Source of the DNA: an uncultured Spartobacteria bacterium
Lineage (GTDB): Bacteria > Verrucomicrobiota > Verrucomicrobiia > Chthoniobacterales > UBA6821
Assembly: GCA_903847935.1 (NCBI GenBank)
Contig: CAINEX010000052.1
Coordinates: 1-39,392, forward strand
Length of the DNA stretch: 39,392 nt
Reading direction: 5' to 3'
How positions within the stretch are numbered: position 1 is the first letter of the stretch; each line of letters starts with the position of its first letter. Position numbers and translations under genes: made by a program. The notes under the pieces are model-generated. The model saw nothing but the letters and a program-made list of their open reading frames with translations, did not search any database and was not told the DNA's origin. Below are positions 1 through 39,392 of this stretch, in pieces.

Positions 1-1
1 A

Positions 2-187
2 TATGAGACCACTCTTCCCTCACCTCCCTTCTTCCGTATCGATCGTTCTTACATTGTGAATTTAGATCTCATGATACGCATCGATCGCAAATCACGTGAC
101 GAAGCATTATTGATTCTGGAAGGAATTCCCGAAGGGATACCCCTTGCCAGGACTTCCCAGCAACGGCTTAAATCTTACCTCGGTTGA
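2..187 (+). CDS. LytTR-family DNA-binding regulator, C-terminal fragment
   Basis: The reading frame is open from the left edge to a TGA at 185-187 and encodes about 61 residues. It contains FFRIDRSYIVNLDLM, then RIDRKSRDEALLILEG, then IPLARTSQQRLKSYLG at the end. This matches the last half of a LytTR domain, where an [FI]xRxHRSYIVN motif is followed by a beta hairpin and the closing [IV]PV[SG]R...LKxxL segment. LytTR proteins are usually response regulators with an N-terminal receiver domain that bind direct repeats in promoters. The receiver part, if present, lies outside the window, so the target and signal are unknown. It converges on leuB, with a hairpin between them. The call rests on motif recognition in a short fragment. 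Confidence 0.72.
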   Translation, partial: YETTLPSPPFFRIDRSYIVNLDLMIRIDRKSRDEALLILEGIPEGIPLARTSQQRLKSYLG

Positions 188-192
188 GATAG

Positions 193-215
193 CACCACCC
201 TCTCGGGAGGGGGTG
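193..215. terminator. Hairpin between convergent LytTR gene and leuB
   Basis: An inverted repeat, CACC-CTC / GAG-GGGTG around a TCGG loop, lies 5 bases after the LytTR stop and 11 bases after the leuB stop. It could stop transcription from both sides. There is no strong T tract on either strand, so it may be a weak or factor-assisted terminator. Confidence 0.45.
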
Positions 216-226
216 TCAGCTCAATC

Positions 227-1354
<1,128 letters not shown>

Positions 1355-1549
1355 TTAATCGGATTTTTTTAAATCAGGAAAAGGCGCGGCGTAATCATTC
1401 TAGGCCCAAGGGCCGAGAAGTCCGAGGAACAGCAGCTCCGAGGATGCGTGTTACAGGAAGATCGGCAGATAAATCAGGCGTTTTCACCCCAGGTCTTCCC
1501 TTTTGCGAACGTTGCACCCTTGTGTTGTGTGAAATCTTTCTTTTCCGTT

Positions 1550-2212
1550 TCAGCCTGCCATCGCCGATGCGATAAATTCCCGCACCTTCAGCGGATCCTT
1601 CACACCTGCGGCCGACTCAACACCACTCGCCGCATCAACGGCATGGGGATGTACTTGTGAAACAGCCTCGGCAACATTTTCGGGAGTAAGCCCCCCCGCA
1701 AGGATCACACGCTTGTCGGGATGGTCAGCAACAAACCAGGAGGCAAGTCGCCAGTCGATGGTATGACCGCTTCCTCCATAAGTTCCTGGAACGGCAGCAT
1801 CAAGAAGCAGAAAAGGGGTATGAAAATTGGAGGCAGCCCGGAGGTTCTCTTCGGATCGAACTCGCAGTGCCTTAATCCAATGAGGGAAACGGATTCCTTC
1901 CACGGAGCAGAATTCAGGTGATTCATCCCCGTGAAACTGGATCGCATCAAAGCTTTTGGTTTCCAAAAGTTTCTTCAGGAGCGTCTCATCAGGATTCACC
2001 ACAACAGCCACTCTGGCGACATCAGGATAGTCAGCCTTGAGTTTCCTGATCCATGCCAGATCGGAACCAAGAGGGATAGACCTTGGTGAAGGAGCGTAAA
2101 AGTTGAAGCCTAGTGCTCCCGCTCCAGACTCAATAACCCCATAGGCGTCATCAATCGTTGTGATGCCACAGATCTTGGGAGCGGCAGGCGTATGGTCGAA
2201 GAAGGGAATCAC
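1550..2212 (-). CDS. trpF: Phosphoribosylanthranilate isomerase
   Basis: TrpF converts N-(5-phosphoribosyl)anthranilate to carboxyphenylamino-deoxyribulose phosphate in tryptophan synthesis. The 220-residue (beta/alpha)8 protein has the catalytic cysteine in KICGIT near residue 15, GFNFY-APSPRSI, QFHGDES, the second catalytic acid in LLLDAAV near residue 138, GGSG for phosphate binding, and the closing LAGGLTPENV...DAASGVES. The start is a GTG at 2210-2212 with no clear Shine-Dalgarno sequence. It stands alone, with no other trp gene nearby. The 195-base gap downstream, up to leuB, holds only short repeats (CTCCGAGGA-like, twice) and no recognisable RNA or gene. Confidence 0.95.
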   Translation of the reverse strand: MIPFFDHTPAAPKICGITTIDDAYGVIESGAGALGFNFYAPSPRSIPLGSDLAWIRKLKADYPDVARVAVVVNPDETLLKKLLETKSFDAIQFHGDESPEFCSVEGIRFPHWIKALRVRSEENLRAASNFHTPFLLLDAAVPGTYGGSGHTIDWRLASWFVADHPDKRVILAGGLTPENVAEAVSQVHPHAVDAASGVESAAGVKDPLKVREFIASAMAG

Positions 2213-2290
2213 AACTCTGATAAATCAGGATACGACGTTCATGTCACGAGGACCCAGTTCCTTACCGGTCAATCCCTTTGCATTTCCTGA

Positions 2291-2719
2291 TTATTCATCC
2301 CTTCCGCTATCCGACACGACTCTTCCCTGAACAGGCTTGATCTCAGGATGATGGGTCACTGGGTAGACACGACCGTCGCTGGCCCGGAAAAAACTGCTTA
2401 GGATCCAACTGAAGAACCCGATGACAATCCCTGCAAAAAGAGCACTCCAAAATCCGGACACATGGAATCCGGGAAGGATTTTAGAGACCAAGAGAATCAG
2501 GAGTGCATTGATCACCAGGATGAAGAATCCCATGGTTACAATGATGAAGGGGAGGCTCAGCAGAAGAAGAACCGGTCGCACTAGGGCATTGATGATGCCC
2601 AAGAGGAGGGCCGCACCCAAGAGCGTACCATTGTTGTCACAACTCACTCCCGGCACGAGCCATGTGGCCCCAAGAACAGCCAGAGTCGTGACGCTCCATC
2701 TGATGAGGAACTCTTTCAT
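2291..2719 (-). CDS. YvlD-like small membrane protein (phage holin family 4 type)
   Basis: This 142-residue protein has four hydrophobic segments: roughly residues 5-23, 33-58, 60-80 and 86-108. The middle contains LLGIINALVRPVLLLLSLP followed by FFILVINALLILLVSKILPGF, typical of the PF04020 family (YvlD and 'mycobacterial 4 TMS phage holin'). The last 35 residues are polar and would lie in the cytosol. The family is mostly of unknown function; a few members are linked to envelope stress or antibiotic sensitivity. 'Holin' is a fold-based label, and no phage genes are nearby. It is divergent from the DUF2934 gene, and the 97-base spacer contains a small palindrome ACAAC-AAAA-GTTGT (2731-2744) close to its start. 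Confidence 0.8.
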   Translation of the reverse strand: MKEFLIRWSVTTLAVLGATWLVPGVSCDNNGTLLGAALLLGIINALVRPVLLLLSLPFIIVTMGFFILVINALLILLVSKILPGFHVSGFWSALFAGIVIGFFSWILSSFFRASDGRVYPVTHHPEIKPVQGRVVSDSGRDE

Positions 2720-2816
2720 ACAAAGATATTACAACAAAAGTTGTTAAGTTGGCATAAAAAACCTTTCTGAAATTTCATGGATAGGCATATTCTTTGCGTC
2801 TCAAGGAGAGACACTT

Positions 2817-3173
2817 ATGGCAACTAAAAAGACCAAATCGATGGCGACAGACACCACAGCTCCACGGAAAATCGCATCTGTCAAAAAAACCGTCTCAAAA
2901 GAGCCCAGCACAAAAGTTAAACCAAAGTCAACAGGCCGTAAAACACGGTCGTCCAAATCCTCCGCATCCACTTTAAGAGCCGGTCTTTCGCTAGAGCCAA
3001 AAAAACAGACCAAGGAACCGATCATTGCACACGATGAGATCGCACTGCGGGCTTATTTCATCGCGGAGCGAAGGCAGAAGATGGGATGGGAGGGTGACTC
3101 GGCAACGGACTGGTCCGATGCTGTGAGCCAACTCCGTGCCGAGGCGCTGGAAAAACCGCTGAAAAAAAGGTAA
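2817..3173 (+). CDS. Lys-rich DUF2934 protein
   Basis: The 118-residue protein has two parts. Residues 1 to about 65 are disordered and rich in Lys, Ser and Thr, with repeated basic clusters similar to histone-H1-like bacterial tails. Residues 70-108 contain HDEIALRAYFIAERR, GWEGDSATDW and SQLRAEA, which is the DUF2934 motif. The role of DUF2934 is unknown. The basic tail would suit binding to DNA or RNA, but that is inference. The start is strongly supported: the sequence AAGGAGAG lies 8 bases before the ATG, one of the best Shine-Dalgarno matches in the window. It converges on livF across a 28-base gap that contains a stem-loop. Confidence 0.82.
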   Translation: MATKKTKSMATDTTAPRKIASVKKTVSKEPSTKVKPKSTGRKTRSSKSSASTLRAGLSLEPKKQTKEPIIAHDEIALRAYFIAERRQKMGWEGDSATDWSDAVSQLRAEALEKPLKKR

Positions 3174-3182
3174 TTGCTGCGG

Positions 3183-3201
3183 TCGGAGGATATATCTCCG
3201 A
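3183..3201. terminator. Stem-loop between DUF2934 gene and livF
   Basis: A perfect six-base stem, TCGGAG / CTCCGA with a seven-base AT-rich loop, fills most of the space between two convergent stop codons and abuts the livF TAA. The position suggests a shared terminator or 3'-end stabiliser. It lacks a T tract. Confidence 0.4.
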
Positions 3202-3912
3202 TTAATGCCCGAGATAGGCGGAGCGAATCTTCGGATTCTCGAGAAGCTCTGCACCACTTCCGGACAGGGTGATGCTACCGAGTTCCAGAAGGCATGCTCT
3301 GTGAGCAAGCCTTAGAGCCATCACGGCGTTCTGCTCGACGATCAGGAGGGTTACACCCGCTTTGTTGATGTCCCGGAGGATGGCAAAGATCTCCAGCACA
3401 AGTTTGGGAGCAAGTCCCATGGAGGGTTCATCCAGTAGCAAGATCTTCGAACGGCTCATGAGGGCTCGCCCCACGGCCAGCATCTGCTGCTCACCGCCCG
3501 AGAGGGTGCCTGCCATCTGATTTCGGCGCTCTCTGAGGCGTGGGAAGAGCCCAAAGACTTTAGAGAGATTCACATCGTAAGCTTCTCGGTTGGTCCAAGC
3601 ACCAAGGCGGAGATTCTCCTCGATCGAAAGATTTGCGAAGATTCCCCTCCCCTCGGGAACCAGTGAAAGCCCCCTGCGGACAATTTCTTCGGGATGGTCC
3701 GTACGGATGACTTCTCCCCCGATCCTAATAGTCCCGGCATGGGGAACCGCACCCGCAATGGCTCGCAGGGTGGAACTCTTACCGGCACCATTGGCACCGA
3801 TCATGGTCACAATCTCCCCCGGATTGACTGAGAAGGAAATCCCTCGGACGGCTTGGATGCCTCCGTAGCGGACCTCCAGATCCTTCACATCGAGAGCGAT
3901 GGCTTGGTTCAT
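3202..3912 (-). CDS. livF: Branched-chain amino acid-type ABC importer, ATPase LivF
   Basis: One of two ATPases of a HAAT-family importer, working on the cytosolic face of LivH/LivM. The 236 residues show Walker A GANGAGKSS (about 38-46), the LivF-type VPEGRGIFANLSIEENL, signature LSGGEQQMLAVGRAL, Walker B ILLLDEPSMGLAP, and the switch histidine region replaced by the usual LivF VEQN. It overlaps livG by four bases (ATGA), so the two are translationally coupled. A GAGGGGG stretch in the livG tail can serve as ribosome binding site. It is the last gene of the livKHMGF run. The substrate cannot be read from the ATPase. Confidence 0.95.
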   Translation of the reverse strand: MNQAIALDVKDLEVRYGGIQAVRGISFSVNPGEIVTMIGANGAGKSSTLRAIAGAVPHAGTIRIGGEVIRTDHPEEIVRRGLSLVPEGRGIFANLSIEENLRLGAWTNREAYDVNLSKVFGLFPRLRERRNQMAGTLSGGEQQMLAVGRALMSRSKILLLDEPSMGLAPKLVLEIFAILRDINKAGVTLLIVEQNAVMALRLAHRACLLELGSITLSGSGAELLENPKIRSAYLGH

Positions 3913-4685
3913 GGCAGTTCCCCCTCGGTGCCGAGATAGGCCTCGATGACGCGTGGATCGGCTTTCACGTCTTCAGGTTTACCCCCTGCAATCCGGACGC
4001 CGAATTCGATGACCTCGATTCTGTCACACAGGGCCATGACCATCTGCATATGATGCTCGATCAGGACGATCGTTAGGGAAAACTTGTCGTGTACCCATCG
4101 GAGGAAATCCGTCAACTGCATCGCCTCGGAGGGGTTCATCCCGGCTGCGGGCTCATCCAGAAGGAGGAGTGTCGGCTTGAGGGCCAAGGCTCGCACGATT
4201 TCGAGCCGTCGCTGTGCTCCGTATGAGAGATCCCCGGCACGATCTTCCACATGAGACCCGAGCTGGAACATCTCCAGGAGTTCCATGGATGCCTCGACCG
4301 ACTCCCTTTCCCGGAGCAGTGCCCAAGGGCTTCGGAGCATCGCGTCAAGCGGGGAGCAAGCGAGCCCAGAGTCGTAGGCAATCCTCACGTTTTCCAGAAC
4401 ACTAAGTTGGCGGAAGAGCCTGATATTTTGGAAGGTCCTTGCCATGCCAAGACGGGCGATTCGCGAAGGTTGAAGACCAGTAATGGAGCGGCCATCAAAA
4501 AGGATGTCGCCGTAGCTGGGTGGATAGATTCCGGTGAGAAGATTAAAAAGCGTGGTCTTGCCCGCCCCGTTGGGGCCAATGATCCCGAGGATCTCACCGC
4601 GTTTGACAGCGATGGAGAGATCCCCGATCGCGCGAAGGCCTCCGAACTCGCGGGTGAGGTGACAGGTTTCTAAAAGGGCGCTCAT
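3909..4685 (-). CDS. livG: Branched-chain amino acid-type ABC importer, ATPase LivG
   Basis: The second ATPase of the importer, 258 residues. It has Walker A GPNGAGKTT (about 37-45), the LivG-specific GMARTFQNIRLF around residue 85, signature LSYGAQRRLEI, Walker B LLLLDEPAAGMNP, and IEHHMQMVM with the switch histidine. The C-terminal DPRVIEAYLG is the usual LivG ending. It overlaps livM by four bases (ATGA), and AGGAG lies 8 bases upstream of the ATG within livM. The motif set distinguishes it clearly from LivF. Confidence 0.95.
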   Translation of the reverse strand: MSALLETCHLTREFGGLRAIGDLSIAVKRGEILGIIGPNGAGKTTLFNLLTGIYPPSYGDILFDGRSITGLQPSRIARLGMARTFQNIRLFRQLSVLENVRIAYDSGLACSPLDAMLRSPWALLRERESVEASMELLEMFQLGSHVEDRAGDLSYGAQRRLEIVRALALKPTLLLLDEPAAGMNPSEAMQLTDFLRWVHDKFSLTIVLIEHHMQMVMALCDRIEVIEFGVRIAGGKPEDVKADPRVIEAYLGTEGELP

Positions 4686-5692
4686 GGGATGGTCTCCTGC
4701 TTGGCGTCAGCCTTCACTTCCAGTCTGGGCCTGAATGAAATCCTGGGCTTGAGCCAATTCCAGTCCCGATAGCCCATAATGCCGCCAGGTCGAAAAAGCA
4801 TCAGTAGGACGAGAAGAGCCGGTAGCACCACCATGCGCCATGTACCAAGGGGTTGCAGGCACTGGGTAAGAATGGTCACGCCCCCAGCCCCCAGTAGTGA
4901 TCCACCCAGCGAGGCAACCCCTCCAAGATAGACCATGACGAGGATCTCGGTGGACTTGAGGATATCAAAGGCGGAGGGATTAATGAACTGCAGTTGATGC
5001 GCGAACAACGCACCGGCCACACCCGCGAAAAAGGAAGATGTGACGAAGGCAACAAGCTTGGCAGTCCGGGTATTCACACCCATCGCTTCGGCAGCGACCT
5101 CATCCTCACGGATAGCGGCGATGCCTCGTCCATACTTGGAGTAGACCAGATTCCTAATCACCCAAAAGGTGACCACACACCAGAAGTAAGCCCAGGCAAC
5201 CGTGGTAAGGCGGGGGATGCCGAGTAATCCCCTCGGTCCCCCAGTGTAGGGAATGTTTTCAAGACCAGACTTCACGATCATGAGGAAGGCAAGCGTGATA
5301 ATGGCGAGGTAATCGCCACGAGTCTTGAACGAGAGAATGCCGACGGGGATACCAGCAAGTCCCGCAACACATCCACCGATCAGGACTGCAACTGGGAAAA
5401 GTAAGGCGGGGGGAGCCGCAGGGAAGAGCTTCACCGTGAGGATTGCAGAGGCATAGGCCCCTAACGCCATGAAACCGGCGTGCCCGACCGAAAACTCTCC
5501 CATCCAACCGTTGACCAGATTGAGGCTGACGCAGAGGATCGCGTTGATTGCAACAGAAACAATAACGAACTGCAGATAATCGTTCACAAGTCCCGTGTCA
5601 GGAAGGATCGCCGTAACAATCAGGCCGGCAACTAAAAGAACCGGCGGAAGATAACGACTCTTGGTCCAGGCAGTCATGCCAATCATGTTCAT
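4682..5692 (-). CDS. livM: Branched-chain amino acid-type ABC importer, permease LivM
   Basis: An inner-membrane permease of about 336 residues with eight or nine predicted helices. Landmarks are NLVNGWMGEFSVGHAGFMALGAYASA, the coupling-helix region GDYLAIITLAF, YTGGPRGLLGIPR, and the EDEVAAEAMGVNTRTAKLVAF loop that contacts the ATPases. I chose the ATG at 5690-5692, two bases after the livH stop, because AAGG lies six bases upstream. The frame extends ten codons into livH to 5722, but that would add a polar stretch before the first helix. It partners LivH to form the translocation pathway. Confidence 0.93.
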   Translation of the reverse strand: MNMIGMTAWTKSRYLPPVLLVAGLIVTAILPDTGLVNDYLQFVIVSVAINAILCVSLNLVNGWMGEFSVGHAGFMALGAYASAILTVKLFPAAPPALLFPVAVLIGGCVAGLAGIPVGILSFKTRGDYLAIITLAFLMIVKSGLENIPYTGGPRGLLGIPRLTTVAWAYFWCVVTFWVIRNLVYSKYGRGIAAIREDEVAAEAMGVNTRTAKLVAFVTSSFFAGVAGALFAHQLQFINPSAFDILKSTEILVMVYLGGVASLGGSLLGAGGVTILTQCLQPLGTWRMVVLPALLVLLMLFRPGGIMGYRDWNWLKPRISFRPRLEVKADAKQETIP

Positions 5693-5693
5693 A

Positions 5694-6569
5694 TCAAGCC
5701 TTGTGGAGGGCGGGCTTTCCAAGAAGTCCGTGCGGCTTGAAAATCAGGATCAACAGGAGCAGGGAATAGGCGATCAGGTCACGATAGGTGGAGGGCAGCA
5801 CCGCCACTGTCATGACCTCGACAGCTCCCAATAGGAAGGCACCAAGGACCGCGCCGCGCATATTGCCGATTCCCCCGATAACGGCCGCCACAAAGGCTTT
5901 CCATCCCACGGTGATACCCATCGCCGCACTGACCACGGGGTAAGCCATGCCGTAGAGCAATCCGGCGGCTCCCCCCAAAGCAGCACCCAGGGCGAAAGTG
6001 ACCGCAATGACCTGGTTTGCCGGCACACCGAGAAGCGATACAGTCGCACGATCCGAGGCGATCGCCCTCATGGCCATTCCAAAAGAGGTTTTCCTGATGA
6101 GAAAATCGAGAACGATCATCAGTCCCACCGAAACCCCGATGATGATGATCTGGAGTGTGGTGATGGTGATTCCAGAAAACTGATAGGTAACGTTGTCAAG
6201 AAGGTGCGGCATCGGACGGGCGTAGGGACTGATGCCTAGGGTCGTGTTCTGGATAACCAATCCACATCCGAGCGCGGTGATGATGGCGGAGACGCGGGGA
6301 GCGTTGCGCAGGGGGCGGTAAGCGAAACGTTCGATCAGGGTTCCAAGCACAGCGGTTGCACCCATTACCACGATGAGGGCCAACCAGAAAGGGACTGGAA
6401 CAATGGCAATCAGAAGAAGGCAAAAAAAGGCTCCGAGCATGAAGACATCGCCGTGAGCGAAGTTGATCATTGTCAGGACTCCGTAGACCATGCTGTAGCC
6501 GAGAGCTATCAGGGCATAGATTGATCCGAGCTGAAGGGCATTGATCGCCTGCTGGGCAAGGTACTTCAT
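5694..6569 (-). CDS. livH: Branched-chain amino acid-type ABC importer, permease LivH
   Basis: An inner-membrane permease of 291 residues with about eight helices. It starts with QQAINALQLGSIYALIALGYSMVYGVLTMINFAHGD, the LivH signature, and also has FAYRPLRNAPR, the coupling loop RAIASDRATVSLLGV, and the glycine-rich GWKAFVAAVIGGIGNMRGAVLGAF. It lies 40 bases downstream of the binding-protein gene and is followed directly by livM. Only a weak GGCGGATC precedes the ATG. Confidence 0.95.
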   Translation of the reverse strand: MKYLAQQAINALQLGSIYALIALGYSMVYGVLTMINFAHGDVFMLGAFFCLLLIAIVPVPFWLALIVVMGATAVLGTLIERFAYRPLRNAPRVSAIITALGCGLVIQNTTLGISPYARPMPHLLDNVTYQFSGITITTLQIIIIGVSVGLMIVLDFLIRKTSFGMAMRAIASDRATVSLLGVPANQVIAVTFALGAALGGAAGLLYGMAYPVVSAAMGITVGWKAFVAAVIGGIGNMRGAVLGAFLLGAVEVMTVAVLPSTYRDLIAYSLLLLILIFKPHGLLGKPALHKA

Positions 6570-6609
6570 GAAAGATCCGCCGCGATTGCCTCTGGACGTT
6601 GCAATTGGA

Positions 6610-7779
6610 CTAGGGTTCTACCGTACTAACCCAATGGAAGCCGCCATCCTTGATCTGCATGATCACGGCACTCTTGACGGGATCCCTGGTTCCCTCAGGA
6701 TAAATGAAATGTCCGGTCACCCCATCGAAGTCCCGGGTGGAGGCCATCACATCACGTACCGCAGAGCGGTCGACCTTACCTGCCTTAGCGATGCTGTTTG
6801 CCGCGAGCGTCATGGCGTCAAAAGTCAGGGCGGCCACATCGTCCGGAGCATTACCGAAACGGGCCGTGTAATCCGCGATGAATTGCTTTGCCTTGGGGGT
6901 GGCGGCCTCGGTTGAGTAATGGTTGCAGAAATATGATCCCTCAAGATTCTTTCCCGTATCGAGCTTGATGATGTCGGGAGAACTCCAGGCATCGCTGCCA
7001 AGGAAGGGAGCCTTGATTCCAAGTTGACGTGCTTGAGCCGCGATCAGCGGGGTGTCGTTGTAGGGTGCGGGCAGATAGATGATGTCCGGGGAGGATTCAC
7101 GGATCTTGGTCAACTGGGCCGAAAAGTCGCGATCACCTGTCGAGTAGGTCTCCATGGAGACCACCTTGCCGCCCGCCTTCTCGAAGGCTTCCTTAAAGAG
7201 GGTGCTCTGACTCGTCGGAGCCTCGGAAGAGACATCGTACAACACAGCTGCCGTCTTGGCATGAAGGTTCTTGGTAGCGAAAGCAGCGAGAACCGGTGAC
7301 TCGAAACGATCCGTGAAGCAGGCCCGGAAGACATTTTTTTTCGGCTTTCCAGTCGTGGAGTCGGTGGTGGTCTTCGGGTTAGTCGACCAGGGTGAGATCA
7401 TCAGACAACCGAGCGACTCGGAAATCTCACTGGCTGGAATTGCGCATGAGCTGGCATCGGGCCCGACCATGACGAGCACACCCTCTTGGGAGATTAAGCG
7501 CTGGGCGGCGGCGGCGGATTGGTCAGCCTTGCAGGAATTGTCGACCACGGAAAGTTGAACCGGAAGCTTGGTCCCTCCCACGGCAATCCCACCACTTTTG
7601 TTAATCTGCTCGATGAAGAGTTCAGCAGCTTGTTTGCAGGATGTTCCGACCGCGGGCATCTCGCCGGTCAACTCGGCGTTGATTCCAATTTTAACCGAGG
7701 GCTTGCTCGGCTGGCAGGAGGTCAGCAAAATGCAGTTGAGGACAAGCGCAGTGAGTAAGGGACGGAAGTGCAAGTGCAT
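6610..7779 (-). CDS. livK: Periplasmic substrate-binding lipoprotein of the Liv-type importer
   Basis: A 389-residue leucine-binding-like protein (periplasmic binding protein, type 1 fold). Residues 1-22 form a lipoprotein signal with lipobox L19-T20-S21-C22, so the mature protein is anchored to a membrane. The sequence VKIGINAELTG...GTSCKQAAELFIEQINKSGGI, then MVGPDASSCAIPASEISESLG and FLGSDAWSSPDI, follows the LivJ/LivK/AmiC-type family. Such proteins bind branched-chain amino acids, amides, urea or other small solutes, and I cannot tell which. It heads the operon and sits 80 bases downstream of the ArsR-methyltransferase gene. That gap contains two stem-loops and no clear promoter. Confidence 0.9.
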   Translation of the reverse strand: MHLHFRPLLTALVLNCILLTSCQPSKPSVKIGINAELTGEMPAVGTSCKQAAELFIEQINKSGGIAVGGTKLPVQLSVVDNSCKADQSAAAAQRLISQEGVLVMVGPDASSCAIPASEISESLGCLMISPWSTNPKTTTDSTTGKPKKNVFRACFTDRFESPVLAAFATKNLHAKTAAVLYDVSSEAPTSQSTLFKEAFEKAGGKVVSMETYSTGDRDFSAQLTKIRESSPDIIYLPAPYNDTPLIAAQARQLGIKAPFLGSDAWSSPDIIKLDTGKNLEGSYFCNHYSTEAATPKAKQFIADYTARFGNAPDDVAALTFDAMTLAANSIAKAGKVDRSAVRDVMASTRDFDGVTGHFIYPEGTRDPVKSAVIMQIKDGGFHWVSTVEP

Positions 7780-7797
7780 CGCTGTTGACTAACGCCT

Positions 7798-7851
7798 CGG
7801 CAGGCTTGCCGCAAACCTATTCATGCCGATCCCCGGCAACAACTTTGCCGG
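7798..7851 (-). promoter_or_regulatory. Two stem-loops in the leader between the regulator gene and livK
   Basis: Two perfect inverted repeats lie in the 80-base gap. One is CCGGCAA / TTGCCGG (7833-7851, five-base loop), just after the regulator stop codon. The other is CGGCA / TGCCG (7798-7811, four-base loop), 18 bases before the livK ATG. Neither is followed by a T tract in the minus direction. They could limit read-through from the regulator gene, protect the livK mRNA end, or do nothing. Confidence 0.35.
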
Positions 7852-7859
7852 AATATTCC

Positions 7860-8789
7860 TCAAGACTTAAGGCCTGTAGCGAGGATTGTCTGAAAGTTGG
7901 GCGCCAACTGCTCCCTCGCCACGACGCTGACCTCAAGATCGCAAAATCCCGACTTCTCCATCATGGCGTGTAGTTCCACACCGGAGAACCCGAGCCAAAC
8001 ATGGGCGTAGAGTTCCTTGGCCTGCTCATAGGTGTGACTGGCAAGGTCTAGGATGAGGATCCGCCCCCTCGGCTTAAGGATCCGAAAGGCGCTCTCCACT
8101 GCGCGTTGGGGTCGGGCCGCGTGGTGAAGAGCTTGACTGAAGAGGACAACATCGACGGATTCATCCTCGATCGGAGGCTCCTCAAGATCACCCAAGCGGT
8201 ATTCCAGATTTGCGAACCCGTTCTCTTTTGCGAGGCGTGAACCATACTCGACCATTTTTTCAGAATTATCGACAGCGATGACTTTTTTTGCGGTTCTGGC
8301 GAGCAACTGGGAAAGAGTTCCCTCCCCCGCCCCCATATCGGCAATAATCATGGGAGGCATGAGTCGGAGGAGCCCGTGGGCCAGGGCCTGCCAGGAACGT
8401 CCCGGCACGTAGGTGCGACCGAATTTTCCCGCCAGCTTGTCGAAATAATCTGCTGCACGGTCTCGACGTTTGTTCAACACAAGTTGAAGTGCCTGCCGAT
8501 CTCGATCCCCCTCTGCGAGTTCTGAAACCGCGGCGGCGACAGCCTCCCGTAACGGGGCGATGGCGGAAGGAACGGCAGCGTAGTAGATATTCTTTCCAAC
8601 CCGGCGATCAAGGACAAGACCTTGACGACGAAGCATTCCAAGGCTGGCTGAAATACGGGACTGCCCCATGCCCAAGGCCTCCTGCAATTCAGCTACCGTA
8701 AGCTCTTCCTCTAAGAGCAGCGACAGCAACCGCAATCGCGTGGGCTCAGCAAGGGCCCTGAGGGATTGGAGAATTGACGCCATACCCAT
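7860..8789 (-). CDS. ArsR-type transcription regulator fused to SAM-dependent methyltransferase domain
   Basis: This 309-residue protein has two domains. Residues 1-95 form an ArsR winged helix: LRALAEPTRLRLLSLLLEEELTVAEL, then QSRISASLGMLRRQGLV and the wing RRVGKNIYY. There is no cysteine in this part, so it is not a classic metal sensor. Residues about 115-309 form a class I methyltransferase: motif I D151-MGAGEG, acidic D174 in AVDNSE, then DVVLFSQALHHAA and ILKPRGRILILDL. It is divergent from metK-ahcY, the genes that make SAM and clear SAH. The ArsR-family regulator SahR of Proteobacteria controls such genes in response to SAH. By context this protein is probably an analogue that reads SAM or SAH through its methyltransferase domain. 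Whether it still methylates anything is unknown. A palindrome sits three bases upstream of its ATG. Confidence 0.85.
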   Translation of the reverse strand: MGMASILQSLRALAEPTRLRLLSLLLEEELTVAELQEALGMGQSRISASLGMLRRQGLVLDRRVGKNIYYAAVPSAIAPLREAVAAAVSELAEGDRDRQALQLVLNKRRDRAADYFDKLAGKFGRTYVPGRSWQALAHGLLRLMPPMIIADMGAGEGTLSQLLARTAKKVIAVDNSEKMVEYGSRLAKENGFANLEYRLGDLEEPPIEDESVDVVLFSQALHHAARPQRAVESAFRILKPRGRILILDLASHTYEQAKELYAHVWLGFSGVELHAMMEKSGFCDLEVSVVAREQLAPNFQTILATGLKS

Positions 8790-8791
8790 TT

Positions 8792-8807
8792 ACATATACG
8801 TATACGT
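8792..8807. promoter_or_regulatory. Palindromic candidate operator between regulator and metK
   Basis: ACATATACGTATACGT is a 16-base imperfect palindrome (one mismatched pair) with a perfect core TATACGTATA at 8795-8804. The overlapping ACGTATACGT (8798-8807) is also perfect. It lies 3 bases upstream of the regulator ATG and 66 bases upstream of the metK ATG. Binding here would block the regulator's own transcript directly and could act on metK from upstream. ArsR dimers typically bind such short AT-rich palindromes. Confidence 0.6.
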
Positions 8808-8834
8808 TAATAAGTAAAGCTGCCACCACTAGGC

Positions 8835-8843
8835 TGCTATCTT
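8835..8843 (+). promoter_or_regulatory. Possible extended -10 promoter of metK
   Basis: TGCTATCTT matches an extended -10 element (TGn followed by TATCTT), with no good -35 at the expected distance. A start about seven bases downstream would give a leader of roughly 24 bases. That is far too short for any SAM or SAH riboswitch, and none is seen. Confidence 0.3.
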
Positions 8844-8873
8844 TGAAATCACGAAACACAACCCCACGATCCC

Positions 8874-10061
8874 ATGTCACGCAGTTACATCTTCTCTTCT
8901 GAATCCGTCGGTGAAGGCCACCCGGACAAAGTTTGCGACACCATCTCCGATGCCATTCTCGATGCCTGCCTTGCCCAGGATCCCATGAGCCGAGTGGCCT
9001 GTGAAACATACGCCAAGAGCAATATCGTGGTCGTCGGTGGCGAGATCACGACCAAAGCCAAACTCGATTACAACGACATCATCCGGAGAGCGATCCGCGA
9101 GATCGGCTATGTGAATAGCGATGACGTTTTCCACGCCGACACAGTCTTTATCAACAACATCATCACCGCACAGAGTCCCGATATCGCACAAGGCGTCGAT
9201 GCCAAAAAGGCAGCTGGCAAAAAGACCGCAGAGCAGGGGGCCGGCGATCAGGGACTCATGTTCGGGTACGCCTGTGACGAGACACCGGAACTCATGCCCG
9301 CACCGATCATGTATGCTCATCGCCTTGGCCGCGAACTCACACGCCTCCGCAAGAGCGGCGCCGCCAAATGGCTCCGTCCGGACGCCAAAAGTCAGGTCTC
9401 GGTGGAATATGTCGACGGGAAACCTTCACGTATCGTGAATGTCGTGATCTCAACCCAGCATTCCGAAGGGGTGTCACACAAGGAGATCGAGAAATTTTGC
9501 ATCGAAAAGGTCATTAAGAAAGTTCTTCCTGCCAAGATGCTCACCAAGAAGACAGAGTTCCTCATTAACCCGACGGGACGTTTCGTGATCGGTGGCCCTC
9601 AGGGTGATACGGGGCTCACGGGCCGCAAGATCATCGTCGACACCTACGGCGGGATGGGACGTCATGGAGGCGGTGCTTTCTCAGGCAAGGATCCAACAAA
9701 AGTTGATCGTTCCGCCGCCTACATGGGGCGCTACGTTGCCAAGAATGTCGTGGCCGCTGGTCTTGCCAATCGTTGTGAAGTTCAGTTTGCGTACGCGATC
9801 GGCTATCCCGATCCTGTCTCCATCCATATCGACACCTTCGGGACCGCCACTCTTCCAGAGGAGGCAATCGAAGTCGCCGTGAAAAAGACTTTTGGATTCA
9901 AGCCGGCCGAGATCATTAGACAACTCAGGCTACGTCGTCCGATTTACTCAAAGACGACCAACTACGGTCACTTCGGCAAGAACGATGCCGACATTACCTG
10001 GGAAAAAACCGATAAAGCGGCAGTCCTCAAGAAAACAGCCCTTGCCGCCGCTAAACTCTAA
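8874..10061 (+). CDS. metK: S-adenosylmethionine synthetase
   Basis: MetK makes S-adenosylmethionine from methionine and ATP in the cytosol. The 395-residue protein has [15 protein letters not shown] at the N-terminus with the ATP/Mg ligands His16 and Asp18, the signature GAGDQG at 122-127, [42 protein letters not shown], and the phosphate-binding [16 protein letters not shown]. Length and motifs are standard. It is followed after 44 bases by ahcY, so SAM production and SAH removal are encoded together. No Shine-Dalgarno motif precedes the ATG. Confidence 0.98.
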
Positions 10062-10105
10062 TCCTCCCGATCACCTCCAATAGATTCATTAATCATCTGA
10101 AATTC

Positions 10106-11518
10106 ATGACAAATAAAACCGACTACAAAGTAGCAGACATCACACTCGCCGAGTGGGGTCGCAAGGAAATCAGCATCGCCGAACAGGAGATGCCCGGCCT
10201 CATGTCCATCCGTGCAAAGTACGCCAAGGACAAGCCGCTGAAGGGAGTCCGTATCACCGGATCCCTTCACATGACCATTCAGACCGCGGTGCTCATCGAG
10301 ACCCTTACCGATCTCGGCGCCGATGTCCGCTGGGCCAGTTGCAATATCTTCTCAACACAGGACCAGGCGGCTGCCGCGATCGCCGTCACAGGCGTTCCTG
10401 TCTTCGCCTGGAAGGGTGAGAGCCTTGAGGAATACTGGTGGTGCACCTACAAGGCCATATCCTTCGATGGCGGCAAGGGACCAGAGATGGTCGTCGATGA
10501 CGGCGGGGATGTGACTCTTCTCCTCCACAAGGGATACGAACTCGAGGAAGGGGACAATTGGGTTAACACACCTTCAGGCAACCATGAGGAGCAGGTCATC
10601 AAGGATCTCCTCAAGCAGGTTTACAAGGAGAACCCAACCCGCTGGCACGACATCGTCAAGGACTGGCGCGGCGTTTCCGAGGAGACCACCACCGGCGTTC
10701 ACCGTCTTTATAAGCTCCATGAGAAGGGCAAGCTACTCGTGCCTGCTTTCAATGTGAATGACTCCGTGACCAAATCGAAGTTCGACAATCTCTATGGTTG
10801 CCGTCACTCGCTCGTCGATGGACTGAACCGCGCCATTGACGTCATGATCTCCGGTAAGGTCGCCGTGATCTGCGGCTACGGCGATGTCGGCAAGGGTAGT
10901 GCCCAGTCCCTGCGTGGACAGGGAGCCCGCGTCATCATTACCGAGATCGACCCGATCAATGCTCTTCAGGCCGCCATGGAGGGCTACGAAGTCACCACAC
11001 TCGAGGAGACCCTTGGACGCGCTGACATCTACGTCACCACCACCGGTAACGTGGGAGTCATCACGTTCGAGCATATGAAACGCATGAAGGATCAGGCGAT
11101 CATCTGCAATATCGGTCACTTCGACAACGAAATCGAGGTCGACAAGCTTCAAGGCGACACATCAGTCAAGCGCACCAATATCAAGCCTCAGGTGGACAAG
11201 TATACCTTCCCCGGCGGCAATGAGATCTTCCTTTTGGCGGAGGGACGCCTCGTCAATCTCGGTTGTGCCACAGGTCACCCAAGCTTTGTCATGAGTGCCA
11301 GCTTCAGCAACCAGACCCTTGCGCAACTCGAACTCTGGAAGAATCGTGAAACCTACAAGCCGGGCGTCTACGTCCTGCCCAAAAGACTTGATGAGGAAGT
11401 CGCCCGCCTCCACCTCGACAAGATCGGTGTAAAGTTAACTCAACTCACCAAGGAGCAGGCCGAATACCTTGATGTTTCCTTGGAGGGCCCCTACAAGCCC
11501 GCCCACTATCGCTACTAG
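10106..11518 (+). CDS. ahcY: Adenosylhomocysteinase
   Basis: AhcY splits S-adenosylhomocysteine into adenosine and homocysteine with bound NAD+, removing the product inhibitor of methyltransferases. The 470-residue protein has [34 protein letters not shown], the conserved [21 protein letters not shown] with the active-site Lys and Asp, the NAD-binding [21 protein letters not shown], and the C-terminal KPAHYRY that donates Lys and Tyr to the neighbouring subunit. The insertion that separates bacterial enzymes from shorter archaeal forms is present. It is co-directional with metK, and a strong terminator follows it. Confidence 0.98.
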
Positions 11519-11532
11519 TCTCAGTATAAATT

Positions 11533-11570
11533 AAAAAAAGCCCCGGCTAGCAATTGGCCGGGGCTTTTTT
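11533..11570 (+). terminator. Rho-independent terminator after ahcY
   Basis: A perfect nine-pair stem, AGCCCCGGC / GCCGGGGCT with a nine-base loop, is followed by six T and preceded by seven A. It ends the metK-ahcY transcript about 20 bases after the stop. It is the clearest intrinsic terminator in the window. Confidence 0.93.
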
Positions 11571-11621
11571 ATTTGATGATCTACCCCATGGCACACTTCT
11601 TGCTGAATTTCACATTATTTA

Positions 11622-13136
11622 ATGAAAAACAATTCCATGATATCTAACCCCGATGTTGTCCTGATCGGAGCCGGGATTATGAGCGCAACTCTCGGCGTTC
11701 TCCTCAAGGAACTCGATCCCGCACTAAATATCCAGATTTTCGAGACCCTGGACGATGTGGCTCTTGAGAGCTCCGATGCATGGAACAATGCTGGCACCGG
11801 ACATGCGGCACTCTGTGAACTGAACTACACACCAGAAAAAACAGATGGTTGCATCGATGTTTCCAAAGCCATCAAGGTCAACGAGTCGTTCAAGATTTCA
11901 CTCCAATTCTGGGCCTATCTCATTGAGAAAAACCTCATCGCCCTTCCCTCGGAATTCATCCGAAAAGTTCCACATATGAGTTTTGTCATTGGTGACAAGG
12001 ATGTGGAATTCCTTCGCAAGCGACATGCCAGCATGAAGGAGGTCCCTCTCTTTAAGGCGATGGAATTTTCTGATGACCCTAAGAAACTAGCTGAGTGGAT
12101 GCCCTTGGTCATGGAAGGACGAGATCTCTCACAACCACTTGCAGCGACCCATACGGAGGATGGAACTGATGTCAACTTTGGGGCTCTTACACGCAATCTT
12201 TTCAACCATCTGAAGGATTTGGAGGGAGTTTCCATTCATCTGAATCACGAAGTTCGAAATCTCACTCGCAAAAAAAACGGTTCCTGGATGATTCAGATCA
12301 AGGATAAATCCTCAGGAAGCGAACGCTATCTGAATACAAAATTCGTCTTCCTCGGCGCCGGAGGGGGAGTGTTACCACTACTTCAAAAATCAAAGATTCC
12401 CGAAGGTGATGGTTATGGTGGCTTTCCTGTCAGTGGGCAGTGGCTTCGGTGCACCAATCGGGAGCTGATCGAACAACACCAGGTCAAGGTCTACGGCAAG
12501 GCTTCCATGGGAGCGCCGCCAATGTCGGTCCCCCACCTGGACACCCGGATGATTGATGGTGAAAAGGGGCTTCTCTTCGGACCCTTCGCAGGATTCAGCA
12601 CCAAGTATTTGAAGTATGGTTCCGTGTTTGATTTTCCACTCTCCATTCGGTCCAGCAACCTTCTGCCGATGACAGCAGCCGGGCTACAGAATATTACACT
12701 TACGATCTATCTGATTGAACAAGTCCTTCAATCCTCAAATGATCGTCTACGTGCCCTGCGTGAGTTTATTCCGAAAGCACGCATGGAAGACTGGAAACTC
12801 GAAACAGCCGGTCAGCGTGTTCAAATCATCAAGAGAGATCCCCAAAAAGGAGGCATTCTTGAATTCGGCACGGAGATCATCTGTGCGGGTGATGGTTCAC
12901 TTGCAGCCCTACTGGGAGCCTCTCCCGGAGCATCTACCTCCGTGGCCATCATGCTTGATCTCCTCAGCGAGTGCTTCCCCGAGAAAGTCAGATCACCGTC
13001 ATGGCAGACGAAACTCCATGAAATGATCCCGTCTTACGGAAAGTCCTTGGCCAATGATCCACGCTTCCATCAAGAGATCACAGATCGGGCAAACGCCATC
13101 CTTGGCTTTGAACCACTTAACGCGGAAGCCATCTGA
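11622..13136 (+). CDS. mqo: Malate:quinone oxidoreductase
   Basis: Mqo is a membrane-associated FAD enzyme that oxidises L-malate to oxaloacetate and passes electrons to quinone, bypassing NAD-dependent malate dehydrogenase. The 504-residue protein begins with VVLIGAGIMSATLGVLLKELDP for FAD binding and continues with AWNNAGTGHAALCELNYTPE, RKVPHMSFV, DGTDVNFGALTR, FVFLGAGGGVLPLLQKS and GGFPVSGQWLRC. The C-terminal LGASPGASTSVAIMLDLL is also conserved. The first ATG (11622) and a second at 11637 are both possible. The second would start directly at the flavin-binding strand. No Shine-Dalgarno motif is seen. It starts 51 bases after the ahcY terminator and converges on kduD. Confidence 0.96.
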   Translation: MKNNSMISNPDVVLIGAGIMSATLGVLLKELDPALNIQIFETLDDVALESSDAWNNAGTGHAALCELNYTPEKTDGCIDVSKAIKVNESFKISLQFWAYLIEKNLIALPSEFIRKVPHMSFVIGDKDVEFLRKRHASMKEVPLFKAMEFSDDPKKLAEWMPLVMEGRDLSQPLAATHTEDGTDVNFGALTRNLFNHLKDLEGVSIHLNHEVRNLTRKKNGSWMIQIKDKSSGSERYLNTKFVFLGAGGGVLPLLQKSKIPEGDGYGGFPVSGQWLRCTNRELIEQHQVKVYGKASMGAPPMSVPHLDTRMIDGEKGLLFGPFAGFSTKYLKYGSVFDFPLSIRSSNLLPMTAAGLQNITLTIYLIEQVLQSSNDRLRALREFIPKARMEDWKLETAGQRVQIIKRDPQKGGILEFGTEIICAGDGSLAALLGASPGASTSVAIMLDLLSECFPEKVRSPSWQTKLHEMIPSYGKSLANDPRFHQEITDRANAILGFEPLNAEAI

Positions 13137-13170
13137 GAGGAGTGATTCCAATTATAAATATTACTAGAAA

Positions 13171-13935
13171 TTACCGTCCCATCCAACCGCCATCGACTGT
13201 CAGTACCGTTCCGTGAACATAGTCCGATGCCTTGCTGCTGAGGAAGACAACGGCGCCGTTTAGATCCTCGGCAGTTCCCCATCGTCCTGCGGGAATACGC
13301 GCGAGGATAGCACTGTTACGGGCCTCATCCGCTCGCAGGGCCGAGGTGTTATCCGTGGCGATATAACCGGGGGCGATCGCGTTTACATTAATTCCATGAG
13401 ATGCCCACTCGTTGGAAAGTGCCTTGGTGAGTTGGGCAATACCTCCCTTGCTTGCAGCGTATCCGGGAACAGTAATTCCCCCTTGAAACGAGAGCAGGGA
13501 AGCGGTGAAGACAATCTTACCACTCTTTCGCTGGATCATTTGAGCGCCGATTTCGCGGGCCATCACGAACTGAGAACGAAGATTCACATCCATGACATGA
13601 TCCCAGTCCTCATCACTATGAACTGCAGCAGGGGCACGACGAATGGTGCCAGCATTGGCAATCAGGATATCGATCACCGGCTCCTCGGTGACCACCGTGC
13701 TGAGAAATGATTTCAGTGCCTCCCTGTCTGAAAAATCACAGGCATAGGCGCGGAATTTCCGACCGAGGGCGGTCACTTCTTTCTCAATTTCGCTACCGGA
13801 GAGCTCCAGGGTGGCGCTTACCCCGATAATATCAGCGCCGGCACGTGCAAGAGCGGTTGCGATGGCCTTCCCGATGCCGCGACTACAACCGGTGACCAAC
13901 GCCTTCTTACCGGTGAGATTAAAGAGATCTTCCAT
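13171..13935 (-). CDS. kduD: 2-dehydro-3-deoxy-D-gluconate 5-dehydrogenase (SDR family)
   Basis: KduD reduces 2,5-diketo-3-deoxygluconate to 2-keto-3-deoxygluconate with NADH. The 254-residue short-chain dehydrogenase has the cofactor motif TGCSRGIG (15-22), NAG (94-96), and the catalytic set Ser146, Tyr159 and Lys163 (YAASK). The N-terminus FNLTGKKALVTG and the C-terminus VHGTVLTVDGGWMGR match KduD. SDR paralogues are many, but position 15 bases downstream of kduI makes the assignment firm. It is the second gene of a two-gene operon that feeds uronates into the Entner-Doudoroff branch. Confidence 0.9.
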   Translation of the reverse strand: MEDLFNLTGKKALVTGCSRGIGKAIATALARAGADIIGVSATLELSGSEIEKEVTALGRKFRAYACDFSDREALKSFLSTVVTEEPVIDILIANAGTIRRAPAAVHSDEDWDHVMDVNLRSQFVMAREIGAQMIQRKSGKIVFTASLLSFQGGITVPGYAASKGGIAQLTKALSNEWASHGINVNAIAPGYIATDNTSALRADEARNSAILARIPAGRWGTAEDLNGAVVFLSSKASDYVHGTVLTVDGGWMGR

Positions 13936-13950
13936 GGAAGTCAGATAGCT

Positions 13951-14784
13951 TTATCGGAGATCGGAAATGGGGAATCCATCCATGTCATTGAAATCCTGAT
14001 TCTCCCCACCCATCCCCCAGCAAAAAGAGTAACTGGCAGTTCCGGCTCCGGAGTGGATCGACCAAACAGGCGAAAGAATCGCTTCACCAGCGCCGACCAC
14101 AAGATGACGGGTCTCGGAAGGTTCGCCCATCAGGTGAATGACCCGATGAGCGGGATCCATATCAAAATAGAGATAGGCCTCGGAACGCCGCAGATGGGTA
14201 TGTGATGGCATCGTGTTCCAGATACTACCTGATTTCATGCAGGTGATGCCCATGACCAGTTGGCAACTCTGCACCCCCTCTCGATGAATATATTTATAAA
14301 TGGTGCGCTGATTGGCGGTTTCGGGTGCCCCTAACTCCACAGCGGTGGCATCAACCTGTCGGGAAAGTGTTGTCGGGTAGGCAGTGTGTGCAGGGTAACT
14401 CAGGAGATAAAAGAGAGCGGGGGCTGATGAATCAGCACTGTGAAAAAAAACCTCTTTGACTCCCCTGCCGATATAGAGGCAATCGAGTTTCTGCATTGGA
14501 AACATTTTGCCATCCACTTCGACCTTTCCGGCACCACCAATGTTCAGGATGCCTATCTCGCGACGCTCCAGGAAATAGTCGGCCGCAAGCTCCTTCTTGG
14601 AAGCCTCAAGCTTGAGAGGAGCGGATGCGGGCACCGCCGATCCGACAATAGTGCGGTCTGTCTCCCAATAGTTCAGCACGACCGAGTCGGGAACAAATAG
14701 CGACCCAAGAAGGAAATTGGCACGGAGTTCCTCCGTATTGAAGCGCGATACCGACCCGGGGCTGTGTGCGTTGATGATTTTCAT
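13951..14784 (-). CDS. kduI: 5-keto-4-deoxyuronate isomerase
   Basis: KduI isomerises 4-deoxy-L-threo-5-hexosulose uronate, the product of pectate or glycosaminoglycan lyases, to 2,5-diketo-3-deoxygluconate. The cupin protein has YFLERREIGILNIGGAGKVEVDG, LYIGRGVKEVFF, the zinc site NTMPSHTHLRRSEAYLYF (HxH plus Glu), ETRHLVV and SPVWSIHSGAGTASYSFCWGMGGENQ. The ATG at 14782-14784 gives 277 residues, close to the 278 of the E. coli protein as I recall it. The frame can be extended eleven codons to a GTG at 14815-14817, which I think is spurious. No polysaccharide lyase, kdgK or kdgA is in the window. Confidence 0.95.
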   Translation of the reverse strand: MKIINAHSPGSVSRFNTEELRANFLLGSLFVPDSVVLNYWETDRTIVGSAVPASAPLKLEASKKELAADYFLERREIGILNIGGAGKVEVDGKMFPMQKLDCLYIGRGVKEVFFHSADSSAPALFYLLSYPAHTAYPTTLSRQVDATAVELGAPETANQRTIYKYIHREGVQSCQLVMGITCMKSGSIWNTMPSHTHLRRSEAYLYFDMDPAHRVIHLMGEPSETRHLVVGAGEAILSPVWSIHSGAGTASYSFCWGMGGENQDFNDMDGFPISDLR

Positions 14785-14829
14785 GATTCTTGGATTCGAA
14801 TTTTTTGAAGGATGCACTCAAATATCAAC

Positions 14830-14858
14830 GTATTAGGATAAGAAGGGAAAGTCTTCAA
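14830..14858 (-). promoter_or_regulatory. Possible kduI-kduD promoter
   Basis: Read on the minus strand, TTGAAG, a 17-base spacer and TAATAC lie 46 bases upstream of the chosen kduI ATG. The -35 is fair and the -10 is weak. Confidence 0.35.
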
Positions 14859-14929
14859 AAGAGCAAAAGCATCAACCTTCGTTCGATTGAATAGGCAAAG
14901 TTATCCTCCTCTAAAAACAAACCGGCCAA

Positions 14930-15661
14930 TTACTTAATCGCCGTCCAGACGCGATGAACGTCGTCGTGCTCTTCAAGTGCCTGAAGAAACTCTCCGGCCT
15001 CTGCACGCTGCTCATCAGTCAAGGTAGGGAAAGTCTTCGCCACGTAGCCAATCTCACTGGTCACAACCTTCCAGGCATTATCCTTGAGCCAATTGGTTAC
15101 GGCCGCGGTGGCGGTTCTATCGGTAATGAATCGGGCTCCCCTTTTATCAGCGGGGATATCGTCGTTCTGCTCGTGAGTGAGGGACTCGACCTCGTTGGCT
15201 CCGGCCTCGATTGCTGCCTCCTCAAGATCAGCCGAAGCATGCTCCGTGTATGCTTCAACGAGACCGACATGATCAAAGAGGAATTTATTACTTCCCGGTG
15301 TTCCAAGTTGTCCGTCGCGGAAGAGAACCCTGATCTCAGGTGTCGTGCGGTTTGTATTGTCGGTATAGACCTCGACGATCACTGGAACCTTATGCGGGGC
15401 ATACCCCTCGAAGGCGATATGATCGATGATCGCCTTGTCCTCACCGATCCCGGCCCCCTTGTTAATCGCACGGTCAATGACGTCCTTGGAGACACTCTCG
15501 GCACGGGCCTTTTCAAGAGCGGCAAAGAGACGTGAGTTCGTTGCGGGATCTGCACCACCCTGCCTCGCGGCGATGGTGATTTCCCGGACAAACTTACCCG
15601 TTGATTTGGACTTCTTGAGCGATGCGACCTCGCGTTTCGCGAGAAGCCATTGACGACCCAT
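14930..15661 (-). CDS. YebC/TACO1-family protein
   Basis: The 243-residue protein follows the YebC family throughout: FVREITIAARQGGADPATNSRLFAALEKARAESVSKDVIDRAINKG, then EGYAPHKVPVIVEVYTDNTNRT, EIRVLFRDGQLGTPGSNKFLFDHVG and a C-terminal FLQALEEHDDVHRVWTAI. Its N-terminus, MGRQWLLAKREV, differs from the common MAGHSKWANIKHKK and resembles the MGRKW start of the YeeN branch. Family members were first described as transcription regulators. More recent work on YebC and mitochondrial TACO1 points to a role in translation of difficult sequences on the ribosome. It lies 32 bases downstream of typA on the same strand, which favours the translation role. Confidence 0.9.
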   Translation of the reverse strand: MGRQWLLAKREVASLKKSKSTGKFVREITIAARQGGADPATNSRLFAALEKARAESVSKDVIDRAINKGAGIGEDKAIIDHIAFEGYAPHKVPVIVEVYTDNTNRTTPEIRVLFRDGQLGTPGSNKFLFDHVGLVEAYTEHASADLEEAAIEAGANEVESLTHEQNDDIPADKRGARFITDRTATAAVTNWLKDNAWKVVTSEIGYVAKTFPTLTDEQRAEAGEFLQALEEHDDVHRVWTAIK

Positions 15662-15693
15662 GGTTGAAGAAAAGTTGGGGGCTCGGTGACTTT

Positions 15694-17523
15694 TTAATCC
15701 TCGGCGATCACCGGCACGCTGCTTGCACGTTTGCGGGCCGTGGCGTCGAGAAGCTTCTTGCGGAGACGGATCGTCAAGGGGGTCACCTCGACGTACTCGT
15801 CCGGAGCGATGTACTCGAGGGAGCGCTCGAGGCTCATCTTGAGCGGAGGAGAGAGGGAAACTCCCTTTCCGTCACCGGTGCTACGCATGTTGTTCAAGGT
15901 TTTTGCCTTACAGACGTTGACCGGCATGTCATCGGCGCGGGAGTTCTCTCCTACGATCATCCCCACATAGACGTCGTCCTGAGGTGAGACGAAGAGACGG
16001 CCGCGTTCCTGGATCTTTTCCATGGAGTAGGCCATTGCCGTACCCGCCTCCATGGCAATGAGAACCCCGTTGTTACGGGTAGGAATCTCACCCTTGTACT
16101 CGGCGTACTCCTTAAAGATGTGGGACATGATACCAGCCCCCTTGGTCAGGTTGACCAGGTCGGTCTCAAATCCGATGAGTCCGCGGGTAGGTGCCTCGGC
16201 CTGAACGGTAACGCTCTTTGTCTTGTGATCCATGTTCACGATCTCGGCCTTGCGTCCTGCGAGGCTCTGAAGGATGTCACCAAGATTGTCGGGCGGTACA
16301 TCGACATAGACATTCTCGATCGGTTCGAGCAGCTTGCCACCCTCGCCACGCTTGTAGATGACCTCTGGTCGTGAGACGAGAAGCTCGAAGCCCTCGCGGC
16401 GCATCTGCTCCACGATGACGGCGATCTGCATCTCTCCGCGTGCCTTGATCTGGAAGTGACCGGCGAGTTCGGTCTCCTTGACCTCAATGGAGACGTTGGT
16501 ACGGGTCTCGCGGGTGAGACGCTCCTTGATCTGACGTGCCGTAACAAGTTTACCCTCTTTACCAACAAGCGGTCCGTCGTTGATACAGATCTTCATCGTG
16601 ATCGTCGGAGGATCGATGTCAACGAAGGCAAGCGGCTCACGGGTGTCATTATCGGTGATGGTCTCACCGATGTAGACCTCCTCAAATCCACAGATGCCGA
16701 CGATGTCTCCGGCGCTCGCTTCCTGAAGCTCGATCTTCTGAAGTCCTTTGTGGCCGAAGATTGCGGTGACTGGCTTCTTCTCCTTCGTGCCATTCTTGTG
16801 GATGGCAACGACCTGCTCCCCCATCTTGACCTTACCACTGATGATACGGCCAAAAGCAATACGTCCAAGATAGTCGCTGTAATCGAGGTTGGATACAAGC
16901 ATCTGGAAGTGCTCGACATCCGACTTCTTGGGAGCCGGGATGTGCTTCACGATGGCCTCATAGAGCGGCTCCATCGTGGTGCTCTCTTGATCAATCTCAT
17001 TCTTGGCAAAGCCCGCCTTGGCGCTCGCGTAAACAGTTGGGAAATCGAGTTGCTCGTCGTTCGCACCAAGCTCTAGAAAGAGCTCGAAGACCATGTCGAG
17101 AACCTTGTGGGGATCTGCGTTGTCACGGTCGATCTTATTGATCACGACGATCGGCTTAAGACCGTTCTCAAGGGCTTTCTTCAGGACGAATTTGGTCTGG
17201 GCTTGAGGTCCGCCGAAAGCGTCCACAACAAGAAGCACTCCGTCGACCATCTTCATGATACGCTCCACCTCACCGCCGAAGTCGGCGTGACCCGGAGTAT
17301 CAACGATATTGACGTGATAGTCATTCCACTGGAACGCGGCATTCTTGGCCTTGATGGTGATCCCCTTCTCACGCTCAAGATCCATGGAGTCCATGATACG
17401 GATCTCGGTGGCCTTCGCCTCATTGGCACGGAACGTGCCCGATTGTTTGAGAAGCTGATCGACTAGGGTGGTCTTCCCGTGGTCGACGTGGGCGATGATG
17501 GCGATATTGCGAATTTTGTCCAT
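15694..17523 (-). CDS. typA: Ribosome-associated GTPase TypA/BipA
   Basis: TypA/BipA is a translational GTPase related to EF-G that helps 50S assembly and stress adaptation. The 609-residue protein has G1 AHVDHGKT (11-18), the effector region DSMDLEREKGITI, G3 DTPGHADF, G4 NKIDRD and SAKAGF for G5. These are followed by a beta-barrel domain, the elongation-factor-G-like domain with RGEMQIAVIVEQMRREGFEL, and the BipA-specific C-terminal domain (RGRLFVSPQDDVYVGMIVGENSR, LEYIAPDEYVEVTP). It is probably the first gene of a typA-yebC operon, with a promoter at 17544-17572. The Shine-Dalgarno motif is absent. Confidence 0.97.
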   Translation of the reverse strand: MDKIRNIAIIAHVDHGKTTLVDQLLKQSGTFRANEAKATEIRIMDSMDLEREKGITIKAKNAAFQWNDYHVNIVDTPGHADFGGEVERIMKMVDGVLLVVDAFGGPQAQTKFVLKKALENGLKPIVVINKIDRDNADPHKVLDMVFELFLELGANDEQLDFPTVYASAKAGFAKNEIDQESTTMEPLYEAIVKHIPAPKKSDVEHFQMLVSNLDYSDYLGRIAFGRIISGKVKMGEQVVAIHKNGTKEKKPVTAIFGHKGLQKIELQEASAGDIVGICGFEEVYIGETITDNDTREPLAFVDIDPPTITMKICINDGPLVGKEGKLVTARQIKERLTRETRTNVSIEVKETELAGHFQIKARGEMQIAVIVEQMRREGFELLVSRPEVIYKRGEGGKLLEPIENVYVDVPPDNLGDILQSLAGRKAEIVNMDHKTKSVTVQAEAPTRGLIGFETDLVNLTKGAGIMSHIFKEYAEYKGEIPTRNNGVLIAMEAGTAMAYSMEKIQERGRLFVSPQDDVYVGMIVGENSRADDMPVNVCKAKTLNNMRSTGDGKGVSLSPPLKMSLERSLEYIAPDEYVEVTPLTIRLRKKLLDATARKRASSVPVIAED

Positions 17524-17543
17524 GGTCTTTTGAGTAGCCGGAC

Positions 17544-17572
17544 ACTATCTCCTTTGAGCCTGCTCATGTCAA
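17544..17572 (-). promoter_or_regulatory. typA promoter
   Basis: On the minus strand a consensus -35 TTGACA (17567-17572) is followed by a 17-base spacer and -10 GATAGT (17544-17549, 4 of 6). A start near 17537 would leave a leader of only about 14 bases before the typA ATG. Confidence 0.6.
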
Positions 17573-17645
17573 CGAGGCACATGATTTGCTACGATATCGT
17601 CACTTAGAATAGCACCACCATCACTCATTCTCATTTTATTTCCCG

Positions 17646-18326
17646 ATGCATCTCCTTTTCATCCAACACGATCTTCTGGACGGCCCGGGTACTTTGATCG
17701 AGTGGGCTGAATCCCGGGGGTATTCCATGGCGTTTTGTCTGATCTGCGAGGGAGCGCCACTCCCCCCGCTGGAGAGCTTTGATATCCTGATAAGTCTTGG
17801 AGGACCGATGGGAGCCTACGAGGAATCTAAGTACCCTTGGCTAAGGGCCGAAAAAGAGTATCTCCAGCAGGCTTTTGCCACCGGAAAAAAGATACTCGGT
17901 CTCTGTCTCGGTTGCCAACTCCTTGCAGACGCCTTGGGAGGCAAAGCCTTTCGTCACACCTGCAAAGAATTTGGGTGGCAACCGATTGAACCTCTTCCCC
18001 AGGGAGTTGAATGGTTTGGAACAAGAGAGCTATTCATGGCCTTCCAGTGGCATGGTGATACCTACTCACTTCCGCCGGGAGGTGTTCAACTTGCGACAAA
18101 CAGTGCCTGCAAGCAACAGGCATTTCTGATCGGAAATCAGATACTTGGTCTCCAGTTCCATCTGGAGTGGACCGAACAGATGGCCCGCGATGCCTTGGCA
18201 GAACCAGGTGTCGCACCACTCAAGTCCCCTTCTGTGCAGACTCCAGAGGAGATTCTCAGCGACCTAAACCTCTTTGTATCGGGCAAACAGCGCTTTTTCC
18301 TGATGATGGATCGATTCGTCAGCTAA
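17646..18326 (+). CDS. Class I glutamine amidotransferase, stand-alone
   Basis: This 226-residue protein is a GATase1 domain on its own. The nucleophile elbow is GLCLGCQLLADALGG with Cys87, and the rest of the triad is His172 and Glu174 in GLQFHLEWT. LGGPMGAYEE forms the oxyanion-strand region. This matches the stand-alone 'GMP synthase-like' amidotransferases (COG0518), whose partners and substrates are mostly unknown. Some relatives are gamma-glutamyl hydrolases of polyamine or peptide breakdown. There is no synthase partner in the window. It is divergent from typA and ends two bases before the 3' end of the convergent tRNA-Arg gene, so its terminator may overlap the tRNA. Confidence 0.85.
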   Translation: MHLLFIQHDLLDGPGTLIEWAESRGYSMAFCLICEGAPLPPLESFDILISLGGPMGAYEESKYPWLRAEKEYLQQAFATGKKILGLCLGCQLLADALGGKAFRHTCKEFGWQPIEPLPQGVEWFGTRELFMAFQWHGDTYSLPPGGVQLATNSACKQQAFLIGNQILGLQFHLEWTEQMARDALAEPGVAPLKSPSVQTPEEILSDLNLFVSGKQRFFLMMDRFVS

Positions 18327-18328
18327 AA

Positions 18329-18405
18329 TGGTGCACCCGGCGAGGGTCGAACTCACAACCTCTTCCTTCGGAGGGAAGCGCTCTATCCAATTGAGCTACG
18401 GGTGC
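18329..18405 (-). tRNA. tRNA-Arg (anticodon CCG)
   Basis: Read on the minus strand this gives a full 77-base cloverleaf with an encoded CCA end. The acceptor stem pairs GCACCCG with CGGGTGC. The D arm is GCTC...GAGC. The anticodon arm CTTCC-CTCCGAA-GGAAG has CCG at the anticodon, reading CGG. The T arm GTGAG-TTCGACC-CTCGC includes one G-T pair. The discriminator base is A. Confidence 0.97.
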
Positions 18406-18416
18406 CCAGAGTTTGA

Positions 18417-18445
18417 AATTTGAGGAGAAGAAGCGGCCGGGTCAA
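18417..18445 (-). promoter_or_regulatory. Possible tRNA-Arg promoter
   Basis: On the minus strand TTGACC (18440-18445), a 17-base spacer and CAAATT (18417-18422) lie 11 bases upstream of the tRNA. The -10 match is weak. The rest of the 166-base gap to bioA shows nothing recognisable. Confidence 0.3.
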
Positions 18446-18571
18446 TCCCTGTTTGAGAAGCTTATACCAAAAGGTCGAGGATGGCGGGACATTAACCTTC
18501 TGTCTTAGAAAGAAGTTGAGTCGCATGAAAACCAAGCAATGCACTCTTTTTATTTCTAAATTAGCCTGATT

Positions 18572-19894
18572 TTAGGAGATCCCATGACTACCGAAGTAAT
18601 CTTCCAAAACGGTGAAAGCTAGATCAAAATCCTCGGGTAATACGCAATACGGAGGCATCATGTACACAACGTTGCCGAGTGGTCTGAGAATGACTCCGTG
18701 ATCCTGGCAATATCTGGCGAGGGGACGAGCGACCCCTGCGGCATAGTCGCTCGACTTTCCCTTGAGTTCGAAAGCACCGATCCCACCCAAGACACGGGTT
18801 TTTTCAATGGGATAACGACGCTCGAGTTTTTCAATGCCGTCCGAGAGTTGAGAGGAAATGTCGGCGACAAGGATAGCGGCATCCCGACCCTCAAGAAGAT
18901 CCAGATTTGCCATGGCTGCCGCACACGTGATGGGATTACCCGTGAAGCTGTGCCCATGGGCAAGCGCCTCGGAGAAGGAATCCCCTAGGAAAGCTGAGAA
19001 ATACTCACCCTTCACCAAGGTCGCACCCAGCGGTAGGATGCCACCGGTGATCCCCTTAGAGAGGCAGACAAGATCAGGAAGCACATCCGTCTGCATGTAG
19101 GCAAAGAGCGTTCCAGTACGGAAGAAACCGGTCATCACCTCGTCAAAGATGACCGGGATGCCGGCATTCCGCGCGAGCCTGCAGATTTCGGAAAGGAATT
19201 CGGGGGAATGAAACCGCATCCCGGCAGCTCCTTGAATGAGCGGTTCCACGATCAAGGCCGCAACATCACCGGCAATGTTTCCCAATCTCTCCTGAAAGGC
19301 ACGAATACAGGCCGACTCCTCTTCCCGAGTGGAAGCCGCCCCCCAGGTATGAGGCACTTCCAGAACATCGACGTCAAACATCCATGAGCGGAATGCATCG
19401 AAAAATCCCGAACTCTCACCCACGGTCATGGCTCCAAGCGTATCACCATGGTAACCGCCCCGAAACGTCATGATACGAGGCCTTTGCTGGCCGCGGTTGC
19501 GCCAGTATTGATGGCATATCTTCAGCGCAACTTCGACGGCCGTGGAGCCATTGTCACTGTAGAAAAGACGCGTACCATCACCCAGACGAGAAAGTTTCAC
19601 CAAGCGTTCGGCAAGCGCGACGGCTGGTTCGTGGGTGACTCCCGCGAAGTGAACATGATCCAGATTGAGAGCCTGCCTTGAAATCGCATCGGCCAATTCG
19701 GTGCGGCCATGGCCGTGAATATTAACCCACCACGAGGAGATCATATCGAGGTAGGGCTTGCCCTCCCCATCATAGAGATAAGCTCCTTTCGCCGAGGCAA
19801 CGCACAGGGGATCATCCGAGAAACGGTGCTGGGTGTAGGGATGCCAGAGGATGGAGGCATCCCTGCCGACTAGATCTTTATTTTTCAACTTCAT
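18572..19894 (-). CDS. bioA: Adenosylmethionine-8-amino-7-oxononanoate aminotransferase
   Basis: BioA transfers the amino group of S-adenosylmethionine to 7-keto-8-aminopelargonate to make diaminopelargonate for biotin. The 440-residue class III aminotransferase has LWHPYTQ near residue 17, SSWWVNIHGH, SDNGSTAVEVALKICHQY, FRGGYHGDTLGAM, IFDEVMTGFFRTG and the PLP lysine in CLSKGITGG. GHSFTGNP and the C-terminal LRPLGNVVYMMPPYCV follow. SSWWVN and PYTQ separate BioA from other class III enzymes. No other bio gene is near. It lies 77 bases downstream of the U32 gene on the same strand. A TAAAAT box five bases from a plausible start site precedes it. Confidence 0.95.
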   Translation of the reverse strand: MKLKNKDLVGRDASILWHPYTQHRFSDDPLCVASAKGAYLYDGEGKPYLDMISSWWVNIHGHGRTELADAISRQALNLDHVHFAGVTHEPAVALAERLVKLSRLGDGTRLFYSDNGSTAVEVALKICHQYWRNRGQQRPRIMTFRGGYHGDTLGAMTVGESSGFFDAFRSWMFDVDVLEVPHTWGAASTREEESACIRAFQERLGNIAGDVAALIVEPLIQGAAGMRFHSPEFLSEICRLARNAGIPVIFDEVMTGFFRTGTLFAYMQTDVLPDLVCLSKGITGGILPLGATLVKGEYFSAFLGDSFSEALAHGHSFTGNPITCAAAMANLDLLEGRDAAILVADISSQLSDGIEKLERRYPIEKTRVLGGIGAFELKGKSSDYAAGVARPLARYCQDHGVILRPLGNVVYMMPPYCVLPEDFDLAFTVLEDYFGSHGIS

Positions 19895-19971
19895 GAAACT
19901 GCACTATTTTAAATTCCAATCAATACGGAGAACAGCCCACGGTGAAGGATACCCGACTGGACATGACTCAA

Positions 19972-22440
19972 TCAGTCCCGCTCTTCAAGTGTCCCCGTGG
20001 TGACCCCGATCTGAGACCTGGCACGGAGTGAGCGCCAGAGTTGGGTGCCTCCGGTCTCGCCGCTGAGGAGTTTCTGATAGGCGAGCAGGATGGCTGCGGT
20101 CTGTTCGGCTGTCTCCTCAAGCAACTCGATGCGAAAATTACAGAGTCCTGCAGCACGGAGTTCCTTGAAATATCCGGCGCCTGTCTGGGGCACAGAATTA
20201 AAAAGCGTGTTGCGGCATCCGACGTCAGCTCGGAGCGGGTGCTTCATCCCGACCCGGTCCCTGAGGTGGACTCGGTGACGATCGCAGGGGCGTCCACAAT
20301 CGGTATGGTCCTTGCCCTCGGAGAGGAAGGCCGCAAAGACGCAGTGCTCCATGTGAAACATAGGCATGTGCTGATGGATCGTCAGCTCAAACCATTCGGG
20401 CGGTGCCGCTTTCAGGAGATCAATCACCTGAGCGATGTTCAGATCATAGCTAATAGTCACCCGGTCAAGCCCCCTACCCATCGCATCGTTCTGCGTCATG
20501 AAGAATCGCGCTGTCAAAGGATTTGCCACATTAAGGGAGAAGTCACCCACCCTTGTAAGAGGAGAACCCGAGAAGTGAGCGATCGCGCCCAGGTTCCTTA
20601 TGAGGACACCGTCGGGCGAGGCATTTGCGATGAGCTTGAAGAATCCCTCCTCGGAAGCCTTCTGGATACGTGGTGTGGCAAGCAGGATCCGAGCATAGCC
20701 TTTTTCCCTGACAAGAGTCACGGCCTCCCTGTAGCGGCGGATGTCCTCAAAATCGGCGTAGAGTTCGCCAATTCCGGCATCCAGTGCGGCGCCCAGTTGC
20801 TCCATACTCCGGCAGAGCACCCTGAGCGAGGGTGAAGGAAGGGAAGGGACCGTGAAACTCTGCGTGGAGAGTGATTCAGGTGATCCGTTTTTGAGGAGGG
20901 TCCTCCAGTTGACCCGGATCTCGGCACGCTTCCTCACGGAGGCAATGACTAGCTTGCCGAGCAGTTCACGTCGCATCCTGTTGATCTCGCCGATCGGCAG
21001 GATCACCTCCCCCTCCAGATTCAGAAACAAGGAGCCTAATTCGAGTCCAAATTCCGCAGTCTTCCCGAGCTGGGCCCGTAGTTTTTCCTCCGTGAGTGGG
21101 GCATTGCGTGCCGACTCCAGAGGAATACTCGAGGAGACCTGCACATCGGAGGATTGCATCACGAGTGGTTCGCCAACACGTCCCGACAAGGTGATGTCAA
21201 AGGGGATGCGATGGCGCGGCGCGATCCGCCCTCTGTAGGATTGACGGAGTCGCTTGTCGAGTTCCGGGTCATCAGTCTTCCAGATCCGGTCACCTATTTT
21301 TAGACGCCTTGCATCAAGGTGGCCATGGCGGAAGTAATACCGGTTCCCCCGGATCTCGTAGATGCGCCCACCCTGCTCTTGATCGGTATCTGCCCCGGTA
21401 TCGAAAACAATGCCATCCCCCGGTCTAAGGGGAGCCTCCGCATTAAAGGCCACAAAATCAGGAGTGATTTCAGCAATTCTGCCGACCAAGGGGCCACGCT
21501 TCTTACCAAAACGTGCATGCACGAGTTCCCGGTGGTTCACCCCGTGCATCCATCCGGGATAGAGGCCGCGTGAGAAAGTCATCTCCAGTTTGTAAATATC
21601 CTCGCTACCGGCACCCTCGAAGACTCCAGCCAATGCAGCGTCGATCGCTTTTCTGTAGACTTGGCAAACGGCCGCCACGTATTCGGGTGACTTCAGTCGC
21701 CCCTCAATCTTGAAGCTCGTTACACCCGCCGAAATGAGTGCCGGGATGTCATTGACTGCGGCAAGATCCTGCGGCGAGAGGAGGTAGCGCCTGTCTTCCA
21801 AATCACGAATCTCCCCATCCACCACTAACTCGTAAGGCATGCGGCATGCCTGGGCACATTCCCCGCGGTTGGCGCTCCGCTGGCCTAGAGATTCACTCGT
21901 GAGGCACTGGCCCGAGTAGGCAACGCAAAGAGCACCATGCACAAAGACTTCAAGAGGCATGCGCTCGGGATTAAAACGCTTGAGCTCACGCAGTGAGAGC
22001 TCCCGGGCAAGGACCGATCGGGTGATGCCAAGTCCCTTGGCAACTTCGACCCCCTCTGGAGAAGTGAGGGTCATCTGGGTTGAGGCGTGGATCGGGAGTT
22101 CCGGAACGATGGCCGAGGCCAACTGCACCAACCCGATGTCCTGGACGATCAGGGCATCCACTCCAGAGCGGTTCAACAGCCTGAGATACTCTGCCGCGTC
22201 ATCAAGCTCCCCCGTGAAGACGAGTGTGTTGAGCGTGACATAGGCCTTGACCCCATACCGGTGACAAAATGTGACGACTTCGGGGAGTTCCTCCACAGTA
22301 AAATTATCGGCGCGCAGTCGGGCATTGAACCGAGGAAGGCCGAAAAAGACGGCATCCGCGCCGTTGGCCACAGCCGCCTTCAGGCAATCCCATCCCCCTG
22401 CGGGAGCGAGGAGTTCGGGCATGGGATGAAGGGATTCCAT
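19972..22440 (-). CDS. U32 family protein with DUF3656 (RlhA-like)
   Basis: An 822-residue member of the U32 'peptidase' family. The N-terminal half has PELLAPAGGWDCLKAAVANGADAVFFG and the U32 signature LEVFVHGALCVAYSGQCLTS, followed by the cysteine-rich NRGECAQACRMPYEL. The middle (about 330-480) fits DUF3656. The last 200 residues hold HCVFAAFLSEGKDHTDCGRPC and VGCRNTLFN, likely cysteines of an iron-sulfur site. Although called peptidases, E. coli U32 proteins RlhA and TrhP hydroxylate 23S rRNA and tRNA with prephenate as donor. RNA hydroxylation is therefore the best guess. It starts nine bases after thiS, with GGAGG 13 bases before the ATG. A second ATG at codon 7 is possible. Confidence 0.87.
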   Translation of the reverse strand: MESLHPMPELLAPAGGWDCLKAAVANGADAVFFGLPRFNARLRADNFTVEELPEVVTFCHRYGVKAYVTLNTLVFTGELDDAAEYLRLLNRSGVDALIVQDIGLVQLASAIVPELPIHASTQMTLTSPEGVEVAKGLGITRSVLARELSLRELKRFNPERMPLEVFVHGALCVAYSGQCLTSESLGQRSANRGECAQACRMPYELVVDGEIRDLEDRRYLLSPQDLAAVNDIPALISAGVTSFKIEGRLKSPEYVAAVCQVYRKAIDAALAGVFEGAGSEDIYKLEMTFSRGLYPGWMHGVNHRELVHARFGKKRGPLVGRIAEITPDFVAFNAEAPLRPGDGIVFDTGADTDQEQGGRIYEIRGNRYYFRHGHLDARRLKIGDRIWKTDDPELDKRLRQSYRGRIAPRHRIPFDITLSGRVGEPLVMQSSDVQVSSSIPLESARNAPLTEEKLRAQLGKTAEFGLELGSLFLNLEGEVILPIGEINRMRRELLGKLVIASVRKRAEIRVNWRTLLKNGSPESLSTQSFTVPSLPSPSLRVLCRSMEQLGAALDAGIGELYADFEDIRRYREAVTLVREKGYARILLATPRIQKASEEGFFKLIANASPDGVLIRNLGAIAHFSGSPLTRVGDFSLNVANPLTARFFMTQNDAMGRGLDRVTISYDLNIAQVIDLLKAAPPEWFELTIHQHMPMFHMEHCVFAAFLSEGKDHTDCGRPCDRHRVHLRDRVGMKHPLRADVGCRNTLFNSVPQTGAGYFKELRAAGLCNFRIELLEETAEQTAAILLAYQKLLSGETGGTQLWRSLRARSQIGVTTGTLEERD

Positions 22441-22449
22441 CTTGGGTGA

Positions 22450-22650
22450 CTATCCTCCGGCAGAAATGGACATCAGCTCCAGATTATCCCCTTCTGCAAG
22501 CAAGACATCCCCCCACTCGGATCGGAGGAGTGCCTTGCCGTTGTATTCCACAAGCAAGAGCGAGGGGTTGAGATCTAGGGCCATGAAGAGAGACTCCAAT
22601 GTTCCGGCATCGGTCTCCCGGGACGCTCCGTTCACCATGAGACGAATCAT
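22450..22650 (-). CDS. thiS: Sulfur carrier protein ThiS
   Basis: A 66-residue ubiquitin-like protein that ends in the essential GG tail (ISAGG). MIRLMVNGASRE forms the first hairpin and LLVEYNGKALLRSEW the middle strands, as in ThiS. ThiF adenylates the C-terminus, which then receives sulfur for the thiazole of thiamine. It overlaps thiH by four bases (ATGA) and has GGGAG just upstream. In most genomes thiS lies before thiG. Here it follows thiH, and thiG is absent from the window. A MoaD-like carrier is the alternative, but the thiH linkage supports ThiS. Confidence 0.88.
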   Translation of the reverse strand: MIRLMVNGASRETDAGTLESLFMALDLNPSLLLVEYNGKALLRSEWGDVLLAEGDNLELMSISAGG

Positions 22651-23768
22651 GCGGCACTCCCGAGGATTGAGGCGTCCCAGTCCTTCCAGACAGGCTCGAG
22701 TCCAAGGGAACTGAGCATCTCAGCAACCTCGGACGGGGATCGATCGTCACTGATGGAAAACTGTTCGGTTGCGGAGGTTGATCCACAAGTCGCGTAGATT
22801 CTCTTTCCCCCGACGGTCTGATGCAGTTGATCGGAGCCCTGGCCGGTGTACCCACCCGGTTCGGTATGGCTTCCCGCGCTCATCATGGTGATGCCGAGTG
22901 GAGCAATCGAGTCACGCAGTGAGGCATGCTCCCTAGTGCTCAGGATAATCCCTATCTGGGGAAAGGTGATGCGCAGGACGCAAATCAACTGGGTAAGATC
23001 CCGGTCGTCGAAGGGGAATCGTGGGGCGAAGGAGCCGGCTGCAGGACGGAGCCTCGGAAGGCTGACCGTCAACTGCGATGTCCAGCAGATGCGTTGCAGA
23101 TGAAAAATGTGGGCGGCAAGTGCAACGGCCTCCTTTCTCCAGTCAGCCAGACCGAAAAGCACACCGATGCCGAGCCTCCTGAATCCCGCCGCATGGGCCC
23201 GCTCCGGGGCATCCAACCTCCAGTTATAATCCTTCTTTGGACCGGCCGTGTGAAGTTCCCGGTAAGTCTCCCTGTCATAGGTCTCCTGATAGACCACCAA
23301 CCCCTCGGCACCAGCCGCCACGAGCGGCAGATATTCCCCGGTCTCCATGGGGGCGACTTCAAGCGAAAGACTCGGGACCTCACTCGTGAGCCTCTCCAAG
23401 CAGCGCTGAAGATATCCCCCGGAGACAAACTTGGGATGCTCGCCGGCCACCAGGAGCACATTGCGAAATCCTTCCGCAGCGAGGTGCTTTGCCTCGGCGG
23501 CCACCTGCTCGATCTCAAGGGTGACCCTCAGGATGGCATTATCACGCGAGAAACCGCAGTAAGCACAGGAGTTGATGCACTCGTTGGAGAGGTAGAGCGG
23601 GGCAAACATACGCATTGTTCTCCCAAAATGACGCCTTGTGATTGCGGCGGACCTCCTTGCCAATGACTCCAGTGCTGCATCATTGCAAGGATCGATCAAC
23701 CGGCGAAAAGCGACCAACTCGGGAGAGGGAGTGGCAAGTCTGGAATCGATCTCGGCGGAAAATGACAT
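22647..23768 (-). CDS. thiH: 2-iminoacetate synthase ThiH (radical SAM)
   Basis: ThiH cleaves tyrosine to dehydroglycine (2-iminoacetate) and p-cresol by radical SAM chemistry, supplying the thiazole precursor in thiamine synthesis. The 373-residue protein has the cluster motif C64-INS-C68-AY-C71 within APLYLSNECINSCAYCGFS, the ThiH-type LLVAGEHPKFVSGGYL, VYQETYDRETYRELHTAGPKKDYNWRLDAPERA, and the C-terminal SAGSHTEPGGY. YLSNECINSCAYCGF and the Tyr-binding segment separate it from BioB and HydE. No thiG or thiF is in the window. The start ATG lacks a Shine-Dalgarno motif. Confidence 0.94.
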   Translation of the reverse strand: MSFSAEIDSRLATPSPELVAFRRLIDPCNDAALESLARRSAAITRRHFGRTMRMFAPLYLSNECINSCAYCGFSRDNAILRVTLEIEQVAAEAKHLAAEGFRNVLLVAGEHPKFVSGGYLQRCLERLTSEVPSLSLEVAPMETGEYLPLVAAGAEGLVVYQETYDRETYRELHTAGPKKDYNWRLDAPERAHAAGFRRLGIGVLFGLADWRKEAVALAAHIFHLQRICWTSQLTVSLPRLRPAAGSFAPRFPFDDRDLTQLICVLRITFPQIGIILSTREHASLRDSIAPLGITMMSAGSHTEPGGYTGQGSDQLHQTVGGKRIYATCGSTSATEQFSISDDRSPSEVAEMLSSLGLEPVWKDWDASILGSAA

Positions 23769-23853
23769 GAATTTGGATTATGGGGCAGGATGGGTGAAGT
23801 ATGAAGAAAGAAGAAACCAATCCTTCTCGATGAAGTAAAAACCACGCGTGCTG

Positions 23854-24858
23854 CTAACTGATGCTTTCAGCGACAGCAAAATGACCAAGAGCCTCCATTT
23901 CAAGTTGGGTGGGAGGTCTTCCAATACCTCTCCACGATTCATCCAACCCTGAGACAGTTGAAGTTTTGCCGTTTTTCCAGACAAACGAACTTGCAAAAAA
24001 AGGACCGACTTTCAGCGGATCACTCCAAAGATGAATGGCAAGCGTCTTGGAGGGGTTGAGCGCAACCGCCAGATGCATCGGTCCGCTATCGGAACTTACC
24101 GAGAAGGAGGAGGCGCGCAGGATGCCGATGAGTTCCAACAAGTCGGTTCGGTTACTCCAGTCCTCGACGTTCTTGGGTAGGTCGTCAATCGGCTTCCCTC
24201 GCCCCACAATGATGACCCTGTACCCGGGATGGGCAGTCACCCCACGCAGGAAAGCATGTATCATACCCTCGTCCAGACTCTTCCCCTCGCCCCGCGCATA
24301 GGGATGAAGTACCACATAGGGAGAAGTCGCATTAAATACCGCGGGAAGATGACCTTCGGGCAACACGAATTCGGGAGCCACGGGTTGAGGGATTTCAAGA
24401 TGGCCGAGAAGAGCGAGATAGCGCCTCACCGCATGATCGTGACGATTTACCTTCACGCTCTCTCCATGGAGAAGAGCGGCTCCCTCGCGTGCATCGGATA
24501 ATCCGATAACTTTTGGGGCCCCTGAGATCCTTGCAATGAGGGCACTACGGAGAAGTCCCTGCAGATCAATGGCCATGTCGGGCTTCCAGTCTCCAAGGAT
24601 CCGCAACCATGCAAGCGCACCCAACCAACCGTAAAGCCCGCGGAATTTATCACGAGGGAAGAGCACCGTTTCAGAAATAGCCGGATTCCCCCCGAGTAGC
24701 ATCCTCCATGCGGGTTGTAGAAGCCATCTGATCTCGGCATCAGGATGATGGCGGTGGATCGCGGAGACCACCGGGAGTGCATGGATCACGTCACCCATGG
24801 AACTCGGTTTGATAAGAAGGATCCGCATGCGTTGGTTACTCTTCATGGGATCAGTCAC
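23854..24858 (-). CDS. Glycosyltransferase family 9 (heptosyltransferase-like)
   Basis: A 334-residue GT9 protein that would add a heptose or similar sugar to lipopolysaccharide core on the inner face of the inner membrane. RILLIKPSSMGDVIHALPVVSAIHRHHPDAEIRWLLQP is the family's N-terminal signature, with D-L-Q-G-LLRSAL (in AIDLQGLLRSAL) and the C-terminal sugar-nucleotide site SSDSGPMHLAVAL. The start is uncertain. A GTG at 24856-24858 overlaps the upstream stop by four bases, while the ATG at 24826-24828 would begin at MRILLIKPSS, as in most relatives. It is the last gene of a six-gene run from tmk. Confidence 0.9.
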   Translation of the reverse strand: MTDPMKSNQRMRILLIKPSSMGDVIHALPVVSAIHRHHPDAEIRWLLQPAWRMLLGGNPAISETVLFPRDKFRGLYGWLGALAWLRILGDWKPDMAIDLQGLLRSALIARISGAPKVIGLSDAREGAALLHGESVKVNRHDHAVRRYLALLGHLEIPQPVAPEFVLPEGHLPAVFNATSPYVVLHPYARGEGKSLDEGMIHAFLRGVTAHPGYRVIIVGRGKPIDDLPKNVEDWSNRTDLLELIGILRASSFSVSSDSGPMHLAVALNPSKTLAIHLWSDPLKVGPFFASSFVWKNGKTSTVSGLDESWRGIGRPPTQLEMEALGHFAVAESIS

Positions 24859-25664
24859 TTCGGTGCTTTCAATGGATAGAAAGGATAGCTTGATACGGAA
24901 TCGTTAACCCATTGATCTTTAGGAATCCCGAGCTTCTGCTCAAACTCATGGAGACGTGTGACAAGGGTCGGCACCCTTTGTTGCGCACCCTCGTGATAAA
25001 GCGACAGGAGGCGTTCATAGGCTTCCCTCTCCCTTCCCGGCGTCAGGGATGACTCGTACGCGGCGAGACGCTTCAAATAGGCGGGTGCATTTGTCAAAGA
25101 GGCCGCCTTGGCATAGGCATCGGCCGCCGCCCCGTGATCCGATTCCCTCGTTCCGGCAAGTCTCCCCAAACTCTCGTAGAGAAGATACTGATCGGGATTG
25201 TTTTTAATCCCCCTTTCAAGGAAATTCCGGCCCAGTGCCACGTAATGGCCGGCGGAACGCTCGCGCAGCACTTCGCTAGGTTGTGTAAGGTCTTGGAGAG
25301 CCGAGGCCCTGGCGTTCCAGGCCATGTGCCATGCAGCAATATCCCAGTAGAGAAGAACGCGCGGTTGCAGAGTCGTGACCGATTCGAACAGCGCGTCCAT
25401 CTTTCCCCACTCGGTCTTCTCCCAAGCCGCATGGGCACTGATCCACAAAAGTGCGGCAACGGGTGCCCTAAACCCGCTCAATGCGGCGATGAAAGCGGCC
25501 TGACCGACACGCTCGCGCAATCCAAGGTCGAGAGTTGCGCTCCTGAAGTGGGCGGATCGATCAAGATGCTGCAACTCGATCTGCCACGGAAGGATAAGGC
25601 TCCCCGCAATTCCTAGAAAGAGAATCGCAAAAAGAACCCGGAGAGGGTTGACGCATCTCATCAT
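24855..25664 (-). CDS. Membrane-anchored protein of unknown function, TPR-like helices
   Basis: The protein of about 269 residues begins with one hydrophobic segment (about 10-28 from the chosen start), so it is anchored with the bulk in the periplasm. The rest is helical and aromatic-rich: LSGFRAPVAALLWISAHAAWEKTEWGKM, LQPRVLLYWDIAAWHMAWNARA, then FLERGIKNNPDQYLLYESLGRLAG and YAKAASLTNAPAYLKRLAAYESS. The last two read like degenerate tetratricopeptide units. I do not recognise a named family, though the Trp-rich block looks conserved rather than random. The chosen ATG at 25662-25664 has GGGAG eight bases upstream. An earlier ATG at 25697 overlaps the permease gene. Its neighbours suggest an envelope role. 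Confidence 0.75.
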   Translation of the reverse strand: MMRCVNPLRVLFAILFLGIAGSLILPWQIELQHLDRSAHFRSATLDLGLRERVGQAAFIAALSGFRAPVAALLWISAHAAWEKTEWGKMDALFESVTTLQPRVLLYWDIAAWHMAWNARASALQDLTQPSEVLRERSAGHYVALGRNFLERGIKNNPDQYLLYESLGRLAGTRESDHGAAADAYAKAASLTNAPAYLKRLAAYESSLTPGREREAYERLLSLYHEGAQQRVPTLVTRLHEFEQKLGIPKDQWVNDSVSSYPFYPLKAPK

Positions 25665-25666
25665 GA

Positions 25667-26542
25667 TCAAAGCTCCCTTTTTTGAAAAAGAAAACAAGCG
25701 ACCAGATAATAAAGGATTGTGTAAACGCCCCCCAAGGCAATCGTCTGCCAGAAGACATCCAACGGCAGCCCTTTTCCTGCCACAATATCATCGCTCAGAT
25801 TGAATGCCTGAAGATCAGGAAAGACAAGCGCCAGAAGAGCACTGAAAAGACGTGACCACCAGTGCACGGTTACGCCTCCCAACCAATACTCACGGGCGGT
25901 CTCCTGAAGATGCCCGATGAAGTAGGCAGAGACGGAAGTCAGGATGGCGAAGATGCCGCTTGTGGCGAATGTCGAGATCATGAGCGTGAGAGAAGCGATC
26001 AGCGAAGCCTTTGCAAAGAGGATCACCATGGCGGGGATGAGGTTCCAGTTGAAGGCTGATTTCCTGACCTCGGCCAAGGCCGAGGCAAGCTCCTGCTGTG
26101 ATCCGACAAAGGAGTTCCGAGTCTCTAGGAGCACTGACTGCTCACGCAGCACGAGAACTGTGAGAAAGAGCCCTCCCATGATCAGGGTCGAAAGTAGCAA
26201 CATGGTAAGAACGCCAAGTAACTTACCCATCAGATACTCATGACGCGGGACAGGCTTGGAGAGAATCGTAAAGATGGTTCGGTCCTCCAGATCCCGAGGA
26301 AGGAGCATCGCGGAGGCCAGGATGGCAAAGAAACTCAGGAAGAGTGACATTGCGCCGAGGGCCACATCTTTGAGCATCTGAAACTCCTCTTGGAAGGAGA
26401 ACTTAGCCAAGAGTGCGGAGCACCCGATCACCATCAGGGAGAAAATAAGCAGAAATAAAAAGACTCTCTGACGGACCAAGTCGGTGAAGGTGTTCCCCGC
26501 GATAGCAAAGATGCGAGACGATGACGAAAAGCGTCGGCTCAT
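25667..26542 (-). CDS. ABC-2 type transporter permease
   Basis: A 291-residue inner-membrane protein with six predicted helices (about 29-47, 65-84, 108-130, 170-188, 195-215, 265-285). The cytosolic stretch PRDLEDRTIFTILSKPVPRHEYLMGKLLGVL is the ABC-2 permease hallmark that follows the second helix, and a periplasmic loop of about 40 residues separates helices 3 and 4. ABC-2 permeases export polysaccharides, lipids or drugs, or act in membrane remodelling. No ATP-binding subunit is encoded next to it, so the partner must be elsewhere. Its ATG overlaps the proB stop by one base (TGATG), and it is directly followed by the unknown membrane protein. Confidence 0.85.
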   Translation of the reverse strand: MSRRFSSSSRIFAIAGNTFTDLVRQRVFLFLLIFSLMVIGCSALLAKFSFQEEFQMLKDVALGAMSLFLSFFAILASAMLLPRDLEDRTIFTILSKPVPRHEYLMGKLLGVLTMLLLSTLIMGGLFLTVLVLREQSVLLETRNSFVGSQQELASALAEVRKSAFNWNLIPAMVILFAKASLIASLTLMISTFATSGIFAILTSVSAYFIGHLQETAREYWLGGVTVHWWSRLFSALLALVFPDLQAFNLSDDIVAGKGLPLDVFWQTIALGGVYTILYYLVACFLFQKREL

Positions 26543-27333
26543 CAGCGCTTGTTTGTTCTCTTTGCAGGAAAGCGGGTCCCGACATCCTCTCCGGCAACAG
26601 CACCCGTGATCTGCCTCCTCTTCCTGCCGTGGGCAATGACGGTCTCAACTCCAGCCTCAACAGCTGTGCGGACGGCCTGAAGTTTTGCCCCCATGCCGCC
26701 GGTCGAGTGTTTTCCCTTCTCAGTAGTCACGTGACGGAACGCCGCCTCCACGTCGGTGACAAGAGGGATACGGGCGGGTTTACCACCCGGATGCGATGCC
26801 CTCTCCAGGAGACCGTCGGCGCTTGTTAGCAGGAGTAACAGTCGTGCACTGACAAGTTGGGCCACTTCTGCAGAGAGACGGTCATTGTCACCGAAGCGAA
26901 GCTCTTCCACGGCAACCGTATCATTCTCATTGATAATAGGCACCACCCCCGGCGAGGCGAGAAGTTTGCCGAGCGTCACGCTCGCATTGCGACGACGCCC
27001 GGAATCAAAGATGTCATCGTGGGTAAGGAGGAGTTGGGCGGTCCTTAGCCCGTGCCTCGAAAAATGGCGGGCGTAGGCTTCCATGAGGAGAGGTTGACCC
27101 ACCGCGGCACAAGCCTGCTTTCCGGCAAGGTCAACGGGACGATCAGGCAGGCCGAGGGCATCGACTCCCGCGGCGACGGCACCACTTGAGACAACGACGC
27201 ACGGGATACCGGAGGCGATTAGGGCGGCAATCTCACCACAGAGGCGACGGAACTGGGCCGTGTCGAGAGAACATCCCCCCTCCATGGCCAGGATGCCTGT
27301 TCCGAATTTCAGGACGACGGGATGAAGTTTCAT
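26542..27333 (-). CDS. proB: Glutamate 5-kinase, short form without PUA domain
   Basis: ProB phosphorylates L-glutamate, the first step of proline synthesis. The kinase domain is complete: VVLKFGTGIL with the catalytic lysine, VVVSSGAVAAG, KQACAAVGQPLLM, QLLLTHDDI, NASVTLGKLL, IINENDTVAVEELRFGDNDRLSA, LLTSADGLL and TGGMGAKLQAVRTAVEAGV. It ends at about 263 residues, without the C-terminal PUA domain of the 367-residue E. coli enzyme. Short forms exist in other bacteria and may differ in proline feedback. I chose the ATG at 27331-27333; a GTG two codons upstream is possible. It begins nine bases after the holB stop, and proA is not in the window. Confidence 0.93.
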   Translation of the reverse strand: MKLHPVVLKFGTGILAMEGGCSLDTAQFRRLCGEIAALIASGIPCVVVSSGAVAAGVDALGLPDRPVDLAGKQACAAVGQPLLMEAYARHFSRHGLRTAQLLLTHDDIFDSGRRRNASVTLGKLLASPGVVPIINENDTVAVEELRFGDNDRLSAEVAQLVSARLLLLLTSADGLLERASHPGGKPARIPLVTDVEAAFRHVTTEKGKHSTGGMGAKLQAVRTAVEAGVETVIAHGRKRRQITGAVAGEDVGTRFPAKRTNKR

Positions 27334-27342
27334 GGGCACACT

Positions 27343-28284
27343 TTATTCTGCACTCGCTGCAATCATGATTTCCAGAAAACCAGCCTCGAGGGCAAGCCCC
27401 TCCTGAACGCCGCGTTCCAGGGACAACCGGAGTTTTTCCACCGCTTCAAGACATCCGAGCAGTCGGCGGGATTCATTATTATACGGGGATTTCAGGCCAT
27501 CATGCAGCACGCGGATCCTCATCCCGAAATGATCGGCAACCAGGGAGAGGAGTCGCGAGCGTTCCTGGAGGGACTCGGACTCGGCGACTGCCTTGAGTTG
27601 ATCCTCCCTATCCGACATGTCGGTATCCGTTGTTTTTCCGAAATGTGATTTGTCAGCCGAGAGTTCTTCCTTGAGTCTCTCGGATGCCTCTTCCCTCGAT
27701 TCCTCAAGAAGATCCCTGAAACACCGGGTCAGGCTGAAAGCCGCCGTAGCATCAGTATGCGCACCATCGGCAAAGAAGCGGTCCATGTGGCCGCGAAGCC
27801 TTGTCGAACGGGTATCTTCCAGCACTCCCTTACCGGGTCGGAGTGCCACGGAGATGCAACGCGACCGGATGGTCTCCAGAAGGGCTTCTGGCAATTCCGT
27901 GGTCAGCAGCAGAAGCGATCCATCGGGTGGTTCCTCCAATGTTTTCAGAAAGGCATTGGCCGCTTGAGGCATTAACCGGTCTGCGTCCCGGATCACAGCA
28001 ACCTTGCGATTCCCTTTTTCAGATGTCCGGTGAAGGGCCGACTCAAGATCCCTGATCTGCTCGATAAGAAGTCGGCGGGACTTCGATCCCGGTTCGATAA
28101 CATGAAAATCGGGGAGACTCTCCACTTGGATAACCCCACTTCCAAGGAACAAAGCGGCAAGTTCGTTTGCCAACAGATTGACTCCCGATTCCGGCACTCC
28201 TGAAATCAGATAGGCATGTCCAAGCCTTCCCTCATCGAAAGCCTTTTTCAATAGCGTGAGTGAATCCTCCCTAGATAAGGCCAT
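27343..28284 (-). CDS. holB: DNA polymerase III delta' subunit-like protein
   Basis: Delta' is the rigid stator of the clamp loader that puts the sliding clamp on DNA. The 313-residue protein has HAYLISGVPESGVNLLANELA, KVAVIRDADRLMPQAANAFLKTLEEPPDGSLLLLTT and the SRC motif in IRSRCISV. The P-loop lysine is missing (GVPESGVN), as in E. coli delta', which does not bind ATP. The zinc-binding cysteines common in this family are not visible. The chosen ATG at 28282-28284 has AAGGAG seven bases upstream and overlaps tmk by 14 bases. The frame is open for 82 further codons, but these only shadow tmk and do not look protein-like. Confidence 0.9.
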   Translation of the reverse strand: MALSREDSLTLLKKAFDEGRLGHAYLISGVPESGVNLLANELAALFLGSGVIQVESLPDFHVIEPGSKSRRLLIEQIRDLESALHRTSEKGNRKVAVIRDADRLMPQAANAFLKTLEEPPDGSLLLLTTELPEALLETIRSRCISVALRPGKGVLEDTRSTRLRGHMDRFFADGAHTDATAAFSLTRCFRDLLEESREEASERLKEELSADKSHFGKTTDTDMSDREDQLKAVAESESLQERSRLLSLVADHFGMRIRVLHDGLKSPYNNESRRLLGCLEAVEKLRLSLERGVQEGLALEAGFLEIMIAASAE

Positions 28285-28912
28285 GACAACGCTCCTTGAT
28301 GATTTGTTTGACCGATTTAGCGACTGAATCCTCATCCGGAGCGGCATCAACCACGGCGATCCTTTCGGGATGTTCAAGTGCCAGATCCAGATATCCGGCA
28401 CGCACCGCCTCATAGAAAGAAGCGGTTTCCTGCTCCATCCGATCTGCGGGGCCACCCCGCAAGGAAGCCCGGCGAAACCCCTCTTCGGAGGGAAGATCCA
28501 GCAGAAGCGTGAGATCTGGGAGGGTTCCACTCACTGCAAAATCATTGATCGATGCGACTTGCCTCGGATCCAAAGCACGAGCCACCCCCTGGTAGACCGT
28601 TGTTGAATCAAGGAAGCGATCACACAGCACGATGGCACCCCTTTCCAGGGAAGGCCTTATCACCTCACGAACAAGTTGAGCCCGGCTTGCGGCAAAGAGA
28701 AGCAACTCCGCCGCCGGGGTCATGGCTGCTGCGGATTCGTCATGTTGGAGCAGGTGCCGAATGCTCTCCCCGACAGGGGTCCCCCCGGGCTCCCTGATCG
28801 GCAGTACGTCACGGCCCATCGATCGGAATAAGTCGGATAGACGGCGAATCTGTGTTGATTTACCGCACCCTTCGGAACCTTCAAATGTGATGAACCACCC
28901 TTTGCTTGCCAT
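28271..28912 (-). CDS. tmk: Thymidylate kinase
   Basis: Tmk phosphorylates dTMP to dTDP with ATP. The 213-residue protein has the P-loop FEGSEGCGKSTQ (10-21), the DR-containing REPGGTPVGE, LLLFAASRAQLV, the lid-side DRFLDSTTVYQG and LLLDLPSEEGFRR. The pair tmk-holB is common in bacteria. It is probably the first gene of a run that continues through holB, proB, the ABC-2 permease, the unknown membrane protein and the GT9 gene. A -10 box ends only eight bases before its ATG. Confidence 0.97.
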   Translation of the reverse strand: MASKGWFITFEGSEGCGKSTQIRRLSDLFRSMGRDVLPIREPGGTPVGESIRHLLQHDESAAAMTPAAELLLFAASRAQLVREVIRPSLERGAIVLCDRFLDSTTVYQGVARALDPRQVASINDFAVSGTLPDLTLLLDLPSEEGFRRASLRGGPADRMEQETASFYEAVRAGYLDLALEHPERIAVVDAAPDEDSVAKSVKQIIKERCHGLI

Positions 28913-28920
28913 GAGTACTG

Positions 28921-28929
28921 ATCATAGCA
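28921..28929 (-). promoter_or_regulatory. Extended -10 promoter of tmk, nearly leaderless
   Basis: On the minus strand TGCTATGAT is an extended -10 (TGn plus TATGAT, 5 of 6). Only eight bases separate it from the tmk ATG, so transcription would begin within about two bases of the start codon. The -35 (near TTCAAC) is poor. Confidence 0.45.
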
Positions 28930-28953
28930 AGGCAAGGATCGGGTTGAAGCGTT

Positions 28954-28977
28954 AAAAAAACCGGGGTTCCCTGGCCC
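28954..28977 (-). terminator. Possible terminator after the secreted-protein gene
   Basis: On the minus strand a short GC stem (CCAGG-GAAC-CCCGG, one mismatch) is followed by seven T, 27 bases past the stop of the gene at 29004. It would separate that gene from tmk. Confidence 0.45.
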
Positions 28978-29003
28978 ACTATGCAAACAAGACCACCGAA
29001 CTC

Positions 29004-29657
29004 TTATTGCTGGAAATCCACCGACGAAATCGAGCCGTTATTATGGAAGTCTTTCCCGAAAGAGAGTCTAATGCTCACGGGACCACAACTTGCATCGGGA
29101 ACCGAAATAATCGGTGCGGAACTATAACCGTACCCGCCATCGGTAACCTTGAAGGCAAGAATTTCACCATTTTTAACGACTGCAAAGATCTCGGCGGGTT
29201 TATTGGGCCAAAGATGCTCACTTCCTGGCTGATAGCGGTAGCGATCCGAAACAGTGTCGAGCAACTCATTAGTGACCCCGTATTTTCCCAAGGCCGCCAG
29301 GAGGACTGATTTGTTCTGTTGCGCCGTGGCCGTATCGGGCATCCCTCCCCGAATTACCGGCCTGACTTTACTGAAAGCCTCCCTGAAAACCTCGGAAGTC
29401 ACTCCAAGGGCGCCCGCCACCAAATCAACTGGGCGACCATGATCCTGTGGGTCGGTATCATGTCCCCCTGTCAGTACAACGGGGACTAAAGTGATGCCGG
29501 TGGTGTCAAATCCAGAGGAAACAACGGTCTCATTGACTGATGAGTTGGCATTCGTAACGGCAGCAGTGGCCTTGCCCCCCCCCGCCAACAAAATCATCAC
29601 CAAAACTAGCGGTAGTAAAGCGAGTGAAAGGCGATGGCAGAGAACGAATAGGTTCAT
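29004..29657 (-). CDS. Secreted protein of unknown function
   Basis: From the ATG at 29655-29657 the protein has 217 residues. An N-terminal signal peptide (basic start, long Leu/Val core, then GGGKATAA) suggests export. The mature part has three recognisable stretches: HGRPVDLVAGALGVTSEVFREAFSKV; NKSVLLAALGKYGVTNELLDTVSDRYRY followed by LWPNKPAEIFAVVKNGEI; and GGYGYSSAPIISVPDA near the end. The last resembles the GSGYSSPP beta-turn unit found in many secreted repeat proteins. I have seen similar proteins in Verrucomicrobia-like genomes but know no function. The upstream neighbour on the same strand is also exported. A longer start at 29696 is possible but would put extra residues before the signal peptide. 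Confidence 0.7.
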   Translation of the reverse strand: MNLFVLCHRLSLALLPLVLVMILLAGGGKATAAVTNANSSVNETVVSSGFDTTGITLVPVVLTGGHDTDPQDHGRPVDLVAGALGVTSEVFREAFSKVRPVIRGGMPDTATAQQNKSVLLAALGKYGVTNELLDTVSDRYRYQPGSEHLWPNKPAEIFAVVKNGEILAFKVTDGGYGYSSAPIISVPDASCGPVSIRLSFGKDFHNNGSISSVDFQQ

Positions 29658-29743
29658 CGTATAAAAATTCTGCAGGGAACTGGACCAAAGCGACAAAAGT
29701 ACTGAAAAACGGTGAAGAACCGAACCTCCACCACATTCATGGA

Positions 29744-30463
29744 TTAATAACCCTCGAAGACACTCTTCGTCTGGGCATCCGGATCCTTGATTTTGGGAAG
29801 TGCCATCTTCTGACCGCTAAGGATGAGCCAGCTCTCTTTCTGCTTATCAGTAAGAACTGCAAGCATTTGCCTGGAAGTCTGATTTTGCAGATTGTGAAGG
29901 CTGAGATCCTTCAGGAAGGAAGAGGCCAACGAGTTATTATACTTCGCGTTGATCGCGGCAATCTGTGAACTCTTGCTGGCCGAAATCGCGGCAATCTGTT
30001 GCTGCTGGTTGGCACTGAGTCCCAGCAGTTGCTGCTCGGTTGGCGAGGTGAGAAGATTCCCCTTGAGTTGCTGACGCTCTATTTGGCGCAGGCGGTCCTG
30101 CTGGGACGAACTCAGCACGGCAAGGGCGCGCTCGTTGTATTTTTTGCGGAGCTTTCTGAGATCCCAACCGGCACGCAAGGCTGCATCCTCGCCATCCATA
30201 CCGATCGCCGTGATCTTGCGCGCACGCGACTTGTATTCGGAACGAAGGGAATCAAGCAACGTGCATTGAAGGGAGGAGAGTTTGAGATCCTGCCGAACAG
30301 GGTCAAGGCCCAACAGGACCGCAACGGATCCGGGATGATCATCTCCACCGGTCGTAACACCACTCCCTGCCATCAGCGTTCCCGTCCCTGACTGGGACTG
30401 AACGGCCGTGGAGCAACCCGTGAGGGCCAGAAGCACGAAAGCAAGAGGGGTGAGATATTTCAT
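29744..30463 (-). CDS. Lipoprotein with helical LTxxQ-like (CpxP/Spy-type) body
   Basis: A 239-residue lipoprotein: MKYLTPLAFVLLALTGC has the lipobox L14-T15-G16-C17. After a Gly/Ser-rich linker comes a mostly helical body: LKLSSLQCTLLDSLRSEYKSRA, YNERALAVLSSSQQDRLRQIERQ, LLGLSANQQQQIAAI and MLAVLTDKQKESW. Each is a 'Leu-[ST]-x-x-Q' unit like those in CpxP and Spy periplasmic chaperones, repeated four times. Residues around 155-180 contain an 11-residue repeat (AAI-S..., AAI-N...), encoded by a 15-base exact repeat 33 bases apart (29952 and 29985). This suits a coiled coil. The function is unknown; periplasmic binding or stress sensing is only a guess. Confidence 0.72.
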   Translation of the reverse strand: MKYLTPLAFVLLALTGCSTAVQSQSGTGTLMAGSGVTTGGDDHPGSVAVLLGLDPVRQDLKLSSLQCTLLDSLRSEYKSRARKITAIGMDGEDAALRAGWDLRKLRKKYNERALAVLSSSQQDRLRQIERQQLKGNLLTSPTEQQLLGLSANQQQQIAAISASKSSQIAAINAKYNNSLASSFLKDLSLHNLQNQTSRQMLAVLTDKQKESWLILSGQKMALPKIKDPDAQTKSVFEGY

Positions 30464-30496
30464 GGATCGGTGGCGGTGGAATCAGGCTCTGGTAAA

Positions 30497-31450
30497 TCAG
30501 GAAGCCTGTGCAATCATGCCCTCAAGCTTCACGATATCAGCACCGAATTTACGGATACCCTCGGCGAGTTTGTCCGTGGCCATCGCATCCTCATTCAGCA
30601 ACCAACGGAAGCTCTTCTCATCGACGGGAATCTTATCGATCTCCATTCCCTTGGCTACCTCGGGGGAGAGAACGCGGACAAGAGGTTCGCTGGACTCCTC
30701 AAGCTTCTCAAGGATGTCGGGACTGATCGTGAGAAGATCACACCCGGCAAGGGCAACGATTTCGCCGGTGTTGCGGAAGCTGGCTCCCATGACCTGAGTC
30801 TCGAATCCGAACTTCTTGAAGTAGTTGTAAATCTTGTGCACGGATTGAACCCCGGGGTCTTCAAAGCCGACGTACTCCTTGCCCGTTGTTGCCTTGTAGT
30901 AGTCGTAGATACGGCCGACAAACGGCGAGATAAGTCGGATTCCACCTTCGGCACAGGCAACGGCCTGAGGCATCGAGAACATGAGGGTAAGGTTACAATT
31001 GATCTTCTCTCTCTGGAGGATCTCGGCTGCACGGATACCCTCCCAGGTCGAGGCGATCTTGATCAGGACGCGCTCACGACCGACACCAGCCTTCTCGTAG
31101 AGGCCGATCAGGTAGCGGGCCTTGTCAAGGGTGGCCTCGGTGTCAAAGGAGAGGCGAGCATCCACCTCGGTACTGACGCGACCGGGAACAATCTTGAGAA
31201 TCTCGCAACCGAAGAGGATCAGTGTATCGTCGATGACTTTCTTGAAGAGCGCCGAACCCGAGAGGCTTGATCCCTTGTTGTCGGCGATTGCCTTGTCCAG
31301 CAGGGTGCGATATTCGGGTTGGAGAACGGCCTTGAGGATGAGGGAGGGATTGGTCGTTGCGTCCTGAGGATGAAATTTGCGGATATCCTCAAAGTTGCCG
31401 GTATCCGCGACAACGGTGGTGAACTGTTTGAGAGACTGGAGTTGGTTCAT
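30497..31450 (-). CDS. tal: Transaldolase
   Basis: Transaldolase moves a dihydroxyacetone unit between sugar phosphates in the non-oxidative pentose phosphate pathway. The 317-residue protein is of the TalB type: [12 protein letters not shown] near residue 30, [18 protein letters not shown], and the Schiff-base lysine K131 in [47 protein letters not shown] and [12 protein letters not shown] complete the barrel. Length and motifs match the E. coli enzyme. It has its own promoter (31472-31500) and no Shine-Dalgarno sequence. The two exported unknowns lie downstream and could share its transcript. Confidence 0.97.
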
Positions 31451-31471
31451 GCGTTTTGTTGTTAGTTACTA

Positions 31472-31500
31472 ATTATGCTGGTTAAGTCTTGGGAAAGCAA
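31472..31500 (-). promoter_or_regulatory. tal promoter
   Basis: On the minus strand TTGCTT (31495-31500), a 17-base spacer and CATAAT (31472-31477, 5 of 6) lie just upstream of tal. A start near 31465 gives a leader of about 15 bases. Confidence 0.6.
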
Positions 31501-31540
31501 TTCTGGAGTTGATTCTATGAATGGGACGATCCTGCCTTCC

Positions 31541-33133
31541 TTACCCCATGGAGGCGCGGATAAACTCCCTGAAGAGAGGATGGGGAGATTCGGGCTTGCT
31601 CAGGAACTCCGGATGGAACTGGACCGCCACAAACCAAGGGTGATCTTTTAGTTCGATGATTTCCACAAGAGCCTCGTCCGGAGAGGTTCCGGAAATCACC
31701 ATGCCCCTCTTCTCCAAAATATCCCGATAAGCGTTGTTAAATTCGTACCGGTGGCGGTGGCGCTCGGCTATCTCGGTATGAGCGTAAATTTTATGAGCTT
31801 TGGAATTGGGCTTCAAAACCGCGGGCCATGATCCCAGGCGCATCGAGCCCCCTTTACTGGTGACCTCTTTCTGCTCGTCAAGAAGGGCGATGACGGGGTG
31901 GGCGGTCTTCGGGTCAAATTCGGTGCTGTTTGCGCCCTCAAGTCCACAGACATTGCGCGCGAACTCAATCGTTGCGATCTGCATTCCAAGGCAAATGCCG
32001 AAGTAAGGGATCCCGTGCTCCCTGGCAAAGCGTGCTGCAGCAATTTTACCTTCGGTGCCACGGTCTCCGAAACCACCCGGAACAAGAATTCCGGCCACAC
32101 CGGTGAGGTGCTTCTCAGCTCCCTCGGCCTCTATCTCTTCAGCGTCGACTATTTGGAGATCGACCCCGCAATCATTGGCCCCACCCGCATGACAGAGGGA
32201 CTCATAGATACTTTTGTAGGCATCCTGAAGCTCCACGTACTTGCCAACCACGGCGATCGTGATGCGGCGTGAGGGATGGATCATTGATCGGACGGTCTTT
32301 TTCCAGACAGACATGTCGGCAGACGCCGTCTCTAATCGCAGGAGCTTGCATACCTTCTCATCCAAACCCTCCTCTTGGAGCATCAGGGGAAATTCATAGA
32401 TCGAGTTATCGACATCCCTCGCCTCGATCACAGCATCCAGTGGAACGTTACAGTAAAGGGAAAGCTTTTCCCTGACCTCTGGCTCTAGGGGCTTTTCCGT
32501 GCGGCAGATGAGCACTTCGGGTTGAAGCCCGATCTCGCGCAACTTGGCAACGCTCTGCTGGGTCGGCTTGGTCTTCAACTCTCCTGCAGCCTTGATATAG
32601 GGAACCAGGGTCACATGAAGCAGGATCGCATTCTCATGACCCACCTGAAGTATGAACTGGCGTATCGCTTCCAAAAACGGCAACCCCTCGATGTCACCCG
32701 TTGTTCCGCCGATTTCAGTGATTAGAATATCCGCATTGCCGACCTGTTCAAAACTACGAATGCGACGCTTGATCTCGTCGGTGATGTGCGGGATGACCTG
32801 CACGGTTTTACCGAGATAGTCACCCCTTCGCTCATTGGAGAGTACTGTCTCGTATACCTGCCCGCTCGTCAGGTTATTCTCCCGTGTAAGCGTGCACTTG
32901 GTGAAACGCTCGTAATGACCCAAATCGAGATCCGTTTCTGCTCCATCGGCCAGCACGTAGACTTCGCCATGCTGGAGTGGGTTCATCGTGCCTGGATCGA
33001 CATTCAGGTAAGGATCAAGCTTCTGAAGGGTCACCCTCAGTCCACGGTGCTCCAAGAGAGTACCAAGCGACGCGGCCGCTAGCCCCTTTCCTAGAGAGCT
33101 GACCACTCCACCTGTCACGAAAATATACTTCAT
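31541..33133 (-). CDS. pyrG: CTP synthase
   Basis: PyrG makes CTP from UTP, ATP and glutamine. The 530-residue protein has the synthetase domain ([74 protein letters not shown]) and a C-terminal class I amidotransferase domain ([10 protein letters not shown], nucleophile in [10 protein letters not shown], and [10 protein letters not shown] with the catalytic His and Glu). It lies downstream of the DUF1802 gene with a 96-base gap. That gap holds a small inverted repeat, GGGAAA-GA-TTTCCC at 33188-33201, of unclear meaning. No Shine-Dalgarno motif is seen. Confidence 0.98.
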
Positions 33134-33229
33134 GGGTTGAGTATCTTAGGGAAGCAGGATGAAAAATCCAGCTCGGCCACACGTGAGGGGAAAGATTTCC
33201 CGTTGAGTCCCTGCCAAAGAGGGGTTCCC

Positions 33230-33793
33230 TTAGAGCGTCACCCCGAGCAATCGCGCGAAAAGCTCCCTCCGACGACGATGCTCCTCGTCACTGAGGACAG
33301 AAACCATCGCGCCAAAATCAGTCTCGGGTAGCTCCACCCAGGATTTGCACCCACCGAATCCCTTTTCCATCGGTAGGAGCGAAGGGGGTTCAAGGCGGTA
33401 AACGCGGACAAAAGCGACGTGGATTCCGTTACCCCCGAGGGAAGAAGACTTGGTATCGTAGGCAAATCGTTCTTCGATGACCGAAGCGTCTAGCACATGC
33501 AGTTCCTTCAACCGGTGCACAGTCTCCTTCTCCTCGACCCGTCCACTCCACTCCACAGTAGCCACATAGCTGATCGTGACAATGTCGGGAGCCTGCTCCG
33601 GCAGCGAGACACCCTCTTTTCTGATTTTGTCAATCTGACCGTGGAACCAGGTGGGAAACAGGTAGAACTCCTCATGAACAAAGCCGAATCCACCACGACC
33701 TTCGGCAATGCCTCCTTTGCGCAGAATCAAGCTCTGCTCACCGTTTCCTAGGGCTTCGCAGACGAGAGCCCACTCTTTGAACGCAATGGCCAT
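33230..33793 (-). CDS. DUF1802 protein
   Basis: A 187-residue cytosolic protein that begins MAIAFKEWALVCEALGNGEQSLILRKGGIAEG, followed by FVHEEFYLFPTWFHGQ. This is the DUF1802 pattern (COG4293), a family of unknown function. The later VEEKETVHRLKELHVLD and GIHVAFVRVYRL also fit. I chose the ATG at 33791-33793. The frame stays open for 61 codons upstream, but that stretch overlaps the divergent PHP gene and does not resemble the family. A consensus TTGACA (minus strand, near 33820-33825) lies upstream without a good -10 at 17 bases. DUF1802 genes often lie near restriction or nucleotide genes, but nothing here points to a role. Confidence 0.85.
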   Translation of the reverse strand: MAIAFKEWALVCEALGNGEQSLILRKGGIAEGRGGFGFVHEEFYLFPTWFHGQIDKIRKEGVSLPEQAPDIVTISYVATVEWSGRVEEKETVHRLKELHVLDASVIEERFAYDTKSSSLGGNGIHVAFVRVYRLEPPSLLPMEKGFGGCKSWVELPETDFGAMVSVLSDEEHRRRRELFARLLGVTL

Positions 33794-33855
33794 ACCTCTG
33801 TTTAGACCAAAAAATCGTGTCAAAAAGTAAAAATCGGGGCGACCTCTCCTTTCCC

Positions 33856-33884
33856 TTGGCAACCCCGCCTTCCACATCAACAAT
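33856..33884 (+). promoter_or_regulatory. PHP gene promoter, apparently leaderless
   Basis: TTGGCA (5 of 6), a 17-base spacer and AACAAT (4 of 6) end seven bases before the chosen ATG at 33892. Transcription would then start at or next to the start codon. Confidence 0.5.
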
Positions 33885-33891
33885 ATCACCG

Positions 33892-34599
33892 ATGCTCCAC
33901 GCCTTCGACCTGCACCTACATACCCACTACTCTGCGGACGCGTGCGGTTCGCCTGAGGCCATGATTGCTGCTGCAAAGCTGCGTGGACTGAGCGGTATCG
34001 CCGTCACGGATCATAATACATGTGCCGCCCTCGAGCACCTCAAGGGCGTTGGAATGATACGGGAGGATGGTGCTGCAGTTGACGGATTCCTGATTATCCC
34101 CGGGGTGGAGGTCTCCACGGCAGACGGCCACCTTCTCTGTCTAGGGACCACGCTCCCGAACATGAAGGGATCCCCTGCCCTTGAGGTGGTTGCCGCAGTG
34201 AAGGATCGTGGGGGGATCTGTATCGCCCCCCATCCTTACGACTCTTTCCGAGCAGGGATCCGTGAAGAGATTCTTGATCAACTTGATCTGGCGGCACTCG
34301 AGACCTTCAATGCAGCAGTTACCCTTCGTGGATTCAACGCCAAAGCCTCCACTTATGCGGCCCGTCGCGGGCTAGCCGGAACGGCCGCAAGTGACGCCCA
34401 TCATGCCTCGGCAGCCGGCATCTGCTCCACCTCCTACGACTTGCCGGATCTCTCCGTTGAATCAGTCCTCAATGCAATCCCCCGCGGTGGGAAACGAAAC
34501 GAACACTATCTCTCCTTCTCGGAAGGGATGAAAAAGAATTTCGGTAACTGGTTTCGGATCTTTAATCCCTCCCCGGCACGATTCAATTCTAATCCCTAG
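33892..34599 (+). CDS. PHP-domain phosphoesterase
   Basis: A 235-residue metal-dependent phosphoesterase of the PHP superfamily. The metal ligands are spread over the usual motifs: FDLHLHTHYSADA (Asp6, His8, His10), GIAVTDHNT, PGVEVST, CIAPHPYDSFR and TAASDAHH. Related proteins hydrolyse nucleotides such as 3',5'-nucleoside bisphosphates (RnmAB type), or DNA ends, and the exact substrate here is unknown. I chose the ATG at 33892 because MLHAFDLHLHTH starts directly at the first metal motif. An upstream GTG at 33817 would add a Ser/Pro-rich stretch that overlaps the promoter region of the divergent DUF1802 gene. The tex gene follows after 58 bases. Confidence 0.9.
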   Translation: MLHAFDLHLHTHYSADACGSPEAMIAAAKLRGLSGIAVTDHNTCAALEHLKGVGMIREDGAAVDGFLIIPGVEVSTADGHLLCLGTTLPNMKGSPALEVVAAVKDRGGICIAPHPYDSFRAGIREEILDQLDLAALETFNAAVTLRGFNAKASTYAARRGLAGTAASDAHHASAAGICSTSYDLPDLSVESVLNAIPRGGKRNEHYLSFSEGMKKNFGNWFRIFNPSPARFNSNP

Positions 34600-34657
34600 A
34601 TGCCGACTTCTACAATCTGCCATTTATTTTCACCCCATCCCCTATTCCCCACTCAAC

Positions 34658-36961
34658 GTGATCGAAAAACACCTTGTCCAAATCACCAACGAACTCGGCC
34701 TGCAAGCTCGTCAGGTTGCCGCAACAGCAGTCCTTCTCGAAGAGGGCGCAACTGTTCCTTTCATTGCCCGTTACCGGAAGGAAAGGACTGGTGAACTTGA
34801 CGAGGTCAAGATCACGGCCATCCGTGATCGTCTGGAGCAACTGGAGGTGCTCGACAAGCGGCGCGAGGCGATCATCTCCTCACTGGATGAACGCAAGCTC
34901 CTGACAGAGGAACTTCGGGCCACAGTCGAATCAGCTGCCACCTTGAACTCACTCGAGGATATTTACCTTCCTTTCAAACCGAGAAAAAGAACCCGCGCCA
35001 CGATTGCGAAGGAACTCGGCCTTGAACCTCTCTCCGATACTCTCTGGAAGCAGGATCCCTCAACCGATCCCGAGTTGCTTGCTGCCCCTTATGTCGGCAA
35101 TACGATCACGGTCGACGCCAAGACCTCGACTTTGGATACCGTTGCCGCCGTTCTCGCCGGAGCTCGCGACATCCTCGCGGAACGGATTAATGATGACGCC
35201 AACGCCCGTGCCCAACTGCGTAACCTTTACCTAAGTAAGGGGATCATCAAATCAACGTTGATTTCAGGAAAAGAGGAGGAGGGAGCCAAATTCAAGGACT
35301 ACTTTGATTGGAGTGAAACCGCCGCCACGGCCCCATCCCACCGCATCCTGGCGATGCGTCGGGGAGAGACCGAGGGGGTTCTCTATTTTCGCCTGACTCC
35401 TCCCGAGAACGAGGCTCTAGGAACCCTCTTCTCTCTCTTCGTGAGGGGGACATCCCCCGCCGCCAAACAGGTGCAACTTGCCTGCGAGGACTGCCTCAAA
35501 CGACTCTTGGGCTTCGCAATGGAGGTCGAGGCGCGCGGCTTCTACAAGAAGAAGGCTGACGAGGAGGCCATCCGCGTCTTCGCCGAAAACCTGCGCGAGC
35601 TTCTTCTGGCCTCCCCACTCGGACAGAAAATCACCCTCGGGATCGACCCCGGATTCCGAACCGGGTGCAAGGTCGTGCTTCTGGACCGCCAGGGAAAACT
35701 TCTCGCCAATGAAGTGATCTATCCCGGCAGGGGTCGTGGAGAGGAAATTGAAGCTGCGGAAGCAATCCTTAACATGGTTCGCCTCCACAAGGTCGAGGCA
35801 ATAGCCATCGGCAACGGCACCGCCTCTCGCGAAACGGAGACCTTTGTCAAGAAGCTCAAGCTTCCCACCTCCATACAGATCGTGGTGGTGAGTGAAAGTG
35901 GCGCCTCGATCTACTCGGCGAGCGAAATTGCCCGGGAGGAATTTCCGGATCTTGACCTCACCGTCCGAGGAGCTGTCTCGATTGGTCGTCGTCTCATGGA
36001 TCCGCTTGCCGAACTTGTGAAGCTGGATCCAAAATCGATCGGGGTTGGCCAATACCAGCATGATGTGGATCAGGCAGCTCTCAAGCGATCTCTCGACGAT
36101 GTCGTCGTCTCCTGCGTGAACAAGGTGGGGGTCGAACTGAATACCGCCTCACGTCATCTCCTGGCTTATGTCTCGGGCCTTAACTCCCGTACCGCGGCCA
36201 GCCTAGTCACCCATCGTGATACTAACGGACCCTTCAGGTCGCGCGCAGAGTTGCTCAAGATAAGTGGTCTCGGACCGAAAGCCTTCGAGCAGGCGGCCGG
36301 ATTCCTTCGGATCCGGGGGGGAGAACATCCCCTTGATGCTAGTTCCGTCCATCCGGAACGCTACGAGCTCGTTGACCGCATGGCGGCGGATCTCGGCTTT
36401 ACCGTACCGGAACTAATGAAAGACCCCGTGAAACGCTCCGCCATCAAGCTCGACCGTTATGTTACCCCCGAAGTGGGACTCCCTACACTCAAGGATATCG
36501 TCGCGGAGTTGGCCAAACCAGGACGTGATCCGCGCGAGCAGTTTGAAGCATTCAGCTTCGCTGATAGCGTGGAGAAAGTTGAAGATTTGCAACCGGGCAT
36601 GAAACTCCCCGGGATCGTAACGAATGTCACCGCCTTTGGAGCCTTCGTTGACGTCGGCGTCCATCAGGACGGCCTGGTCCATATTAGCCAGATCAGTGAT
36701 GACTTTGTAAAAAACCCCGCCGAATTTCTAAAAGTTGGCCAGAGGGTTCAGGCAACTGTGATGGAGGTCGATCTTCCGCGCAAACGTATCGCCCTGTCAC
36801 TGAAGACAAAGGTCGATCTTTCCCCGCGTCAACCCAAAGGAGCCACCGGTGTCAGTCGAGGCGGTCGGGGAGAGGATCTGAGTCGCTACATGCGCAACGA
36901 TTCAGGCAAGCCCGGAACCGGAGGAGACTGGTTCTCCCAGGCGCAACAGAAAAAATTCTAA
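34658..36961 (+). CDS. tex: Tex-family RNA-binding protein
   Basis: Tex is a conserved cytosolic nucleic-acid-binding protein related to eukaryotic Spt6, with roles in transcription and RNA turnover that are still poorly defined. The 767 residues show the N-terminal helical region with EEGATVPFIARYRKERTGELDE (about 30-50) and LEDIYLPFKPRKRTRATIA. A YqgF-like domain follows (LGIDPGFRTGCKVVLLD, about 327-343), then helix-hairpin-helix units (VGVELNTASRHLLAYVSGLNSRTA, LLKISGLGPKAFEQAAGFLRI). The S1 domain is at about 645-715 (GIVTNVTAFGAFVDVGVHQDGLVHISQ). It starts at a GTG (34658-34660) without a Shine-Dalgarno motif and ends 9 bases before the transporter gene. Confidence 0.96.
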   Translation: MIEKHLVQITNELGLQARQVAATAVLLEEGATVPFIARYRKERTGELDEVKITAIRDRLEQLEVLDKRREAIISSLDERKLLTEELRATVESAATLNSLEDIYLPFKPRKRTRATIAKELGLEPLSDTLWKQDPSTDPELLAAPYVGNTITVDAKTSTLDTVAAVLAGARDILAERINDDANARAQLRNLYLSKGIIKSTLISGKEEEGAKFKDYFDWSETAATAPSHRILAMRRGETEGVLYFRLTPPENEALGTLFSLFVRGTSPAAKQVQLACEDCLKRLLGFAMEVEARGFYKKKADEEAIRVFAENLRELLLASPLGQKITLGIDPGFRTGCKVVLLDRQGKLLANEVIYPGRGRGEEIEAAEAILNMVRLHKVEAIAIGNGTASRETETFVKKLKLPTSIQIVVVSESGASIYSASEIAREEFPDLDLTVRGAVSIGRRLMDPLAELVKLDPKSIGVGQYQHDVDQAALKRSLDDVVVSCVNKVGVELNTASRHLLAYVSGLNSRTAASLVTHRDTNGPFRSRAELLKISGLGPKAFEQAAGFLRIRGGEHPLDASSVHPERYELVDRMAADLGFTVPELMKDPVKRSAIKLDRYVTPEVGLPTLKDIVAELAKPGRDPREQFEAFSFADSVEKVEDLQPGMKLPGIVTNVTAFGAFVDVGVHQDGLVHISQISDDFVKNPAEFLKVGQRVQATVMEVDLPRKRIALSLKTKVDLSPRQPKGATGVSRGGRGEDLSRYMRNDSGKPGTGGDWFSQAQQKKF

Positions 36962-36970
36962 CGAACCGCC

Positions 36971-38245
36971 ATGTCCCTAACCTCCCCAAACTCCGCATCC
37001 AGAGTCCTCCTCGCAAGCCTCGCAGGGACGGCAATCGAGTTCTTTGACTTTTACATTTATGCCACGGCTGCAGTCCTTGTCTTTCCTAAACTCTTCTTTC
37101 CTCAGGGTGATTCTACGGCAGCAACCCTCCAGTCTCTGGCGACCTTCTCCCTGGCCTTCTTTGCCAGACCGCTTGGATCCGTCTTTTTTGGCCATTTTGG
37201 CGATCGGATAGGCAGGAAGACGACCTTGGTTGCTGCCCTCCTGACCATGGGAGTCTCCACCGTTTTGATCGGTCTCTTGCCAACCTTTGAATCAATTGGT
37301 CTGGCAGCTCCCGTTCTACTCGCCCTTTGCCGTTTCGGTCAGGGATTCGGTCTTGGCGGAGAATGGGGTGGGGCGGTTCTGCTTGCCACCGAGAACGCCC
37401 CTCCAGGCAAACGCGATTGGTACGGAATGTTTCCCCAGCTTGGTGCGCCCATCGGCTTCCTCTTCTCCGGAGCAATCTTCCTACTACTCAGCAAATACCT
37501 TGATGCCCCCAATTTCCTGACATGGGGCTGGAGGGTTCCCTTTCTCGCAAGCAGCGCACTGGTGATTGTGGGACTCTATGTGCGTCTCAATATCACAGAA
37601 ACTCCCGCTTTCCTCGAAGCATCCTCCCGTAGAAGGCATGTCGCCGTGCCGATGATTAACCTTTTTCGCAACCATCTTCGCACTGTGATCCTGGGAACAT
37701 TTGCAGCGGTTGCGACCTTTGTGATCTTTTACATCCTGATAGTCTTTTCACTTTCCTGGGGCACGACGCATCTTGGCTATTCCAGAGAAACATTTCTGAT
37801 CATTCAACTTATCGGCGTGCTTTTTTTCGCCCTTTCAATTCCCTGCACAGCTTGGATCTCCTCACGGATTGGACGCCGAAACATGCTCCTTCTGGCTACC
37901 CTGGCGATCTTTTTCTTCGGCTTGTTCTTTGATCGCCTCTTTTCTGCGGGAACTCAGGGAGTGGTGGCGACGCTTGTGATCGGCTTTCTGCTGATGGGGG
38001 TCACCTATGCGCCGCTCGGGACGTATCTTTCAGAACTTTTCCCTGTGGAGGTGCGGTACACCGGAGCCTCGATCACCTTTAATATCGCCGGGATTCTCGG
38101 GGCCTCACTGACCCCTTATCTCGCCACATCGCTGGCCATCGGGCATGGGTTGGGATCTGTTGGCCTCTACTTGGCCGGGATGTCGGCGATCAGTCTGATC
38201 GCCCTTATGCTCACGACACAACACGAGAAATTCGGAGAAGCTTAA
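36971..38245 (+). CDS. MFS transporter, metabolite:H+ symporter family
   Basis: A 424-residue inner-membrane protein with 12 predicted helices. TAIEFFDFYIYATAAVLVFPKLFFP in helix 1, FARPLGSVFFGHFGDRIGRK between helices 2 and 3, RFGQGFGLGGEWGGAVLLATENAP in helix 4-5, and TYLSELFPVEVRYTGASITFNIAGILG in helix 10-11 are typical of the MHS group (ProP, ShiA, KgtP, YhjE). These take up compatible solutes, shikimate, 2-oxoglutarate or other organic acids with protons, and the substrate is not readable. It follows tex by nine bases, probably by read-through. Its TAA overlaps the convergent nadB TAA by three bases. Confidence 0.9.
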   Translation: MSLTSPNSASRVLLASLAGTAIEFFDFYIYATAAVLVFPKLFFPQGDSTAATLQSLATFSLAFFARPLGSVFFGHFGDRIGRKTTLVAALLTMGVSTVLIGLLPTFESIGLAAPVLLALCRFGQGFGLGGEWGGAVLLATENAPPGKRDWYGMFPQLGAPIGFLFSGAIFLLLSKYLDAPNFLTWGWRVPFLASSALVIVGLYVRLNITETPAFLEASSRRRHVAVPMINLFRNHLRTVILGTFAAVATFVIFYILIVFSLSWGTTHLGYSRETFLIIQLIGVLFFALSIPCTAWISSRIGRRNMLLLATLAIFFFGLFFDRLFSAGTQGVVATLVIGFLLMGVTYAPLGTYLSELFPVEVRYTGASITFNIAGILGASLTPYLATSLAIGHGLGSVGLYLAGMSAISLIALMLTTQHEKFGEA

Positions 38246-39392
38246 ACCCTCCTGATAAAGGTGTCCCTTATGAATCTCACATCGCCGTGATCGGGATGAT
38301 CCAGCGTGTAGTGAAGGCCTCGGCTTTCTTTCCTGCTTATGGCGCAGTCCACGATCAATGAGGCCGTCGTGGCAAGGTTACGGAGTTCCAATAGGTCGGC
38401 CGTAATTTTGAAATTCCAGTAAAATTCCTGGATCTCATTCTGAAGATTCCGAAGCCTGTGTGCAGCCCTCTGCAGTCGTTTATCGGTGCGAACGATACCC
38501 ACATAATCCCACATTAGTCGCCGAATCTCATCCCAATTGTGGTAAATGACGACTAACTCGTCGACATCCTGGACTTTACCGGGACGCCACTCTGGCAACT
38601 CGACCTCGATTCCCTGACGATGGTGGTTGCGACTTGCCTTGGCCTCCGCGCGATGCGCCATCACAAGCGCCTCCAGCAGCGAGTTACTGGCCAAGCGGTT
38701 GGCCCCGTGCAGGCCAGTGCAGGCTGCTTCACCCACGGCATAGAGTCCCCTCAGGGAGGTCTCGCCGTTCAGGTCCGTCTTCACCCCACCACACTGATAA
38801 TGAGCCGCTGGAACTACGGGAATCGGTTGACGGGTGATATCGATCCCCAGCCTGAAACATGTCTCGTGAATGGTGGGAAAACGTTCCCTGATGAATTCCG
38901 CATTCAAATGAGAGATATCGAGGTAGACGCAGGGCTTCCCGGTTCGCTTCATCTCGGCATCGATGGCCCGGGCCACGATGTCGCGAGGGGCAAGTTCAAG
39001 ACGCTTGTCATATTTTTCCATGAAACGCTTGCCCCGCTCGTCAACAAGGATCCCTCCCTCCCCGCGCGCAGCCTCGGTGATCAAAAAAGACTTGGCCTGG
39101 GGATGGAAGAGGCAGGTCGGGTGAAACTGCATGAACTCCATGTTGGCAATCGTCGCACCGGCCCGCCAGGCCATTGCAACGCCATCCCCCGTGGCGATGC
39201 CGGGGTTGGTCGTGTACTGATAAACTCGTCCGCACCCCCCCGTGGCCAGAATGGTCACATCGGTTCGGAGCGTCTCGACTTCACCGCTTAACTCGTCCAG
39301 CACATAGATCCCGACACAACCATCCTGCATGGCATAGCCAAGTTTGCCCGTGGTGATTAGGTCGACAGCCATGTGATTCTCCATCACCGTGA
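38242..39392 (-). CDS. nadB: L-aspartate oxidase, 3' part
   Basis: NadB oxidises L-aspartate to iminoaspartate with FAD, the first step of NAD synthesis in bacteria. The frame is open to the right edge, so the N-terminal FAD-binding part is missing. The visible 383 residues cover VTILATGGCGRVYQYTTNPGIATGDGVAMAWRAGA, MEFMQFHPTCLF, ITEAARGEGGIL, ELAPRDIVARAID, PVVPAAHYQCGGVKTDLNGETSLRGLYAVGEAACTGLHGANRLASNSLLE, and the helical C-terminal domain with IRRLMWDYVGIVR. TGLHGANRLASNSLLE and MWDYVGIVR separate it from succinate dehydrogenase flavoproteins. An in-frame GTG at 39387 is internal, not the start. Confidence 0.96.
   Translation of the reverse strand, partial: TVMENHMAVDLITTGKLGYAMQDGCVGIYVLDELSGEVETLRTDVTILATGGCGRVYQYTTNPGIATGDGVAMAWRAGATIANMEFMQFHPTCLFHPQAKSFLITEAARGEGGILVDERGKRFMEKYDKRLELAPRDIVARAIDAEMKRTGKPCVYLDISHLNAEFIRERFPTIHETCFRLGIDITRQPIPVVPAAHYQCGGVKTDLNGETSLRGLYAVGEAACTGLHGANRLASNSLLEALVMAHRAEAKASRNHHRQGIEVELPEWRPGKVQDVDELVVIYHNWDEIRRLMWDYVGIVRTDKRLQRAAHRLRNLQNEIQEFYWNFKITADLLELRNLATTASLIVDCAISRKESRGLHYTLDHPDHGDVRFIRDTFIRRV

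Follow-up and report, generated by a model that had tools for sequence, protein, structure and literature searches.

SahR is an SAH-responsive regulator of the ArsR family that controls ahcY, metH, metF, and metK in alpha-, delta- and some gammaproteobacteria; these four genes together with sahR itself form its core regulon (PMC4239095). The SahR protein of E. aridi is a further proteobacterial example (PMC8877191). The SahR site is a 20-bp palindrome and has the layout ATC-10 nt-GAT in common with the sites of SamR, a regulator that has been kept apart from SahR at an identity in the range of about 30% (PMC4239095). SAM has been suggested as the effector of SamR, because the SamR regulon contains no SAM-cycle genes other than metK (PMC4239095).

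The window analysed here is a stretch of 39,392 nucleotides from an uncultured Spartobacteria bacterium (Verrucomicrobiota), in which a gene for an ArsR-family protein lies next to metK and ahcY. These two genes are very probably switched by this ArsR-methyltransferase protein via a 26-bp palindromic operator, and the protein is probably a repressor of the SahR type that is released from this operator by SAH. The observations behind this reading are the domain make-up of the protein, the conserved motifs of its pocket, the conserved divergent arrangement of the genes, the conservation of the operator, and the association of the operator with the regulator and with SAM-cycle genes. This type of switch is already known from SahR, and what is new is its occurrence in a phylum for which no earlier description was found: among the matches listed in PubMed Central for SahR and Verrucomicrobia, there were only papers on other subjects.

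Architecture of the regulator

The regulator gene is located on the minus strand (7860..8789) and encodes a protein of 309 aa, which was characterized by ORF calling, Pfam, alignment, and an AlphaFold2 model. Pfam detects an ArsR helix-turn-helix domain (PF01022) at residues 16-59 (45.7 bits, cut-off 22) and a class I methyltransferase domain (PF08241) at residues 151-246 (83.6 bits). Pfam also places the class I methyltransferase domain at about residues 148-263. The entire methyltransferase-like domain spans about residues 145-307 with the DxGxGxG motif at residues 151-157 (M1 numbering). The annotated start codon is the ATG at 8787-8789 (M1), and the start codon of the relatives corresponds to M3, the ATG at 8781-8783. 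In the AlphaFold2 model (pLDDT 89, pTM 0.73), a helical linker connects the winged helix to the methyltransferase domain, which is Rossmann-like. Thus, the fusion of an ArsR winged helix with a class I methyltransferase domain, encoded divergently from metK-ahcY, which had been proposed in a preliminary description of the locus, is borne out by Pfam and NCBIfam.

In NCBIfam, the protein matches a family with the generic name "metalloregulator ArsR/SmtB" (77 bits, cut-off 55), and there is a weak match to the ArsM family (66.8 bits, below the cut-off of 263). These matches would fit a common metal-responsive repressor of the ArsR/SmtB type, or an arsenite methyltransferase, whose link to metK is spurious. 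Such a protein is hardly conceivable here, as the winged helix is free of cysteine, just as the preliminary description had it, and the single cysteine of the whole protein is located in the methyltransferase domain. Furthermore, operator and neighbourhood follow SAM-cycle genes and not metal genes.

Among solved structures, BH2331 and YcgJ come closest to the methyltransferase domain (Z about 21) and are followed by SAH-bound enzymes; the fold matches active enzymes (BH2331/YcgJ-like, TleD, ArsM). The cofactor motifs DxGxGxG, D172, and D211 are invariant in an alignment of 60 relatives. Both observations are compatible with a bifunctional protein that is a repressor and has retained methyltransferase activity on some substrate. 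This is quite improbable, however, as an SAH sensor would equally predict conservation of the pocket and as no specific enzyme family of NCBIfam scores above its cut-off. In addition, the genes at the loci seen are always accompanied by genes of the SAM cycle, and no substrate pathway recurs beside them. In a SahR-type repressor, the methyltransferase-like C-terminal domain would serve as the sensor.

Proteins with this architecture are also found in plasmid records, where they are encoded directly before metF in Sinorhizobium and Rhizobium, before metF-metH in Novosphingobium, and before ahcY-metH in Leptospira. The window protein can be aligned over its full length with rhizobial, Methylobacterium, Novosphingobium, and Leptospira relatives at 29-33% identity. 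Residues common to the window protein and its proteobacterial and Leptospira relatives are R16, R18, Q41, S45, DxGxGxG, D172, D211, LH220, D246, H250, and LGF266 (M3 numbering). Because these relatives have the same two domains, the ArsR-methyltransferase fusion was not invented in this lineage. The suggestion that use of the methyltransferase domain as a sensor arose in this lineage is therefore not supported, since SahR and the relatives beside metF, ahcY, and metH share the architecture. The effector domain of SahR is reportedly related to SAM-dependent methylases, a relation ascribed to Novichkov et al. 2014. In a regulator tree that joins long branches and serves only to show this grouping, the window protein groups with Verrucomicrobiota. 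Two MAGs labelled Proteobacteria bacterium (L016) and Bordetella parapertussis (L071) contain Spartobacteria-like and Bryobacterales-like loci, respectively, and are probably mislabelled or mixed bins.

The metK-ahcY locus and its conservation

The regulator gene is transcribed divergently from metK and ahcY, which are both located on the plus strand and predicted to be regulated. The gene metK (8874..10061) encodes methionine adenosyltransferase (TIGR01034, 570 bits, cut-off 309.4) and ahcY (10106..11518) encodes adenosylhomocysteinase (TIGR00936, 632.9 bits, cut-off 497.6); the two genes are presumably co-transcribed. A hairpin in the gap between ahcY and mqo (11445-11667) yields weak scores on both strands with several unrelated leader and sRNA models, and this region is probably a bidirectional terminator.

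A single scan of bacterial and archaeal genomes yielded 80 relatives, nearly all of which belong to either Verrucomicrobiota or Bryobacterales (Acidobacteriota). The divergent arrangement is conserved in these relatives: in 70 of the 80, the regulator gene forms a divergent pair within 300 bp, either with metK (63) or with ahcY (7), and contig ends explain several of the exceptions. The seven pairs with ahcY are from Bryobacterales, in which ahcY is the sole SAM-cycle gene adjoining the regulator.

The absence of a SAM or SAH riboswitch from the metK leader, which had been noted before, was confirmed with Rfam, as no covariance match to these families was obtained within 7500-12000 even at E <= 1. 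In several Verrucomicrobiales, the operator ends four bases from the metK start codon and, therefore, there is no space for a leader RNA. A scan for sigma-70 promoters over 8700-8960 found none; judged from the short spacing only, the operator would overlap the promoters.

A 26-bp palindromic operator

When 59 intergenic regions of relatives, all from outside the genus of the window, were searched blindly for motifs, one 26-bp palindrome was obtained, TATCAACnnATCnnGATTTGTnnATA (27.0 bits), which is symmetric about a central dyad. This search was restricted to intergenic DNA and replaced an earlier one, whose output was metK coding sequence. Mean complementarity of the motif is 0.60 at the central axis and 0.1-0.34 at nearly all other axes, with about 0.47 at the axes 4 bp on either side of the dyad. 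In relatives from both Verrucomicrobiota and Bryobacterales, the operator stands before metK or ahcY, and ATC-N10-GAT is present in 51 of the 59 intergenic regions (0.9 in shuffles).

In the window, the predicted operator CATTTACATATACGTATACGTTAATA was located by motif match at 8787..8812, where it overlaps the M1 codon of the regulator. It has a 12-2-12 layout with the dyad at 8799.5 and scores 9.8 bits with the motif learned from the 59 out-of-genus relatives, compared to a shuffle mean of -21.5; in 14 close relatives the best match is found at the same place. The window site agrees with the 26-bp motif in position and dyad but differs from it in the triplets: ATC-N10-GAT is missing from the window's own site and was found in 0 of 15 cases in its genus. 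The operator is contained in an extended imperfect palindrome (8783..8816) with 18-nt arms that are 78% complementary around the same centre. It is directly followed by the flank AGTAAAG (8813..8819), which is invariant in the genus and reads cGTAAAG in sister genera. Within the genus, the 31 bases at 8789-8819 are strongly conserved, whereas the remaining intergenic DNA is not. A second dyad, TTTAC...GTAAA, is centred at 8803.5, 4 bp to the right of the main one, and is equally symmetric in the genus. Placement of the operator by eye at 8795-8820 was rejected because of a score of -25.8 with the learned motif, compared to +9.8 for 8787-8812.

The preliminary description had pointed to the decamer TATACGTATA as a core palindrome three bases before the regulator ATG. 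This decamer is indeed present at 8795..8804, at a distance of 5 nt from the ATG, and occurs once in the window (0 expected from shuffles). It has the dyad in common with the best 26-bp motif match and forms the centre of the operator, but the real symmetrical element is larger. As a conserved element the decamer does not hold: it is unique to the window among 74 intergenic regions, and a 96%-identical relative (L018) carries TATACATATA instead. With no occurrence outside the window, exact TATACGTATA was rejected as the recognition element, and what recurs in relatives before metK, ahcY, and metH is the 26-bp operator.

Distribution of sites and extent of the regulon

The site pattern matches 18 of 25 genomes of relatives (reversed control, 0) and, across the phylum, 34 of 194 genomes (reversed control, 2). 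When loci were retrieved by the site pattern alone, 24 of 30 were at the start of metK(-ahcY) or metH; the remaining six include three genomes with a site but without the regulator, in which the sites are probably due to chance. Of these 194 genomes, 74 encode the regulator, and the site is present in 31 of the 74 compared to 3 of the 120 genomes without regulator (p = 2e-12). Within one genus of 17 genomes, nine of the ten genomes with regulator have the site and none of the seven without (p = 4e-4); ahcY is retained in all 17, with or without the regulator. The seven genomes of this genus (g7) that have lost both regulator and site are G030, G076, G094, G130, G162, G209, and G218.

Additional sites are located before metH in one Bryobacteraceae genome and before a DUF6580-metH pair. 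Some TonB receptor genes also have an upstream site, and the receptors resemble the B12 receptor with a score below its cut-off. Sites of this kind, before genes for a DUF6580 membrane protein and MetH and before B12-receptor-like TonB receptors, are seen at L103, L107, and L111; as a hint, they suggest that DUF6580 may serve cobalamin uptake.

In the window's own genome, genus-specific patterns with up to 3 mismatches matched only the known site, and the upstream regions of metH and bhmT-metF, read by eye, contain nothing resembling the operator. The only MTHFR found in this genome is a 613-aa homocysteine methyltransferase-MetF fusion (G000:C46:8393-10144). Two explanations are conceivable: the regulon may have been reduced to the operon pair, or its other sites may be too diverged to be recognized. 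The proposed SAM-cycle switch acting on metK-ahcY via a palindrome in the shared promoter is supported by conservation, but in the own genome it does not extend to a metF or metH site.

Recognition helix and operator bases

In tests that were picked after viewing the aligned sequences and whose statistics ignore phylogeny, two residues of the recognition helix go together with operator bases. With H, Q, or Y at residue 49, operator position 11 is C in 36 of 38 cases, compared to 3 of 16 with small residues, and residue 48 goes with G at operator position 14. In a mutual-information scan over all residue-base pairs, the recognition helix did not stand out, and kinship dominates the ranking of the pairs. 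In the Bryobacterales loci L069, L071, L077, and L080, R45 of the helix is replaced by Q or T and the operators are devoid of the C6/G19 pair, e.g. TATCGTAGTATCGAGATTTTACGATA; L084 with S45 retains this pair.

In the genus of the window, operator and recognition helix have both diverged. Taken together, this may tentatively be read as a completed specificity switch along with a regulon shrunk to the own operon pair, although we consider this joint reading rather doubtful. In such a switch, the ATC/GAT triplets of the ancestral operator would have changed into AT-rich ATA/TAT-like bases, and S/T48 and H/Q49 of the recognition helix into A48 and S49. If this were true, the phylum would contain a naturally occurring series of repressor-operator pairs in co-evolution.

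Effector and proposed mechanism

The regulator would bind to the operator as a dimer and repress metK-ahcY. Upon build-up of SAH, this compound would fill the cofactor pocket and the repressor would leave the DNA. This would allow formation of MetK and AhcY, by which SAH would be cleared and SAM restored. Release triggered by SAH is the likeliest option because the cofactor motifs are intact, ahcY is a neighbour, and SahR is known to behave in this way.

The same regulator and operator could also respond to SAM, either by SamR-like co-repression or by release, or to the SAM:SAH ratio, as the preliminary description had assumed. A SAM effector would agree with metK being the first gene of the operon, with the binding of both SAM and SAH by class I methyltransferases, and with the suspected SAM response of SamR, the SahR homologue at about 30% identity. 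However, ahcY, for whose product SAH is the substrate, is part of the same operon and is the sole SAM-cycle neighbour in Bryobacterales, and SAM was assigned to SamR from a regulon without SAM-cycle genes except metK (PMC4239095). Hence, an effector other than SAH alone appears unlikely, and SAH alone is a better guess than the SAM:SAH ratio because ahcY is in the regulon. At the level of sequence, some features would count against a SahR-type repressor, namely the window site without ATC-N10-GAT, the single site in the genome, and the identity of 29-33%, which is the range between SamR and SahR.

Comparison with known systems

As a sensor, the window regulator is not of a new kind. As a probable SahR-type protein, it would add Verrucomicrobiota and Bryobacterales (Acidobacteriota) to the Proteobacteria as groups in which the SAM cycle is controlled by such a protein. 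The defined 26-bp operator predicts metK, ahcY, metH, and B12-receptor-like genes as targets, and the relatives supply repressor-operator pairs with natural variation.

In other bacteria, these genes are under the control of SAM and SAH riboswitches, which respond to the same ligands but are RNA-based, and no Rfam SAM/SAH family scores at the locus. The Leptospira interrogans plasmid protein (L120, NZ_CP043881.1) resembles the window regulator in its two domains and its SAM-cycle neighbours. A perfect 24-bp palindrome, GGATATCAAGATATCTTGATATCC, with an ATC-N5-ATC-N2-GAT layout is located before the ArsR-methyltransferase-ahcY-metH genes of this plasmid. In contrast to the divergent window regulator, L120 is operonic, and the two proteins are 30% identical. 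SamR of Xanthomonadales is a distant SahR homologue (about 30% identity) and controls methionine and SAM genes including metK via a 24-bp palindrome (PMC4239095). SamR regulons contain metB, metX, and hom but not ahcY, whereas the window operon includes ahcY.

In comparison to SahR of Proteobacteria, the system described here occurs in other phyla, its regulator has only about 30% identity to alphaproteobacterial members, and its site comprises 26 bp with a 12-2-12 dyad; in the genus of the window, the ATC/GAT triplets were lost and the regulon is seemingly down to the own operon pair. Both systems have in common an ArsR winged helix with a methyltransferase-like effector domain, a site at the regulator's own promoter, a palindromic ATC-N10-GAT site, here in the relatives from Verrucomicrobiota and Bryobacterales, and metK, ahcY, and metH as targets, which are predicted here from the position of the sites.
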